From Pseudomonadota bacterium (GTDB lineage Bacteria > Pseudomonadota > Gammaproteobacteria > Steroidobacterales > Steroidobacteraceae): DNA of 64,000 bases. Below are positions 1 to 64,000 of the stretch, piece after piece. The notes beneath the pieces are model-generated. The model saw only the letters and a program-made list of their open reading frames with translations, ran no database searches and had not been told where the DNA came from. The position numbers and the translations under genes are program-made. The stretch lies in the NCBI GenBank assembly GCA_018241505.1, contig JAFEDS010000016.1:186001-250000 (forward strand), given 5' to 3'. Each line of letters starts with the position of its first letter. The stretch's first letter is position 1.

Positions 1-1304
1 GCGCCGTGCGCGACGTAGGCCTTGCCATCGCGGATATACGTTACATCGACAGCATTGCCCTTCTGAGCAACTTTTACGACGGTGCTGTTGAGCCGCACGC
101 GGATGGGACCGCGCGGCGAATCGAGCTCTTCGTACTTGACCCGGGTGGTAACCAGATCCTCCACCGTCTTGCCGGGCAACGCGCCCGGGAGCAAATTTCG
201 CAGCAAGGAGCGCGCAACTGTCGCATTGCCGTCCGGAAAGTGGAGCGTCTTCGAGCCACCCGTGTCGGCGAAGCCGGCCGGTGTGTAGCCCATGCGTGGA
301 ATCGAGCCCGGCTCGAGCTTCAGTCCGGAAAATCCGGGCATGTCGGATCCCCAACAATCGAGCGCCGATACAGCGTCGATGCCCGCTCCCCACAACCCGT
401 GCGTGTGCGTCTGATAGAAGGCGAGTGTCAGCGGCTGTACTTTCACCAGATCCCGCAAATAGTCGCGGTAGCTGATGGATGACAGGCGCAGCTTCTTCTG
501 AGCCGAGCTCATTCCGGGCATGTAGTCGATATTGCCCTCTTCCACCCGCTCAATGTCACGTTGTACCTGTTCCGGCAAGCCGCTCTTGGCAAGCGCGTGG
601 GCCACCGGTGAGGATTTCCAACCCACCATCAAGTGCTCGGTACCGAATGTTTCCCGGTCGAGAAACACGGCGCCGTGCAGGCCCAGCGAACCATAGAAGC
701 GATGGTTCTCAATCTTACTGAGGCGATCGACATCGATTCCGCAATCGACCAGCACCTGCGCCGCTACCGGGCTGTACGGGCGGGGACTTTCGATTGAGAG
801 GGTTCCGCCGTTCAGCAGGTTGAGCCGCCCATTCAACATGAACTCGTTGCGCTTGGCGTGGCCGCCAAAATCGTCGTGATTGTCGAGGATCAGGATGCGG
901 CTGCTGCGCGAGGCGCGGTCGCGATAGAAATGGGCCGCCGCAAGACCACTGATACCGCCACCGACAATCACCAGGTCGTAACTTTGTTGGGTATCAATCG
1001 CATCAGTGGTTACGTGCCCATCACGGACCGCGTGCGCGTTCTCAAACGAGCCGGGATGACTGCCGCGCATACCGGTGAGAGCGGGTGGATAGTAGCCAGC
1101 GCGATCTTGCGCACCCAGAATCTCGAGCGGGCTGGCTGCCAGCGAAGCCAGTGGCAACTCCGTTGCGACGCCCGCCGCCGCGATCAACGCGCCCTGCAGA
1201 AAATCCCGGCGGGGGATGCTGCGGTCCGCGCCCAGGTCACGGCTGCCGTTGGCGCCAGCCACGCTCGCATCGTCGCCGCTCGAGCCCGTGTGCTTTTTTC
1301 CCAT
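1..1304 (-). CDS. Spermidine dehydrogenase-like FAD oxidoreductase, partial (copy 1)
   Basis: The reading frame is open from an ATG at 1304 to the window edge, so about 434 N-terminal residues are seen and the C-terminus is missing. A twin-arginine signal (RRDF at residues 32-35) is followed by a YPPALTGMRGSHPGSFE-type segment, then a Rossmann FAD site (VIVGGGISG) and the family motif NHDDFGGHAKRNEF. All of these are shared with the copies at 3012-4898 and 11196-13184. The family oxidises polyamines or related amines; substrate here is unknown. It is last in the visible TonB receptor, FAD enzyme, amidohydrolase operon and begins 7 bp after the amidohydrolase stop. Export by Tat to the periplasm is inferred. 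No CxxCH haem site is visible in the part seen. Confidence 0.8.
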   Translation of the reverse strand, partial: MGKKHTGSSGDDASVAGANGSRDLGADRSIPRRDFLQGALIAAAGVATELPLASLAASPLEILGAQDRAGYYPPALTGMRGSHPGSFENAHAVRDGHVTTDAIDTQQSYDLVIVGGGISGLAAAHFYRDRASRSSRILILDNHDDFGGHAKRNEFMLNGRLNLLNGGTLSIESPRPYSPVAAQVLVDCGIDVDRLSKIENHRFYGSLGLHGAVFLDRETFGTEHLMVGWKSSPVAHALAKSGLPEQVQRDIERVEEGNIDYMPGMSSAQKKLRLSSISYRDYLRDLVKVQPLTLAFYQTHTHGLWGAGIDAVSALDCWGSDMPGFSGLKLEPGSIPRMGYTPAGFADTGGSKTLHFPDGNATVARSLLRNLLPGALPGKTVEDLVTTRVKYEELDSPRGPIRVRLNSTVVKVAQKGNAVDVTYIRDGKAYVAHG

Positions 1305-1311
1305 TCTCCGT

Positions 1312-3009
1312 CTATGCCTCGTAAACTGTCTTGCCACCTGTCACGGTGCGCAAAATCTTGATGTCCTTGATGGTCTGCGCGGGCACGGTCACAGGATCGC
1401 CCCCGAGAACCACATAGTCTGCCCACTTGCCCGGCGTAATGCTGCCCTTGATCGACTCTTCGCGGGACGCATAGGCGCCATTCAACGTGTTGATCTGAAG
1501 CGCTTCCGCCACGCTCACACGCTGATTGACACCCCACTTTTCACCATTCCAGCCAGTGCGGGTCGCCATTCCCTGCATCCCCATCAACGGCGCAAATGGG
1601 CCGGGAGAGAAGTCCGAACCCGCGGCGGCAGTGATGCCGGCATCAATGAACGACCGATACGCCATGCAGCGCTTCATCAGCTCTGCGCCGTAGAAGTGGA
1701 ATTTATCGGTGTTGTAATAGGCATAGGTTGTAAACGGTGTGGGAACCGCCCCCACCGCCTTGATCCGCCGCAGCAGATCGTCCGTGATCAATGTGCAATG
1801 GGTGATCTTCGGCCGCGCATCCGGAACCGGGTAGGCCTGCTGCGCGCGCTCGAGAGCTGTCAATACCGAGTCGATGGCCACATCGCCATTGGCGTGGCAA
1901 TTCACTTGGATTCCCGCGCGGTGCACTCTCAGTATCCAGGCATCGAGCACGTCCTGCGTTTCCGTGACATTGCCCTTGTAGCCGGACTCGTTGCCTGGGT
2001 ACGGCACGCTGATGGCCATGGTGCGTTCGGAAAACGAGCCATCGACCGTGTGCTCCGAAGTGGCGCCGAACTTCAGCCATTCATCGCCAAAGCCGGTCTT
2101 GACCCCGTTTTCAATCATTGCATCCAGGATGCTGCCACTGACTTCGTAACTGACTCGATGCAACAGATCGCCGCGAGTCCGTACGTCCTGAATGGCGCTC
2201 AGGTCACCGCCCTGGTGATGCACACTCGTGAGGCCATACCGGACAAACTGCTTGGAAATGTATGCGATGCCATCGCGGTTACGTTTGCGCTTTTGCTCTT
2301 CAGTGAACTGCGGCCGCTTGCCCACCTTGTCGAAAATATCCCTGGCGCGATCGGTCACCCTGCCGTTCAGCGCCCCGTGGACATCCCGGTCGAAGGTGCC
2401 ACCGGCTGGATTTTGCACGTTCGGTGCAATCCCCGCGAGCTCAAATGCCTTGCTGTTGTAGTAGGTCGTGTGTCCACCCCGATGGCGCACAGCCACGGGA
2501 TGTTCGGTGGAAACCTTGTCGAGATCGTGAATGTTGACCTCGCGCTTGTCCTTTACCTTCGTATCGTCATAGAAAAAGCCTTCAATCCAATACCCGGGCG
2601 GGGTTTGGCGGGCTTTGGCGGCCAGCTTGCCCACAATGGAATCGATCGTAACGAACTCAACTTCGAACGGGTTACCGACCAGCACCTCGTACAGCAGCAC
2701 GTTCCCGACGGCGTGGTTGTGGCAGTCAATGAAACCGGGCACAACAGTCGCTCGTTGCGCGTCCTGCGTCTGTGTGCTGCGCCCGGCCAGCGCCTTGATT
2801 TCATCATTGCTGCCCACGGCAATGAAGCGCCCTCCCCGCACTGCAAAGGCCTCCGCGTGCGGCTGACGGGGATCTACAGTCAACACGTTGGCATTCACGA
2901 CAATCAGATCCGGGCCTCGGGCGTTTGCTTCCTCTGCCGCGCGCAGGCGCCCCAGCATCGCGAGGCTCACCCCCGTCATGCCCAACATTGACCTGCGGCT
3001 GATTTTCAT
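1312..3009 (-). CDS. YtcJ-like metal-dependent amidohydrolase, exported
   Basis: About 565 residues. It opens with a Tat-like signal (ISRRSMLGMTG) and continues with the amidohydrolase pattern: an N-terminal strand block (IVVNANVLTVDP), the first metal motif FIDCHNHAVG, a later histidine in VNCHANGDVAID, and a C-terminal PGKWADYVVLGGDP segment. This is the COG1574/YtcJ type, which hydrolyses amide-like bonds in small molecules. I chose the ATG at 3009, two bases after the stop of the upstream FAD enzyme, over the TTG at 3039. Sharing an operon with two amine-oxidising FAD enzymes suggests it frees an amine from an N-acyl or similar derivative; that is inference. A second relative lies at 14698-16431. 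Confidence 0.85.
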   Translation of the reverse strand: MKISRRSMLGMTGVSLAMLGRLRAAEEANARGPDLIVVNANVLTVDPRQPHAEAFAVRGGRFIAVGSNDEIKALAGRSTQTQDAQRATVVPGFIDCHNHAVGNVLLYEVLVGNPFEVEFVTIDSIVGKLAAKARQTPPGYWIEGFFYDDTKVKDKREVNIHDLDKVSTEHPVAVRHRGGHTTYYNSKAFELAGIAPNVQNPAGGTFDRDVHGALNGRVTDRARDIFDKVGKRPQFTEEQKRKRNRDGIAYISKQFVRYGLTSVHHQGGDLSAIQDVRTRGDLLHRVSYEVSGSILDAMIENGVKTGFGDEWLKFGATSEHTVDGSFSERTMAISVPYPGNESGYKGNVTETQDVLDAWILRVHRAGIQVNCHANGDVAIDSVLTALERAQQAYPVPDARPKITHCTLITDDLLRRIKAVGAVPTPFTTYAYYNTDKFHFYGAELMKRCMAYRSFIDAGITAAAGSDFSPGPFAPLMGMQGMATRTGWNGEKWGVNQRVSVAEALQINTLNGAYASREESIKGSITPGKWADYVVLGGDPVTVPAQTIKDIKILRTVTGGKTVYEA

Positions 3010-3011
3010 TT

Positions 3012-4898
3012 TTAAACCATCCCCCTCGATGCCAGGCAATCCTGTACTGCCCGCTGCGCCTGGTCGATTGCCGTGTTGGTAAACGCCGCCGCCGACGCAT
3101 CGGCATTGGCGATCGCAATCCGCCCGAAAGCGCGCCTGCCTAAAACGTGTGGCCGCTCAGCCTCGGGCATGTCCGGATCGCCGAGCGTATCGTACGTGTA
3201 GGCATAGCCATGGGGCCAGCGATTCACGGTGATGGCAAGGATGTCCCGATTCGCATCGAAGCCACCGGGGCGCAACATCCGATCCATCTGGGCACGAATT
3301 TCTTTCTCGATCTTCTCGAACGGTGTCGCAAGCATGTCGAGGCGTCCCTGGCGATGCTGTTCCTTGCGGGGCAAACCCGGCTTGTTCGGGTTGCGGATCA
3401 TGTGAACCACAATGGGTTCCCGCGGATCGTTGGGAAACTGGTATCGCCCCAGTGACACTGGGATATCGAGCATGGTACTCGTGTGATAGCCATTCGGCGC
3501 ATGAATGCTTTCCACACCGAGCTTACGCCATGGCTCCCAATTTCTCACCAGAACGTTGGTGTACTGCATCGGCACCTTGGATGCATACGCCAAGGCCTGC
3601 TTCTGCTCTTGCGGCAAGCTCGGCACAATGAAGCGGATGATGTTGTTGAAGCACGCCATGATGACATTGTCGGCCATGACCTGCTGGGCTCGACCATCGC
3701 GCATGTAGATGACACGTACGCCATCCGGCTTTGCGGCGGTGCCCACGTGCTCGACACGAATGGCCGTGCTTCGCAACCGGATTCGGGTCGGCTGAGCAGG
3801 CCGATCCAGTGCAGGATACTCGGCGTGCGCCGTGACGATGGATTCCATCGTCTGTTTACCCTGGAAAACCTCCGGAACCAGGCGGCTCACCAACAGGCGC
3901 GCGATGGTTGCGTTGCCATCCGGGAAATGGAATTCGTAGTCGGAGTGGAAGAAGGGATCCGGCGGCAACCCGAGCCCCGCGAAGCCGGCGGCACCCGATC
4001 GAGCGGCCGTGTACGCAGGACACGTGTCCACACGCATGTTGTTTCGGAAGCCCTCGCCCGCGAAATACGGGAGGCTCGCCGGAAGCAGTTTCGCGTGCTT
4101 CAACAGATAGTCCTGGTAACTCATCCGCTTCAGTCGTTCGATCTTGTCGGCGCTCGATAGTCCCGCCAGATAATCAACCGATTCAGTGTGGATCCGGATG
4201 AGGTCGGCGCGCACAGCCGCGGTCAACGGTGCGGCACTGAAGAATTCAGACCAGGGGCGCTTGCTGACACCCGCCACCAGGCGATCGGACCCGAAGTGCT
4301 CACGATCGAAGAAAACACCCCGCTGCAATCCGGCATACAGCTCCCGGTCCTCGTGTTGCGAGTAGCTGGCGACATCGATGCCGAGGTCGGCTATGAGCGC
4401 CTTGGCCGTGTAGCTGTAGGGAAAGGGCGTTTCAATGCTCATGGTTCCGCCATAAGCCAGGTACATCCGGCCGTTGTGGTGGAACTCGTTACGCTTGGCG
4501 TGCCCTCCGAAATCGTCGTGATTGTCGAGAATGAGTATCTTCTGTCCGGCACCCAGCGCCTGGCGAAAAAAGTAGGCCGCCGACAGCCCGGAGATGCCGC
4601 CGCCAACAACGACCAGATCGTAGCGCTCGCCCGTGTCCGCGGCGCTCACGGAACCGGAGAATTGACCGTCCCGGGCGGCGTGCGCGACCTCGAACGACCC
4701 CGGATACTGCCCCCGCAAGCCGGTTGCGGCCGGTGGATAGGGGCTCGCATCGGGCGGGGGTGTATCCAGTTCGCTCCTGCCGGTGTCCCCGGGTACCGCG
4801 TCGGCGGCCTGAAGCCGCGATGCCAGCGCAACAGCCGCCAAGCCGCCGCCAATGAAATCGCGCCGGTCGATACCAGCGCCGGACTCCGGGACAGTCAT
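3012..4898 (-). CDS. Spermidine dehydrogenase-like FAD oxidoreductase (copy 2)
   Basis: 628 residues, the only copy with an obvious ATG start (4898). It has a Tat signal (DRRDFIGGG), the segment YPPAATGLRGQYPGSFE, the FAD-binding loop VVVGGGISGLSAAYFF, NHDDFGGHAKRNEF and, near the C-terminus, NRWPHGYAYTYD and RIAIANADA, which probably complete the FAD fold. Relatives include bacterial spermidine dehydrogenases, which cut polyamines at the secondary nitrogen. The gene begins 9 bp after the TonB receptor stop and ends 2 bp before the amidohydrolase start, so the three are almost surely one transcript. No CxxCH haem motif is present. Function as a periplasmic amine dehydrogenase is from family; substrate is unknown. 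Confidence 0.85.
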   Translation of the reverse strand: MTVPESGAGIDRRDFIGGGLAAVALASRLQAADAVPGDTGRSELDTPPPDASPYPPAATGLRGQYPGSFEVAHAARDGQFSGSVSAADTGERYDLVVVGGGISGLSAAYFFRQALGAGQKILILDNHDDFGGHAKRNEFHHNGRMYLAYGGTMSIETPFPYSYTAKALIADLGIDVASYSQHEDRELYAGLQRGVFFDREHFGSDRLVAGVSKRPWSEFFSAAPLTAAVRADLIRIHTESVDYLAGLSSADKIERLKRMSYQDYLLKHAKLLPASLPYFAGEGFRNNMRVDTCPAYTAARSGAAGFAGLGLPPDPFFHSDYEFHFPDGNATIARLLVSRLVPEVFQGKQTMESIVTAHAEYPALDRPAQPTRIRLRSTAIRVEHVGTAAKPDGVRVIYMRDGRAQQVMADNVIMACFNNIIRFIVPSLPQEQKQALAYASKVPMQYTNVLVRNWEPWRKLGVESIHAPNGYHTSTMLDIPVSLGRYQFPNDPREPIVVHMIRNPNKPGLPRKEQHRQGRLDMLATPFEKIEKEIRAQMDRMLRPGGFDANRDILAITVNRWPHGYAYTYDTLGDPDMPEAERPHVLGRRAFGRIAIANADASAAAFTNTAIDQAQRAVQDCLASRGMV

Positions 4899-4907
4899 CG
4901 ATTCGCC

Positions 4908-7340
4908 TCAGCGCCAGTTAAAGGTGCCCGTGATGCCGATTGTCAGCGGCCGGAAGGTGCTCGCCTGAAACAGAACGGTATCGCGGTCCTCGTGAGTGTA
5001 AGTCACCTGCGGCCGCGAATTGAGCACGTTGTCCACGAACAGGGAGACATTGAACGAATCAAATGCCACGCCGGCGCGCAAACTCAGGAAGTTGGTCGCA
5101 GGAGGGGCCACCAGGGCGCCGTCGTAAGCCTGATCCGCCGGATTGCGGCTGTTCGACGGGCGCGTGACCCTGCTCTTGTACTCATCGTCGATGCGGATAT
5201 AGGCGCGGTCCTCAAACAGTGGCAGCGACTTCTCGATGCCGAAGGCGAGCGTCCAGGGCGCAATATCCAGCCCGTCGCCGGCCTTGCGTACCGGAGCCGC
5301 GTCCGGACCGCCCAGCCGCAGGTCTTCCGTGTAGTAGGCATTGGTATAACCTATCGCAGTCTCGAAACTGAGTCCTGAAATCGGCCGGAACTCGGCCTGC
5401 ACATCGAACCCACGGCTGGTGGCCTTGCCCAGGTTACCCGTGAATTGAATCGCGCAACTGTTCAGGAACACCGTGTCCTGAATGCCGTCCCAGTTGATGT
5501 AGTAGGCGCTGCTCGCCAACTGCAGCTTGTGATTGAACAGACTGTTCTTGGCACCGATTTCCCAACTCTTTACGCGGTCTGACTTGTACGAATCCGGTGA
5601 TTTGGACAGGCCGAGCTGTTGCAGGTCGGTCTTGCAGGCATCGTAGGGAACGGGTGCGTTCGCCCCGCCCGCGCGAAAGCCCTTGGCCCACGTCGTATAG
5701 AACAGATTTTCCTCGTTCATCTGGTAGGACAGTCCCGCCTTGGGCGTGAACGGTTTCTCGCTCGTCTCGCCCTGGCCTTCGGTGCGCACACCGTTCTGCG
5801 AGCCATCGGCGAAATTGCTGAAGCTGTACTTGGTCCAGGCGTAACGGCCACCGAGCGTGAGCTTCAGTTGCTGCGTCAGCTTGTAGGTGAGATCGGCAAA
5901 CACGGCGGTCTGTTTGTCCACCGCGTTCGTGTTGTTGATGTAGCTGTCGATGTGTCCCCCGGTCGAGTAGAGCGGCCAGCCAAAATAGTCCTCGATACCC
6001 TGACCGAACAGTTGGTTGAACAACCGGTCGCCCATCGGGTCGACGAGCTCTTCAGCACTGTGCTGGCGGCTGCGTTGAAAGAACACTCCGGCCACCCAGG
6101 TCAACGGCTGTGCCGGATCGTTGGATTGCAAGCGCAGTTCCTCGGTGAAGTTCCGTTGGTTATTGGTCACCAGGGAGGGACTGCGATAGTAGCCCACGGC
6201 TGGATTTACACCTTTCGGCGTGAGCAGCGGGTACTGGTCCACGGCACAGCCGTCGCAACCCTCCGACAGGAGGCTCTGATAGTAGCTGAGGTCGTAGAGC
6301 GTTCCGTCATAACCCGTGGTGTTGTCGCGCTTGAAGTAGGACGTGTTGGAAATCAGGCTGACAGCCGTCCAGTCGTAACGGATCAACAATGCGGGAAGCG
6401 AAAAGCGGTCGAGGCTGCCGCGCAGATCGGGCGAGCCGTTCAGGAACACGCCGCTGCCGGGATCTGAAATGCCCACGAAGTACAGATCGGTGTCGTGTAC
6501 GTTGCGCTTCTGGTAAAGGATGGACGGAGTGATCATCAACCCGCTGACCGGCTGGAACGTCAAAGCGCCGCGCAGCGAGTCGATTTGCCCGTGATTGGCG
6601 TTGTGCTCGGTGGTGTTGCCGGTCGACGTGTCGACCCTGTCGACGTAGCCTCCGTCGTGCCGGTGCCAGGCGCTCACCCGGAACCCAAGCACGTCGTTCA
6701 CTATGGGGCCGCCGAAAGCCGCGCCGGTCTCATAACTCAGGTCTCCGTAGCGCGTACCACTCACCTCACCGCGAACGACACCCGAATATTTTGTAAGACT
6801 CGGCTGGGCCGTGATGTAGCGTACCGTGCCACCCTCCGAGCCCGCTCCAAACAACGTGCCTTGCGGTCCTCGCAACACCTCAACTCGCTCCAGGTCGAAG
6901 ATCCCGGGCAGCGAGTCATCCGCGGAAAATCCCAGAGCGCGCATCTGTATGGGTGTGTCATCCAGATAGATGCCCGTAGTGCCGGAACCCGCGCCAGAGG
7001 AAATGCCGCGAATGGAAATCGTGTTCCGGTTACCGCCGCCGTTGCCGCTATCGAAGTCCACTCCCGGCGTGAACCGAGCGATGTCCGCGAAGGACTTCAT
7101 GCCCTTCTGCTCCATGACCTCCGGAGTGATGGCCGTGACGCTCACCGCCACTTTAGAGATCGACTCCGCCTGCCGGGTCGCCGTGACCACCACCTCTTGA
7201 AGCGAGTCTCCTCCGCCCGCGGCGCTCTGTGCCCATGCGCTTGCCCCCCATATGGGCATCAGCATCAGAGCGAGGCGCGATCCGTAACGCCGTGCCTGCT
7301 GCCTCGACTCACGGTTCCAGACTTCGAAATGGTGTTCCAC
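4908..7340 (-). CDS. TonB-dependent outer membrane receptor
   Basis: About 810 residues with a signal peptide (basic RRYGSR, hydrophobic LALMLMPIW, ending near WAQS), a TonB-box-like LQEVVVTATR, a plug domain (RGPQGTLFGAGSEGGTVRYI) and a long beta-barrel ending in a C-terminal aromatic residue plus Arg (TFNWR). It imports a scarce or large ligand across the outer membrane using TonB energy. The start is a GTG at 7340; the next in-frame ATG (7265) would cut the signal peptide. It is first in the operon with the FAD enzymes and amidohydrolase, so the ligand is probably an amine or amine conjugate. It is transcribed away from the MocR regulator gene. Confidence 0.9.
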   Translation of the reverse strand: MEHHFEVWNRESRQQARRYGSRLALMLMPIWGASAWAQSAAGGGDSLQEVVVTATRQAESISKVAVSVTAITPEVMEQKGMKSFADIARFTPGVDFDSGNGGGNRNTISIRGISSGAGSGTTGIYLDDTPIQMRALGFSADDSLPGIFDLERVEVLRGPQGTLFGAGSEGGTVRYITAQPSLTKYSGVVRGEVSGTRYGDLSYETGAAFGGPIVNDVLGFRVSAWHRHDGGYVDRVDTSTGNTTEHNANHGQIDSLRGALTFQPVSGLMITPSILYQKRNVHDTDLYFVGISDPGSGVFLNGSPDLRGSLDRFSLPALLIRYDWTAVSLISNTSYFKRDNTTGYDGTLYDLSYYQSLLSEGCDGCAVDQYPLLTPKGVNPAVGYYRSPSLVTNNQRNFTEELRLQSNDPAQPLTWVAGVFFQRSRQHSAEELVDPMGDRLFNQLFGQGIEDYFGWPLYSTGGHIDSYINNTNAVDKQTAVFADLTYKLTQQLKLTLGGRYAWTKYSFSNFADGSQNGVRTEGQGETSEKPFTPKAGLSYQMNEENLFYTTWAKGFRAGGANAPVPYDACKTDLQQLGLSKSPDSYKSDRVKSWEIGAKNSLFNHKLQLASSAYYINWDGIQDTVFLNSCAIQFTGNLGKATSRGFDVQAEFRPISGLSFETAIGYTNAYYTEDLRLGGPDAAPVRKAGDGLDIAPWTLAFGIEKSLPLFEDRAYIRIDDEYKSRVTRPSNSRNPADQAYDGALVAPPATNFLSLRAGVAFDSFNVSLFVDNVLNSRPQVTYTHEDRDTVLFQASTFRPLTIGITGTFNWR

Positions 7341-7681
7341 TCGCTTTTACTCCCCACGACTTGTGACTGCTCGAGTTGCTCGGTTGTGTCGCGGTTCTTC
7401 TGGGGCGCTTCGGGCGCCGGACCGCTGACCGAGCCATACTGCGGGAACAATCAGGGATCGGCCATGGACGGAGTGAGCACAGTTCCAGCATTACTGTAGT
7501 GACGATTTCACCTGTACAGTCCGAATCTGTGATGCCAGCGCAACAGGCCAAGGCGCGCGTCCAGCGATTGCCCTGGCCAGGCCCCCCTGCGCCGCTGGAA
7601 GGGGGCGTTGCATAAAGGATGACGGTGGGAGATGATCGACTGTGATCACAACGACGGCCGGAAGAAAAGGGGGGCGCGGTT
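7341..7681. promoter_or_regulatory. Divergent control region between TonB operon and MocR gene
   Basis: 341 bp without a supportable gene. It holds CTGTAGTGA at 7494-7502 and CTGTACAGT at 7512-7520; the core CTGTACAG is an 8-bp palindrome. The same two words occur together in the 13185-13307 divergent region. A purine-rich AGGGGGG run stands just before the GTG at 7682 and would serve as its ribosome site. MocR proteins commonly bind next to their own gene, so this is the likely operator. Confidence 0.5.
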
Positions 7682-9106
7682 GTGTCTGTGTCAGAGTCCT
7701 CGATCAGCCCTGCCCGACCGGTGACCTCCAGCGATCCTGGACCGCAGACGCGTGTGGCCACCATCGCCACGGGACTGCGGCGTCGTGTGATGTCTGGCGA
7801 GTTGAGCCAGGGCGATCACATGCCGTCCGTGCGCCAGCTCGCGCGTCAGAATGGCGTCAGCGCCTTTACAGCCTCGCGTGTGTACGACCTTCTGGTCGCC
7901 GAAGGCCTCGTGGATGCGAGGCGCGGCTCAGGATATTTTGTCTCTGAAAGCATCCAGGTACTCAAGCAGCGCGGGCCCGCCGGGCCCGAGGCCCTGGCGG
8001 ACTCGATCTGGCCACTGCGCCGCGACTACGACTCCCGGCTCGTTCGCCTGGATGCCGGGTGTGGCTGGCTTCCCGCGGGCTGGCTGTTTGGAGATGGGGT
8101 GCGAACGGCGCTCAAGAAGGTAGCGCGCCGGCCCTCGGCCTATGTCGGCCGGTATGGCAGTCCGTATGGCTTACGGTCTTTGCGCAGGCACCTGGTCACG
8201 CGGCTCGCGCAACGTGAAATCGAGTGCGCGGAAGATCAGATCGTGCTCACCCAGGGCGCCAGCCAGGCGCTCGAGTTATGTATCAGCACACTGACCAACG
8301 CCGGCGATCAGGTGTTGGTGGATGATCCCTGCTATCCGTACGTGCTGGCCATGCTGCGCGGTCGCGGTGTCCGGCCGATCGGCGTGCCGCGCACAGTGAA
8401 CGGGCCGGATGTGCGAGCCCTGCAGGCGCTCGTGTCGAAGTCGAATGCACGTGTATTCATCACCAACACGACGTTCCACAATCCAACGGGAACCACCACC
8501 TCACAGCAGGTCGCCCACGAAATCCTGATGGCGGCCCGGGCCCACGATCTGACCATTGTCGAAGATGATATTTTCGCAGAGCTCGCCGTCGACCGTCCCT
8601 CGAGCCTGGCCTCGCTCGACCGGCTGCGGCGCGTGATCTACATCGGCAGCTTTTCAAAGACCATTGCACCGAACCTGCGAGTGGGCTACATCGCTGCCGC
8701 CGCGGACATGGCCGAGCGCATCGCGGGCCTCAAGAATATCCTGGCCCTGTCCTCCTCGGAGCTGACCGAGCAGCTCGTGCTGTCCATCCTCACCGGCGGC
8801 CGCCACCGCACCCATCTCGAAAGCCTGCGCAAGCGCTTGGCCAACAACTATCTGCAGATCAGCCGACGCTTCGCGAGCGCCGGCGCGACAGTGGAATTCA
8901 GGGGTGGGGGCCTCTTCCTCTGGGCACGCCTGCCCACGCACTCGAGCGCACCCGAGGTTGTGCAGCTTGCCAAGGCACGCGGCATTTTGTTGGCGCCCGG
9001 ACAGATGTTTCGGCCGGACGCCCAGTCGTGTGAGCATTTTCGCTTCAACGTGGCCTACGCCAACGACGAGCTGCTGTACGATTTCATCCGCAGCCTGCCG
9101 TCCTGA
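7682..9106 (+). CDS. MocR/GabR-type regulator: GntR DNA-binding plus aminotransferase-like domain
   Basis: 474 residues. Residues about 25-95 form a GntR winged helix (MPSVRQLARQNGVSAFTASR, then LVDARRGSGYFV). The rest is a fold-type I aminotransferase domain with the PLP lysine motif IGSFSKTIAPNLRVGY, DDPCYPY and NTTFHNPTG. Such proteins sense PLP together with an amino compound, such as GABA or taurine, and switch nearby catabolic genes. The start is GTG at 7682 (another GTG lies at 7688) after a strong purine-rich site. It is divergent from the TonB/FAD oxidase operon, and shared motifs suggest it also acts at 13185-13307. Its 3' end overlaps the convergent cytochrome gene by 23 bp. Confidence 0.9.
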   Translation: MSVSESSISPARPVTSSDPGPQTRVATIATGLRRRVMSGELSQGDHMPSVRQLARQNGVSAFTASRVYDLLVAEGLVDARRGSGYFVSESIQVLKQRGPAGPEALADSIWPLRRDYDSRLVRLDAGCGWLPAGWLFGDGVRTALKKVARRPSAYVGRYGSPYGLRSLRRHLVTRLAQREIECAEDQIVLTQGASQALELCISTLTNAGDQVLVDDPCYPYVLAMLRGRGVRPIGVPRTVNGPDVRALQALVSKSNARVFITNTTFHNPTGTTTSQQVAHEILMAARAHDLTIVEDDIFAELAVDRPSSLASLDRLRRVIYIGSFSKTIAPNLRVGYIAAAADMAERIAGLKNILALSSSELTEQLVLSILTGGRHRTHLESLRKRLANNYLQISRRFASAGATVEFRGGGLFLWARLPTHSSAPEVVQLAKARGILLAPGQMFRPDAQSCEHFRFNVAYANDELLYDFIRSLPS

Positions 9107-9509
9107 CCTCGGTCAGAATACGCTGCCGGTAAACATCGAGCCGGTTGGTAAGCGGCTGCCGCCGCAAAGCCGAAACTTCAGTTGCGTCGTAGCGCGGAGC
9201 CCCAGCCGGAACGCTCGCTCCCCCGAGACCGAACACGACGAAGTTCAATAAGTCCGCCAGCAGCTCATCCGACACGGGAGCCCGCGCGATGTTGGGCAGG
9301 CGAACCAGGTAGCGGCGCCCATCGTCCGTGCACAAGAAACGTCCCGCTTCGTTTTTCAACGTCGGGATGGTCTTCGGAGCGGATACGCCCTGAATGCCAT
9401 GACAACCGCCACAATATTTCAGATATGCGATGTGAACGGGCGGCAGCGGTTCCTGGCCCGCGGCACGAGCGATCGCGGCGCTTGCGAGCATTGCCGCGAC
9501 CCAGCGCAC
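9084..9509 (-). CDS. Monohaem cytochrome c, probable electron acceptor of the TTQ enzyme
   Basis: 141 residues from a GTG at 9509 that overlaps the light-chain stop by one base (TAGTG). A short signal peptide (WVAAMLASAAIARAAG) is followed by one haem c site, CGGCH. No methionine follows the haem motif anywhere in the protein, so the usual Met distal ligand of class I cytochromes is absent; a histidine or another residue must serve, or the site is open. Position directly after the amine dehydrogenase subunits argues that it takes electrons from TTQ, as cytochromes and azurin or amicyanin do in known systems. An ATG at 9491 would give a shorter signal peptide. Confidence 0.75.
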   Translation of the reverse strand: MRWVAAMLASAAIARAAGQEPLPPVHIAYLKYCGGCHGIQGVSAPKTIPTLKNEAGRFLCTDDGRRYLVRLPNIARAPVSDELLADLLNFVVFGLGGASVPAGAPRYDATEVSALRRQPLTNRLDVYRQRILTEVRTAGCG

Positions 9510-10063
9510 TATTCCTGCAACCCGATGAGAACCGCCATGGAGCAGTGATATTCCATGCTGCTCGTCCCGAAACACCAGATGATGTTGTTGTTGCCTGTCG
9601 GGCGGTACACCGGCGTCTCGCCTTCGGTGTTGTTGCAATAGCAATCGCCGCAAGCCCCGACTCCGCAGCAGTCGCGGTACGCAATCAGGTAGGTCCGTTG
9701 ATCGCCGGGATTGAGACAACTGCCGATCCACATTGTTGGCGATGCTTCGGTTCCCGGCGGGCATGTATGAACGCCACCGCCGCAGCAACTGCACAGAAAT
9801 CCATCGGTCCCACAGTAGCGCCAATAGTTGCAGGCCTTGGGGTCGTCAGCTTGTGCCTGGGCGCCAAAGTCACTGCGCGGCGTGGGAGCGGTCGGTGGCT
9901 CCGCCGGGCCATTTGCTGCCGCACGCGAAACCGGCAACAGCGGGAAAAGCGGCGCCGCCACCAACAAAGTCCCCAGCTTCGCCAATAGCCCGCGCCTGGA
10001 GCTGCGGGCCGCCACACGTCGCAAGGCCCGCTCACCGAACCGGTCGAAGTCATTCAGTTTCAC
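9509..10063 (-). CDS. TTQ amine dehydrogenase light chain (MADH/AADH family)
   Basis: 184 residues. A Tat-like leader (SSRRGLLAKLGTLL) precedes a cysteine-rich mature part with 14 cysteines. The two tryptophans that form tryptophan tryptophylquinone are Trp112 (TMWIGSC) and Trp163 (IIWCFG), 51 residues apart, as in Paracoccus methylamine dehydrogenase (57 and 108). The catalytic Asp is conserved at 131 (YRDCCG), as is the Asp needed for crosslinking at 87 (GTDGF); both offsets match the known enzyme. CSCCGG and 14 cysteines resemble aromatic amine dehydrogenase, while NTEGETPVYRP resembles methylamine dehydrogenase, so the substrate class is undecided. The start is a GTG directly after the heavy-chain stop, with AAGGA seven bases upstream. 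Confidence 0.93.
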   Translation of the reverse strand: MKLNDFDRFGERALRRVAARSSRRGLLAKLGTLLVAAPLFPLLPVSRAAANGPAEPPTAPTPRSDFGAQAQADDPKACNYWRYCGTDGFLCSCCGGGVHTCPPGTEASPTMWIGSCLNPGDQRTYLIAYRDCCGVGACGDCYCNNTEGETPVYRPTGNNNIIWCFGTSSMEYHCSMAVLIGLQE

Positions 10064-11203
10064 TCAAAAATCCTTCCCGGACAGCAGCTCGCCGCGAATG
10101 CCCTGGCGGGCGTGCAACACGTCGCCGGTTTGGGCATCCAACGCCCACAGCCATTCCTCCGCGACTGCAAACAACACCGGATGAGCATCCTGCGTCACGG
10201 CAATGGAGTTGGCGGATTGAGGCAGCGCGTAGCGGCCTGCCACCTTGTGATTCACCGTATCCAGGACCCAGACCTCGGTACCAGGCTGCGCATGGCTCCA
10301 GTGCACACCCTCGTGCATGAGCACGAATAAGCGCCCGCTCGCGCGATGATAGGCAGCGAGGCGCGCTCCGCCGGGCCGCCAAGTCACCTGCCCCGGTTTC
10401 GTGGTCGCCGCGGAGAGCCCGGCCGCCTGTTGGATCGACCAGGGAGCTCCGATTCTGGGTTTCTCGGCGAGATCCACCGTGTACAGGTTGCCTGTATACG
10501 TCAGAAGCAACGCCTTGTTGCTGCGGCGGTCGAATACGCTCTCGTCGAATACGGGATCTTTACCCGCGTCAAAGAATACCGGCGACCGCACAACCGACCC
10601 GGTTCCAACTACGGTTGCCATCGTTCCATCGGCGCACAGGGACGCGAACCCCCGGGGTCCCCATGCATACACGAGGCCGCAGCCCGCGATGGATACCGTG
10701 CCAGCAATCTTGCGCTTTTGCAGGTCGACCACAATCACGGAGGACGCCGGGTCGAAGTTGTAGACGTAACCGAAATGTCCATCAGAGCTGATAGCCAGCC
10801 CGGCGGACTTGGGATCGGAATACAGGCGGCCTGGCAAGTTGATTTCCGCCGTCCGGTTCAGCGTATCGCCCGCATATACCGTCAACAGATCGCGCCGTTG
10901 CCCGCGATTCCCCAACGACCAGTAGCTTTCGGCAACATAGAAATTCTGGCCCTGAGGATCGACGGCGACGTGTGAATGGGGCGCCGTGTAGAGCTGCGCC
11001 ACATGCTGCAGAGTATCGCCGTCGAAAATCTTCGCCCCTTCGCCACCACCACTGATGATCAGGTCGTGATCCTTCAGCGGACGCAGCTTCGCGATGTCGG
11101 CGACTTCGGCCTCCAGCACGGGCCTCTCCGCCGCCACCAGCGCGGGACTCGCAGTCAGGAAGACCCCGAAAAGCAGCAGGCTACGCGCAATCAATTCAGC
11201 CAC
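10064..11203 (-). CDS. TTQ amine dehydrogenase heavy chain
   Basis: 379 residues with a signal peptide (LLLFGVFLTASPALVAAE) and a seven-bladed propeller pattern: HVAVDPQGQNFYVAESYWS, GLAISSDGHFGYVYNF and a C-terminal WALDAQTGDVLHA. This matches the MauB/AauB heavy chain, which supports the TTQ light chain in an alpha2beta2 periplasmic enzyme converting primary amines to aldehydes and ammonia. The segment MHEGVHWSHAQPGTEVWV corresponds to the conserved HxGxxxxHxxPGxEVW of heavy chains. The start is GTG at 11203, overlapping the FAD enzyme gene by 8 bp. In known clusters two genes (mauE, mauD or aauE, aauD) separate heavy and light chain; here they are contiguous. Confidence 0.9.
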   Translation of the reverse strand: MAELIARSLLLFGVFLTASPALVAAERPVLEAEVADIAKLRPLKDHDLIISGGGEGAKIFDGDTLQHVAQLYTAPHSHVAVDPQGQNFYVAESYWSLGNRGQRRDLLTVYAGDTLNRTAEINLPGRLYSDPKSAGLAISSDGHFGYVYNFDPASSVIVVDLQKRKIAGTVSIAGCGLVYAWGPRGFASLCADGTMATVVGTGSVVRSPVFFDAGKDPVFDESVFDRRSNKALLLTYTGNLYTVDLAEKPRIGAPWSIQQAAGLSAATTKPGQVTWRPGGARLAAYHRASGRLFVLMHEGVHWSHAQPGTEVWVLDTVNHKVAGRYALPQSANSIAVTQDAHPVLFAVAEEWLWALDAQTGDVLHARQGIRGELLSGKDF

Positions 11204-13184
11204 CCTTCACGAGGAAGGGATACGTGCGCCGCTCCAGGACTTCCTCGACCGCCCGATGCGCCTCGAGGAATGCAGCATCGGTGTGCGGGCTGGCAGCCGC
11301 ATCGGCGTTGGCTATGGAAATCAGGCCATGCGGCTGCCGGGCTTTGACACACGGCCGATCGTTCGTTTCCGAGAATACCCACTCGAGGGGGTCGTACAGG
11401 CTGTTGTACGTGTATGAATAGCCGTGCGGCCAGCGATTGACCGCAATACCGATGATGTCACGCGCCGGATCGAAGCCGCCCTTGCCCAACACCCGGGCAA
11501 GCTGATCGCGGATGTTGCGCTCAAAGGTTTCGAAGCTCGTGCTCAACAGCTCCGCGCGGCCGATCCTATGCTGGTCCTTGCGGGGCAGCCCCGGCTTTCC
11601 AGGGGTGCGGACCATGCGCACAGCGACGGGTTCATCCGGTGATTTCGAGTGTCCCAACTCGCCGAGGTCGCACGGCTCCGCGAGGTTGACCGAGTCGTGA
11701 TAGCTCGTCGGACACTCGACGTACTCCACACCCAGCTTCTGAAACGCCTGCCAATTCTTCAGGAACACGTTCGTGTAGACAATGGGCGCCTTCACATTGA
11801 AGGCGAGAGCTTCCTTCTGCGCCGCGGGCAAATCGGGCACCACATACGGGATCATCATGTTCCAGCATGCCATCACGCACGCGCGGCCACGCACCTCGTA
11901 GAGCTTGCCGCCATTGCTGTAGTTGACGATGACTTCCTTTGCCGACCCCCGCTCGCCGTCATGACGGACGTTGAGCGCCGTGGAGTTGAGCCGAATCCGA
12001 GTCTGGTTGCTGGCGCGATCCAAGGCCGAATAGTCGACGCGCGCCGCGCCGATGTCTTCCTGTGTACGCCCCGGAATGGCGCCCGGAATCAACTTGCGAA
12101 CCAACAGCCGCGCGAGCGTGGCATTGCCGTCAGGGAAGTGCACGGAAGTGCCCCCATCTTTCTGGCGGCCGTGCTGCCCGCCGGGCAGGTCGGCCAACAG
12201 TCCATTCGCGCTCTTGTCGAGCTTCAACCCTGCAAACCCCGCGCCTGCACCGCCGCTCATCTGCCATGCGAACAATGCGGGAAGCGCATCAGCGCCCACA
12301 CAGAAGACGCCGGCACCCATCCGGGAGAAGAACCAATACGCTTGGCTATCGACCTTGGCTACATTCAGCAGATAGTCGCGATAGCTCATGCGAGCCAGGC
12401 GCTCCTTCTTCTGCGCATCCGACAAACCGGGCAGGTAGTCGGGTTGCTGCGGATCAAACAAGCGCAGCATATCGGCCCTGGCGCGCGGCGAGATCGGCAT
12501 GTCGCGCAGATACTCGTCGCTGAAGCCTTGTCGGTGCCGCGCGGCCGCATCGGCTGGAGCGACTACGAGCCGGTCGCGTCCGAAAGTCTGCTTGTCGAAA
12601 AAATACCCGCCGCGCATCCCGAGCGATGAATACAACCGCTCGTTCTGTTCATTGGATTTGAGATAGCGGTCCAGGTCGACATCCAGGTCCGACAGAATCT
12701 GCAAGGCCCATTTGTTGTAACGCTCGGGGCTCTCGATCTCTAGCGTGCCGCCATTCAGGACCAGTGTCCTGCCCTGATAGTGCAGCTCATTTCGCTTGGC
12801 GTGGCCGCCAAAATCGTCGTGGTTCTCCAGGATCAGCACCCGCGCGTCCCGGCCCACATCCCGCAGGAAAAAATGCGCCGCGGCAAGGCCGCTCAAGCCG
12901 CCCCCCACGACCACGAGATCGTAGGTCTCACCCGTGCGCTGGGCGCCCGAAGTGTCTATGGCGCGGCTGTCACGGAGAGCATGCGCTGCCTCGAACGCTC
13001 CCGGGTGCGAGCCACGCATTCCCATCCGGCTGGGTGGATAGTCTTCCTTCAGCGCGCTGGCCGAGTCTTGCGCCATCGCGAGGCCAGGCAGACTCAGAGC
13101 CCCCGCCGTTGCCGTGACTCCATTGATGAAGTCGCGACGCGAGATGGATCGATCCATGCCGAGACTGCGGTCGTTACTGTTCAA
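11196..13184 (-). CDS. Spermidine dehydrogenase-like FAD oxidoreductase (copy 3)
   Basis: About 662 residues from a TTG at 13184, which has GGGGGA six bases upstream; an ATG at 13157 (MDRSISRRDF) is the alternative. It has a Tat signal, YPPSRMGMRGSHPGAFE, the FAD loop VVVGGGLSGLAAAHFF, NHDDFGGHAKRNEL and a C-terminal NRWPHGYSYTYNS and SIANADAAA. It is first in the operon with the TTQ heavy and light chains and the cytochrome, an arrangement I do not know from described amine dehydrogenase clusters. It could act on a different amine and share the same cytochrome, or act in sequence with the TTQ enzyme; both are inference. Confidence 0.85.
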   Translation of the reverse strand: MNSNDRSLGMDRSISRRDFINGVTATAGALSLPGLAMAQDSASALKEDYPPSRMGMRGSHPGAFEAAHALRDSRAIDTSGAQRTGETYDLVVVGGGLSGLAAAHFFLRDVGRDARVLILENHDDFGGHAKRNELHYQGRTLVLNGGTLEIESPERYNKWALQILSDLDVDLDRYLKSNEQNERLYSSLGMRGGYFFDKQTFGRDRLVVAPADAAARHRQGFSDEYLRDMPISPRARADMLRLFDPQQPDYLPGLSDAQKKERLARMSYRDYLLNVAKVDSQAYWFFSRMGAGVFCVGADALPALFAWQMSGGAGAGFAGLKLDKSANGLLADLPGGQHGRQKDGGTSVHFPDGNATLARLLVRKLIPGAIPGRTQEDIGAARVDYSALDRASNQTRIRLNSTALNVRHDGERGSAKEVIVNYSNGGKLYEVRGRACVMACWNMMIPYVVPDLPAAQKEALAFNVKAPIVYTNVFLKNWQAFQKLGVEYVECPTSYHDSVNLAEPCDLGELGHSKSPDEPVAVRMVRTPGKPGLPRKDQHRIGRAELLSTSFETFERNIRDQLARVLGKGGFDPARDIIGIAVNRWPHGYSYTYNSLYDPLEWVFSETNDRPCVKARQPHGLISIANADAAASPHTDAAFLEAHRAVEEVLERRTYPFLVKGG

Positions 13185-13245
13185 TCATGTTCCCCCGGGG
13201 ATGCGGACCTGGCGACGATAGCAGCCGGCCGCGGGTGGAAGCGCC

Positions 13246-13302
13246 CTGTAGTGAGGCACCCACCAGTACAGTGAGTCGAGGGCCTGTACGAACTGTACAG
13301 TT
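13246..13302. promoter_or_regulatory. Probable operator between FAD/TTQ operon and aminotransferase
   Basis: CTGTAGTGA lies at 13246-13254, CTGTAC at 13284-13289 and a perfect 12-bp palindrome AACTGTACAGTT at 13291-13302, ending five bases before the aminotransferase ATG. The same CTGTAGTGA and CTGTACAGT words lie in the MocR control region (7494-7520). The pairing suggests one regulator for both divergent regions. The closeness to the ATG leaves little room for a ribosome site. Confidence 0.5.
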
Positions 13303-13307
13303 CGACC

Positions 13308-14630
13308 ATGAACGCTACTACGCCGCTCGATCTTTCATCCTATTGGATGCCCTTCACCCACAACCGCTATTTCAAGCAGCGGCCGAAGCTCGTGGCCTCG
13401 GGCCGTGGGTCGTATCTGACCCTCACCGACGGCCGCAGGGTGTTCGATTGCCTGTCGGGTTTGTGGTGTACCCCGATGGGACATTGCGCGCCGCAGATCG
13501 TCCAGGCGATCCAGGAACAGGTCGCCGGACTCGACTACACACCCGGATTCCAGCTCAGTCATCCAGGCGCCTTCGAGCTGGCGACCCGTATCGCCGAGCT
13601 GGCGCCCGCGCCGCTCAATCGGGTGTTCTTTGCCAACTCCGGTTCGGAGGCGGTCGACACCGCCCTGAAGATCGCCATCGGATACCACCGGCTGCGGGGC
13701 GAGGCGAGCCGCACGCGGCTGATCGGCCGGGAGCGCGGCTATCATGGTGTTGGATTAGGCGGCACTTCCGTCGGCGGTATTTCGCCGAATCGCAAAATGT
13801 TTGCCCCCCTGATGATCTCCAATGTCGATCATCTGCCGCACACTCATAACCTGGCGCACATGCAATTCACGCGCGGCCAACCTGCGTGGGGCGCGCATCT
13901 TGCGGATGAACTGGAGCGGATTGTTGCGCTGCATGATGCATCAACTATTGCCGCGGTCATTGTTGAACCGATGCAGGGCTCGGCCGGTGTCATCGTTCCA
14001 CCGAAGGGATATTTGCAGCGCTTGCGTGAGATCTGCGATCGTCACGGCATTCTGTTGATATTCGACGAGGTGATTACCGGCTTCGGGCGGGTAGGAGCCA
14101 ACTTCGGCTCGCAACGGCTCGGTGTCACACCGGATCTCATCTGCTTCGCGAAGGCCGTCACCAACGGCGTAGTGCCATTCGGTGGCGTCATCGCCAAGCA
14201 GAGCGTTTACGATACCTTCATGACGGGGCCCGCGCATGCAATCGAGCTCTTTCATGGCTACACGTATTCAGGCCATCCGCTGGCCTGCGCCGCCGGCAAT
14301 GCGACACTCAAACTCATGCAGGAGACCGGCGCAATCAAGCGGGCAGCCATGCTCGAACCCGTCCTCGAGCATGCGATGCATTCGCTGCGTGAAGAGCCTC
14401 ACGTAAATGACATTCGCAACTTCGGTCTTGCCGCCGCTTTGGAACTCAAACCGCGCGACGGGCAACCGGGAATGCGGGCAATGGAAATGTTTGAGCGCGG
14501 ACTGGATGCCGGAATTCTGCTGCGCTTTACCGGGGATACTTTGGCCGTGGCGCCGCCGTTCATTTCCACCGAAGACGAGATCGAGCTGATGGTGGCGCGC
14601 ATCCGCGAGCTGTTGCGCGAGCTCAAATAA
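13308..14630 (+). CDS. Class III omega-amino acid:pyruvate aminotransferase
   Basis: 440 residues. The opening SSYWMPFTHNRYFKQRPKL and LSGLWCTPMGH are typical of beta-alanine/omega-amino acid:pyruvate transaminases. The PLP lysine lies in ICFAKAVTNG, with FDEVITGFGRVG before it. It moves the amino group of beta-alanine, GABA or a similar omega-amino acid to pyruvate, giving a semialdehyde and alanine. It is divergent from the FAD/TTQ operon and shares its operator region, so it probably handles the downstream amino acid or aminoaldehyde-derived product. It is cytosolic; an amino acid permease lies 2 kb downstream. Confidence 0.9.
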   Translation: MNATTPLDLSSYWMPFTHNRYFKQRPKLVASGRGSYLTLTDGRRVFDCLSGLWCTPMGHCAPQIVQAIQEQVAGLDYTPGFQLSHPGAFELATRIAELAPAPLNRVFFANSGSEAVDTALKIAIGYHRLRGEASRTRLIGRERGYHGVGLGGTSVGGISPNRKMFAPLMISNVDHLPHTHNLAHMQFTRGQPAWGAHLADELERIVALHDASTIAAVIVEPMQGSAGVIVPPKGYLQRLREICDRHGILLIFDEVITGFGRVGANFGSQRLGVTPDLICFAKAVTNGVVPFGGVIAKQSVYDTFMTGPAHAIELFHGYTYSGHPLACAAGNATLKLMQETGAIKRAAMLEPVLEHAMHSLREEPHVNDIRNFGLAAALELKPRDGQPGMRAMEMFERGLDAGILLRFTGDTLAVAPPFISTEDEIELMVARIRELLRELK

Positions 14631-14648
14631 CCTGCCTCCAGCGGCACC

Positions 14649-14679
14649 CGGTGAGAGCGGCTCGGGGCCGCCGTCACCG
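14649..14679. terminator. Imperfect hairpin between convergent genes
   Basis: Arms CGGTGA/TCACCG and GCGGC/GCCGC flank a TCGGG loop, with a two-base mismatch on each side. It sits between the stop codons of the aminotransferase and the amidohydrolase and could end transcription from both sides, although no T-run follows. Confidence 0.4.
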
Positions 14680-14697
14680 ATGTCATCGGCCGTACCG

Positions 14698-16431
14698 TCA
14701 GAACGGGGGATTGCCAAAGACCGCCTTGCCGCCGAATACCGTCCACAACACTTTGGCCTGCTTCAGCTCCTCAGCCGGCACCGTGAGCACATCGCGATCA
14801 ACGAGCACGAGATCCGCCAGTTTTCCCGGCGCCAGCGTGCCGATCTGATCGGACATATCGAGCACCTGCGCGGCGTTGCGCGTATAGGCGTACAACATCG
14901 CTTCGCGCGGCATGCGTTGAGTTTCGTCCAGGACGCCCTGTTCGCCGCGCCGGGTCAGCGCTTGATAGATGGCCAGGAAGGGATTCGCCGAGCTGACCGG
15001 CCAATCGCTGGCACCGGCAATGACGGCGCCGCTGTCGAGCAGAGAGCGGGCCGGATACATCCAGCGATAAATCTCCGGGTCAATATAGGGTTTCACAATC
15101 TCGTTGGTGCTGGAATCGGCCAATGCCCACAGCAATTGCAAAGCGGCGATGACGTGAAGCTGTGAGAACCTCGGGATATCCTCCGGGTCGACAAACTGGG
15201 CGTGGGTGAGCACAAAAGGCAGCTTCGTTTGCGGATTGGCCCGGCGTGCAGCCTCGAACGCATCCAACGAGTCCTTCACCGCAAGATCGCCGATCGCATG
15301 AATGTGCACTGTCAAACCGCGGCGATACGCTTCCGCAACCAGCTCATTGGCTTTCGCTGGAGTAAACAGGGGTTTGACATCGCGTCCACCCGCATAGGGC
15401 TTGGTCAACGACGCATTCTGTGACGGTGTTTCAACGACGCCGTCGGCAAAGATCTTCAGCCCCGGAATGCGGAAATTGGGAATTCCCTGAAACTGACTCT
15501 GCAGGTGCTGCACAACATCAATCTGCGCATTGCCCAGCTCCGGGCTGATGACCGGATATCCGACTACGTGAGCTGTCAGCTCCCCCTGCTTGCCCAACGT
15601 CGCGTATACCGGCAACCAACCGGGGTCCTTTTCACTGAGTGGTATGGCGCCACCGACCACTCCGGCCGGTGCCGCGTCCAGCCAGCCCGTAATACCGATT
15701 GAGTGCATGTACTCGAGAGCGGCCCGGCCCGCGGCAATCTTCGCCTCCATGGGCACGCGCGGCAGCGACTTTTCAACCTTATCCTGGCCGGCATCGAGCA
15801 CAAATCCATTCGGATTTCCCTGCGCGTCGTGCCCGTAACTGCGCTGCTCCACTTCCGACAGTTTCCGCACGAAGGCCGGGGTGATACCCGCCTTGATGCG
15901 TGTGGGGCGGTTGGCCCAGCTCGTGTGGCCATCCGAGCCCACCAGAACGATGCGTTGCTTGCCGAATTTTCCAGTGCTCAGCGCCGCGTCGATCGCGGCG
16001 ACATGCGACCATAAACCGAGATCGATGTCGCTGACGACCAGGACATCGCCCCGGTGAGCGGCTTGGTCATCCAGCTTCGACTCGACGAACTTCACCAGGT
16101 TGGGTACGGAGCCATCCGTTGCGGAATACCGTGGCGCCAACAGCGCGGCGCCGCCATCCATCGGATGCGCATGGGCATCGATCATCCCCGGCATCAAAAA
16201 CCTGCGTTCCAGGTCGACGCGCTTCGCGCCAGGCCCCACCTGTGTTTCCACTGTCTTCAGCGCGCCCACTGCCACAATGCGGTCATCCCGGATGGCGATC
16301 GCATCCGCGTAGGGACGATCGGGCTCGGCAGTGAAAATCCGCGCATTGAACAGAATGACATCGGCGCCGAAACAACGGCTACACAGCACCAGGAGGCAGG
16401 CAGCCGTCCACGAAAGAGTCGCAGTTCGCAT
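14698..16431 (-). CDS. YtcJ-like metal-dependent amidohydrolase, exported
   Basis: 577 residues from ATG 16431. A Sec signal (WTAACLLVLCSRCFGA) leads into the amidohydrolase frame: VILFNARIFTAEP, metal motif MIDAHAHPMDGG, the histidine in VHIHAIGDLAV, Asp in AGASDWPVS and LAPGKLADLVLVD. It belongs to the same family as the 1312-3009 protein but is clearly diverged. A role in releasing amino compounds from amide or similar conjugates in the periplasm fits the surroundings; the substrate is not deducible. The gene is convergent with the omega-aminotransferase and divergent from the amino acid permease, with 148 bp between the two start codons. Confidence 0.85.
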   Translation of the reverse strand: MRTATLSWTAACLLVLCSRCFGADVILFNARIFTAEPDRPYADAIAIRDDRIVAVGALKTVETQVGPGAKRVDLERRFLMPGMIDAHAHPMDGGAALLAPRYSATDGSVPNLVKFVESKLDDQAAHRGDVLVVSDIDLGLWSHVAAIDAALSTGKFGKQRIVLVGSDGHTSWANRPTRIKAGITPAFVRKLSEVEQRSYGHDAQGNPNGFVLDAGQDKVEKSLPRVPMEAKIAAGRAALEYMHSIGITGWLDAAPAGVVGGAIPLSEKDPGWLPVYATLGKQGELTAHVVGYPVISPELGNAQIDVVQHLQSQFQGIPNFRIPGLKIFADGVVETPSQNASLTKPYAGGRDVKPLFTPAKANELVAEAYRRGLTVHIHAIGDLAVKDSLDAFEAARRANPQTKLPFVLTHAQFVDPEDIPRFSQLHVIAALQLLWALADSSTNEIVKPYIDPEIYRWMYPARSLLDSGAVIAGASDWPVSSANPFLAIYQALTRRGEQGVLDETQRMPREAMLYAYTRNAAQVLDMSDQIGTLAPGKLADLVLVDRDVLTVPAEELKQAKVLWTVFGGKAVFGNPPF

Positions 16432-16579
16432 TGTTATCGTTCCCCTTCACCACTGGAATATCGAATACACGCTCGCCCGGGAACTTGCAACCGGCCGCGC
16501 AACTGTGGTGGCCATTGGGCCGCTACAGTTGGCGTCGCCGCTGTTTCTGCCAGCGGAAAGCTGCTGTTATATTGGCCGG

Positions 16580-17971
16580 ATGCCATCAAACACCACTCCC
16601 GAGCTGCACCGCTCGCTGGCCTCCCGCCATGTGACGATGATTTCCATAGGCGGAATCATCGGCGCCGGGCTCTTCGTGGCGAGCAGTACCACCATTCTCG
16701 CCGCGGGACCCGCGATCATCCTGAGCTACCTGGCCGCAGGCGTACTCATCATGCTCGTCATGCGAATGCTGGGGGAAATGGCGGTAGCCCGACCCGACGT
16801 TCGTGCGTTTACCGACTTTCCGCGGCTGGCGCTGGGACACGGCGCGGGTTTCGTATCGGGATGGCTGTATTGGTACTTCTGGATTGTGACCGTGGCCGTC
16901 GAGGCCATTGCCGGCGCCAAAATCCTGCAAAGTTGGTTTCCCCTACCGGTGTGGGAGCTGGGGCTCGCCCTCATGGCCATCATGACGGTAGTGAATCTCA
17001 TGTCGACCCGCTCGTACGGCGAGTTTGAATTCTGGTTTGCTTCCATCAAGGTGGCGGCCATTGTGGCTTTCATTGCCGTGACGCTGGCTTACGCCTGCGG
17101 CTTCCTGTCGAGCACCGGCCCCACATTCTCCAACCTCACCCGCCACGGCGGGTTTGTCCCTAACGGCATGCTCGCTGTGTTGGCAGGCATCGCCACGGTG
17201 TTTTTTTCGCTGACCGGAGCCGAGATCACCACCGTTGCCGCGGCGGAATCGAAAGAGCCGGCTCGGGCAGTGGCTCGGTTGAGCACTTCCGTGGTCGGGC
17301 GTGTGCTGGTGTTCTACGTGGGGGCCGTGTTTTGCATTGTAAGCGTGGTGCCCTGGAACACGGTCCGCCAAGGGGAGTCGCCATTCACCCTCGCCTTGAA
17401 TCAGGCCCACATTCCGGGGGCCGGCACGGCGATGACCCTGGTCATTCTCACCGCAGTCCTATCCTGTTTGAATTCCGCCTTCTATGTCAGCTCACGGGTG
17501 TTGTTTTCGCTCGCCGCTCATGGCGATGCGCCTCAATGGCTGGTGCAGCTCAACCGGCGTGGAGTGCCGTCGCGCTCGGTCTGGATTGGCACGGTGAGCG
17601 GTGTGCTTGGCGTTGTTGCCGCGTCGGTGGCTGCTCAGACGGTGTTTGCCTTTCTCGTGAATTCCTCGGGCGCGCTGATGCTGTTCGTTTACATGATGAC
17701 GGCGCTGACACAAATACGCTTGCGCAGGATGCGGGAGAGTGCCGGGGAGCCTGCGCCATCGGTGCGGATGTGGTTGTTTCCGTGGGCCAGCTACCTGGCG
17801 ATTGGCGGGATGGCCGCGGTGCTCGTTGCCATGGCGTTCACCGCTTCCATGTCCCGGGATTTTTATTTCAGCATCATCACGCTGGCCGTGGCGTGGATTG
17901 GCTATCGGTTGAAGGTTGGCTTCGGTGGTGACAGCAAGTGTCGCGCGAGACCTCAGTCGGCCCGGGTATGA
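16580..17971 (+). CDS. APC-family amino acid (GABA-type) permease
   Basis: 463 residues with about 12 hydrophobic spans. The start ISIGGIIGAGLFVASSTTI is the conserved first transmembrane segment of the amino acid transporter family that includes GabP, AroP and ProY; AGAEITTVAAAES is the consensus in the sixth segment region (written here TGAEITTVAAAES). It imports an amino acid, plausibly GABA or beta-alanine, by proton symport. I chose ATG 16580 (MPSNTTPELHRSLASRH) rather than the upstream extension to 16331, which runs through the signal peptide of the opposite gene. Aminotransferases for omega-amino acids nearby support a GABA-like substrate. Confidence 0.85.
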   Translation: MPSNTTPELHRSLASRHVTMISIGGIIGAGLFVASSTTILAAGPAIILSYLAAGVLIMLVMRMLGEMAVARPDVRAFTDFPRLALGHGAGFVSGWLYWYFWIVTVAVEAIAGAKILQSWFPLPVWELGLALMAIMTVVNLMSTRSYGEFEFWFASIKVAAIVAFIAVTLAYACGFLSSTGPTFSNLTRHGGFVPNGMLAVLAGIATVFFSLTGAEITTVAAAESKEPARAVARLSTSVVGRVLVFYVGAVFCIVSVVPWNTVRQGESPFTLALNQAHIPGAGTAMTLVILTAVLSCLNSAFYVSSRVLFSLAAHGDAPQWLVQLNRRGVPSRSVWIGTVSGVLGVVAASVAAQTVFAFLVNSSGALMLFVYMMTALTQIRLRRMRESAGEPAPSVRMWLFPWASYLAIGGMAAVLVAMAFTASMSRDFYFSIITLAVAWIGYRLKVGFGGDSKCRARPQSARV

Positions 17972-18288
17972 TTTTTTGGCGCAATTAGCTTTTTATGCGC
18001 CAAATAACCGCAACCAACGGCCAATAGATCCATGAATGCGCCACATCGTGTCCTTTTTTGGCGCAATCAGCTCATGCAGCCTGGGCAGTAGGTGACGCGA
18101 AAAGCGGCCAGCCTATACGGCACATCACACGCCAATCACGCACGGGTCCCACCGACGGCGATGCCCGACGTCATTGATATACGTACCGTGCGAACGGTTC
18201 GTAATTTTTATCTATAAATCAGACACTTAACAAGGGACGTATGCTGCGTTAGCATCCAGATCAATTGCTGAACTCGTGGAATCTGCCC
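17972..18288. repeat. Non-coding region with GGCGCA repeats
   Basis: 317 bp with no supportable gene. TTTTTTGGCGCAATTAGCT (17972-17990) recurs with one change at 18054-18072. The first copy pairs with TGCGCCAAA just downstream to form a 9-bp stem. ATGCGCC is also present at 18035-18041, ahead of the second copy. The rest is moderately A+T-rich and probably carries the promoter of the small coiled-coil gene. Confidence 0.5.
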
Positions 18289-18711
18289 ATGGCGCAACCC
18301 GCTGTGAAGTTTGAACTCCAGAAAGATGTGTCCGACTTGAAGGTCGATATTCGGCGCCTCAACGACAAAATCGACGGCGTCGACCAAAAGCTCAGTGCCA
18401 AAATTGACACCGTCGAGGAAAAGCTCACCGCTAAAATCGATGCCGTCGAGGAAAAGCTCACTGCCAAAATTGATGCCGTCGACCAAAAGCTCAACGCCAA
18501 AATTGATGCCGTGGATCAGCGGCTGGCCGGCAAGATCGACAGCTTGAGGGATGTCGTGACCGCGTTGGCAATCAACATGGAAAAGCAATTTGCCAGTTTG
18601 GACAAGTCGATCGGCACATTGCGTACAGCGCGCGCCTTTGATCGGGTGTGGTACCTGCTCATGTCGGCGGCGCTTCTCGGCATCATGGCGCGCGCTTTCA
18701 AGTGGCTTTGA
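18289..18711 (+). CDS. Coiled-coil protein with C-terminal membrane anchor
   Basis: 140 residues from ATG 18289, eight bases after GTGGA. Residues 31-85 are five exact-length hendecads of the form VxxKLxAKIDx, charged and ideal for a long right-handed or straight coiled coil. The C-terminal 20 residues (WYLLMSAALLGIMARAFKWL) form one membrane span, making it a probable tail-anchored inner membrane protein. I do not recognise a function. The opposite strand is also open (18208-18735), but only the plus strand gives coiled coil and membrane logic. Its 3' end overlaps the end of the convergent qhpE by 14 bp. Confidence 0.65.
   Translation: MAQPAVKFELQKDVSDLKVDIRRLNDKIDGVDQKLSAKIDTVEEKLTAKIDAVEEKLTAKIDAVDQKLNAKIDAVDQRLAGKIDSLRDVVTALAINMEKQFASLDKSIGTLRTARAFDRVWYLLMSAALLGIMARAFKWL
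18379..18543 (+). repeat. Five 33-bp tandem coding repeats
   Basis: Units of 33 bp encode the hendecads at residues 31-85 of the coiled-coil protein. Copies 2 and 3 are almost identical at DNA level, which suggests recent expansion by slippage or recombination. Confidence 0.8.
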
Positions 18712-19546
18712 AACATCGATCCTCGATACCCGCATATCGTGCCACTGCCCTAAGCTGAGTCCGGACAGCGACAGCTTCCAGCCCCGACGCCAGGTGTGCG
18801 GCCAGAAACTTTGTCACGTGCGCGGCTCCCAGGCTGGCACCGCCTAAGCGCGCTTGGTCTGACGCGAAGGATGCGTAACGCGGGCAGCCGCCGAAATCGG
18901 CCTGCCTGCTGTGCAAATCCGAAATCTCATCCCACTGACATCGGGCATCGCCGGTAGCCCGGATGACACCGTCGTAGCGGGCAGGATAGGTGCCCTCGCC
19001 TCGCGCCGGTGTGGACGCCACAATGACGCATCCCGCCTCCAGGGCCGCGACCACCGCTTTCGCGAGTATTTGCCGGTCTTCGCGCAAACCCAAACTCATG
19101 TGAATCAGGTTCGCGCCCTCGCGCACTGACCAACGGATGGCGGCGGCGAGCACGGCGGCAGTTGTGAAGCCGTGGTGGTCCAACACCTGGCCGATGAGAA
19201 GGTCGCATTCGCGTACTGCGTGTTCGCTGCCGCAGATGACCTCAGCGACTGCCGTGCCGTGGCCGAGCGGATCGGGGACGACCGCCGAACACAGCACCTC
19301 GCGGCCGTCGTCTACGAACCGACACGACGCGAGGGGCTCAGGAATTCGCGCCAAGTCGCGAGCCGCCAGCGGGCCACGCGCCACCGTCGGGCCGAGCACC
19401 GTGGGAGAGCCTGGCCGCGCCGCCGAATCGGGCGACGGCGCTGAATCACCCGCCGTAGCCGGGCCGATCGACGCATGCGGATACTGTCGCGCGGATGCGT
19501 CGCGCAGCCCGCTGTCGAGTATCGCTACACGCCACCGCTCACGCAC
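18698..19546 (-). CDS. qhpE: QhpE subtilisin-like protease that removes the QhpC leader
   Basis: 282 residues from a GTG at 19546 that overlaps the ABC transporter gene by 8 bp. A subtilisin triad is visible: Asp11 (AILDSG), His96 (LGHGTAV) and Ser238 (GGASLGAAHV). No signal peptide is present, which fits the known role: in Paracoccus denitrificans QhpE is a cytoplasmic protease that trims the 28-residue leader from the crosslinked gamma subunit of quinohemoprotein amine dehydrogenase before export. A proline/alanine-rich insertion at about residues 28-65 makes it longer than I recall for the Paracoccus protein. It is the last gene of the ten-gene operon. Confidence 0.88.
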   Translation of the reverse strand: MRERWRVAILDSGLRDASARQYPHASIGPATAGDSAPSPDSAARPGSPTVLGPTVARGPLAARDLARIPEPLASCRFVDDGREVLCSAVVPDPLGHGTAVAEVICGSEHAVRECDLLIGQVLDHHGFTTAAVLAAAIRWSVREGANLIHMSLGLREDRQILAKAVVAALEAGCVIVASTPARGEGTYPARYDGVIRATGDARCQWDEISDLHSRQADFGGCPRYASFASDQARLGGASLGAAHVTKFLAAHLASGLEAVAVRTQLRAVARYAGIEDRCFKAT

Positions 19547-21464
19547 GAACAGCTCGCGGCACTTGAATCAAACGCCCCTCTCGCATTTCGACTATCAGGT
19601 CCGCTCGCGGGACCAGGGAAGGCGAATGACTTACGACAATGCGCGTGCAGTCCGCAAATTGAGCATCAATCACCCCATGCAGAGCAACCGCCGACTCGGT
19701 ATCAAGATTGGCGAGGGCTTCATCCAGAACGAGGATCTCGGGCTTCCGAAGCAGTGTTCGCGCAATCGCGACTCTCTGACGCTGGCCCGCCGAAAGGCCG
19801 AGTCCGCCCGTACCGAGCTGGGTGTTGAGGCCAGCGGGCAAGACGCCCGATACTTCGTCGAGGCCTGCGCGTCGCGCGGCATCCGCGACGCTGGATTCGG
19901 TCGCATCGAAACTTCCGAAGCGGACATTTTCCAGAAGCGTGCCGCGGAAAATCACCGGCTCGGCAACCAACACCTCGATGGCGCGGCGTAACACGGCGAT
20001 GTCGTAGTCAGCCACATCCTCGCCTCCGAGCAGTATCGCGCCGGAGTCGAGCGGTACGAAGCGGCGCATCGCATCGATCAAGGTTGACTTCCCAACTCCC
20101 GAGGCGCCGTGAATCACTACCTTGGATCCCGCTGGGAACTCAAACGAACAGTCAGTGAGCAACAGTGCACCACAGGCGCGCCGACCCAGGCTGACATTGC
20201 GCAGCGCAAGCGACTTGTCCGCGACCGTGTCGAGGCGTTGTCGCGAGGAAGGATCGGCGCTTGCCAGTAGCGGCTGCGTGAATTGCTCGGCACTTTCCCG
20301 GGGCGAGGTAAGATCGGCGCCGTCGCTTGGGCGCCCCACGAGCAGCTCCTCAACACGCTCCAGGCTCACGAGCGCGCGCTGATACGCCGTATAAAGATTG
20401 AGCAAGGAAACCGCCGAACCGGTGCCTCGCGCCATGTACGCGACAAAGGCCACCAGCGTACCGACTGTCAACGACCCGTCGACCACCCGGAACCCACCGT
20501 AGATGAATGCAGCGGCCGTCGTTGCGTGAGACAGAAGGCCCGAGAGGCCGCCCAACCCGTAGCTGACAATCTGCAGTGACAACAGGCGGGTGAGATAGTC
20601 GCGATTCAATCCGCGCAGGCGTCCCTGAATGTGGTCTTCGGCTGCCGCGCCCTGGATGGCCTTCACTGAGCTCAGTGTCTCAAAGAGAAACTGCGAAACT
20701 TCGCTGGTCTGCTCCCGAAGCGCGCGCGTTCGATCGCGGATAAGAGGACGTGCCCATCTTCTCACCGCAAGCTGAATCGGCAGGACGGCAGTGGCAACCA
20801 GGGTCAGTTGCCAGCTCATGGCCAACATGACTGCCGCGGTGCCCGCCAACAGCAAGAGGCCATTAATACAGGACAGGAGCGTATCCGTACTGAAGCGCTG
20901 GATTTCGGCCACGTCGCCGTCGAGCCGTGTGACGAGATCGCCAACCGGACGGCGGCGATAGAATTCAGGTGCCAGAGTCAGCAGTCCACCATATACCTGC
21001 TCTCTCAGGCCAAACAGGATCCCGGCTGAAGCACGGACGTAAATCCAGCGCGCAATTCCGCCGACGACGAGTGACAGCGCCGCGAGCCCTACAACACTGC
21101 CGCACAGAATCAACAGCGCCCGGACGTTGTGGCCGATCAGGCCCCGGTCGATGATCAGCTTGGACAGGTACGGAAGCGCGGTCGACAGCGCTGAATTGAT
21201 GAAGGTCAGCGCCAGCACCCCACACAGGGCGGGAAGCCGCGGCCGAATGTGGCCCCACAGCCAGCGGTGCCGCATGGACCAAAGCGACCGCGACCGAGCG
21301 CCCGGCCGAACGCCCAGCCGAACGTCCGGCCGAACGCCCAGCCGAACGTCCGGCCGAACGCCCAGCCGAACGCCCGGCTGCGCGCCCGGCCGAACACCCG
21401 CTCCACCGCCTGCTGAAACGCCGGCGCTGTCGCCCGGCCCTGTGTTTTCAGCGCCGGATGACAC
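19539..21464 (-). CDS. qhpF: QhpF ABC transporter (membrane plus ATPase) for QhpC export
   Basis: Up to 641 residues. A six-span ABC exporter domain (about 70-350) is followed by an ATPase with Walker A GASGVGKST, signature LSAGQRQRVAIA and Walker B ILVLDEALANLD. In the qhp system this half-transporter is believed to move the processed gamma subunit to the periplasm. The GTG at 21464 overlaps the end of qhpB by 17 bp and adds a 60-residue, low-complexity VRLG/VRPD tail from a DNA minisatellite; the ATG at 21275 (MRHRWLWG) would remove it and leave 172 bp untranslated. Neither start has a clear ribosome site, so the N-terminus is unsettled. Confidence 0.88.
   Translation of the reverse strand: MSSGAENTGPGDSAGVSAGGGAGVRPGAQPGVRLGVRPDVRLGVRPDVRLGVRPGARSRSLWSMRHRWLWGHIRPRLPALCGVLALTFINSALSTALPYLSKLIIDRGLIGHNVRALLILCGSVVGLAALSLVVGGIARWIYVRASAGILFGLREQVYGGLLTLAPEFYRRRPVGDLVTRLDGDVAEIQRFSTDTLLSCINGLLLLAGTAAVMLAMSWQLTLVATAVLPIQLAVRRWARPLIRDRTRALREQTSEVSQFLFETLSSVKAIQGAAAEDHIQGRLRGLNRDYLTRLLSLQIVSYGLGGLSGLLSHATTAAAFIYGGFRVVDGSLTVGTLVAFVAYMARGTGSAVSLLNLYTAYQRALVSLERVEELLVGRPSDGADLTSPRESAEQFTQPLLASADPSSRQRLDTVADKSLALRNVSLGRRACGALLLTDCSFEFPAGSKVVIHGASGVGKSTLIDAMRRFVPLDSGAILLGGEDVADYDIAVLRRAIEVLVAEPVIFRGTLLENVRFGSFDATESSVADAARRAGLDEVSGVLPAGLNTQLGTGGLGLSAGQRQRVAIARTLLRKPEILVLDEALANLDTESAVALHGVIDAQFADCTRIVVSHSPSLVPRADLIVEMREGRLIQVPRAVRA
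21299..21394. repeat. 12-bp minisatellite at the 5' end of qhpF
   Basis: Eight contiguous 12-bp units of the form CGYCCRGCCGAA; units 3-4 and 5-6 are identical 24-bp pairs. Because 12 is a multiple of three, copy-number change would not shift the reading frame of qhpF. Confidence 0.9.
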
Positions 21465-22605
21465 GTGGCGAAGTAATAGCCTGGTCAGTGCAACCCGTCA
21501 GCTTCACATTCCCCTTCTTCTCCAACGTAGTGGAGTCAAAGAAAGTCACATCACACATGGCCCCCGCCGCGTACACCTCTTTGCCGTCATTCGAGACCAG
21601 GACAGCATAGTAGGTATGATCCAGATCCACGCGCTTGGCCAGCGTGTTCGTCCGGGTGTCGATCTTGGACAACTGCGAGTACACCCCATACGCTTCGGTC
21701 TTCGCAGGGTTCAATACCGCCGAAAATATCAAAGCCGACGTATCCTCGAAGTCGTGGTACTGCAAGTCGCCGCTGGTCAGGTCCAGTGTCATCAACGCAG
21801 TCTTCGGGACCGGGTCGCCGGAGCCGGACGCTGGCGGCACGCTACTGTAAATCGGCGTAGCGAAAACACCCGTCGGTTCTGACACCGGCCAGAAGGCAAG
21901 CAGGTCGGGCGTAGAGTGATTGGCGTAGTCCCAGTTGCGGACACCTTTCTGATTCAACTGCTTGCCGGTCGAACGATCAAACTCGTAGAGATCGAACCCG
22001 ATCGCAAAAAACGACTTGCCGTTCTTGCGCGACAAAAGCGTATGCACCCGTCTGGGGGCGGGAAATTGGCGCACGGGCTTTGCATCGACACCGGCGCGCG
22101 TGTTGAAAACCGCGAAGCGCGTATCCTCGACCTGGTATTCGCTCAACCCAAGCTTCACCGGCACTTCGTACACAATCAGCTCTTTGCCGTCCGGGGTCAC
22201 ATCGAACGCGAAAAGACATTTCACCCGCTCGCCGGGCGAGGACAGGTTGGCCCGGAAGACCTCTTTGCCACTGCCCAGGTCGATTCCGGAAATGCTTTCC
22301 ATCTTGTTCACGAGAATGTAGGCAATGCGGCCATCCGGTGAGGGAACGATCGCGCCCAGAAAGCCATTGGCCTCGGGAATGTGGAATTCAGACTGGATGG
22401 TGCGGGCAGCAGCGTCGATCACGAACAGGCGATCGGGCTTCGCCGCGGTAATAATGAAATCACGCTTGGGGGCGGCAGCCTGCGCACACGCGGCGGACAG
22501 CAGCGCGGCGCCCGCCACGGCAAGCGCGACGAGAGCCGAACGCAGTGCGGCGCCCCCAAAGGCAAGCGCGACGAGGGCCGACCGCGATTGGTTATTTCTC
22601 AACAT
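21448..22605 (-). CDS. qhpB: QhpB, beta (propeller) subunit of quinohemoprotein amine dehydrogenase
   Basis: 385 residues. After a signal peptide ending near CAQAAA the protein shows the YVTN/propeller-like pattern of the QHNDH beta subunit: RDFIITAAKPDRLFVID, IVPSPDGRIAYIL, and AVLVSNDGKEVYAAGAMCDVTFFD near the end. The subunit covers the CTQ-bearing gamma subunit and helps shape the active site. The ATG at 22605 follows the qhpC stop by 11 bp. The signal peptide carries a 14-residue tandem duplication (residues 8-21 and 22-35), giving an unusually long hydrophobic core. Confidence 0.92.
   Translation of the reverse strand: MLRNNQSRSALVALAFGGAALRSALVALAVAGAALLSAACAQAAAPKRDFIITAAKPDRLFVIDAAARTIQSEFHIPEANGFLGAIVPSPDGRIAYILVNKMESISGIDLGSGKEVFRANLSSPGERVKCLFAFDVTPDGKELIVYEVPVKLGLSEYQVEDTRFAVFNTRAGVDAKPVRQFPAPRRVHTLLSRKNGKSFFAIGFDLYEFDRSTGKQLNQKGVRNWDYANHSTPDLLAFWPVSEPTGVFATPIYSSVPPASGSGDPVPKTALMTLDLTSGDLQYHDFEDTSALIFSAVLNPAKTEAYGVYSQLSKIDTRTNTLAKRVDLDHTYYAVLVSNDGKEVYAAGAMCDVTFFDSTTLEKKGNVKLTGCTDQAITSPRVIRR
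22505..22588. repeat. 42-bp tandem duplication inside the qhpB signal peptide
   Basis: Copies at 22505-22546 and 22547-22588 differ at a handful of positions and encode RSALVALAxxGAAL twice. This lengthens the hydrophobic core of the export signal. Confidence 0.85.
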
Positions 22606-22616
22606 GACTGCCGCCT

Positions 22617-22937
22617 CTACTTCTTAGGGAAAACGGAGCCAAGCTCGCGCCAATCGCCTTGCGCGGACGGTTTGCCCGCATCCCACTCGGGATAGGTGTT
22701 CATGGTGTCGGGGACCTGGGCCGGCCACCAGCAGGGGTCCGAGCATCCATACAGGTCTGCTTCCATGGGCTGGCACAGGGATGCCACACCGCCGAACGGA
22801 TCCACCTCCCAACCCGGATCGAAGGTGGTTGCGCAGCCCGCCACCGACTCCATGGCCACCACCTCGGGGACGTGTCCTGCTTCAGCCGCGTCGAGCAACA
22901 GCTCTGCCTTCTTGTTCGTGGGTTTCATGCCGCTCAT
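22617..22937 (-). CDS. qhpC: QhpC, CTQ-bearing gamma subunit precursor
   Basis: 106 residues from an ATG that overlaps the qhpD stop (ATGA). It is a ribosomally made, heavily modified peptide. The spacing of all modified residues equals that of the known gamma subunit: thioether pairs Cys35-Glu44, Cys55-Asp61 and Cys69-Asp77, and the CTQ pair Cys65-Trp71 (mature 7-16, 27-33, 41-49, 37-43). This fixes the mature N-terminus at Met29 and the leader at 28 residues, ending PEVVA, as in Paracoccus. The leader has no Sec or Tat features. QhpD makes the crosslinks, QhpG hydroxylates Trp71, QhpE trims and QhpF exports. Confidence 0.96.
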
Positions 22938-24376
22938 GCGTGCGTCCTCCGGATCTCGATGTGCTTGCTGAAGAACGATGGATTGTTGCTCATGATCTCG
23001 CTGTAGACGCCAATGCCAAAATCGACCCAACGTCGCAGCAGATCGCAATAGTGATACGTACGATGCAACGGATCGCCGAAACGTGCGTAGGCCTCGTGAT
23101 AACACCCACCGGCGCAAAGGTTGCGAATCCTACAAGTAGCGCAATGCGTTCCGGTCCGATCAGCGGCCCGGCCCAGGAATTCTCCCAGGCGCTCACCATC
23201 AATACCGCTCTCCACATTTCCGAACAGCGGCAACTCGGAACCGGTAAAGCGATGACACAGATTGAGCCCCCCGCTGCGGTCAACGGCCAGCAAGCCAACG
23301 CCCGCACCGCAGGGCAACGACTTCCGCCGTCCCTCGTGCAGATCCGTCATGAGCTGGTGCATGTTTGAAAAGCCGTTGTTGCGTCCCTGGATTGCGGACT
23401 CGAGGTACCGTCTGCCGAGGCGCTCAAAGCCGGCGTGGACCTCGCTCAACTCCTGGGCCGACAGAGCGAAAGCAGCGTTGTCGGAGGACGTGACCGGGGC
23501 ATAGCCCACCTCATGGAAACCGAGCTCGTCCCGCAAGTGAGCGTGGATTTCTTCCACCTCGGTAGTCCCGGCAGTGAGAGTGACTCGCGCGCCTATCGGC
23601 CTGGCGCGATACCGCTCCAGCAACAGTCGCGCCTTCTTCACGACAACATCGTAGGTGCCCTTTCCGCCCACACTTCGACGGTTGCGGTCGTGAATCACCT
23701 TGGGGCCGTCCATGCTGATGGAAATCCCGAAGCGATGCGCCGCGAAGAAGTCAATCAGCTCCGGGGTCAGGAGTGTTGCATTGGTGGTCAATGAGAAGTC
23801 GACACCCTTCCCCGCCTCAGCCGTGCGCCCCTCGGCGTACTCGACGACCTGCCGGATCAACGGGACGTTGGTCAACGGCTCACCACCGAAGAAAACGATG
23901 CTGATACTGTCTCGCGCTGCCGCCTGCTGCAGCAGCAAGTCCACGCTCCGGGCCGCGACGGGGAAGTCCATGCGCTGCCCGCGCGCGGGCGTCTGCAAGT
24001 CCTCCTTGTAACAGTAGGTGCAACTCAAGTTGCATCCGGTGTTTACATTCAACACCAGGGTGCTCAGCGGGTAGGTGTCCACCTTGACGCGCCCGGGATT
24101 GATCGCACGCTCCTGGCCGCGGACCTGCAGGACTTCAAGATCCGACAGTTGGGCGACGAAATCCGCCACATCACGCCGGGCAAAGCGGGACGCACTACCG
24201 CCGTGCAGATACTCTGCATCGAATTCCGGTTCGGCGGTCGCCCTGGAGACGACCGTCTGACCCAACTCATCCAGCTCGAAAAGAGCGGTCGTGGGCACAT
24301 GCAGGAGCATCGCTCGGCCGCCAAAGCGCACCACATGCGCATTGGCGGAATTGAAGACCATTCGGGGAGCTTGCAT
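22934..24376 (-). CDS. qhpD: QhpD radical SAM/SPASM-type enzyme forming Cys-to-Asp/Glu thioethers in QhpC
   Basis: 480 residues from ATG 24376, close to the length known for QhpD. A TTG at 24409 would overlap qhpA by 25 bp and seems less likely. The radical SAM cluster motif is Cys115, Cys119, Cys122 (GCNLSCTYC). The C-terminal auxiliary-cluster region has [31 protein letters not shown] and a final YCDLL. The N-terminal 90 residues form the leader-binding part ([16 protein letters not shown]). It acts in the cytosol on the leader-bearing QhpC encoded next to it, introducing three thioether bridges in order. Confidence 0.94.
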
Positions 24377-24384
24377 CGTGTGCC

Positions 24385-25947
24385 TCAGTAAATGGGAGGT
24401 GTGTTCCAACGTTGCACGGTGACAATCAGGTGAGCCTTGCCGGTAATAGGCTTCCCGCCGTCGTCCAGGGTCGCAAGGACCGAGAGGTTGCCTGCGTTGT
24501 TGGCGCTGAATTTGCGCTGCGGATTCGGGCCCGCCCCCGCCGGCAGGAAACGGCCGTCCGCATTGAGCCGGCCGGCAAACTTCACATCATCGGCCACCTT
24601 CGCATCCTCATTGAAGGGCTGCACACTCCAGGTGACCGGCAGCACTCCGACGCGCATGGGCTGTGTCTTACCGGAAGCATCCGCGACATCCCTATATGCG
24701 ACGGCTTCGAATTGAGCCGCCACACCATCGATCTTCCCGCCGCCCACTCGGGCAATGCCAAACGCGGGAGTCACATCCACTCGATCGACACGGTCGTACA
24801 CCGCCAGTGAATCGGCGCGGTGCTGCTTTCCGATCGTCAACTCCCGGTAACCCGGCGCTGCCTTGGAATCAACACTCAGATCAATGACGAGGGCATGGGC
24901 GTCTTTCGAAACCACTTTATTGCGCGTGCCGGGGCCAAAATTGACACTGCCGGTCAGTCCGGAACCCAGCACCGTTACGCGGGTAGTAGCGCCTGCCTTG
25001 GCCGCTGCCGGAGTGACGGCAACGATCTGTGCCTCGGTTGCGCGCACCGCAACCCAGTCCGCGCCGATCTCCGCATGGTCAGCCTCGAACCAACGCCCCG
25101 ACATGCTCTGACCGTCCTCAGAGACGGCATAAACCTCACGGATATCGCGCCCTGCCAGGCTGGCGGTCCCGCGCCATTCGAAACCGGTGTAGACAATGGC
25201 CTTGGAGTCACCTGCCAGGTGGCCCTTAGCTGTCTCGAGTGAGTAGGTCACGGAGTATTGTGCTTCCCCCGCCTTGGAGATGGTCGCTGTTCCCCAGGAA
25301 TCCCCGGCTCCGGGTTCGTGACCCACCACCAGCCAAGTGCCGGATAGATCCGCATGCGGCCGCGCCCGCCACTGGTCCCACGCAGCCGTGCTCAACGGGT
25401 ACAACTTTCCGAGTTGCTCTGGAACTTCGGTTGTTGCCTTCTGCCACCAGAGCCGGTCGCGAGCATTCTGTTGGTATTCTATTGTCGGCCACTGCGCCAG
25501 ATGCCAATGAACGTGTTTCAACCAATCACCGGCGTCGCGCCTCTGCAGGGCAACGCGGGCGGCCGAGTGACATCGTGCACACATCACCTGCAAATCGCCC
25601 GGGAGCGTCATGTCGGTCACATTGGGTCGTTGCTCCAGAGCATACCGCGCCGGAGTGGTCTCCGACGGAGCAAGTCCTCGTATGTCGGACAGGTAACGGA
25701 TCAGTACGTCCCGGTCGGCCTCAGTGATCTGCACGTGGTGGACGTGCTGCATCCGGAAGATGGTCATCAACCAACCTTCCGGTGATTTGCGGATATCGCT
25801 GATGCGAGCGAAGTGTCCCGGTGTGCTTTGTTGATGGCAACCACCGCAGTTGTTCCTGAGAATCTCGACACCCTCCGCCCCTGCAGCCGAGGTGCAGATC
25901 AGAAGGCAGCAAACCAGTGAAAGGCGTGCAAACATCTCAAACCTCAT
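24385..25947 (-). CDS. qhpA: QhpA, dihaem alpha subunit of quinohemoprotein amine dehydrogenase
   Basis: 520 residues with a signal peptide (LSLVCCLLICTSAAGA) and two haem c sites, CGGCH at 34-38 and CARCH at 123-127, in the N-terminal cytochrome domain. The rest is the three beta-barrel/Ig-like part expected for this subunit. It carries electrons from CTQ in the gamma subunit to periplasmic acceptors such as azurin or cytochrome c. The ATG at 25947 overlaps the end of qhpG by 11 bp. With QhpB and QhpC it forms the alpha-beta-gamma enzyme that oxidises primary amines to aldehydes. Confidence 0.94.
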   Translation of the reverse strand: MRFEMFARLSLVCCLLICTSAAGAEGVEILRNNCGGCHQQSTPGHFARISDIRKSPEGWLMTIFRMQHVHHVQITEADRDVLIRYLSDIRGLAPSETTPARYALEQRPNVTDMTLPGDLQVMCARCHSAARVALQRRDAGDWLKHVHWHLAQWPTIEYQQNARDRLWWQKATTEVPEQLGKLYPLSTAAWDQWRARPHADLSGTWLVVGHEPGAGDSWGTATISKAGEAQYSVTYSLETAKGHLAGDSKAIVYTGFEWRGTASLAGRDIREVYAVSEDGQSMSGRWFEADHAEIGADWVAVRATEAQIVAVTPAAAKAGATTRVTVLGSGLTGSVNFGPGTRNKVVSKDAHALVIDLSVDSKAAPGYRELTIGKQHRADSLAVYDRVDRVDVTPAFGIARVGGGKIDGVAAQFEAVAYRDVADASGKTQPMRVGVLPVTWSVQPFNEDAKVADDVKFAGRLNADGRFLPAGAGPNPQRKFSANNAGNLSVLATLDDGGKPITGKAHLIVTVQRWNTPPIY

Positions 25948-27010
25948 GACGTATGACTGCGTAAGCAGCCGCAGTGGAAGTCCAGAACTCAGAGCCGCTC
26001 CAACCCGCTTGCAGACGGTAGAATTCGGCCGCCTTACTCGCGCATCGCCGCCACAGCTCGCGCGATCGTCCGTCCACGAAGCGAGCTACGACCGACCAGG
26101 GCAAACCCTGCAGATAGCTGTTGACTGCCGCAGCCGCGACCCGTGCCGACCTGACTGCCTCGTAAATCCCATTGCCCGACAGGGGATCCATTGCGACGGC
26201 CGCATCGCCAATCCGCAGATGACCGGGACCGCGGGACGGCTGGGAATAGCGTGCCACCGCGGCGCATGCGCTCTCACTGCCTCGGGCAACGAGCTGATCA
26301 ACCGGCAGCGCGGCTTCGGGCAACTTTTCCGCCACATCCTGAATCCGACGAGCGAGTTGCTCGCGACTCCACTGCTGTCTTGCCGAAGTCACGAACTGCG
26401 CGTGCAGCGTGCCACCCGGCGTTATGGCCAACCAGCACCAACCGTCATCCAAAGCCACTACTGCGGTACGTGCAGTCCTGCATTCATCGGATTTGAGATT
26501 GAGGCTCCACGAAACCAGGAGCGGCCCGCGCTCGTCGCTGCGCCGCGCGTGGCGGCCGCGGGCATCGAGCACCGTTCGGCCCTGAATCGGGCCCTCACTC
26601 GTTTCGACCTGCCAGAGCTCCTCTGCGAATGTGATGCCGCGAGCGACGGCGTCTACCCGAGAGACAGATGAGCCCTGCAGACAGGACCGCAGGCTGGCGT
26701 CAAACACCTCGCGCTCGACCAGGCCCTCGAGCCCGCGCTCGGACCGTTCACCTGACCAGAAAACAACTCGTGCCGCAGGGCCGGATGCACAGCGTGCGGC
26801 AGGCGCCAGACCCGCTTCGGTCAAAGCGACGAGCGCGCGCGACGAAAGGCCCTGGACGGGACCTGCGAGCGCGGCCGACGGTCCATGGCCCTCGGTTGCC
26901 GAACCTTTGCTCACCACTGCCGTGTTGAATCCTTTGCCCGCCAGTGCCATCGCGGCAGCGGCGCCTGCGGGACCTGCGCCCAGGACCACAACATCGAACA
27001 GCCGGCTCAT
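25937..27010 (-). CDS. qhpG: QhpG flavin monooxygenase for CTQ formation
   Basis: 357 residues from an ATG that overlaps the acyl-CoA synthetase stop (ATGA). It is a single-component FAD monooxygenase: [20 protein letters not shown] at the N-terminus, a DARGRHAR segment and [15 protein letters not shown], the second FAD motif. In the characterised qhp pathway QhpG dihydroxylates the tryptophan of crosslinked, leader-bearing QhpC. Its place next to qhpA and the absence of any other flavoprotein in the operon support this role over general aromatic hydroxylation. Confidence 0.9.
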
Positions 27011-28617
27011 GATCGGCCCAACTCCTGGATTTGTTGCTCACGCAACAGGTACTTCTGCACCTTCCCGGTTACGGTCATGGGAAACACCTCCACAAACCGC
27101 ACAAACCGGGGCACCTTGAAGTGAGCAATCTGCTCCCGGCAGAAATCGAGAATCTCATCCTCGGTGCATGTTGCCCGCTCACGCAGACGGATGACCGCGC
27201 AAACCACTTCCCCATACTGCCGATCGGGAACGCCGACGACCGCCACATCCAGGACTTTCGGATGCCGCAGCAGATATTCCTCAATCTCCCGCGGATAGAT
27301 GTTCTCGCCACCGCGGATGATCATGTCCTTCACACGCCCAACAATGCTGCAATAACCCTCCTCATCCAGAGTCGCCAGATCGCCCGTATGCATCCAACCG
27401 GCGGCATCCAGGCATTCCGCGGTCCGCTCCGGATCGCCCCAATAGCCGCGCATCACGTTATAGCCGCGAGTCAGTAACTCACCGCGCTCGCCGCGCGGCA
27501 CGACATTCCCGTCCGCGTCAATGAGCTTCACCTGCGCGTGTGGATGGATACGCCCGACAGTGCCTACTCGCTTCTCCAACGGGTCGTCAACGCCGGACTG
27601 GAAGCTCACCGGGCTAGTCTCGGTCATGCCGTAGCATATGGTGATTTGCTCCATGTGCATCTCGGCGATCACCCGCTGCATGATGGCAATCGGACAAGGC
27701 GCGCCGGCCATGATGCCCGTGCGCAGTGATGAGAGATCGAATTCGCGAAAGCGCGGATGTTCCAACTCGGCGATGAACATGGTCGGCACTCCGTAGAGCG
27801 CGGTGCAACGCTCTTCGGCGATCGCCGCCAGGGTGGAATGGGCATCGAACGATTCCGCGGGCAATACAACTGTCGCGCCATGGGTCACCGCGCCCAAAAC
27901 ACCCATGACCATTCCAAAACAATGGTAGAGCGGCACCGGCACGCAAATCCGATCGCCGGCCTGCGTCGCCATGCCGCGGGCAACAAACAAGCCATTGTTG
28001 ACGATGTTGAAATGGCTGAGGGTCGCGCCCTTGGGTAGGCCTGTGGTGCCGCTGGTGAACTGGATGTTTACAGGCTCGTCCGGATCGGTGACGGGCAGCG
28101 CCACCTCACTGGATGACAGCAAATCTTGGAAGGCCAGCATTCCGGGGACCGCGCCGGGGCCCAGTTGTATGACGTATTCGAGCTCCGGGAAGGGATCACA
28201 GGACCGAAAAATAGAAACGTAGTTGCTGCTCTTGTGCGCCAGTGCCAGGATCAGAGCACGGCACCCTACCTTGCGCAGTGCGTGGCTCAGCTCAGAGGCT
28301 CGGTAGGCAGGGTTGATGTTGACGAGGATCATGCCCGCACGGGCAGTCGCGAACTGGGTCAGTATCCATTCGGCGTTGTTGGGCGACCAGATACCCACCC
28401 GGTCGCCGGGCCGTAAACCCAGCGCGAGAAGGCCACGCGCGAGCTCAGTCACCCGCCGGTCGAGCTCGCGATACGTCCAGCGGATCGCTTGGTGGCGTAC
28501 GACGAGGGCTTCGGTCTCGGCCCACTTTTCCGCAGCATCGCTCAGAACCCCGCCGACGCTTCGGTACAGCAGGGGTTCGTCGCTGATGCCGGAAACATAG
28601 CTCGGCACGCCGCTCAT
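27007..28617 (-). CDS. AMP-forming acyl-CoA synthetase in the qhp operon
   Basis: 536 residues. It has the adenylate-forming P-loop [25 protein letters not shown], the hinge region [21 protein letters not shown] and the C-terminal lysine motif [11 protein letters not shown]. It activates a fatty or aromatic carboxylic acid as its CoA thioester. Its gene starts 15 bp after the TonB receptor stop and overlaps qhpG. With the aldehyde dehydrogenase at the head of the operon it would complete amine to aldehyde to acid to acyl-CoA. The acid is not identifiable from sequence; medium chain or aryl-alkyl acids are reasonable, since QHNDH takes alkyl and aralkyl amines. Confidence 0.88.
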
Positions 28618-28632
28618 ACAACTTCCGCCCGG

Positions 28633-30963
28633 TCAGAATCGATAGGTCGCATCCACACCGTAGGTGCGAGGTACACCACGATGCCGGTAGTCATATCCCA
28701 GTCCCTGAAGATCGACTGCGTTGGTCAGATAGAAAGTGTCGCCCAGGTTGTTGCCCCACAGGCCGAGCTCCCAGTTGTCCGACACGCTGTGCAGGGACAC
28801 ACGCGCGTTGACCAGAGAATACGCCTTTTGTGAGATCGCCTCCTCCTGGGGCAGCGCCAGGTACTGCTTGGCGCTGTAGCTCGAATCGACATGCAGCCGC
28901 AGACCCATGAACGATCCCGTCCAGGCATCCCAATCCGCGCCCAGGTTGCCCGAAACGCTCGGGGCATTCGGCAATTTCTGGCCGGAGATATCGCCGCTCG
29001 CCAATTGACCTTCCTGCACCTTGGAGTTGAGGAAGCCCATACCTAAGCGCGCCGTAAAGGTGCGCACCGGCCGGGCGGTGATTTCGATCTCGCCGCCGTC
29101 GATCTTCGACTTGCCGAGATTCACCAACGGCTGCTGGCCGGTCGGATACACGTTCACAATCTGCTGGTTCTTGTACTGGTAGTGGAACACGGCCCCATCC
29201 ACCTGCACCCGGTTGGCCAGCCAGCTCGTTTTGAAGCCCGCCTCGACCGAGTCGAGGGTCTCAGGCTTCACGGTCGTGAAGTCCCCATTGGTGAACAGGA
29301 ACTGGGCATTGAAGGCCGCCGAACGATAGCCGCGGCTGTAACTCAGGTAGATGAGGCTGTCGCGCGTCGGTGTGAAATCCACTCCGGCGCGGCCCGTGAC
29401 CGATGAATTGTGGAACCCCTGGCTGAATTTCTGGTTCACAGCCTGCTCATAGCCGGGCGAGCCGGGCAAGGTCAACACCGGCACAGCGGAGGCGAGAATG
29501 TTCGCGATCGGCACCTCGTCGGGCCCCCGCAACTGATCGAGCGCATTTTTCTGCTCGCCCGTGTCGTGGTTGTAGCGGACACCGGCGCGCAGCTTCACCA
29601 GCTCGGACACTTTGTAGCTGCCGTCGGAATAGATCGCCCAGCTATTTTTGATCTGGTCGAAGGAGTTGTAGTAACGGCAGGAGGCGTTGACAAACAATCC
29701 GGCCGGGTAGCCGGCTGCGGGGGTGTTGAAACTGGAGTCCGCGCAGTCCTGGTAGTTGATCCGCCCGTCGCCGTTGTAGTCCAGGAAGTTGTAGAACTGG
29801 TTTTCCGTGGAGTTGAAGATCGCTTCGTGCTGATAGTAGGCGCCGATGATGTAGCTCAGGGCATCCTCGCCGGTGGTGCTGAGCCGGAGGTCCTGCGCAA
29901 CCTGGTGAGTCTTGCCGATGTAGGGAATCTTGAAGATATCGATGCCCGCGCCATCGGTACCCTCGGGGTTGAACAGCGAACCCTGATCCCACGAGCTGAT
30001 CGCAGTGACCGCGTATGAATCGGACAGCGCCCAGTGTGTCGTCAGCGAGAGGCCCTGGTTGTCCTGGCGTCGTCGCGGCGTGTAGTTCTGCGCAACGGTA
30101 TCGTTTCCGAGCGGTGTGCCCGTGGCAGTGCCGTCGCTCGTGGGATAGTAGGCCCCGACGAGACCGACGCCGAGAGCGTTCACGCGTCCCGGAATGATCG
30201 CGTAGTTCTGAGGATCCTGCATGCTCTTGGAGTAGCGCAGAGTGAAGTCCAGGTCATCGGTTGCCTTGAACAGCAAGCTCAGCCTGATTCCGTACTGGTC
30301 GACGCCTTCGAGATTGGGGTGGCCGGGCAGGATGTTGTGCACGAAGCCGTCAGCCTTGGTGTACGTCATCGCAACTCGAACCGCCACCCTGTCGGGGATC
30401 AGGGCCGTCTGAAACGCGCCCTGCGCTTCCCGCCGGTTGTAATTGCCGCCACCGACCTTGAGGTAACCCTCGGTATCGAATCCCGGCTTGTGGGTGATGA
30501 AATTGATTGCACCACCGGTGGTGTTCTTTCCGTAGAGAGTGCCCTGCGGTCCGCGTAGCACCTCGACGCGCTCGAGGTCGTACAGCTCGACACCGAACAG
30601 CACGAAGTTGCCTTTGTAGACTTCATCAATGTAGCTGGCGACCGGACTCGACTGGCTGAGGCTGTAGTCGAACATCGACACACCTCGCAGCGAGAACAGC
30701 GGGGATCCCTCACCCACGATACCGTTGACCTGCAGGTTCGGTATCTGCGCGGCCAGCTTGGACGCGTCGTCCAGCTTCAACGACCCCAATTGAGTTGAAG
30801 TCAGAGCGGTGACCGAGACCGGCACGCTCTGTAAATTTTCGGCGCGCTTCTGCGCGGTTACGACAATCTCCTGCAATCCTTCGCCGGAGTCCTCAGCCTC
30901 CTGGGCAAAACTCGCGCCGCTGGAAGCAAGCAGAATGGACGCCACGGCAAGACCGACTTTCAT
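28633..30963 (-). CDS. TonB-dependent receptor in the qhp operon
   Basis: 776 residues from ATG 30963 (a GTG immediately upstream is possible). It has a signal peptide (VGLAVASILLASSGASFAQ), LQEIVVTAQKRAENLQSVPVS as the TonB box and plug start, RGPQGTLYGKNTTGGAINFI in the plug, and a C-terminal TYGVDATYRF barrel end. It resembles receptors found with catabolic genes rather than siderophore ones. It follows the aldehyde dehydrogenase stop by about 24 bp and precedes the acyl-CoA synthetase, so it should capture the amine, or a compound that yields it, for the quinohemoprotein dehydrogenase. Confidence 0.9.
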   Translation of the reverse strand: MKVGLAVASILLASSGASFAQEAEDSGEGLQEIVVTAQKRAENLQSVPVSVTALTSTQLGSLKLDDASKLAAQIPNLQVNGIVGEGSPLFSLRGVSMFDYSLSQSSPVASYIDEVYKGNFVLFGVELYDLERVEVLRGPQGTLYGKNTTGGAINFITHKPGFDTEGYLKVGGGNYNRREAQGAFQTALIPDRVAVRVAMTYTKADGFVHNILPGHPNLEGVDQYGIRLSLLFKATDDLDFTLRYSKSMQDPQNYAIIPGRVNALGVGLVGAYYPTSDGTATGTPLGNDTVAQNYTPRRRQDNQGLSLTTHWALSDSYAVTAISSWDQGSLFNPEGTDGAGIDIFKIPYIGKTHQVAQDLRLSTTGEDALSYIIGAYYQHEAIFNSTENQFYNFLDYNGDGRINYQDCADSSFNTPAAGYPAGLFVNASCRYYNSFDQIKNSWAIYSDGSYKVSELVKLRAGVRYNHDTGEQKNALDQLRGPDEVPIANILASAVPVLTLPGSPGYEQAVNQKFSQGFHNSSVTGRAGVDFTPTRDSLIYLSYSRGYRSAAFNAQFLFTNGDFTTVKPETLDSVEAGFKTSWLANRVQVDGAVFHYQYKNQQIVNVYPTGQQPLVNLGKSKIDGGEIEITARPVRTFTARLGMGFLNSKVQEGQLASGDISGQKLPNAPSVSGNLGADWDAWTGSFMGLRLHVDSSYSAKQYLALPQEEAISQKAYSLVNARVSLHSVSDNWELGLWGNNLGDTFYLTNAVDLQGLGYDYRHRGVPRTYGVDATYRF

Positions 30964-30987
30964 CACGAACCCCCACTTGTTTTCTTT

Positions 30988-32547
30988 TCAGGCCGCGTAG
31001 TTGATGCAGAGCGACTTGCTCTCCAGGTACGAGTAGACCGCTTCGCGCCCCAGCTCGCGTCCCCAGCCGGATTGTTTGTACCCTCCAAACGGCATGGTTG
31101 CATCCAGAATGTTGTGACAGTTGACCCAGACGGTGCCCGCACGCAGCTTGGGTGCAATCCTGAACACCTTGCTCACGTCCCGGGTCCAGATACTGGCGCC
31201 GAGCCCATAAATGGAGTCATTGGCAGTGCGTACCACCTGGCTGAGATCCGCAAACGGCTCCACCACCAGCACGGGGCCGAATATCTCTTCGCGCACAATC
31301 GACATGTCCGGCGTGACACCGGCAAACACGGTGGGCTCAACGTAATAACCCGGCGAGCCCAGCGCTTTGCCACCCGCGGCGGCGCGCGCACCCGCGGTCA
31401 GCCCTTCGCCAATGTAGCGCATCACGCGATCCCTCTGGATCGCCGACACGAGCGGTCCCAACTGCGCCGTGGGATCGAGACTCGGCCCTACCTTGAGCGC
31501 CTTCGCCTGCTCGGACAAGCCGGCCACCATGTCTTCGTAGTGACGCTCGGCAACATAGAGCCGCGAGCCCGCACAACAGGTCTGACCCTGGTTGAAGAAA
31601 ATCGCACTGGCGGCGCCGGGAATAGCCGCGCTCAGGTCCGCGTCGTCCAGGACAATCACCGGGGATTTGCCACCCAGCTCGACCGTCACTTTTTTCATGT
31701 TGCCCGCGGCGGCCCGTACGATCAGGCGGCCCACCTCGGTCGACCCGGTAAAGGTGATTTTGTCGACGTCCGGGTGCTCGGCCAGCGCAGCTCCGGCGGT
31801 CGGTCCCATCCCGGTGACGATGTTGATTACACCAGGAGGAAAACCAGCCTCCAACGCAAGCTCACCCAACCGCAATGCACTGAGCGGAGTCTCTTCCGCG
31901 GGTTTCAACACCACGGTACAACCGGCAGCCAGTGCCGGCGCGAGCTTCCAGGTCGCCAGCAGAAATGGGAAATTCCAGGCAATGATGGCCCCTACGACGC
32001 CAACCGCCTCCCGCTGGGAGAAGGCGGCATACTCATGGCCTGGAACCAGGGTGCCGGAAATCGGCAAGGTCTGACCTTCGAGCTTGGTTGGCCAGCCCGC
32101 CATGTAACGCCACACCTCCAGGGCGTGTTTGATATCCACGTGGCGTGCCATGACTACCGACTTGCCGTTGTCGATGGCTTCGAGCTCGGCAAGCTCATCG
32201 GCGTGGGCCTCGATCAGATCGGCCAGTTTGTGCAGCAACCGTTCGCGCTCGACTGGCTTCATCCGTGACCAGGCGGGCGCCTCGAATGCCCGGCGCGCGG
32301 CCGCGACAGCCCGATCGATGTCAGCCTGTTCACCTTGCGCGACACGTGTAATCACCTGGTCGCTCGAGGGATCCCTGACCTCGAAGGTCTGACCGCCAGC
32401 CGCGTCCACCCAAGCGCCATCAATGAGCAGGCGATGGGGACGAGCGAGGAATGCGGCGTTTGCCGGGCGGATACCGCCTAGGTCGTTGCCGAGCCCCGGC
32501 GGTGTGGAAATCACATCCGATCTGACAGCTTGCATGGCATCCCCCAT
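30988..32547 (-). CDS. NAD(P)-dependent aldehyde dehydrogenase, first gene of the qhp operon
   Basis: 519 residues. It carries WNFPFLLATWKLAPALAAG, the NAD-site FTGSTEVG, the general base Glu in VELGGKSP and the catalytic Cys in FNQGQTCCAGS; the C-terminus MPFGGYKQSGWGRELG is typical of ALDH classes that include phenylacetaldehyde and betaine aldehyde dehydrogenases. It oxidises the aldehyde released by the amine dehydrogenase. ATG 32547 or ATG 32535 both have purine-rich sites; the TTG at 32580 would run into the regulator side. It is divergent from the LuxR-type response regulator, with about 116 bp between starts. Confidence 0.9.
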   Translation of the reverse strand: MGDAMQAVRSDVISTPPGLGNDLGGIRPANAAFLARPHRLLIDGAWVDAAGGQTFEVRDPSSDQVITRVAQGEQADIDRAVAAARRAFEAPAWSRMKPVERERLLHKLADLIEAHADELAELEAIDNGKSVVMARHVDIKHALEVWRYMAGWPTKLEGQTLPISGTLVPGHEYAAFSQREAVGVVGAIIAWNFPFLLATWKLAPALAAGCTVVLKPAEETPLSALRLGELALEAGFPPGVINIVTGMGPTAGAALAEHPDVDKITFTGSTEVGRLIVRAAAGNMKKVTVELGGKSPVIVLDDADLSAAIPGAASAIFFNQGQTCCAGSRLYVAERHYEDMVAGLSEQAKALKVGPSLDPTAQLGPLVSAIQRDRVMRYIGEGLTAGARAAAGGKALGSPGYYVEPTVFAGVTPDMSIVREEIFGPVLVVEPFADLSQVVRTANDSIYGLGASIWTRDVSKVFRIAPKLRAGTVWVNCHNILDATMPFGGYKQSGWGRELGREAVYSYLESKSLCINYAA

Positions 32548-32663
32548 CTGTTTCACCCCGAGTATTGACGAGTGGCGCAAGCGTTCCTATGAGCCGTTCG
32601 CAGGGGGACCCCTACTTTGGTATCAGTTTCGCGAGCGCCGGCCGGCTGACGTACCATCAGCCA
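32548..32663. promoter_or_regulatory. Divergent promoter of qhp operon and response regulator
   Basis: 116 bp between ALDH and response regulator starts. It contains an inverted repeat AGGGG-GA-CCCCT at 32602-32613, followed by TACTTTGGTATCA. This is the best candidate operator for the ten-gene operon. An in-frame ATG at 32589 could extend the regulator into this space. Confidence 0.45.
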
Positions 32664-33317
32664 ATGGGGAGTCCCGACACCAAACGCGTACTGATTGCCG
32701 ACGACCATCCGCTGTATCGGGATGCCTTGCGGGCGATCGTGCCGCAGGCCCTGCCGGATGCGCAGATATCCGAGGCCGGCTGCCAGAAGGAAGCGCTCGA
32801 CAGTGTTGCGTCCGATTCGTCGTTCGACCTGATTGTGCTGGACTTGAATCTGCCCGGCGCCACGGGGCTGTCGTGCCTGCGGCACTTACGTGAGATCGCG
32901 CAGCTCACTCCCATCATGGTGGTCTCCGGAAATGACGATCCGGCCACCATGCGCGATGTGGTCCTGGCAGGAGCGACTGGCTATGTGCCGAAATCCGCCC
33001 CGCGCCAGGTTCTGGTCGATGCCATACGCGTCATCATGGGAGGAGGAACCTACCTGCCGACAGCGGCAATGCTCGCACTACGCCAGGCTCAGTCTCCCAA
33101 TACGCAACCTGCCAGGGCGGCTGCCAGCGATGACCTCACCCAGCGGCAGAAGAAAGTACTGAAGTTGCTTGCGGAGGGGATGTCGAACAAACACATTGCG
33201 CGCGAGCTGCAGATCAGCGAGATCACGGTCAAAGCCCATGTATCGCTCATCCTGAAGAAACTGGGCGTGCAGAACAGGGTGCAAGCCGCGATGGAGGCGC
33301 GCAAGCTCCTCGAATAG
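32664..33317 (+). CDS. LuxR/NarL-family response regulator
   Basis: 217 residues from ATG 32664, where the receiver domain begins in the usual way (KRVLIADDHPLYRDAL). Asp60 (LIVLDLNLPG) is the phosphorylation site; the LuxR helix-turn-helix is LTQRQKKVLKLLAEGMSNKHIARELQISEITVKAH in pattern, near residues 155-205. It resembles AgmR/ErbR-type regulators that control quinoprotein alcohol oxidation in Pseudomonas. It is divergent from the qhp operon, and its stop abuts the stop of the convergent histidine kinase with no spacer. I infer that it is the partner of that kinase and activator of the qhp operon, in place of the AraC-type QhpR of Paracoccus. Confidence 0.88.
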   Translation: MGSPDTKRVLIADDHPLYRDALRAIVPQALPDAQISEAGCQKEALDSVASDSSFDLIVLDLNLPGATGLSCLRHLREIAQLTPIMVVSGNDDPATMRDVVLAGATGYVPKSAPRQVLVDAIRVIMGGGTYLPTAAMLALRQAQSPNTQPARAAASDDLTQRQKKVLKLLAEGMSNKHIARELQISEITVKAHVSLILKKLGVQNRVQAAMEARKLLE

Positions 33318-34700
33318 CTACTGCAGCACCCGATCGATCATCGCCCGCAGTTTCGCCAGGTTCAGAGGTTTGTCGAGCACCACAAAGCCTCGCTCCTGCA
33401 GGCTCTTGCGCAACGCCGGATCCGGGTCGCTCGTCATGATGGCCGCCGCGGTACGCCGGTCAAACTCCCGCTGAACTTCCGCAATGGCCTCATCCCCCTT
33501 GAAACCGTCGGCAAGATGATAGTCCGAGACAATTAAATCCGGCTCCAGATCGGCGGATATGAGCTGCACGACGGCGTCGGTCGCTGCTGTCGCGGTGACA
33601 GCCCGGCAGCCCCACTTCGCAAGAACGGCCGCCATGCCTGCAAGGGCATCCTCGTTGTCGTCAATGACAACCACCAGTGCGCTACGAGAGCGGCGCGCGC
33701 CCGCAGGGGAATGCTGCCAGCTCACCTGGGACTCGCTGCCGTAGGGAACGACCACGGCAAACAAAGACCCCCTGCCCGGATTTGACCTGACCACCCGCTC
33801 AAAAGACAACAGATTGGCGATGCGGCTCACTATCGACAATCCGAGACCGATGCCGGCGTTGTTGCGGCGCGTTTCGCTGGGGACCTGGTAGTACGCATCG
33901 AAGATCGCCTCGAGATGCGCGCTCTCGATGCCGACACCGGTGTCGTAGACACAGATCATCAATCCCCTGGCGCGACGGCGGCAGCCAATCAGAACATTGC
34001 CGCGCGGCGTGTAGCGGATGGCGTTGGAGATCAGATTACGCAGCACCGTCTCGAGCAGGTGCGCGTCAGTCCGGATCCAGGCATCGCTGGGCCGGAAGCG
34101 CAATCCGATGCCGGCGGCACGGCCAACGGCCTGAAATTCGGGTCCCAGGCGTTCGAGCAGCGCCGCTATCGGGAAATCCACAACATTGGCTTCGATGTCA
34201 CCGGCATCCAGGCGCGCTACATCGAGCAGTGTGCCCAGCAGATTGTTCAAGGCGGCCAGGGCGAGTCGCGACCGCCGCACCAGGCTGCGATCGGTCTCGG
34301 ATAGCGCATCGTCGTTGATGGACTCCAGAAACAACAAGGCGGAATTCAACGGCTGGCGCAGATCATGGCTCGCCGCGGCCAGAAACCGCGTCTTGCTCTG
34401 GTTGGCGAGCTCCGCCTGTTGCTTGGCCTGCTTCAGGGCGAATTCAATCTCCCGGCGCGATTGCAACTCGCGCTTGAGGCGCTCATTCAGCAACTCCAAC
34501 TCGCGGGTACGGGCCCGTACGGTTTCTTCGAGCTTGGCGGCCGCCTGAAACCAGGAAAACGGCGTACCCTGGTTGTCTACGGCACGTTCGACCCGATCCA
34601 TCAGCGCTCGCACCGTCTTACGCAGAGCGGCGTTCTCTTTGCGCAACCGCTGCGCCTGTGTCGTCGGCGACGAAGAACCGCTCTTGCGTTTCGCGGGCAT
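33318..34700 (-). CDS. Cytosolic hybrid histidine kinase (NahK/ErcS'-like)
   Basis: 460 residues. An N-terminal coiled coil (about 15-105) leads to a HisKA domain with His112 (AASHDLRQPLNSAL), an ATPase domain (NLISNAIRYTPRG, DTGVGIE, GIGLGLSIV) and a C-terminal receiver (VVVIDDNEDAL, phospho-Asp in IVSDYHL). There is no membrane span or PAS domain that I can see, so the signal must come from a partner, most likely the FIST protein encoded 2 bp upstream. In Pseudomonas the FIST protein NosP and the cytosolic kinase NahK are encoded together in the same way. The likely output is the response regulator encoded convergently. Confidence 0.9.
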   Translation of the reverse strand: MPAKRKSGSSSPTTQAQRLRKENAALRKTVRALMDRVERAVDNQGTPFSWFQAAAKLEETVRARTRELELLNERLKRELQSRREIEFALKQAKQQAELANQSKTRFLAAASHDLRQPLNSALLFLESINDDALSETDRSLVRRSRLALAALNNLLGTLLDVARLDAGDIEANVVDFPIAALLERLGPEFQAVGRAAGIGLRFRPSDAWIRTDAHLLETVLRNLISNAIRYTPRGNVLIGCRRRARGLMICVYDTGVGIESAHLEAIFDAYYQVPSETRRNNAGIGLGLSIVSRIANLLSFERVVRSNPGRGSLFAVVVPYGSESQVSWQHSPAGARRSRSALVVVIDDNEDALAGMAAVLAKWGCRAVTATAATDAVVQLISADLEPDLIVSDYHLADGFKGDEAIAEVQREFDRRTAAAIMTSDPDPALRKSLQERGFVVLDKPLNLAKLRAMIDRVLQ

Positions 34701-34702
34701 GA

Positions 34703-35839
34703 TTAACGCGGAGCCGCTATCCCCAGGCAGGTAAATGAATTGTTGGCGTGTATGGTATTGAACTGCTCGCCCAAGGTTGCAAAGCCAACGACCCGATTAC
34801 TGGCCAGAATCGTGTTTATACGCCGCGTGAGGCCCCGTTGCTCCATCAGCGCCGTGCGGGCAGCGCAGTCGAAGCCGATCACCAGCTCCGGCCTGCCGAT
34901 CGTGGTTTTCATGTTGGCAAACATCTCTCGCAGCCGTACCACCATGTCCGCGGGTTTGGCGACGGTCACCACCAGGCCGCGTTCCATGGCACAGGCGAAC
35001 TCAATGGTGCCGTTCTCATAGATCCGCTGCATACCGCGTGCAAAGTAATGATCGCCGATCCGGATCATGAAGGGATAGGGGGCGAACGAGCCGGCCCGAT
35101 GAACGTTCTTCAGCCTGCAGGCGCGGGAGTAGACTGCGAGGGCGTTCTCGCCGTCGATCTCGTGAACCAGGCGCTGCTCGGGATCGGCTTCCGTGATGAC
35201 AAAACGGCGCCTCCCGGGACTGAAGTGGTGATGGCTCAGGGCGAGCACCGGCTCTTCGCAGGCAACCAGAGTCAACACAGCCGCGTTGCGCAACGCGCGC
35301 TTGCCATGGAGGATGCGCGGTCCACCCGACCCGGCCGGATTGAAGTAAGTGTCACCGGCGGAGCCACCGACAATGGGCACTCCGCCCAGCTCCGTACCCA
35401 GGCTGGCGATCAGGCGCTCTTCGCAGCGCGGACCCGCATCTACGAGGAGCATCGCGAACAGGTGCGGCAGTCGGGACTGACGGCCCTTTTCCAGGCGGGC
35501 CCGCAGCGAACGCACCAACTCACGGGCATCCGGCAAGCCAAAGCGCCTGATGTCCTCAATGGGGGCATCGGCGACTTTGAACCGGCCGGCCGGCAGGCGA
35601 AATCCAGTCAGCCCTGAATCCAGAAATCCATCGGTACCGATCGCCCGGCTGGTCGCGGCGGCAATGACCCGGGTGCGGCCGTTCGCGTGCAATGCGGTTC
35701 CCAACTTGCGAAGATCGTAGTGGGCACAACAGAACAAAACGGTGAAATCGTCGGCTTCACCCGGTGACTGTGCGGCCACCTGCGCGGCCGCCTCGCTCTC
35801 GGTCGCGGCAGTTGTGCTCAGCACAGCGATGGGTTTCAA
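34703..35839 (-). CDS. FIST-domain sensory protein (NosP-like)
   Basis: About 378 residues. The N-terminal half has the FIST pattern (TVLFCCAHYDL, GTDGFLDSGLTGF, GGSAGDTYFNP) and the C-terminal half the FIST_C pattern (NALAVYSRACRLKN, SFAPYPFMIRIGD, VIGFDCAARTALMEQRG, ATLGEQFNTIHANNSFTCLG in part). FIST proteins bind small ligands; NosP binds haem and senses nitric oxide. I chose TTG 35839, which overlaps the acyl-CoA synthetase stop (TTGA) and follows AGAGGA, over TTG 35857. It is translationally linked to the kinase downstream, so it should set kinase activity. The ligand here is unknown. Confidence 0.85.
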   Translation of the reverse strand: MKPIAVLSTTAATESEAAAQVAAQSPGEADDFTVLFCCAHYDLRKLGTALHANGRTRVIAAATSRAIGTDGFLDSGLTGFRLPAGRFKVADAPIEDIRRFGLPDARELVRSLRARLEKGRQSRLPHLFAMLLVDAGPRCEERLIASLGTELGGVPIVGGSAGDTYFNPAGSGGPRILHGKRALRNAAVLTLVACEEPVLALSHHHFSPGRRRFVITEADPEQRLVHEIDGENALAVYSRACRLKNVHRAGSFAPYPFMIRIGDHYFARGMQRIYENGTIEFACAMERGLVVTVAKPADMVVRLREMFANMKTTIGRPELVIGFDCAARTALMEQRGLTRRINTILASNRVVGFATLGEQFNTIHANNSFTCLGIAAPR

Positions 35840-37509
35840 GCAAGATCCTCTTCCCAAAACTCCTGGGGCCGCCGGGTCCGGTCGGCGGTCCGCTGACTCT
35901 CGTCCTTGCGCAGGTCCACGCGCCGGATCTTGCCGGAGATGGTTTTGGGCAAGAGTCCGAACTCAATGCGGCGAATACGCTTGTACGGCGATACCCTCTC
36001 CCGTACGTGCCGCAGAATCGACACCGCCGTGTTGGCATCCGGAACGTGTCCTGCCGCAAGCGTAACGTACGCTTTCGGCACCGACAAACGTAGCGGATCA
36101 GGACTCGGCACGACCGCCGCCTCCAGGACCGCGTTGTGCTCTATCAGCACGCTCTCCAACTCGAACGGACTGATGCGGTAGTCAGAAGACTTGAAAACGT
36201 CGTCCATCCGGCCGACGTACGTTATATAGCCCTCGGCATCGCGGGCCGCGACATCGCCCGTGTGGTAATAGCCATCCGCGAACGCCGCCGCCGTGCGATC
36301 CGCATCGTCGGCATAACATTGCAGCAGGCCCAGGGGACGGCGCGACAAATCGATGCAGATCTCGCCCTCGTCCGCCGCCTGCCCCTCACCGTTGACCAGC
36401 ACAATGGGAAAGCCCGGCAGCGGGCGGCCCATGGAACCGGGTTTGAGGGGGTACCCCGGAGGATTGCCGATCTGGGCACTGGTCTCGGTCTGCCCGAAAC
36501 CGTCCCGAATGGTGACGCCCCACGCCGCGCGAACCTGGGCAATCACTTCCGCGTTGAGAGGCTCGCCGGCACTGGCCACCTCGCGCAAACAGACATTCCA
36601 GTCGGCGATGTTGTGTTGAATCAACATGCGCCAGACGGTCGGAGGTGCGCAAAAGGTGGTGACTCGGCACCGTACCAGCGTATCCAGCAGTGCCCGTGGA
36701 TCGAAACGTGTGTAATGGTACGCAAGAATGGTTGCCTGGGCATTCCAGGGCGCAAAAAACGACGACCAGGCATGTTTGGCCCAGCCGGGAGAGCTGAGAT
36801 TCAAATGAACGTCGCCGGCGCGCAGGCCGAGCCAGTACATGGTTGAGAGGTGGCCCACCGGGTAGCTCGCGTGGGTGTGAGCGACGAGCTTGGGTTTGGC
36901 CGTCGTTCCGGACGTGAAATACAGGAACAACAAATCGTCGGCACGAGTGGGTGCGGCACCCGGAAACAAATCCCCAAACCCGTACGTTTGCGCGTACGGG
37001 ATCCAGCCTGACGGAGCCTCGCCAACACAAATGCGCAGCGGCGCCCCGGTCAATCCGCTGAAGCGTTCAGTCAGCGCCGCATCGGTGACAACCACCTTGA
37101 CCTGACCACGCTCGAGCCGGTCGCGCAGGTCAGCGACTTCCAGCAACGTGGTCGCCGGGATAATCACCGCCCCGAGCCTGATTGCGGCCAGCATCAGTTC
37201 CCAGAGTGGAATGACGTTGGGAAGCATGATCAGGATCCGGTCGCCTGCCGCCACACCCCGTGAGGCGAGAAACCCGGCGAGTTGCGCGGAACGCGACGCC
37301 ATTTCCCGAAAGGTGACTGTCTGGTCCGCTCCGGCGTCATCCACCACGCGCAGCGCCGGCGCCACGGTGTCAGCCGCTATCACATCGAAGTAGTCACCGA
37401 CCCAATTGAAATCATTGAGCTCGGGCCAGCGGAAGTCGGGCGGCCGGGCACTCTCGTGGGCACGGAGCAACAAATCCCGTGCTTCGATGAATTGCGTGGT
37501 CGCAGTCAT
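35836..37509 (-). CDS. AMP-forming acyl-CoA synthetase, medium-chain type
   Basis: 557 residues from ATG 37509. Motifs are FTSGTTAKPKLVAHTH (P-loop), LNLSSPGWAKHAWSSFFAPW (typical of the medium-chain/acetoacetyl group), DGFGQTETSAQIGNPPG, HTGDVAARDAEGYITYVGRMDDVFKSSDYRI in pattern, and the C-terminal lysine in KTISGKIRRVDLR. It forms acyl-CoA from a carboxylic acid and ATP. It lies 95 bp after the beta-helix gene and overlaps the FIST gene, putting a metabolic gene and a sensory pair in one transcript. A substrate cannot be named. Confidence 0.88.
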   Translation of the reverse strand: MTATTQFIEARDLLLRAHESARPPDFRWPELNDFNWVGDYFDVIAADTVAPALRVVDDAGADQTVTFREMASRSAQLAGFLASRGVAAGDRILIMLPNVIPLWELMLAAIRLGAVIIPATTLLEVADLRDRLERGQVKVVVTDAALTERFSGLTGAPLRICVGEAPSGWIPYAQTYGFGDLFPGAAPTRADDLLFLYFTSGTTAKPKLVAHTHASYPVGHLSTMYWLGLRAGDVHLNLSSPGWAKHAWSSFFAPWNAQATILAYHYTRFDPRALLDTLVRCRVTTFCAPPTVWRMLIQHNIADWNVCLREVASAGEPLNAEVIAQVRAAWGVTIRDGFGQTETSAQIGNPPGYPLKPGSMGRPLPGFPIVLVNGEGQAADEGEICIDLSRRPLGLLQCYADDADRTAAAFADGYYHTGDVAARDAEGYITYVGRMDDVFKSSDYRISPFELESVLIEHNAVLEAAVVPSPDPLRLSVPKAYVTLAAGHVPDANTAVSILRHVRERVSPYKRIRRIEFGLLPKTISGKIRRVDLRKDESQRTADRTRRPQEFWEEDLA

Positions 37510-37604
37510 CGCATGATAATGACACGCAGGGCGCCACTTGCCGCGGTCCACACGTCGGGGGACCTATGATGCCTCGAGACAATTGACGCACAGACCGCCG
37601 TCTG

Positions 37605-38447
37605 CTACGACCCGCCGATGCGCGACCCCGCGCCGAGGGCTACGACGCCGTTTCCCTGATTGCCGACGGCAGCATCGTTGCCCAACAACGCACTGTGATT
37701 GATGGAGATCCGACTGTTGCCGATCGCGTGCGCCCCGATGGGCCGGTTGTTCAGTATGAGCACATGGCTGGCCGAAATGACGGCGCGCTGCTCCGTATAC
37801 AGGCCGTCGTCCCGATTGCCATCAAACAACGAGCCGGACACCCGCGCTCTCGAGTCGTCGTACGCTCCGAGCGCACATGAGTCGTTGTTGCGGATGGTCG
37901 AGTCGCGCAACTGCAGTTGCGCGGTTTCGGCGAGCCAGATGCCCATATGACCGTCGAGGATCTGCAGATCGGACACCGTCAGCCGGCTGTCGCCCCGCCC
38001 TGTCAGGCCCATCTTGGCGAGGTGGGTCATTCTGACCTGCTCGATCCGGGCAATGCTGTCTATGACAAACACTCCGTGGCCATCATAGATATTGTCCTCT
38101 TCAACCGCGTAACGAAAGCCCGTGATCTCCAGGCCGCGAACAGTCACATTCGCATGGCTCATCACTATGGCCGTTGACGGCAGTTGCGTGCTTCCGTCCA
38201 GGACTGCGCCCTTTTCACCGACAATGGACAGCCGCTTCCCCTCCACCGCCACGTACGCCCTGACGGTAATGTCTTTGTAGGTCACATCACGTGTCTGGTT
38301 GGGAGCATAGCGGCCCGCCTTCAGCAGAACAGTGTCTCCATCAGAGGCGCGGTCAACGGCCTCCTGGACGCTGTGAAACTGACACCCGGCGGATTGCGTC
38401 TCCAGGGGACATACGACCAGGATTGCCGCCGCGACAACCGTGCTCAT
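37605..38447 (-). CDS. Exported right-handed parallel beta-helix protein
   Basis: 280 residues from an ATG that overlaps the M24 peptidase stop (ATGA). A short signal peptide (TVVAAAILVVCPLET) is followed by FHSVQEAVDRASDGDTVLLKAGRY, the standard entry of pectate-lyase-like beta-helices, and by repeated turns such as VTVRGLEITGF, LTVSDLQILDGHMGIWLAE, LQLRDSTIRNND and ARVSGSLFDGNRDDGLY. These folds bind or cut polysaccharides or form surface scaffolds. Catalytic residues are not evident. Its place between a peptidase and an acyl-CoA synthetase gives no clear role. Confidence 0.75.
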   Translation of the reverse strand: MSTVVAAAILVVCPLETQSAGCQFHSVQEAVDRASDGDTVLLKAGRYAPNQTRDVTYKDITVRAYVAVEGKRLSIVGEKGAVLDGSTQLPSTAIVMSHANVTVRGLEITGFRYAVEEDNIYDGHGVFVIDSIARIEQVRMTHLAKMGLTGRGDSRLTVSDLQILDGHMGIWLAETAQLQLRDSTIRNNDSCALGAYDDSRARVSGSLFDGNRDDGLYTEQRAVISASHVLILNNRPIGAHAIGNSRISINHSALLGNDAAVGNQGNGVVALGAGSRIGGS

Positions 38448-39115
38448 GGATCCAACAGCAGGTCTTCGTAAAACGCGCTGAACGCACGCTCGGGATGGCG
38501 GATCTGGATTTCCAGCACCCAAAGCGCATTCGACGGACTGAAAGGCGCATCGGCCAGTGAGCCCTTATGCAGCGCGGCGTGTGGAAAATCGGCCAGGCGA
38601 TGCCCTGACATGTGGAGATTCAACTCCCAGCCCAGGCTGCGGGCCTGTGCCTCGGCGTATCGATACAGCTCCTGGCCCGAGACCCGGTCGCTGAGCCACT
38701 TCGCGCGCACGCGATCGAAAACCTCGCGCACCGCCCGCTTCGCCTGATGCATCTGCGGATCGTTGCCGACTACGAATGTCTCGCCGCCGTCGCCTTCCCA
38801 CTTCTGCCAGACAGGTCCGATATCAATGAAAAAGATATCATTTTGCTGCAGTACCACACCCGGCTCGGACGGCACTCCAAACGGCTTCAAGGTGTTGAGA
38901 CCAAACCTCACATGAATGCCATGCCAGCCGCGCACCATCTGCGCTTCCTTCAGAACCTGCCGGGCATGGTCCATTGCCGCTTCCTCGAGCATACCCGGCG
39001 CGATCCCGGCCGCGATGCGCTCAATCGCCTGCCGCGTGCGGCGGCGGGCCTCCAGCATCATCGCGAGCTCGTAGTGTTGGCCGACCGCTTCGGCGGCTGA
39101 GGTCGTTTCGTTCAT
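38444..39115 (-). CDS. M24-family metallopeptidase (Xaa-Pro peptidase-like), short form
   Basis: 223 residues from ATG 39115; an ATG at 39154 is possible. It shows the pita-bread ligands: Asp in FFIDIGPV, Asp in EGDGGETF, His in HMSGHRLADFPHAALH, and Glu in VLEIQIRHP and YEDLLL. It lacks the N-terminal domain of creatinase or prolidase, so it is the compact form seen in many single-domain M24 proteins. It probably cleaves a Xaa-Pro bond or another C-N bond in a small compound. No signal peptide is visible. It heads the operon ending in the FIST/kinase pair and is divergent from a LysR gene. Confidence 0.8.
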   Translation of the reverse strand: MNETTSAAEAVGQHYELAMMLEARRRTRQAIERIAAGIAPGMLEEAAMDHARQVLKEAQMVRGWHGIHVRFGLNTLKPFGVPSEPGVVLQQNDIFFIDIGPVWQKWEGDGGETFVVGNDPQMHQAKRAVREVFDRVRAKWLSDRVSGQELYRYAEAQARSLGWELNLHMSGHRLADFPHAALHKGSLADAPFSPSNALWVLEIQIRHPERAFSAFYEDLLLDP

Positions 39116-39252
39116 TGCACCCACAATGAAGTCAATGGTATGCGACGGCACCATCACGGGCAGATGCGAAGGGTGTGCACGCTGGTGTCTCGGGGGCACC
39201 GGTCCGATCCCTCGTTGACATGGGGGGACCCTCGCCAGATCATCGAAACATC

Positions 39253-40248
39253 ATGAAATCTGAAAAACGCGAAACAGCGCCACCGGCTTCGTTGCCCCCG
39301 TCACGCAAGTCGTTGCCGCCCTTTGAAGCCTTACGCGCTTTCGACGTCGTGGCGCGCCTGGGAGGCGTCCGTAAGGCCGCGCAGACGCTTTCGCGTGATC
39401 ACGCCGTTGTTAGCCGGCACCTGCGCGCAATAGAAGCGTGGACTGGCGCGACCTTGATTGAGCGCACAGCCGCTGGAGTCGTTCTAACCGCGGAAGGAAT
39501 GCGCTATCACCAGCAAATCGCGACCGCAATGGACATGATTGCGCACGCCACACTCGACCTCATGAAACGAGGCGACTATCGGCGGTTACATATCCGCTGC
39601 ATTCCGGGTTTCGCACTGCATTGGCTGGCACGCCGCCTGGGAGAATTCGAGCAGAGCCGTCCCGGGCTGGACATTGAGCTGAAGCCAACGGACCGCACGC
39701 CCGACTTTTCGTCCCACGAGACGGATGTGGATATCCGCTTCATTCCGACCTACCAGGCGCAGCCAGAGCTCATTGCCGAGCTTCGCAGCGTGGATCTCAT
39801 CACGACCCCGGTGATCGCAGTCGGCAGCCGGGCCTATTTGAGCGCTGCGCCGCCAATCAAGCAACCCAGGGACCTGCTGAATCACAAATTGCTGCATGAG
39901 GAGAATTTCAATCGCTGGAGCCATTGGCTGACCGCCCATGGCGTGCACGACGATGTGGATCTCACCGGCCCGCTGCTGTGGCAGGGACATTTGACGCTCG
40001 ATTCCGCGCGTCATGGCCGCGGAATTGCCCTCACCAATCATGTGATCGCGGCGGACGATCTGGAGAACGGACGGCTCATCGAGGTGGGCCGTGGGAATCC
40101 CGCATTCCAACCTCACGCCACGGCCGTGTATCGCCTGATCGCGCGCAACGACCGCTGGGACGCCCCCCTCATCCGCAGCTTCCGCCAGTGGTTGGTGGCC
40201 GACCTGGAAAAGGAGCTACCGCGTCTGAATGCGCTTGCCCATGCGTAA
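39253..40248 (+). CDS. LysR-family regulator, GcvA type
   Basis: About 331 residues from ATG 39253. The winged helix lies in LPPFEALRAFDVVARLGGVRKAAQTL, with RDHAVVSRHLRAIE as recognition region; the rest is the periplasmic-binding-like sensor domain (HIRCIPGFALHWLARRL, LLHEENFNRWSHWL, HGRGIALTNHVIA). Proteins of this type typically control a divergent gene, here the M24 peptidase operon 137 bp away. The inducer is unknown. It ends six bases before the stop of the convergent PuuR-like regulator. Confidence 0.88.
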   Translation: MKSEKRETAPPASLPPSRKSLPPFEALRAFDVVARLGGVRKAAQTLSRDHAVVSRHLRAIEAWTGATLIERTAAGVVLTAEGMRYHQQIATAMDMIAHATLDLMKRGDYRRLHIRCIPGFALHWLARRLGEFEQSRPGLDIELKPTDRTPDFSSHETDVDIRFIPTYQAQPELIAELRSVDLITTPVIAVGSRAYLSAAPPIKQPRDLLNHKLLHEENFNRWSHWLTAHGVHDDVDLTGPLLWQGHLTLDSARHGRGIALTNHVIAADDLENGRLIEVGRGNPAFQPHATAVYRLIARNDRWDAPLIRSFRQWLVADLEKELPRLNALAHA

Positions 40249-40254
40249 GGCAAC

Positions 40255-40881
40255 TCACAAATAGGGCGGCGAGCACGCGGAGATGAGCACCGCCGGCCGG
40301 TCGCTGAGATTGCGGAAGCGATGCGGCCTGCGGCTGTTGAATATGAACGCATCGCCCGCTTTGAGAATGCGGCTCTCGGTTCCCACCGTGATTTCGATTT
40401 CGCCGCTCACGACAATGCCGCCCTCGCTGGCCTCATGCTCGAGCATGGAGGCACCCGTATCGGCGCCGGGCTCGTAGACTTCGTGGAGGATTTGCAGGTT
40501 GTGAGTACGGGCATCACCTACCTGCCGCAATGACAATGCCCCCTGGTGCGACAGCCGCGAAGTCAGGTCTATCAGCTCGGCAGGCGTAAAAAACACCTGC
40601 GCGGCGCGCCGCGGGCTCGGCTCCGACTCAAAGAATTCCGCCATGGTCATCGGGATTCCGCTCAGGATCTTGCGCAAAGAGGCCACGGACGGGCTGCTGT
40701 GATTGCGCTCGATCATGGATATCTGGCCATGGGGCGCGCGGGCCCGTTCCGCCAGCTCCCGCTGCGACAGCCCGTGTGCTTCACGGATTTCGCGCAGCCG
40801 GGCGCCCACGTCGAATTCGGCTTCCGCCGTGGCCTTCCGGCGCCTGCTCGTGCTCATGCCTGCCGCCCTGCCCTTGCTCAT
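40255..40881 (-). CDS. XRE-cupin regulator, PuuR-like
   Basis: 208 residues from ATG 40881. An HTH of the Cro/C1 type (ARLREIREAHGLSQRELAERA, then ISMIERNHSSPSVASLRKIL) is followed by a cupin domain (EASEGGIVVSGEIEITVG, GDAFIFNSRRPHRFRN). The layout and the closing VLISACSPPYL match the putrescine repressor PuuR closely. It is divergent from gabT, gcdH and the CoA-transferase gene, so it is the likely repressor of that operon, responding to an amine or amino acid such as putrescine, GABA or 5-aminovalerate. Repeated TCGCTCA words in the space between the genes are its likely sites. Confidence 0.88.
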   Translation of the reverse strand: MSKGRAAGMSTSRRRKATAEAEFDVGARLREIREAHGLSQRELAERARAPHGQISMIERNHSSPSVASLRKILSGIPMTMAEFFESEPSPRRAAQVFFTPAELIDLTSRLSHQGALSLRQVGDARTHNLQILHEVYEPGADTGASMLEHEASEGGIVVSGEIEITVGTESRILKAGDAFIFNSRRPHRFRNLSDRPAVLISACSPPYL

Positions 40882-40929
40882 GTGCAAACCTCTTGCTCAT
40901 TATTTTGAGCGATGCTAGCTTCTCGCTCA
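40874..40929. promoter_or_regulatory. TYGCTCA repeat array, candidate PuuR-like operator
   Basis: TTGCTCA occurs at 40874-40880 (touching the regulator's start codon) and 40893-40899; TGAGCGA, its inverse, at 40906-40912; TCGCTCA at 40923-40929. The second and third form an inverted repeat with a 6-bp A+T spacer. The array covers the divergent promoters of the regulator and gabT. Confidence 0.55.
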
Positions 40930-40951
40930 ATATCCCGACCGGTCCAAGCCT

Positions 40952-42226
40952 ATGTTACATGCCGCCTCGCTCCGCGACCGCCTCTCAGCCTGCGTCCCAG
41001 GCGGAGTCGCTACCAAGAACCTCTTCGTAACTCGCGCCGAGAACTCGGAATTGTGGGACACGGAGGGCCGACGTTACGTCGACTTCGCAGCGGGTATTGC
41101 CGTGCTCAATACCGGCCACCGCCATCCGCGAGTCCTGGAAGCGGTCAGCAAGCAGATGGAGCTGTTCACACACACCTGCTTCCATGTTGCGCCCTACGAG
41201 TCATACCTGCGCCTGGCGGAGCGCCTGAACGCCCTGACTCCAGGCAGCTTCGACAAGAAGACCATGTTGGTCAGCACCGGCGCCGAGGCAGTCGAGAATG
41301 CCGTGAAGATTGCCCGCAGCGCGACCAGGCGCCCGGCGGTGATCGCGTTTTCGGGAGCGTTTCATGGCCGCACCCAGTTGGGGATGGCCCTGACCGGCAA
41401 GATCTCTCCCTACAAGAAAGGGTTCGGTTCCGCTCCAGCCGGCATCTTCCATGCGCCCTTCCCCAACTACTCACAGGGTATGACGCAAGCGCGGGCACTG
41501 GAAGACTTGCAGCGCCTGTTCATCTGCGACGTGGATCCAACGGATGTCGCGGCAATCATCATCGAGCCGGTACAGGGAGAGGGCGGATTCAACGTGGCTC
41601 CCCCGGAGTTCCTGCGGGCCCTGCGCGGCCTGGCGGATCAACATGGCATCGTGCTCATTGCCGATGAGATCCAGTCGGGCATAGGCCGCACCGGCAAGCT
41701 GTTCGCGATCGAGCATGCGAATGTGGTCCCGGACCTGATCACCGCAGCGAAGGGACTCGCCGGGGGATTTCCATTGGCAGCCATCACGGGCCGGGCCTCA
41801 GTAATGGACGCTGCGCAGCCGGGCGGACTCGGTGGCACGTTTGCGGGCAGCCCTATCGGTATCGCCGCGGCGCACGCCGTGTTGGATGTTGTGAACGATG
41901 AGAAACTCTGCGAGCGCGCAAGCCGCATCGGCGAGCGGACTCGCGACCTGTTGAGCAACCTCGCTCGTGATGTCCCGGCTATCGGCGATATACGCGGCAT
42001 CGGTGCGATGCAGGCGCTGGAGCTCGTGAAGGATCGCGCTACCCGCGAGCCGGATGCGGCACTGACCGCCAAGGTTGTGGCAGACGCACAGGCACGGGGC
42101 CTGATCCTGCTCTCCTGCGGGACCTCGGCAAATGTAATCCGGCTGCTGCCGCCGCTCACCATTTCCGACAGCGTGCTGGCGGAAGGGTTGAAGATACTCG
42201 ATGCAAGCATCAGGGCAGTTGCATGA
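40952..42226 (+). CDS. gabT: 4-aminobutyrate/5-aminovalerate aminotransferase
   Basis: 424 residues. [36 protein letters not shown], split here as family start, is the GabT hallmark; the PLP lysine is in [15 protein letters not shown] after [14 protein letters not shown]. GabT and its near twin DavT move the amino group of GABA or 5-aminovalerate to 2-oxoglutarate. Because the next two genes handle glutaryl-CoA and glutarate, 5-aminovalerate (from lysine or cadaverine) is the more likely main substrate. No semialdehyde dehydrogenase is in this operon; the aldehyde dehydrogenase at 30988 or one elsewhere would be needed. Confidence 0.92.
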
Positions 42227-43401
42227 CCGTGTTCTCCTGGGACGACCCCTTCCTGTTGAATGATCAACTCACGGAAGAAGAACGGCTGATTCGCGATGCG
42301 GCCCACGCCTTCGCGCAGGAGAAACTCCTGCCACGGGTCACTCGCGCATATCTGAACGAAACAATCGACACGGCCATTTTCAGTGAGCTGGGCGAGCTTG
42401 GCTTGCTCGGAGTCACTCTGTCTCCAAAGTACGGAGGCGCGGACGCCTCATATGTCGCCTATGGCCTGGTCGCGCGTGAAATAGAGCGAGTTGATTCAGG
42501 GTATCGCTCGATGATGAGCGTGCAGTCGTCGCTCGTGATGTATCCAATTGCCGCCTTCGGTAGCGAAGCTCAGCGCGAACGTTACCTGCCGCGGCTGGCG
42601 AGTGGGCAGCTCATCGGATGCTTTGGGCTGACAGAGCCCGGCGCCGGCTCCGATCCCGCTTCCATGCGTACCTGCGCCCAGAAGATCCCCGGCGGCTATC
42701 GGCTGCAAGGCGCGAAGACCTGGATTTCCAACAGCCCGATTGCGGATGTTTTCCTGGTCTGGGCCAAATCGGCTGCCCACGACAACGCCGTACGCGGCTT
42801 CATTCTGGACAAGGGCCTGAAAGGCCTGTCGGCCCCCCGGATTGAAGGCAAGCTGTCGCTGCGCGCCTCCGTGACCGGAGAGATTGTCCTCGATGGAGTC
42901 GAAGTCCCCGAAGACGCCCTGCTCCCCGGAGTGTCCGGATTCAAGGGGCCCTTCAGTTGTCTGAACCGGGCCCGCTATGGAATCTCGTGGGGCGCGATGG
43001 GCGCGGCCGAAGACTGTTGGTTGCGGGCACGGCACTATGGCCTCGAGCGCATTCAATTCGGCCGCCCCCTGGCACAGACCCAACTCTTCCAAAAAAAGCT
43101 CGCCGATATGCAGACCGAGATCGCGCTGGGCTTGCAGGCTTCACTGCGCGTGGGTCGGCTGTTAGACTCCGGCCAGGCTGCACCCGAGATGATTTCGCTC
43201 ATCAAACGCAACAACTGCGGCAAGGCGCTCGAGATTGCACGCGCGGCCCGCGACATGCACGGCGGCAACGGCATCCAGAGTGAGTATCACGTCATCCGGC
43301 ACGCTCAGAATCTCGAAACGGTGAACACCTACGAAGGGACTCATGACATACATGCCCTGGTGTTGGGGCGTGCGCAAACGGGTCTGTCGGCTTTCGCGTG
43401 A
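42223..43401 (+). CDS. gcdH: Glutaryl-CoA dehydrogenase
   Basis: 392 residues with an ATGA overlap with gabT. It has the acyl-CoA dehydrogenase features [14 protein letters not shown] and [17 protein letters not shown], and the C-terminal [17 protein letters not shown], whose Glu is the catalytic base in glutaryl-CoA dehydrogenases and whose surrounding sequence is diagnostic. It oxidises and decarboxylates glutaryl-CoA to crotonyl-CoA, passing electrons to ETF. Its position between an aminotransferase and a CoA-transferase gives a complete glutarate-to-crotonyl-CoA step. Confidence 0.94.
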
Positions 43402-44597
43402 GCGCTCCGCTTGAAGGCCTTCGGGTTCTGGAGCTGGCGCGAATTCTCGCGGGCCCCTGGATCGGCCAGACATTGGCGGACCTGGGAGCCGATGTCATCA
43501 AAGTCGAAGCACCCACAGGCGATGACACCCGGAAATGGGGACCGCCGTTCATTCAGCGCGGCACCGGCGAGCTCGAAGCAGCCTACTTCCACTGTTGCAA
43601 TCGCGGCAAGCGCTCGGTGGTCGCGGATTTTCGCGAGCCGAAGGACCGGGATCTCGTCCTGGCGCTGGCGCGCCGCGCGGATGTGCTCATTGAAAACTTC
43701 AAAGTCGGCGGTCTGGCGCAATACGGCCTCGACTACGCGAGCCTGCAAGCTGCAAACCCGCGGCTGGTGTACTGCTCGGTGACCGGGTTCGGCCAGACCG
43801 GTCCCTACGCTGCGCGTGCGGGCTATGACGTCATGATCCAGGGTATGAGCGGCATCATGGATCTGACCGGCGATCCGGCCGGCGAGCCGCAGAAGACCGG
43901 TGTTGCCTTTGCCGACATCTTCACCGGAACCTATGGTGTCATTGCCATCCAGGCCGCGCTGGCGCAGCGCGAACGGACCGGCAAGGGCCAACACATCGAT
44001 ATGGCCTTGTTGGACTGCATGGTGGCGGTGCTTGCCAACCAGGCCATGGGTTATCTCGTCTCAAACTCCGTGCCACGCCGGCTGGGCAATGCGCACCCGC
44101 AGATCGTGCCCTACCAGGTCTTTGCCACCAGCGACGGCCACGCCATTGTCGCCGTTGGAAACGACCGCCAGTTTCGAGATCTTTGCACAGTGGTGGCATT
44201 ACCTTCGCTCGCGACCGATGCCCGATTCAGCACCAACGCCGATCGAGTGCAGCATCGGGACATCCTGATCGCCCTGCTCAGCGATGCCATTCGGAAAATG
44301 ACGCGCCAAAACCTGCTCAACGAGTTGGAGAAGCGCGCCGTCCCCTGCGGCCCCATCAATTCCGTGGCCGACATCTTCAAGGATCCACAGATCGTCGCCC
44401 GCGAGCTGCAGGTGAGCCTGCCCGCCCCGGACTTGCCCGCCGGTGAGATTCCGACCGTCCGGACACCGATCCTGTTCTCGGATGCCGAGCTCGCCCTGGG
44501 CCGGCCTTCACCGCGGCTCGGCGAGCACACGGAAGAAGTGGCCCGCGAGCTCGGCTACTCATACGCCCACGCCCCGTTCCAATCAAAGCCCTTGTAG
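43398..44597 (+). CDS. Family III CoA-transferase, probable succinyl-CoA:glutarate CoA-transferase
   Basis: 399 residues from a GTG overlapping the gcdH stop (GTGA). It has the CaiB/BaiF start [33 protein letters not shown] in pattern, [16 protein letters not shown], and the catalytic Asp in [14 protein letters not shown]. Located right after gcdH it most likely makes glutaryl-CoA from glutarate, as the human SUGCT and bacterial homologues do. Its 3' end overlaps the convergent giant amidohydrolase gene by 43 bp. Confidence 0.9.
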
Positions 44598-47500
44598 GAC
44601 TGCAACTCCCAGAAGAACTTGCCGCGCGGACGGTTGTAGTGACCGATCTCGTTGAGGGTTTGCGAGTCGTACAGGCGCCCGTTCACCATCGTGTAGCGCA
44701 CCGTGTTGGTATTGTGAATGTCAGCCAGCGGGTTGCCGTCCAGCACCAGCAGGTCGGCCAGCTTCCCCACCTCGAGCGAACCGATCTGATCGTCCAGGGC
44801 CAGGGTCCTGGCTCCATTGATCGTGCCTGTGCGCAGGACATGGTAGTTGCTCATGCCGCCTTGTGAGAGGAGCCACATCTCCCAGTGCATGGCCAGACCC
44901 GCAACCTGACCGTGCGAGCCGGAGTTGATCACGACGCCTGCGTCATCCAGCTTCTTCATGGAGCGCGCCGTCGAGCGGAATCCGATGTCCCATAGCTCGT
45001 CGGCGACATTGATTGTGGTCATGTTCCGTACATAGGGCGGCGCCCCATAAGGAGTCGCAATCGAGCTGTAGCCGCTGGTCACCACCTGAACGAATTTCTG
45101 CAGTTTCGGATCCTCCCAACTCCGGGTGGTCTGATAGAGGTAATTCTCGCCCATGGTCTCCCCGAACAGCACCACGAGCGTCGGCGTGTGCGACACCTTG
45201 CCATGGGCCATGAGCTGCACGACATCGTCGTAGTAGGTCGGCACAGGCATGTTGTGCTGCAGGTTGGTGTTGCCATCGAGAATCATCGTCAGGTTGTTGT
45301 AGAAGTGACTCTCCCCCTCCACGTCCACCATGACACCGGCTTCCCGGCCGGCCTCAATCAGTTCCTGCCGCTGGCTGCGCATCGGCTGGCGATAGCTCTT
45401 CACGATGGTGCCGCCGAGCGCATTTTTTCGCGCCATGAAGGCCTGTGCGTCCGCGACGCTGTCAATCGGCAGGTAGGCGGAATCCGCTTTACCGGGCCGC
45501 CCGTAGGCCACCATCCCCGAATCGATACCGCGCGGGCCTACCATATCGCCCGTCTCAGTCATCTCACTCATGGAGTACGTGGGCAGCTCGGATGTGTAAG
45601 GGTCATAGTTGGTCGTCACCCCGTACGCGAGATCGGCGTAGCGGCTCGGCTGCTTCTGCGGCATCAAGCCCGAAGAAGTGTAGTAACAGTTGTCGATGTG
45701 ACCGTGCATATCGACCAGTCCGGGCATGATGGTTTTACCATCCGCCGGAACTACTTTCGCATCGGCCGGAACGGCTACCTGATCGGCGGGGCCGACGGCA
45801 ACGATGCGGTTCCCGCGAACCACTACCGTGCCATTCTCGATCACCTGCTCTCCAACCATGGTGATGAGGCGCGCGTGAGTAAATGCCAGGGTTCCGGAGG
45901 GAATGTCGGGAGGCACCACGAGGCCAACCTGTTCCGTCGCGCCAGATACGATTTGCTCGCGAGCATCAGCGGTGTAGAGAGTCGGTCCGAGTAACCAGTG
46001 AAGTACCTTTGAGTCCGAGCTCCAGGTCAGCGCGTAACCACCCAGCTTGGTGAGCTGCGTGACCGGCGCTTCAGTACTGTTGGCCGCCACCCGGAGCGGC
46101 GAGCCGGTTTCGCGATACGGCACCAGGTAATATTGCTGCCGATCCCGGAAAGCGAGCCAGTGCAGGTCCGGACTGATACGCAGCTCGGATGTATCGGCGT
46201 CTCGCGTCGCCGCGTGAACACGTTTGTTGTTGCCCGAGAGGTCGACGCTTTCCAGGGTCGTGATCAGATCGTGATCTGTGTAGGTGGATACTGTGTGGTA
46301 TGCGCGTTGCCCATCCGGTGCGAACATCGGCGCCTCGCCAGGTCCGGCAATCCGGTGGGGAACACCGTCGCGCAAATCCAGCCAGTACATTCCAGGTTCC
46401 CCATCATGCCCACCCAGGCATCGATCGCCTTCGCTGATTTCGTAGAGCAACCGCGTGCCGTCGCGGGAAAAGGCAGGGCTTCGTAACACGCCGGCACTCG
46501 CCACCACCGTTCTGGACGAGTGCCCAAGCGACTCGATGCGAAGTTGCGCCTTGCGCTCGTCGTTCCATTCAACAAATGCAACACTGCGTCCGTCGGGCGA
46601 GTACACCGGATCGAATTCGAGGGAAGAGCCGTTCGTGAGCCGTTCCGGCTTACCGCCGGGAAGCGTCTTGCGCCACAGATGTCCCAGGGCCTGGAAGACC
46701 ACACTCCGTCCGTCCGGGGCGTAGGCAACTTCCCGAATGGCCTTGACAGTAATCTGTTTAGGAACCAGCTCGTGCCGAAACCGCGGCGGCACCACCAACT
46801 GGTGGTGTGCGTGCACGGTAAAGGGAATCGGCACCGCCTCTCCTGTTTGCATATCGACCTTGAAGAGCTTGCCCCGGCCCCAGATCGCGACATGCCGGCT
46901 GTCGGGAAACCAGCCAAACTGTGGGTAGTAGTTCCCCTGGCCTATGAAATCGGATTGGTCGTCGCGATCGAGCCCCGCGAACAAGGGGGTCTGCTCCCGC
47001 GTCGCGATGTCATAGCGAAACAGGACTGTCTTAGCCTCGACCCGGCGGACAAACGCAATGTAGCGGCCATCCGGTGACGGCTCAGGCGTCGTCGCGCCCC
47101 CAAACCCGCCAATCAGGCCTTCAGTTTCCCCGCTGCCGATCTCGCGCCGCTTGATTTCGAAGTTCTCATGATTCGCGTCGATATAGATGTTCGACTGATG
47201 TGGCGGGGTAATCTTCTCGGTGTAGTAGACGTAGCGACCGTCAGGTGAAAACTGCGCCTCATGCACGTTCTCACCCACCGTTGGCATCGGTACGAGCAGT
47301 TGCCCTGCTCCGCCGGCGAGGTCATAGAGCCGGATCTCCGAGTTGTGCAGCTTATCCGCGCTCGCGTACAGGCGCGCGCCTGCGACAAACGTTCCGCCGG
47401 CTCCCCACGCGGGCCCGGTCATAATCTGAGTTGTTTCGTGCGTCACCTGCCGGGGCTGTGAGCCGTCGGCTTTGGAGATCCAGAGGTTATCGCTGCCGGA

Positions 47501-47797
47501 GGCGTCGCTCAAAAACAGGAGAGACTGGCCATCGGGACTGTACCTGGGCGTGCGTTGCATTGCCGGGCCGCCCTGCAGAAGCTGCGCGTCTCCTCCGGCT
47601 GCCGGTATTTCGTAGATGTCACCCAGCAGATCGAACGCGATGGCGCGGCCGTCGGGACTGACTGCAACACTCATCCACGTTCCTTCGGTGACAGTAAAGT
47701 CGGCATCCGTGTGGGGGCGATTCATATTTGTAACATCCCATGGGGCCGCGGCGAGTTGTGTCGCAGCGCCCAGGGCTAGTAGCCAGGCGAGCTTCAT
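44555..47797 (-). CDS. Exported beta-propeller/amidohydrolase fusion (copy A)
   Basis: 1080 residues. A signal peptide (LAWLLALGAATQLAAA) is followed by a TolB/DPP-like propeller of about 600 residues with repeats such as VSPDGRAIAFDLLGDIY, YSPDGQSLLFLSDASGSDNLW and YSPDGRSVAFVEW. The C-terminal 430 residues are an amidohydrolase: LTHARLITMVG, metal motif VDMHGHIDNC, lysine in TIVKSYRQP, His in EGESHFYNN and SGSHGQVAG. It is probably periplasmic and cuts amide or peptide-like bonds. The ATG at 47797 overlaps the stop of its paralogue upstream (ATGA). Confidence 0.88.
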   Translation of the reverse strand: MKLAWLLALGAATQLAAAPWDVTNMNRPHTDADFTVTEGTWMSVAVSPDGRAIAFDLLGDIYEIPAAGGDAQLLQGGPAMQRTPRYSPDGQSLLFLSDASGSDNLWISKADGSQPRQVTHETTQIMTGPAWGAGGTFVAGARLYASADKLHNSEIRLYDLAGGAGQLLVPMPTVGENVHEAQFSPDGRYVYYTEKITPPHQSNIYIDANHENFEIKRREIGSGETEGLIGGFGGATTPEPSPDGRYIAFVRRVEAKTVLFRYDIATREQTPLFAGLDRDDQSDFIGQGNYYPQFGWFPDSRHVAIWGRGKLFKVDMQTGEAVPIPFTVHAHHQLVVPPRFRHELVPKQITVKAIREVAYAPDGRSVVFQALGHLWRKTLPGGKPERLTNGSSLEFDPVYSPDGRSVAFVEWNDERKAQLRIESLGHSSRTVVASAGVLRSPAFSRDGTRLLYEISEGDRCLGGHDGEPGMYWLDLRDGVPHRIAGPGEAPMFAPDGQRAYHTVSTYTDHDLITTLESVDLSGNNKRVHAATRDADTSELRISPDLHWLAFRDRQQYYLVPYRETGSPLRVAANSTEAPVTQLTKLGGYALTWSSDSKVLHWLLGPTLYTADAREQIVSGATEQVGLVVPPDIPSGTLAFTHARLITMVGEQVIENGTVVVRGNRIVAVGPADQVAVPADAKVVPADGKTIMPGLVDMHGHIDNCYYTSSGLMPQKQPSRYADLAYGVTTNYDPYTSELPTYSMSEMTETGDMVGPRGIDSGMVAYGRPGKADSAYLPIDSVADAQAFMARKNALGGTIVKSYRQPMRSQRQELIEAGREAGVMVDVEGESHFYNNLTMILDGNTNLQHNMPVPTYYDDVVQLMAHGKVSHTPTLVVLFGETMGENYLYQTTRSWEDPKLQKFVQVVTSGYSSIATPYGAPPYVRNMTTINVADELWDIGFRSTARSMKKLDDAGVVINSGSHGQVAGLAMHWEMWLLSQGGMSNYHVLRTGTINGARTLALDDQIGSLEVGKLADLLVLDGNPLADIHNTNTVRYTMVNGRLYDSQTLNEIGHYNRPRGKFFWELQSYKGFDWNGAWAYE

Positions 47798-50700
47798 TGG
47801 CCACCCCACGAAGAGTTCCAATCAATATGGGGGTTGCGGTGGACCTCCCAGTAGAAGCGGCCCCGCGGCCGGTTGTAGTTGCCGATCTCGTTCATGGTCG
47901 CTGCATCGTACAGGCGGCCATTGACCATGGTGTAGTGCACCGAGCTCGTGTTGTGAATGTCCTCGAGGGGATTGCGATCGAGCACAATCAGATCGGCAAG
48001 CTTTCCCGGCTCGATCGAGCCGAGCTCTGCGTCCACGCCCAGTGAATTGGCACCGTTCAGTGTAGCCGTCCGCAGGACGCGCAGATTGCTCATGCCGCCC
48101 TGCGAAAGAAGCCACATCTCCCAATGCAACGCGAGGCCCGCGAGCTGGCCGTGCGAACCTGCGTTGATGACTACACCCGCATCGTCGAGTTTCTTGATTG
48201 AGCGGGCCACGGAGCGGAATCCGATGTCGTAGATTTCATCGGCCGCGTGAATTGACGTCATGTTACGTACGTAGGGCGGAGCCCCGTAAGGCGTGCCCAA
48301 TGGACTGTATCCGCTGAGGGTCTGCTGCACGAAAGTGGCGACTTTGGGTTCCTTCCAGGCTTGCGTTGTCTGGTAAAGGTAGTTTTCGCCGAACAGCTCG
48401 CCGAATGCCACGACGAGCGTCGGCGTGTTGTGGGCGCCCGCTTTGGACATGAGCTGTACGACGTCGTCGTAGTAGTTGGCCACCGGCAGGTTGTGCTCCA
48501 GATTGGTATGACCATCCAGGACAAAGGTGATGTTGTTGTAGAAATGGCTCTCGCCTTCGACCACGACATTGATACCGGTCGCGCGTGCGGCCTTGATGAG
48601 CATCTGCCGCTGATAGCGGGCGGGTTGCTTGTAGCTCTTGATGGCGAAGCCGCCGAGCGCCTGTTTGCGCGCGAGAATATTCTGCGCATCGGCATAAGTT
48701 TCGATGGGCACGTACAGAAAGTCTGCCTTTTGAGCGCGGCCGTAGATGGCCGCACCGGTCCCGATCCAGCGGGGGCCGACCGTCAAACCGGCCAGCGTGG
48801 CCTCGGTACTTTCATAACTGGTCAGCTCGTTTGGATACGGATCGAAATTGGTCGTCACCCCGTAGGAGAGCGCGGCATAGCGCAGCGGTTGCTTTTGCGG
48901 GAGGGTGCCAGTCTCATAGCAACAGTCGATGTGACCGTGTGAATCAATGAGGCCGGGCATCAAGGTTTTGCCGGTGATGTCTATGACCTTCGCATTGCGC
49001 GGGATCGCCACAGAGTCGCTGCTGCCGACGGCTGTGATCCGATTCCCCTCGACCAACACGGTGCCCTTGTCGATAACCTCGTCGCCCCGCATGGTGATGA
49101 GTCGGGCATTCACGAACGCCACGGCACCTTGGGGTACGTCGGCGGGAAGGCTGAGGCCAATTGAAGCGAACGGCCGCTCGGCGACCAGCGCAGGCGACCG
49201 CGCGCTGCCTGGCGCCATCCGCGACTCACTGCCGGCCGCCGCAAGGGCCGACCGCTGACCAACGCTTGCCTCGAACAAGTCCGCCCCCAGCGACCACGTG
49301 ACCGCCGACGAATCCGCCGCCCACGTCAGCCCAAACCCACCCCGGGTGGTCAGGGCAAGAACGGGGATGTCCGATGTGGCCGCGGAAAGCAGCAGCGCGG
49401 CGCCCGTCTCGTGGTACCGCGCAATGAAGTACTGCTGGCGGTCACGAAACGCGATCCAACGCAGGTCCGGGCTCAGGCGCAGGTCGGACGTATCTGCATT
49501 GGGTGTGCGAACATGCTCACGCTTGTCATATCCTTCGAGAGTCGCACTCCACAGATGTTGGACGACGGAAGACTCGGAATAGTCCTGGACTACGTAGTAG
49601 ATTCTTTGCCCATCGGGCGAGAACATCGGAGCATCATCGCCGTCGGCCACGAAGTGACTCGCGCCGCCGCTGTCGTTCACCCAGAAAATGCCCGGCTTCG
49701 CGCGGTCACCACCCATGCTGACATCCGCGTGTTGGACTCGATAGACCACTCGCTTGCCGTCGCGGGAAAACTGGGGCTGTCGGATAACCCCGGGGCTCGT
49801 CGCAATCGTTTTGGGATGGCCGCCGTTGCTGTCCGACACTATGAGAGCGCTGCCCTTCGCATCGTCCCACTCCACGAACGCGGTCCTGCGGCCATCGTTC
49901 GCGAAGGCGGGATCGAATTGCGAAGTCGGCGTTTTGCTGAACGCGACCGGTGACCCATCGGGAAGGCTCTTGCGCCACAGGCGTCCTACAGCAGTGAACA
50001 CGAGGGTACGCCTGTCCGGCGATACCGCGAGATTGCGAACGGCTCGAACGGTGACCTGCGTCGGCGCCATCTCGTGTTTGAATCGGACCGGCTGAATGAT
50101 CTGGTGGTGTGCCTTCACATTGAACGGGATCTGCGCCGCGGCGCCCGTATCCATATCAATGTTGAAGAGCTTGCCTTTGGCCCAGATGGCAACGTGGCGG
50201 TTATCGGGGAACCAGGCGAAATGCGGGTAGTAGTGCCCATGAGGCACCCAGTCGGCTTGCAGGTCCCGGTCGAGCTCGTTGTACACCGGACGCTGCTCAT
50301 GGGTCGCCAGGTCCAGCACGAACAGGACCGTCCGGGTCATCACCCTGCGCACGAACGCGAGCCGCCGGCCGTCCTGCGATACTTCCGACGCTATGGCACC
50401 CCCGAAGCCGCTCAGCAGCTCATCAACCGCACCACTGTGCAGGTCCCGGCGCTCAATCCCAAAGTTGATATGGTTCGCATCGGAAAACACGATGGGTGAA
50501 GTCAGCCGTTGGGTGTAGAACGCGTACCGGCCGTCGCGGGAGAAGTTCACTTCCTGCACGTCGCGTTGATTTTGCGGAACGGGTACGAGAACTCGCCCCC
50601 CTCCGCGTGGCGCACCGTTCACATCGAACACGCGGATTTCGGACGAGTTCACACGGGGGTAGGTCGAGTCAATCTTGGAGGCTGCGACACCCTGCCCGTC

Positions 50701-51150
50701 CGCGGTCCAGGCCGGCCCCATCAACAGATCGACGCTCTCGTGGGTAATCTGCCGCGCGCCGGAACCATCCGGATTGCAAATCCAGAGATTGTCGGAGCCG
50801 CTCGCGTCGCTCAGGTACAGCAGCCGGGTTCCGTCCAGGCTGAAGGTCGCGGCACGCTGCATTGCTGCGCCGCCGGCTATCAGAGTTGCATTGCCTCCCG
50901 TGGCGGGGATCGAGTAGATATCGCCCAGCAGGTCGAACACGATCGAGTGGCCGTCGGGGCTCACATCCACATTCATCCAGGTGCCCTGATCGACCGTGAG
51001 CTCGATGTCGGCCTGCGGCTCACCAGGCTGGCTGATATCCCACTCGTTGCCAGCCGGCGGGGGCGCGGCATGGACCTCCATAGGGCCGAGAATCAGCCCC
51101 AGCATGCAAGCGCCGAGCGCCGCCCCTACCGTTTGCCTGTAATTGCCCAT
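47794..51150 (-). CDS. Exported beta-propeller/amidohydrolase fusion (copy B)
   Basis: 1118 residues from ATG 51150, with a signal peptide (LGACMLGLILGPMEVHA). The layout equals copy A: GTWMNVDVSPDGHSIVFDLLGDIY at the start of the propeller, then an amidohydrolase with IDSHGHIDCC, FAIKSYKQP, EGESHFYNN and NAGSHGQLAG. An alanine/serine-rich linker of about 30 residues (ARSPALVAERPF region) is extra relative to copy A. Tandem, translationally coupled paralogues suggest related but distinct substrates or a heteromer. Both are divergent from a TonB receptor 184 bp away, which probably delivers the substrate. Confidence 0.88.
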   Translation of the reverse strand: MGNYRQTVGAALGACMLGLILGPMEVHAAPPPAGNEWDISQPGEPQADIELTVDQGTWMNVDVSPDGHSIVFDLLGDIYSIPATGGNATLIAGGAAMQRAATFSLDGTRLLYLSDASGSDNLWICNPDGSGARQITHESVDLLMGPAWTADGQGVAASKIDSTYPRVNSSEIRVFDVNGAPRGGGRVLVPVPQNQRDVQEVNFSRDGRYAFYTQRLTSPIVFSDANHINFGIERRDLHSGAVDELLSGFGGAIASEVSQDGRRLAFVRRVMTRTVLFVLDLATHEQRPVYNELDRDLQADWVPHGHYYPHFAWFPDNRHVAIWAKGKLFNIDMDTGAAAQIPFNVKAHHQIIQPVRFKHEMAPTQVTVRAVRNLAVSPDRRTLVFTAVGRLWRKSLPDGSPVAFSKTPTSQFDPAFANDGRRTAFVEWDDAKGSALIVSDSNGGHPKTIATSPGVIRQPQFSRDGKRVVYRVQHADVSMGGDRAKPGIFWVNDSGGASHFVADGDDAPMFSPDGQRIYYVVQDYSESSVVQHLWSATLEGYDKREHVRTPNADTSDLRLSPDLRWIAFRDRQQYFIARYHETGAALLLSAATSDIPVLALTTRGGFGLTWAADSSAVTWSLGADLFEASVGQRSALAAAGSESRMAPGSARSPALVAERPFASIGLSLPADVPQGAVAFVNARLITMRGDEVIDKGTVLVEGNRITAVGSSDSVAIPRNAKVIDITGKTLMPGLIDSHGHIDCCYETGTLPQKQPLRYAALSYGVTTNFDPYPNELTSYESTEATLAGLTVGPRWIGTGAAIYGRAQKADFLYVPIETYADAQNILARKQALGGFAIKSYKQPARYQRQMLIKAARATGINVVVEGESHFYNNITFVLDGHTNLEHNLPVANYYDDVVQLMSKAGAHNTPTLVVAFGELFGENYLYQTTQAWKEPKVATFVQQTLSGYSPLGTPYGAPPYVRNMTSIHAADEIYDIGFRSVARSIKKLDDAGVVINAGSHGQLAGLALHWEMWLLSQGGMSNLRVLRTATLNGANSLGVDAELGSIEPGKLADLIVLDRNPLEDIHNTSSVHYTMVNGRLYDAATMNEIGNYNRPRGRFYWEVHRNPHIDWNSSWGGQ

Positions 51151-51334
51151 GGTGTCCTTTGAGATTCCGCAAGACACCCATGATGCCGCCAATCATCGGG
51201 CGGCGAGACGCGAAAAAGGCAGGCTCTGGTGCGAAATGCGCACCGCACACCTCGCCTTTGTCATCTGCCGGGCAGGCGGCGTCGAACTATTCTCAATGCC
51301 AACATTCGGGGGAGTCATCGAGGATCGTTCCACA

Positions 51335-53434
51335 ATGAAATCATCTCAACGAGCCTGGTCGAGCTGCAGTGTCGCGGCGCTTTCACTTGCGGTACCCGCT
51401 ATTGCCCTGGCAGCAGACGACGCAGTACTCGAAGAAGTCGTGGTCACGGCACAGAAGCGCACAGAACGTCTGATCGACGTGCCCATGAGCATCACCGCCA
51501 TCAGTGGCGATGATGTGATCCAACGCGGATTGAATTCGGTTCAGGACCTGGCATTCGCCGTACCGGGCATGGCTACGCGCGAGGACGGTCCGGGCTCATA
51601 CACAATCTTCATGCGCGGGCTGAGCAATCAGTACGGCAACGGAGCGCTCGTCAGCCTGTACGAAGACGAGGCTCCCCTGACGCTCACGGGATTCGACCAG
51701 ATGGATGTACGGCCGCTCGACATCGAGCGCGTCGAAGTGCTGAAGGGCCCGCAAGGCACCCTGTATGGCCAGGGAGCTGTAGCCGGTGCGATTCGTTACA
51801 TCACGCGCGATCCGGTCCTCGATGCCTACCAGGGAAGCGTGGAGGCTTCACTGGCAACGGTGGATGGAGGTAGCGGCAAGTGGACCGAGACCGGCATCGT
51901 GAACCTCCCGGTCGTCGAGAATGTGCTCGGCGTCCGACTCGCGGTAACGAAGGAAAACGGGGGCGGTTGGCAGGATCAACCGCAGGCCGGCATCTTCAAT
52001 GGCAACGGCCAGGATCTCATCAACGCCCGTTTCAAAGCGCTGTGGAAACCCACCGATGCCCTCACGGTGAAGGCCATGGTGTCCGCCTTCCATGACGAGA
52101 CGCGCCTCGGACTGGGCTACGAGAATCCCGATCACACCGTGCCGGTGGCGGTCGATCCGGCCCGGGTGCTGATTCCCAAGAAGTTCGGCTACAACTTGTA
52201 CAACCTGGATGTGATCTACGATTTCAGTTGGGCCGAGCTGCTGAGCTCGTCCACCTACATCCATCACGAGCATCGCTATCCCTTCTCGTATTTCGGCGGC
52301 CCGGAAACCATCTACCAAGGTGCTCTCGAAGGGACGGATGCGCGCTCCGTGGAAGCGAATCAGTTCACCGAAGAGGTGCGCCTGTCCTCACGCGGGACGG
52401 GTCCTTTCCACTGGACCGTGGGTGGCTTCTATCGCAATCTGCACGATGACCTCTTTGCCCTGTACGATACGTTGTATGCCGGCGCCCTCTTCTCGAACCT
52501 GACATACACCACCAACGACAAATACGACCAGGTCTCGCTCTTCGGCGATGCCTCGTATCAATTGACGCACCGCTGGCAGGTCGGCGTCGGGGCTCGCTAT
52601 TTCAGGGACGACACTTCCGAGTTCGACGGAACGACGACCCAGTGGGGCCGTTTCCACTCCACCGATCCACGCGGCTACACTTCCTACAAGATCACCGACA
52701 ACGTCAATGTCTACGGCAGCGTGTCCAAGGGATTCCGCAGCGGCGGCTTCAATCTCAGCGGACAACCCAGCTATGGACCGGAGTCCCTGATCAGTTACGA
52801 GCTGGGCAGCAAGGGCTCTCTGGCCGGCAACACGGTCAACTACGAGATTGCAGGGTACTACAGCGACTACTCGAACATGCTGCGCCGGGGCCTGATACTC
52901 GCGGACAACGCGGGCGCGCCAACGCTGGAGCAACTGACCAGCAACGTCGGAACGGTGCACATCTACGGTGTTGAGGGCGGAATCACCTGGCGGGCAACCA
53001 GAAAGCTGACCTTGAATACGACGGCATCGTGGATTCACAGCCGCATCGTCTCGGTGAATGCCACTGACGCCACCAACATCGCCGGCGACCAGGTGGACTA
53101 CGTACCGAAGTTCGCTTTCACCGCCGGTGTAAACTACGACATCCACTGGACCAGCAAGCTGCCGGGATTCATCCGGCTCGATTACAGCTACCGCGACAAG
53201 GTAGACTATGTCGATCGGACGAGCTTCCCGGCAGAGAACCTTCCCCAAACTTCCGATGCGATCTCGGTGCTCGACGGACGCATGGGAGCTACGTGGGGCA
53301 ATGCTACCTGCGAAATCTACGGCACCAATCTGACGAACGAGAATCGCTGGGTGGATCCCTATCACGCCTGGTCGAATGCCAACAGAACGCGCCCGCGGAC
53401 CGTAGGCATCAAGATCGGTTATCAATTCAACTGA
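51335..53434 (+). CDS. TonB-dependent receptor
   Basis: 699 residues from ATG 51335, just before a clear signal peptide (SSCSVAALSLAVPAIALA). The plug starts with LEEVVVTAQKRTERLIDVPMS and has KGPQGTLYGQGAVAGAIRYI; the barrel ends in RPRTVGIKIGYQFN. I reject the in-frame extension to 51143, which would overlap the opposite gene. The receptor is divergent from the two giant amidohydrolases and is followed 17 bp later by an exported NylC-type hydrolase, so it probably brings an amide-linked oligomer or conjugate into the periplasm. Confidence 0.9.
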   Translation: MKSSQRAWSSCSVAALSLAVPAIALAADDAVLEEVVVTAQKRTERLIDVPMSITAISGDDVIQRGLNSVQDLAFAVPGMATREDGPGSYTIFMRGLSNQYGNGALVSLYEDEAPLTLTGFDQMDVRPLDIERVEVLKGPQGTLYGQGAVAGAIRYITRDPVLDAYQGSVEASLATVDGGSGKWTETGIVNLPVVENVLGVRLAVTKENGGGWQDQPQAGIFNGNGQDLINARFKALWKPTDALTVKAMVSAFHDETRLGLGYENPDHTVPVAVDPARVLIPKKFGYNLYNLDVIYDFSWAELLSSSTYIHHEHRYPFSYFGGPETIYQGALEGTDARSVEANQFTEEVRLSSRGTGPFHWTVGGFYRNLHDDLFALYDTLYAGALFSNLTYTTNDKYDQVSLFGDASYQLTHRWQVGVGARYFRDDTSEFDGTTTQWGRFHSTDPRGYTSYKITDNVNVYGSVSKGFRSGGFNLSGQPSYGPESLISYELGSKGSLAGNTVNYEIAGYYSDYSNMLRRGLILADNAGAPTLEQLTSNVGTVHIYGVEGGITWRATRKLTLNTTASWIHSRIVSVNATDATNIAGDQVDYVPKFAFTAGVNYDIHWTSKLPGFIRLDYSYRDKVDYVDRTSFPAENLPQTSDAISVLDGRMGATWGNATCEIYGTNLTNENRWVDPYHAWSNANRTRPRTVGIKIGYQFN

Positions 53435-53451
53435 GGATGCGTGTGAAGCCG

Positions 53452-54816
53452 ATGAGCAACAAGCGGTTCGTTCTGGCGGCGGCCGTGAGCGCGGCGCTGG
53501 CATCGGCCAGCTCCCAGGCCGCGGACCAGTCAACCCTCACACCGGTAGTGAATGCCGGCCAGCAAACCTTACAGTTTGATTGGCCGGCCATCCGCGTCGG
53601 CACCGCCGAGTACGAAGACGGTCCGACTGGCGTGACCGTCATTCATTTCCCCAAACGGGCACTGGGGGCGGTGGACGTTCGCGGTGGCGGACCAGGTACC
53701 GTCAACACCGACTATCTGCGCCTAGGCTACGACACGCCCGAATTGGACGCCGTCGTATTCTCGGGAGGATCGTGGTACGGCCTCGAATCCATCACGGCCG
53801 TGGGCACAGCGCTCAAGGATGATGGGGTCCGCAGTGGCGACTGGACAAATCTCGCCCTGTCGGTCGGCGCGATCATCTACGACCTGGGCGATCGCCGCCT
53901 GAACGAAATCTACCCCGACAAGCGCCTGGCGCAGGCCGCGCTGCGCGCGGACCGCCCCGGCATTTTTCCATTGGGATCCCACGGCGCGGGCCGGTTTGCG
54001 AAGACGGGCGGCCTGTTTGGCTGCAATGCTTTTTCCGGACAAGGCGCGGCATTCCGACAGACCGGGGAGGTCAAGATTGCCGCCTTTGTGGTGGTCAATG
54101 CGCTCGGGGTCGTGACGCGGCGTGATGGCCGCGTCGCGGCCTGCTACGGCGATACCCATTGGAGCAAGGACCTGCGTGCGACCGATCTTCTCGCGAGCTA
54201 CCCCGACAGCCGCAAGCCCGGGACCACCGTTCCGGCAAGCAATGAAGGTAAACGCAATACCACCGTCAGCCTGATTGTGACCAACCAGAAGCTCAATCCA
54301 GCCGAGTTGCAACGCCTGGCGACCCACGTTCACAGCTCCATGAGCCGCGCCATAACTCCCTTTGCAACCGAATTCGACGGCGATGTGTTGTATGCAGTGA
54401 GCACCGGCGAACTGGATCCTGCCAAGTCTCCCGGCCTGCCCAATATCGATCTCGACGTGGAAGGTGCGGAGCTGATGTGGGACGCGATACTGGCTTCCGT
54501 GCCTGCCCAACCAGGTTTTCCGCACGTGCCGCGCGAGGTCGAGCTAAGCGGGTCCGCGTTGCAGGAATACACAGGCGAATACACATTCAGTCAATTCGCC
54601 CGCTTGCGGATTACTACCGAGCACAACAAGCTGTTTGCGCAGGCGACGGGACCGCGGACAGTCTATGGTATCGGCCAGAGCGCCCCCACGGAGCTTCAGG
54701 CGCTCTCTCCCACCGACTTCACGGTCGTGGGCCGATATCCCCTCGTCCTGCATTTCGAAGCGCCCGGCAAGCTCGTAATCAATCCAGGCGATTGGCAACA
54801 GATGGCAACGAAGTGA
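53452..54816 (+). CDS. P1/DmpA-family N-terminal nucleophile hydrolase, NylC-like, with extra C-terminal domain
   Basis: 454 residues with a Sec signal (FVLAAAVSAALASASSQA). The P1 fold is clear: VTVIHFPKRALGAVDVRGGGPGT, VFSGGSWYGLESI and GRFAKTGGLFGCNAF. The self-cleavage site is Asn269/Thr270 (RNTTVSL), with Asp309 and Asp311 (DGDVLYAV) 39 and 41 residues after the Thr; this equals the Thr267, Asp306, Asp308 triad spacing of the nylon oligomer hydrolase NylC. DmpA and BapA relatives use Ser instead. About 100 C-terminal residues (LSGSALQEYTGEYTFSQF onward) resemble the DUF3471-type domain found on serine hydrolases. ATG 53437 is an alternative start. Confidence 0.85.
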   Translation: MSNKRFVLAAAVSAALASASSQAADQSTLTPVVNAGQQTLQFDWPAIRVGTAEYEDGPTGVTVIHFPKRALGAVDVRGGGPGTVNTDYLRLGYDTPELDAVVFSGGSWYGLESITAVGTALKDDGVRSGDWTNLALSVGAIIYDLGDRRLNEIYPDKRLAQAALRADRPGIFPLGSHGAGRFAKTGGLFGCNAFSGQGAAFRQTGEVKIAAFVVVNALGVVTRRDGRVAACYGDTHWSKDLRATDLLASYPDSRKPGTTVPASNEGKRNTTVSLIVTNQKLNPAELQRLATHVHSSMSRAITPFATEFDGDVLYAVSTGELDPAKSPGLPNIDLDVEGAELMWDAILASVPAQPGFPHVPREVELSGSALQEYTGEYTFSQFARLRITTEHNKLFAQATGPRTVYGIGQSAPTELQALSPTDFTVVGRYPLVLHFEAPGKLVINPGDWQQMATK

Positions 54817-56194
54817 GGCCCGGCGTGCTCTGACGGTGGGGTTCCAACTTCAGAGCACGACGCAACGGGCGGCGCAACAGGATCAACAATGCCGGCCCCG
54901 CAGCGCAGATGGCCGCGTGCAACAGCCAGAATCCCTGTGGCGTCAGTTTCTCGTAGAAGCGGCCCAGCCAACCACTGCCGATACCGCCGACGAAAATAGA
55001 CAAGTAATAAGCTCCGACCATCATCGCATTCACAGACGCAGGCGCGGAGCGCGAGACCAACCCGAGCACGATGGGACCCGCGTACAAATAGGCGCAAGCG
55101 CCGATCACATGAAAGGCGAGCGGCCAGACCAGAGCCACCGAATGCCCGCCGGACAGCGCTTCGGCTGCGCTCAGCCACAAACAGGAGCCGACAAACACAC
55201 TGCAGCCGATCGTAATCTTGGTGAGATCGTCCGGCTCGGTTCCCCGGAGCGATTGCCGGCGCCAGAACCACAAGATGAGCGGCGCCAGGGCCACGACCGC
55301 CACGAAGTCAATTGACTGGAACCAGGTGACGGGAATGGACAGGCCGAAAAAGCCGCGATCGACCCGATCGCGCACCCACAGTGCGTAGGTGTTCCACACC
55401 TGGGTCTGAGCCACCCAGTACAGAGAGGTGAATGCGAGAACCGCAATCAGCGCAATCACCGCCTGTCCGTCTCCGGGCTGCAAGCGCTGTGTGTTGGCTT
55501 TGGTGCCCGGCTTCACTTCCGCAGGCAGATAACGGCTGCCGGCGAGATAGATGCACATGCTCACCAGCATGCCGATGCCGGCGGCCGCGAAGCCATAGTG
55601 CCAGCCATACAGCTCACCTAACGTGCCGCACACCAACGGAGCAACAAATGCCCCGAGATTGATGCCGAGACAATAGATCGAAAAGGCGGCGTCCCGTTTG
55701 GGATCGGAGCGGTCATAGAGATTGCCGACCTGGGCGGCGAGATTGCCCTTGAGCAGGCCCGAGCCGAGAATCAGCGCCAGCAGCGCGAACAGGAAGGCAG
55801 ACTCCAGGGCCATGAGGAAATGCCCCAGCGCCATCATCAGCGCGCCGGAGATGACAGCTCGCTTGCGGCCGATCAGCCGATCACCGAGCAGTCCCCCCAA
55901 CACAGGCACAAAGAAGACGAGCCCGACATACAAGCCAAACACTTGCGAAGCGAACGCCTGCACCGAAAGCTGCCCAAATACGCTTTCAATCGCGGAGCGG
56001 AATGCCCCGAACGCGACCACGTGCTCCACGGTTCCGGGCCGCAGCAGGTAGTTGGCCATGTAGAGGACCAGGAGCGCCTGCATTCCATAGAATGAGAAGC
56101 GCTCCCAGGCCTCGGTGAAAACGATGTACGCGAGTCCCCGCGGATGCCCGAAGAGCGGCTTCGATGGGAGCGCCGGTTGCGCGGCTGCGTTCAC
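54779..56194 (-). CDS. POT/PTR-family proton-dependent oligopeptide transporter
   Basis: 471 residues from a GTG that overlaps the aminotransferase stop (GTGA). The N-terminal FTEAWERFSFYGMQALLVLYM is the POT family ExxERFxYYG signature, and about 12 to 14 spans follow (GVLFFVPVLGGLLGDRLIGRKRAVISGALMMALG region is the second signature). It imports di- and tripeptides with protons; here it may import short omega-amide oligomers made in the periplasm by the neighbouring NylC-like hydrolase, which is inference. Its 3' end overlaps the convergent hydrolase gene by 38 bp. Confidence 0.92.
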   Translation of the reverse strand: MNAAAQPALPSKPLFGHPRGLAYIVFTEAWERFSFYGMQALLVLYMANYLLRPGTVEHVVAFGAFRSAIESVFGQLSVQAFASQVFGLYVGLVFFVPVLGGLLGDRLIGRKRAVISGALMMALGHFLMALESAFLFALLALILGSGLLKGNLAAQVGNLYDRSDPKRDAAFSIYCLGINLGAFVAPLVCGTLGELYGWHYGFAAAGIGMLVSMCIYLAGSRYLPAEVKPGTKANTQRLQPGDGQAVIALIAVLAFTSLYWVAQTQVWNTYALWVRDRVDRGFFGLSIPVTWFQSIDFVAVVALAPLILWFWRRQSLRGTEPDDLTKITIGCSVFVGSCLWLSAAEALSGGHSVALVWPLAFHVIGACAYLYAGPIVLGLVSRSAPASVNAMMVGAYYLSIFVGGIGSGWLGRFYEKLTPQGFWLLHAAICAAGPALLILLRRPLRRALKLEPHRQSTPGLTSLPSVANRLD

Positions 56195-57555
56195 AGGCCG
56201 AACTGTTGCGCAGTCAGCTCGAGGCCTGCCTTGGCTTTGTCAATGAGCTCGTCGATTTCACTGCGCGTGATCACCAACGGGGGGCTGAGCACCATCGCCT
56301 GGTCGACGGCGCGCATGATCAGCCCATTCCTGATGCAGATCTCCCGGCACTTGATCGCGGCCTCGTCCTGCGCGGTAAACGCAGCGCGGGTGTTCTTGTC
56401 CTTGATCAGTTGAATGGCCGCAATGAGCCCGACACCGCGAATCTCGCCGACAATGAGCTGCTCGCGCGCCAGCTCCTGCAGACACCGATGCAGGTAGGGC
56501 CCAACGTCGTTGCGCACGTGTTCAACGAGATTCTCCCGTTGCATCAGCTCGATGTTTGCCAGCGCCACGGCGCAGGAAACCGGGTGACCGGAGTAGGTAA
56601 ACCCGTGCACGACCGCGCCGCCATCGTTGATGACACGAAAGAACTCATCGCGCATCGCAACCGCGGAGATGGGCAGGTAGCCGGATGACAGGCCCTTGGC
56701 CATCGGCATCAGGTCGGGGGCAATGTCATAGGTGTGTGAGCCGAACCATTCACCGGTGCGGCCAAACCCGCAGATCACCTCGTCCGCGACCAACAGCACA
56801 TCATATTTTTTGCAGATTCGCTGGATTTCAGCCCAATACCCCGGTGGAGGCTGAAAGACGCCGCCGGCGCCCTGCACCGGCTCGCCGATGAAGGCCGCCA
56901 CGTTTTCGGCGCCCAGCTCGAGAATCTTCTTCTCCAGGCGGCCGGCGGCCTCCCGCCCAAAGGCCTCGAGTGACGATGTGCCGCCCTGCGTGTACCAATG
57001 AGGATGCTGGATCTGCTCAAACCCGGGAAGCGGCTCGCCATCCATCGCCCGCATCGCCCCCATGCCGCCGAGACTGACGGCCGCGAGCGTACTGCCGTGA
57101 TAACCCTGAGTACGAGCAATGAACGTCCGCTTCTTGGGTTTGCCAAGCACCTTCCAGTAGTGCCGCACGAGGCGGATGACGGTGTCGTTGGCTTCCGAGC
57201 CGGAGTTTGCGTAAAAGAAATGGTTCAGGCCATGCGGTGTGAGCTGCGCCAGTTTATGCGCCAACTCGATCTGGGTGGGCACCGCGCTCTGGAAGAAGGA
57301 GTTGTAGAACGGCAACGTCTCGAGCTGGCGGGTCGCTGCATCGATGAGCTCCCGGCGCCCGTAGCCTACGTTGACGCACCAGAGACCGGCCATTCCGTCG
57401 AGAATCTTGTTGCCGTCACTATCCCAGACATAAATCCCCTCGGCGCGCGTCATGACGCGCACACCCTTGCCGGCCAGCACCTTGGGATCGGTAAACGGGT
57501 GAACGTGATGCGCCCGGTCGAGGTCCTGCCAGTCGCGGGTTGTTGGGGATGACAC
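56191..57555 (-). CDS. Class III omega-aminotransferase (amine/omega-amino acid:pyruvate)
   Basis: 454 residues. HHVHPFTDPKVL, IYVWDSDGNKILDGMAGLWCVNVGYGR and NHFFYANSGSEANDTVIRLVRHYW are typical of the putrescine/omega-amine:pyruvate transaminase group; the PLP lysine is in MPMAKGLSSGYLPI after VADEVICGFGRTG. It would convert terminal amines or omega-amino acids to aldehydes. The GTG at 57555 lies 16 bp after the serine hydrolase stop, and its stop overlaps the peptide transporter start, so these three form one operon. Confidence 0.9.
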   Translation of the reverse strand: MSSPTTRDWQDLDRAHHVHPFTDPKVLAGKGVRVMTRAEGIYVWDSDGNKILDGMAGLWCVNVGYGRRELIDAATRQLETLPFYNSFFQSAVPTQIELAHKLAQLTPHGLNHFFYANSGSEANDTVIRLVRHYWKVLGKPKKRTFIARTQGYHGSTLAAVSLGGMGAMRAMDGEPLPGFEQIQHPHWYTQGGTSSLEAFGREAAGRLEKKILELGAENVAAFIGEPVQGAGGVFQPPPGYWAEIQRICKKYDVLLVADEVICGFGRTGEWFGSHTYDIAPDLMPMAKGLSSGYLPISAVAMRDEFFRVINDGGAVVHGFTYSGHPVSCAVALANIELMQRENLVEHVRNDVGPYLHRCLQELAREQLIVGEIRGVGLIAAIQLIKDKNTRAAFTAQDEAAIKCREICIRNGLIMRAVDQAMVLSPPLVITRSEIDELIDKAKAGLELTAQQFGL

Positions 57556-57571
57556 TTGCCTAACTCCTGGA

Positions 57572-58744
57572 TCAGCGCAGCGCGGCCACGGCCGCGTTGA
57601 AAAAATCGTTGTCGAGTATGGCCTCCGCTCCCCTCGGTTTCGATCGGGAGCTCCACACCACTATCACCACTTCTTCGCGCGGATTGATGTAAATGAACTG
57701 CCCGAATATACCGCGAGCACTGAATGCGTCATCCGCGAATGAGCCATCAGCCGCGGGCACCGGCCACCACATGTACCCGTAGTCGACACGTTTTCCGCCG
57801 ACGGTACGAGGAATGCCGCCTTCACGCACCCACCCCGGAGGAAGAACCCGTTTACCGTCAACGACCCCATCCTGCATGACGAACAGTCCGAACCGCCCGT
57901 AGTCGCGTAAGGTCGCGCTGAAGCCGCTGCCAGCCACCTCGAGCCCGTGCGGCGATTCGAGCCACCAGGTTGCGTTGGCTTCCATTCCAACCGTAGACCA
58001 GATTTTGTCGGACAGGTAATCGGCGACCCAGCGCCCGGTCGCCGCATACAGCAGCGCCCCCACCACGTGAGTTTCCCCAGTGCTGTAATTCCAAAGGGTT
58101 CCCGGGTCGGCGGCGCGCGGCCGTTGCGCCACGAAGCGCAGGATCGACCCCGATTGCTGCTGGATCTGCAGCTCGAGCATGTGCCGGCGCTCGGTGGCGG
58201 GATCGATGTGGCCATCATCCCAACTGACCCCCGAGGTCATCTGCAACAGGTGCCGGATCGAGGTGCCGGAATAGGCGCTGCCCTCGAGCTCCGGAAGGTA
58301 GGCGGTCAGCAGCTCATCGACGCAGCCGATGTGTCCGTCCTGGATGGCGGCTCCGACCAGCGTGGTGCTGATGGATTTCGCCAATGACATGGACAACCAA
58401 CAAGTGCGCGCGTCGTTGCCGAACTCATAGTGCTCGAACGCAATGCGCCCGCGCTTCAAGACCAGGACGCCCGCGGCCCGGTTGCGTGAAATGTAGTCGA
58501 AAAGGTCGTATTCCGTGCCCCTGGAGCGGATGCTGAGATCGCCCAATTGCGTAGCCGCGTACGCCAACGGTTTGATGACACTGCCACAGCGTACCGTCCG
58601 GGTCGCAAAGAGCGCTTCGGCGTTGCGGAAGGTGTCGACCTGAATGCCCGGTAGCAGTTTGCCTTCGTACACCTTGCGAACGAGGGCAGCCTGCGTTTGT
58701 GGATCGAGCTCTGAACGATTCTCTGTCAAGGTACCCTCCGGCAT
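57572..58744 (-). CDS. Cytosolic beta-lactamase-fold serine hydrolase, NylB-like
   Basis: 390 residues from ATG 58744, with no signal peptide. It has the SxxK motif Ser120-Leu-Ala-Lys123 (SMSLAKS) and Tyr220 (LWNYSTGE), the Ser/Lys/Tyr set of class C beta-lactamase-fold esterases. Length (NylB 392), the flanking LVGAAIQDGHIGCVDELLTAYLPEL segment and lack of a leader resemble 6-aminohexanoate-dimer hydrolase NylB. Most relatives are esterases or of unknown function, so amidase action is not proven. It heads the operon with the omega-aminotransferase and peptide transporter, a context that suits hydrolysis of an imported omega-amino acid dimer. Confidence 0.82.
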   Translation of the reverse strand: MPEGTLTENRSELDPQTQAALVRKVYEGKLLPGIQVDTFRNAEALFATRTVRCGSVIKPLAYAATQLGDLSIRSRGTEYDLFDYISRNRAAGVLVLKRGRIAFEHYEFGNDARTCWLSMSLAKSISTTLVGAAIQDGHIGCVDELLTAYLPELEGSAYSGTSIRHLLQMTSGVSWDDGHIDPATERRHMLELQIQQQSGSILRFVAQRPRAADPGTLWNYSTGETHVVGALLYAATGRWVADYLSDKIWSTVGMEANATWWLESPHGLEVAGSGFSATLRDYGRFGLFVMQDGVVDGKRVLPPGWVREGGIPRTVGGKRVDYGYMWWPVPAADGSFADDAFSARGIFGQFIYINPREEVVIVVWSSRSKPRGAEAILDNDFFNAAVAALR

Positions 58745-58803
58745 CCATCGGTAGGGACCATACCGGGCACGCCGCGCGCCGCGGTTGCGAAGGGTGTGCG
58801 GGC

Positions 58804-58822
58804 CGGTGAGCTACGGTCACCG
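58804..58822. terminator. Short hairpin between chemoreceptor and serine hydrolase genes
   Basis: Arms CGGTGA and TCACCG with a 7-base loop lie upstream of the serine hydrolase and downstream of the chemoreceptor stop (minus strand). No T-run follows. The arms equal those of the hairpin at 14649-14679. Confidence 0.3.
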
Positions 58823-58850
58823 CACAATTACCGGCAGTTAACCTCGGCGG

Positions 58851-61070
58851 CTACGCCACTCGTTTGACGCTCGCCCGGCTCGTTGGGACACCGGCTTTGG
58901 CCGGCTTGGTTGCCTTGAAGAAGCCCATGGTCTGCTGTAGCTGCTGCGCCTGGCTTTCCATCGACTCGGCGGTGGCGGCGAGCTCCTCGGACGACGCTGC
59001 GTTCTGCTGCGTGGCCCTGCTCAATTCCATTACCGCGGTGTTGATGCTAGTTACACCCGTGGACTGCTCCTGGGAGGCGGCTGAAATCTCCTGCACCAGG
59101 TCGGACGTCTTCTTGATGCTCGGGACAATCAGATCCAGCAGACTGCCGGCCTTCTCGGCAACTTCAACACTTCCCACGGCGACTGTTCCGATCTCCTGCG
59201 CCGCCACCTGGCTGCGCTCCGCGAGCTTGCGAACCTCACTGGCCACGACAGCGAAGCCTTTGCCGTGCTCACCGGCTCGCGCGGCCTCAATCGCCGCGTT
59301 GAGTGCCAGCAGATTGATCTGATAGGCGATCTCATCGACGATGCCGATCTTCTGGGAAATCTGCTTCATGGCCGCGACGGTTGCCTTGACGGCCACACCG
59401 CCGTCCACAGCTTCCGTGGACGCCTTGGAGGCCATACCATCGGTCACCTTCGCATTGTCCGTGTTCTGGGCGATCGAGGCAGTTATCTGTTCAACCGAAG
59501 CACTCGTCTCCTCCACACCGGCGGCCTGTTGGCTCGATGACTGTGACAGAGAGTGCGCGGTGGCACTCACCTGCTCGGCAGCGCTCGACAACGCTTCAGC
59601 CGTTGAATTGACGGTGCCGATGATTGTCGACAACTGCAGGACCGTGTTGTTGGCGTACTCCTTCAACTGGCCGAAAGACCCCTCGTAGTGCTTGTCAATG
59701 GTCTTGGTCAGATCCCCTTCCGACAACGCACGCATGGTGGCCATCACATCCTCGAGGCTGGAGCCGGTGGTCTGCGCAAGCTGGTTGAGATCCTCCGCCA
59801 TCTTCTTCTGAAAGCCGTTCAAACCCTCGACATCGATGCGCTGGCTGAAATCGCCGCGGTTCGCGGCTTCAATGAAGCGCTGCTGGGCCGCCACCACCAC
59901 ATTGATCTCGTGTTTCATCTTGTCCTGCATGCGCTGCAAGCCGCGCAACACCTGTCCGGCTTCATCGGTGCCGGGATTGCCCACGGAGCTGTCGAGGTCG
60001 CCGCGGCCGATCGCCTCGAAAACGGCAATGGCACGCGCCATGGGTTTCTTCATGGAATGACTGATGAACCAGCTCAAGGCGATTCCCAGGGCAATGATCA
60101 GAATGCCCACCGCGATGGCAACCCGCCGATGCGCATCCAGGGAGTCGGCGCGAGTCTGCAGCTCGGTGACCAGCACGGAGTTCGCGGTATCCAACAGGGA
60201 CACCAGGCTGCCGGTGCTCTTACTGCCCGCCTCGTACACAGCAGCGGCGCTCAAACTCGAGTTGGATTCGCTCGCAAGCTGCTTGAACACCAGCGTCTCG
60301 AGGGCGATCGCTTCCGCATCGAGGGCGCTCTTTGCCGGCGACAAGCTGGCCTTCATGCTGTCGGTGCCTTTCCAGGCATAGTCCAACTCGGTCTGCATTT
60401 TGGTGAGGACATCGGGAATCGAATCACGCCGGGAGTACAGCTCGACCAGATCGGCGGAAGTGGGCTTGCCGCGGACCGCGGCACTCGTAGCCGTGCCACG
60501 CAGGTCCGCGATGTAGTTCAACGCATCCAGTCCCAGAGCGGCGGTCACAGATTGAAGATGGTATGTCGATGCCTCGGGGTCGAGGCTCAACTCGGAATTC
60601 TCGTGGATATTTTCAATGAGCTTGCGCGTACCCTTCATCATGGCCGCCTGTTGCTGAAGGTTGTCCGCCGGGCTCACCCCCGTCAGATCCCTTTGCGCAA
60701 GGGCAACCCATTGGGCTTTCAGGGACCCCCACTGGCCGTCGACACCGACCAGGCTGCCGAACTTCCGATCCATGGCATCCACTTTGGCCACAATGGCCTC
60801 GGCGCTGGCCTGGGTCGCTGCCAGTTTCTCCCGGAACGACTTGTCGCCGGCCAGCAGCGCCGCGGCCTCATTGCCGTTGTCGGCTATTGCCCCCAGCAGC
60901 GGGGTCAGCGCCTGAATGTATTGCGCACCCTGGAACTCGTGTTCGGCGGTTGCCGCACTGGCACCCACCGATTGCACGTACTGGTAGCCGTAGAACAAGG
61001 CCGGCGCAAACAGCCCGATTGCCAAAATTGCAATCTTCTTGGCCAGCGAAATCCGATTGATGATGTTCAT
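58851..61070 (-). CDS. Methyl-accepting chemotaxis protein
   Basis: 739 residues. One membrane span at residues 12-30 ([19 protein letters not shown]) and a second near 315-335 ([19 protein letters not shown]) flank a large helical periplasmic sensor. HAMP-like linkers and a signalling domain follow, with the tip hairpin [34 protein letters not shown] in pattern. It guides movement to or from an extracellular compound, possibly an amine. The C-terminus (ASVKRVA) has no CheR-tethering pentapeptide. ATG 61070 is the start; the 163 bp upstream hold its promoter. Confidence 0.92.
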
Positions 61071-61233
61071 GTGGAGTTACCCGCGAAGCCGCGTTTTGCA
61101 GACCCGATTGCTGAGGCGCGATGGGTTTAGTTATATCAGGGGCGCCGCCGGATGCTGAGATTCAAGACTTCAAAGTGCGACGCCTGCACATCTGAAAGTG
61201 CGCGCACCCCGATCCGCGTCACGTTGTTAGGAG

Positions 61234-62463
61234 TTATCTTCTGCAGCGCAGCACAGGGGCCCGGATCTGCAAGGCGCGCGGCTGGTGAAATTCGTAGCCT
61301 TCCGGCGCCGCAGCATTCGGCATCAACTCGAGGCCGGGCAGCTCGCTCAGCAATACCTGCAAGGCGATCCGCGCCTGCGCTTTGGCCAGATTGAAGCCCA
61401 GGCAGGAGTGGCTGCCGGTTGCGAAACCCAGGTGACGTTGCACATTGGCACGATCGATATCAAAGCGATCCGGATCGGGGAAAAGCGTCTCGTCCCGGTT
61501 GGCGGAGCCGAGCATGCAATTAACAGTGTCGCCGGCGGCAAACTCGATATCCCCATGGACCGTTGTCTCGACAACGTGTCGAGTGGCGGACTGCACCGGG
61601 CTGTGCCACCGCATGGTTTCTTCAACAACTTTCGCGGCCAGGGTTGGATCAGCCCTCACCCGGGACAGAGTGTCCGCATGGGTCAACAACGCCCAGAGTG
61701 AGTTCAATATGACCGCCTCAACGGTCGATATGCCGCCGAAGAAAATGATCAACAGGTTGCGGCGGATTTCCTCGTCACCGAGGCGCGCATTGCCCGGCGC
61801 ATTCACCAAGGCACCGAGCAACGAGTCGCGCTCGCCCCTGCCGGCGAACTCGCGCATGATTTGCGCAAAGTACTCATGGCATTGCTCGACATTCGTGCGA
61901 GCTGCGCGGCGGACCTCCTGTGCGCCAATGAAGTTCGCCAGGGCCGCCTCGAAGCTGTCATACCACTTGCGAAAGTGCGCCTCGGCTTCCCGGGGCATAC
62001 CGAACACATTCAGGATGGTCAGCACCGGCAGGCGCGCGGCAAACGCGCTGCGCAGCTCGATGACCTCCCCCGCCGCAAAATCCACCGCCAGCTCACGTGC
62101 ATTGGTCTCGATCGCGGCTTCGAAAGTCTTGCGAATATATCCGGCGCCAAAGTAAGGCTGCACCGGCCGGCGATAGCGCTCGTGCTCAGCACCCTCCGAC
62201 GTCAACATCTGCGCCCCGAACGTATCGAAGATCAGTGAGTTTTCCGAAACTGTTGTGAATCGGCGATCGTCCATGAGGATCGTGCGCACGTCCTCGTATC
62301 GGGTGACGTACCACATGCCGAGCTCTTCGATCCAACTGATCGGTTCCCGCGATCGCAACTGCGCATACCACGGGTATGGGTCACGAGCGAGCGCCTCTGC
62401 CCGTATTGTCGCGCCGATTGGAAACGCCTTGCGGTCCGCTTTGGTTCGCACGCGCCCCCTCAA
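61234..62463 (-). CDS. Cytochrome P450, bacterial soluble class
   Basis: 409 residues. The I-helix motif FFGGISTVEA, ExxR in EETMRWHSP and the haem loop FATGSHSCLGFNLA (Cys354 ligand) are all present, so the enzyme should be active. It hydroxylates or dealkylates an unknown substrate and needs a ferredoxin partner that is not in the window. The TTG at 62463 overlaps the stop of the TonB receptor gene (TTGA); a GTG at 62451, preceded by AGGGGG, is an equally good start. Coupling to a receptor gene suggests the receptor brings in the P450 substrate. Confidence 0.92.
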   Translation of the reverse strand: MRGRVRTKADRKAFPIGATIRAEALARDPYPWYAQLRSREPISWIEELGMWYVTRYEDVRTILMDDRRFTTVSENSLIFDTFGAQMLTSEGAEHERYRRPVQPYFGAGYIRKTFEAAIETNARELAVDFAAGEVIELRSAFAARLPVLTILNVFGMPREAEAHFRKWYDSFEAALANFIGAQEVRRAARTNVEQCHEYFAQIMREFAGRGERDSLLGALVNAPGNARLGDEEIRRNLLIIFFGGISTVEAVILNSLWALLTHADTLSRVRADPTLAAKVVEETMRWHSPVQSATRHVVETTVHGDIEFAAGDTVNCMLGSANRDETLFPDPDRFDIDRANVQRHLGFATGSHSCLGFNLAKAQARIALQVLLSELPGLELMPNAAAPEGYEFHQPRALQIRAPVLRCRR

Positions 62464-64000
62464 TTGCGAAAGCGAACGCCGACAACGAAGGTTCTGCCGA
62501 TGACATCGTACAGCGTCGGATTCGTGGCCTGGGGCGAGATGAATGTACTGACCACAATCGGCGGATCGCGATCGAACAGGTTGTTGATCACCCCGTAGAG
62601 CTGCAACTCGCGGCGTTTGCTTTCGAACAGCGTGTAGTTGATGGACGTGTTCACGTAGAACCGGGAAGCCACCCGATTATCGGGAATGTCGGCGGGACCA
62701 TAGAGATTATCGACCTTGCCTTGGCCGATAAACCGGCCCTCGACATAGAACGCCCACGGGCCCTGATCATAGTTGGCGCTCATGTTGGCGCGCCAGTGTG
62801 GAACACCTCCGGTGGCGCCTATGTTTGATGGAAGACTCACCGCACCGACTGCACCCGCCTCGTTGACGGTAGTCACCCCGTCGCTGGTCGCAAAGAGATC
62901 CACGTAGTTGGCCAGGGCCCGCAAGGTCAGGTTGCCGTGCAAATGCTCGCCCCACGCTAGCGGCGTCTCATAGCGGAACTCGAGGTCGAGACCCCGGGTG
63001 TGGAACTGCGCCAGGTTGATGAACGGGGTATCGATTTCTGTCAGCGCACCCGTTCCGTCCCGTTGCACGAGCGAGCACAGGGTTTGGTCGCCTGCAGTGC
63101 AGCGGTTCAGGATGTCCTGTGCAGCAAGTTGCGAGATGACGTTCGCGAGCTTGATGTCGTATGCGTCGACCGATGCATGCAGGCCTGTGGCCCATTTCGG
63201 CTGATAGATGAGGCCGATGGTGGTCGTGTCGGCCTTCTCCGGTGACAGGTTGGGGTTGGGAGGCGCTGGATTGCGGATGAAGGTGCTGGCACCGCCCGCC
63301 TGGGGATCGCTCACATTGGTGAAATTCAGCGAAGCTGTTTGATAGAGCTCACTGAGATTGGGGGCGCGGATGTCGCGCGAACGGGTCGCCCGCAGCCGCA
63401 ACTCATCGAACAGGGTGTACGAGATGCCCGCTTTCCAGGTTGTGACGCGGCCACTGGAGCTGTAGTCGGTCAGGCGCGCGCCGAGATCGAGATCAATGGC
63501 TTTGAACGGGGCCGCTCCTGCCAACACAGGCAGTACCGTCTCCACGAACCCTTCCTTCACATTGAAGTGGCCCGCGAAAGACTGTCCATTGCCAATCAGA
63601 AAGTTGCCGGCCTCCTGGTTGGCATCCACCGTATTGTCGGCGGATTCGCGCCGATATTCGAAGCCCGTGGCAATGGAAGCCGGCCCTGCCCAGGTACTGA
63701 AAGGCTCACCCTGGATACTCGCGGCTGCGACCTGTTGTGTGTAGTGCAGGACCGTGCTCTCGGTCCCTGTGACGTATTTGAGAGCTGCTGGGGATGGCGA
63801 CCCCACGCCGAAAATATTGATCGGCACGCAGCCATCGCCAGGTGTGGTCAGCGTGGAGCGGCACGATGCCTGGCCAGTCGACGGATCGACTACCGAGTCC
63901 AACGCCTGCCCATAGTTCAAAGTTTGTACGACGTTGTCCAAAGTGTTGTAGTGAACCACACGGCCATACTCGACATAGGCATTCCACGTCCAATTCCCAG
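62460..64000 (-). CDS. TonB-dependent receptor, partial (C-terminal part)
   Basis: About 513 residues of beta-barrel are seen; the gene continues past the window end, where the frame is open (NWTWNAYVEYGRV). LRATRSRDIRAPNLSELYQ is the typical barrel motif of TonB receptors, and the last residues TFVVGVRFRN form the C-terminal strand. The N-terminal plug is outside the window. It resembles the OmpA-related TonB receptors common in oligotrophic proteobacteria. It is translationally coupled to the P450. Confidence 0.9.
   Translation of the reverse strand, partial: GNWTWNAYVEYGRVVHYNTLDNVVQTLNYGQALDSVVDPSTGQASCRSTLTTPGDGCVPINIFGVGSPSPAALKYVTGTESTVLHYTQQVAAASIQGEPFSTWAGPASIATGFEYRRESADNTVDANQEAGNFLIGNGQSFAGHFNVKEGFVETVLPVLAGAAPFKAIDLDLGARLTDYSSSGRVTTWKAGISYTLFDELRLRATRSRDIRAPNLSELYQTASLNFTNVSDPQAGGASTFIRNPAPPNPNLSPEKADTTTIGLIYQPKWATGLHASVDAYDIKLANVISQLAAQDILNRCTAGDQTLCSLVQRDGTGALTEIDTPFINLAQFHTRGLDLEFRYETPLAWGEHLHGNLTLRALANYVDLFATSDGVTTVNEAGAVGAVSLPSNIGATGGVPHWRANMSANYDQGPWAFYVEGRFIGQGKVDNLYGPADIPDNRVASRFYVNTSINYTLFESKRRELQLYGVINNLFDRDPPIVVSTFISPQATNPTLYDVIGRTFVVGVRFRN

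Follow-up and report, generated by a model that had tools for sequence, protein, structure and literature searches.

Within the 64,000-nucleotide stretch of DNA analysed here (the window), a minus-strand operon occupies positions 9084–13184 (Table 1). A preliminary description of this DNA had placed an SpdH-like FAD gene first, followed by adjacent heavy- and light-chain genes of a TTQ (Trp-Trp quinone) amine dehydrogenase, and this arrangement holds, with the heavy-chain start overlapping the SpdH stop. The same interval contains a fourth gene, left undescribed there, which is most likely the one that matters: it encodes a cytochrome of 141 residues, here called X. It directly follows the light chain, as in the X-type operons of relatives, and likely starts at a GTG that overlaps the light-chain stop (TAGTG).

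Table 1. Genes of the operon and its surroundings in the window
Feature	Position	Strand	Observations
Second SpdH-like FAD protein	3012..4898	-	Paralogue, 43% identical
MocR-type regulator	7682..9106	+	Profile matches
X, small monohaem cytochrome c (CGGCH)	9084..9509	-	Signal-like leader (by eye); no axial-Met loop
TTQ amine dehydrogenase light chain	9509..10063	-	PF02975, 169.6 bits; TIGR02659, 210.2 bits (cut-off 196.85); Trp112/Trp163, Asp87/Asp131
TTQ amine dehydrogenase heavy chain	10064..11203	-	PF06433, 113 bits (cut-off 21); best solved relatives AADH
SpdH-like FAD protein	11196..13184	-	First operon gene; 477 bits with SpdH (7d9i); PF13450
AptA-type omega-aminotransferase	13308..14630	+	NF052567, 672.5 bits (cut-off 500)

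The amine dehydrogenase and its neighbours

The light chain contains 14 Cys and, as had been claimed, both TTQ tryptophans and the two key aspartates. In an alignment to 3c75_L these four residues match MADH positions that we take to be Trp57, Trp108, Asp32 and Asp76, and they are invariant across all six light chains that the genome encodes. With its light-chain profile matches and an adjoining heavy chain of the family, the pair is, judged from sequence, a TTQ amine dehydrogenase of the MADH/AADH class with a predicted Trp112–Trp163 cross-link. The heavy chain scores 120 bits with TIGR02658, below the cut-off of 454. Its best matches among solved proteins are heavy chains of AADH, the two-chain TTQ enzyme of Alcaligenes faecalis; the light chain scores 190.8 bits with MADH versus 132.6 bits with AADH. 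Unlike the AADH system, the window has its chains adjacent, MauE and MauD encoded elsewhere and an SpdH gene in front. The window's light chain has the same two Trp and two Asp as that of the mau system of P. denitrificans, and it exceeds the TIGR02659 cut-off. In contrast to that MADH system, the B-E-D-A gene order is absent from the window, no MauE or MauD gene separates the chains, the genome has no MauG-grade protein, and MauF, MauJ and amicyanin are not seen in the operon.

The operon would encode an exported TTQ amine dehydrogenase of heavy and light chains that oxidises a primary amine. Twin-arginine-like motifs are visible by eye in the leaders of the light chain and of the SpdH-like protein. 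The latter is a near full-length homologue of solved SpdH (residues 13–649), but it is encoded with a TTQ enzyme, and its activity is a prediction. It may be exported and work beside the TTQ enzyme, probably in polyamine breakdown, because the neighbours are SpdH, an omega-aminotransferase and an amino-acid permease. The best NCBIfam match of this permease is a GABA permease model, at a score below the cut-off. Homologues of the MocR-type regulator and the AptA-type omega-aminotransferase also adjoin the related locus in L035, L036, L039 and L057.

Maturation genes in the genome and at related loci

The reported lack of MauE, MauD and MauG is borne out for the window, where a profile scan of open reading frames of at least 60 residues detected none and whole-genome searches with PF07291 (MauE) and PF03150 (CCP_MauG) gave no match. 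Two options had been offered, namely that the maturation genes lie elsewhere or that the lineage matures TTQ in its own way, together with a call for genome-wide searches. The first option is right for MauE and MauD, which were found in pairs beside paralogous TTQ loci on contigs C7 (about 174.6–175.8 kb, ~10 kb left of the window) and C4; MauD was sought beside MauE and in the window, and two more PF07291 matches exceed the cut-off (C11 and C7:259646). The MauE/MauD of these loci may act in trans to form the light-chain disulfides. The same option finds little support for MauG, as described below. The second option, a peculiarity of the lineage, finds no support: other heavy–light pairs likewise have no MauE/MauD in the stretch retrieved (L097, L140, L010 and L011), second pairs of this kind adjoin a complete set in L092, L094 and L109, and the searched genomes of this class as a rule have no MauG.

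MauG is a two-haem protein that finishes the built-in quinone in the best-studied relative and is, to our knowledge, the only known route to TTQ. The profile used to search for it (A3) was built from four MauG proteins, three annotated as such and one, from Indioceanicola, that carries a cytochrome c peroxidase annotation but was counted as MauG on account of its mau surroundings; these founders score 486–556 bits by construction. The best protein of the window genome (assembly 93.9% complete) scores 175 bits, so no MauG-grade protein was found there. Nor was one found among 66 X-type genomes, in which the maximum is 301 bits in one set of 55 (44 of them hand-chosen and behind 44 of the 80 related loci, the best 80 of 573) and 306 bits in another of 11. 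Some MauG-family match occurs in 40 of the 66, and 26 (21 of 55 and 5 of 11) have no A3 match at E ≤ 1e-5, including the single-contig genomes G102, G234 and G450; G028 (from L089) and G725 are apparently one assembly. The fifth ‘MauG’ locus among the light chains counted below, L143, scores only 256 bits, in the range of other dihaem proteins. None of 44 genomes passes the TIGR03791 cut-off, but this argument was dropped because P. denitrificans MauG itself scores only 94.6 bits.

Sequence and distribution of X

Pfam and NCBIfam scans give the X family no name, and CCP_MauG has no match in Pfam scans of four X proteins. The nearest solved relative by sequence profile is cytochrome c552 of T. 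thermophilus (E 2.4e-20), which a fold search with a haem-less X model recovers as a weak match (E 1.9e-3). X has the CxxCH motif of a c552-type carrier and lacks the axial-methionine loop; the c552 segment at ~49–73 with the axial Met, presumably residue 69, has no counterpart. The loop is absent from 100 of 100 X rows scoring at least 60 bits, which is not by construction, and CxxCH is present in all 100, having been required at gathering. The Met-type cytochromes compared have the Met in 35 of 35 cases by construction, since they were chosen by a Met-Pro motif; the visibly Met-type L121, L123, L131 and L136 and the frame-broken L111 row were set aside. The haem of X is predicted to be five-coordinate. 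Like MauG, X is an exported haem protein, and the two occupy complementary sets of TTQ loci; they differ in that X is monohaem and MauG dihaem.

X (at least 60 bits) occurs in all 80 related loci (best 80 of 573), with a profile built from the same loci; contig ends truncate L035 and L038, and X of L111 is split over two frames. In Novosphingobium aromaticivorans DSM 12444, the L117 cluster on plasmid pNL2 has the order B-E-D-A-X, and its X gene (SARO_RS19985) bears the annotation hypothetical. This count is stricter than one at E 1e-3, which also admits Met-type cytochromes. The 80 loci alone cannot show exclusivity because they are the best 80 of 573 and were found by motifs of the window genome's own light chains, a search that disfavours MADH-type chains. 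Among 125 light chains (the window's entered twice, again in L008), 114 have a same-strand X no more than 4 kb away; within that distance MauG or a MauG relative lies at five, X and MauG together at none, and neither at six. The six are mostly explained. Orphan heavy–light pairs without nearby X or MauG occur in L008, L010 and L140, where any action of X would therefore be in trans. In Thermomicrobium (L122), divergent light-chain-like reading frames occur with no heavy chain, X or MauG nearby; they score <100 bits and are therefore not among the 125.

Broader samples give the same association. Light chains above 160 bits and X of at least 79 bits occur in an identical 11 genomes of a 398-genome sample and an identical 12 of a 385-genome sample, the two having been searched with separate profiles, with one genome shared. 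At most 8–9 X candidates were scored per genome, and X-profile matches of 30–41 bits (seven other genomes of the 398, one of the 385) were counted as no X. G308 has no X and a 23-residue PF02975 match just over the cut-off (24.5 bits, 25.1 with neighbours); neither this match nor that of G339 (22 bits) was taken for a TTQ gene. Of 31 plasmid light-chain records, 15 carry X, 15 carry MauG (13 in one search) and one carries neither; four X-type Burkholderia records have a distant MauG-family protein away from the cluster. A single X query also matches 11 plasmid records that have no light chain (best E 4e-10), and the weakest TTQ record for that query, from Haematobacter, is poorer than this (E 7e-9).

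In a light-chain tree (72 of 127 rows used, X labels assigned by locus), the MauG-bearing chains form one group within the X-bearing chains. An extra Cys pair proved unsuitable for recognising the X class, since the pattern used fits only 57 of the 117 X-type rows and also one row of MauG type. Distance correlations, which are raw and still include shared species history and near-copies, are 0.927 for X with the light chain, 0.945 for X with the heavy chain and 0.929 between the chains; those of MauD and MauE with either chain are lower than those of X (0.789–0.832).

A candidate maturation factor and its alternatives

From these sequence comparisons we propose, with a probability of about 0.5, that X replaces MauG as the TTQ maturation factor. 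On this view, the protein that completes the Trp-Trp quinone would most likely be X, the product of the next gene, rather than MauG. As a cytochrome c552 relative that appears to have lost its axial-methionine loop, X would offer an open haem site. Peroxide or oxygen could react there, and X would then oxidise the precursor light chain in direct contact with it.

The main rival, which we regard as rather unlikely, makes X a dedicated electron acceptor or bound redox subunit, with maturation autocatalytic or performed by an unrelated factor. It accords with the kinship of X to cytochrome c552, its position beside the enzyme and its co-variation with both chains, and linkage and co-variation would be just as expected of redox partners. 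Loss of the axial Met should lower the haem redox potential, so a lower potential is expected of X, which argues against an acceptor; moreover, another cytochrome, of the Met type, is often encoded ahead of X (e.g., L118, L121, L130, L132, L135 and L136). PMC9547800 lists azurin as the cosubstrate of EC 1.4.9.2, the AADH class, which also disfavours an acceptor role. Indioceanicola (L115) has a MauG-type protein, no X and no gene annotated as amicyanin, an argument made weaker by a small ‘hypothetical’ protein at 11747–12070 that is cupredoxin-like by eye.

It is improbable that a dihaem MauG relative encoded elsewhere completes TTQ in trans. The genome does have several CCP_MauG proteins (on C33, C1 and C46, among others), of which that on C33 retains a Tyr where the alignment places MauG's presumed axial Tyr. 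However, this protein fits the MbnH model best (TIGR04039, 310 bits versus a cut-off of 362.85; TIGR03791, 168 bits, also below cut-off), its contig holds no light chain, and no such protein was found in the 26 X-type genomes mentioned above. The suggestion that the operon flavoprotein helps in maturation now seems very unlikely, even though the SpdH-like gene is co-directional, its product seems exported, and the sister cofactor CTQ requires flavoproteins (QhpG, LodB and GoxB, PMC7876137). The protein is an SpdH homologue along nearly its entire length, and it is a poor maturase candidate because SpdH above 400 bits lies near only 8 of the 80 related loci (best 80 of 573; the edge of the locus truncates a ninth, in L040, and many of the loci span <20 kb). 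In otherwise similar clusters SpdH is absent or a remnant: L036, L039 and L056 have a gap that could not accommodate it, and L045 holds a remnant only. Equally hard to credit is an ordinary split cluster with MauE/MauD in trans and a last step that needs no dedicated enzyme; the pairs beside the paralogues agree with it, but it leaves the mutual exclusivity of X and MauG unexplained.

Replacement of MauG by X would bear on the AADH class as a whole. AADH holds TTQ according to crystal structures, its light chain clusters with those of X type, and the A. faecalis aau cluster presumably includes a gene for a small monohaem cytochrome and lacks mauG. X-type light chains from L121 and L130 have AADH as their best solved relatives. 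We know of no answer to how this class forms TTQ without MauG, and the portions of the literature available to us contained none. Paracoccus and Methylobacterium also have amicyanin, so it could have been amicyanin, not MauG, that took the place of X there. With odds slightly short of even, most TTQ enzymes may be finished by monohaem cytochromes c that turned catalytic when they lost the axial-methionine loop, and MauG may have replaced them late, in the methylamine dehydrogenase branch only. TTQ completion is a six-electron protein oxidation that has so far been ascribed to a dihaem enzyme; if the proposal is true, the small monohaem protein X would carry it out.

Operon and genomic setting

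All four genes of the window operon overlap or directly abut their neighbours (see table). The last encodes a small monohaem cytochrome c, called X here together with its homologues, and its probable start is a GTG that overlaps the light-chain stop codon. The preliminary description was right that the light chain has both cofactor tryptophans and both key aspartates, and that the chains are adjacent, with no MauE, MauD or MauG in the 64-kb window by a profile scan and no MauE or CCP_MauG match there in genome-wide profile searches.

Coordinates of the operon genes and of related features
Feature	Position	Strand	Remark
SpdH-like FAD protein, first in transcription order	window 13184-11196	-	near full-length SpdH homologue
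TTQ heavy chain, second gene	window 11203-10064	-	abuts light chain, overlaps SpdH-like gene
TTQ light chain, third gene	window 10063-9509	-	clear family member by profile
X, fourth gene	window 9509-9084	-	overlaps light-chain end
Further SpdH-like gene	window 3-1337	-	cut by window edge
Further SpdH-like gene	window 3012-4898	-	
Heavy-light pair	L008:5667-7328		just left of window
MauE and MauD-like gene	contig C7, ~174.6-175.8 kb		~10 kb left of window
Dihaem enzyme	L137:4984-6144		contig C33 of window's genome
B-E-D-A, then dihaem MauG relative in place of X	L143 (G725:C55), 2220-3857	-	
Four light-chain-like ORFs rich in Cys, together with MauE- and MauD-like genes	L122, 1980-8297		Thermomicrobium roseum plasmid; heavy chain, X and MauG all lacking in this stretch
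2Fe-2S and molybdopterin oxidoreductase pair	L034:11187-13960		after X (by eye)
Molybdopterin-binding protein	L007:7012-9135		Pfam

The window's assembly (7.88 Mb, 46 contigs, 93.9% complete, 5.67% contamination) holds six TTQ light chains with identical key residues in all six, four X genes and two MauE/MauD pairs. These pairs lie at TTQ loci on contigs C7 and C4; the MauD model TIGR02661 (cut-off 188.6 bits) gives 206.9 bits for the C4 copy and 121.6 for the C7 copy, tested as a fragment. Because they exist elsewhere in the genome, E and D could serve the window enzyme in trans. The earlier suggestion that maturation genes lie elsewhere holds for E and D; no protein of MauG grade was found in this genome. 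The C33 dihaem enzyme, whose contig carries no light chain, best fits the MbnH family model, though below its cut-off.

The nearest gammaproteobacterial relatives (L034, L035, L036, L039, L045, L056 and L057) have the order E-D-DAO-(SpdH)-heavy-light-X as far as their contigs reach, and in four of the seven (L035, L036, L039, L057) the locus is also adjoined by counterparts homologous to MocR and AptA of the window. Judged by this shared order and neighbourhood, the window locus looks like a rearranged copy of theirs. Only the large subunit of a molybdopterin oxidoreductase like that of L034 is seen by eye downstream of X in L045 and L057; such an enzyme could perhaps oxidise the aldehyde product.

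Flavoproteins serve the CTQ cofactor, as PMC7876137 describes (QhpG). A similar helper role in TTQ maturation had been tentatively proposed for the operon flavoprotein, with conservation of the FAD-heavy-light gene order as a check. Comparison disfavours this role: SpdH exceeds 400 bits in just 8 of 80 related loci, the interval at its expected position is too short for the gene in L036, L039 and L056, and in L045 only a remnant is left. The SpdH-like protein most likely supplies or processes substrate.

Distribution of X and MauG

X reaches at least 60 bits in all 80 related loci, counting two cut by contig ends (L035, L038) and one split in two frames (L111). Among 398 genomes sampled phylum-wide, 11 have a light chain above 160 bits (two weak matches, G308, just above the cut-off, and G339, were set aside), and exactly those 11 have X at 79 bits or more; seven others give X-profile matches of 30-41 bits. 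Across 385 genomes of another class (G303 is common to both samples) the light-chain and X sets, 12 each, are identical, with one additional X match of 33 bits.

Of 125 light chains in the fetched loci, 114 have a same-strand X no more than 4 kb away, five have MauG or a relative, none has both and six have neither. X is truncated by contig ends in two of these six (L035, L038), stands 4.4 kb off in L007, upstream of the heavy chain and within the same run of genes, and occurs at another locus of the genome for three orphan heavy-light pairs (L008, L010, L140). These pairs have no E, D, X or MauG nearby and a fuller set elsewhere in each genome. The MauG side comprises four mau clusters (L114, L115, L116, L124) and L143, whose dihaem MauG relative, at most a putative MauG, scores 256 bits; by eye, it has Met at MauG's inter-haem Trp position. 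Among 31 plasmid records with a light chain, X is present in 15 and MauG in 13, all Paracoccus; the Methylobacterium DM1 and Indioceanicola records have MauG-type genes, and the Thermomicrobium record has neither near its light-chain-like ORFs. Single-query X matches near E 7e-9, the value of the weakest TTQ plasmid record (Haematobacter), are not diagnostic because 11 plasmid records without a light chain (Thermus, Deinococcus, Marinobacter) also match, the best of them at E 4e-10.

NCBIfam TIGR03791 is unsafe for calling MauG here, a caution for annotation, because Paracoccus denitrificans MauG itself receives 94.6 bits against a cut-off of 443.85. We therefore report a profile built from four MauG proteins, whose own scores with it are 486-556 bits. 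Its maximum is 301 bits in 55 X-type genomes (those with X), with no match at E <= 1e-5 in 21, and 306 bits in 11 additional ones, with none in five; the single-contig genomes G102, G234 and G450 have no match. Some match occurs in 40 of 66 X-type genome handles, mostly at 100-300 bits, to dihaem proteins without an assigned role.

Anatomy and descent of X

Pfam Cytochrom_C is above cut-off in two of four X proteins (the L007 copy and L118), with no Pfam match for those of the window and L034, and NCBIfam gives nothing close to any cut-off for six. The X profile best matches Thermus thermophilus cytochrome c552 (E 2.4e-20), which Foldseek recovers weakly (E 1.9e-3) with the AlphaFold model (pLDDT 89.7). 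Unlike this relative, X has no axial-Met loop: aligned with 35 companion cytochromes that keep it (Met-type), all 100 X sequences of at least 60 bits, from 98 loci, lack the loop, and 99 retain the Pro that follows. An open haem site is predicted because no further His or Met is invariant among them; window X has two His, one within CGGCH, and its single Met belongs to the leader. A Met-type cytochrome often lies between light chain and X, and X is the constant one.

At the 97 loci where all five genes occur, pairwise distances, uncorrected for common descent, correlate at 0.927 for X-light, 0.945 for X-heavy and 0.929 for light-heavy. MauD or MauE reach 0.789-0.832 with either chain although equally linked, which argues for co-variation beyond linkage alone. 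In a midpoint-drawn tree of the light chains, made from 72 of 127 rows and 107 columns only, five MauG-type rows (three identical) and L143, at the base of this branch, form one group (support 100/100) nested in a 40-row set containing 33 X-type chains. X-type chains flank the deepest drawn fork on both sides, which suggests that X came first and MauG later.

Possible roles of X

X occurs at loci that lack MauG and behaves like a bound partner of the TTQ enzyme. An open-site c-haem is chemically capable of using peroxide. On these grounds we rank first, at a probability of about one half, that X is a TTQ maturation factor. The alternative, that X is a redox partner of the enzyme, ranks second, as rather unlikely; tree and distribution prove neither. 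An X-like gene in a single organism's TTQ cluster may be an old observation, since Chistoserdov in 2001 reportedly described the Alcaligenes faecalis aau cluster as lacking mauG and encoding a small monohaem cytochrome. Searches limited to open-licence papers did not turn up the generality of X, its loop deletion or its exclusivity with MauG.

PMC7876137 presents the first hydroxylation in MADH as thought to be autocatalytic, and BthA is treated in PMC6405878. PMC9547800 lists azurin as the cosubstrate of EC 1.4.9.2, the AADH class. Light chains of the X-type clusters L121 and L130 have AADH as their best match among solved structures. AADH crystal structures contain TTQ, and TTQ formation without a local MauG is therefore likely to be real in the X-type class.
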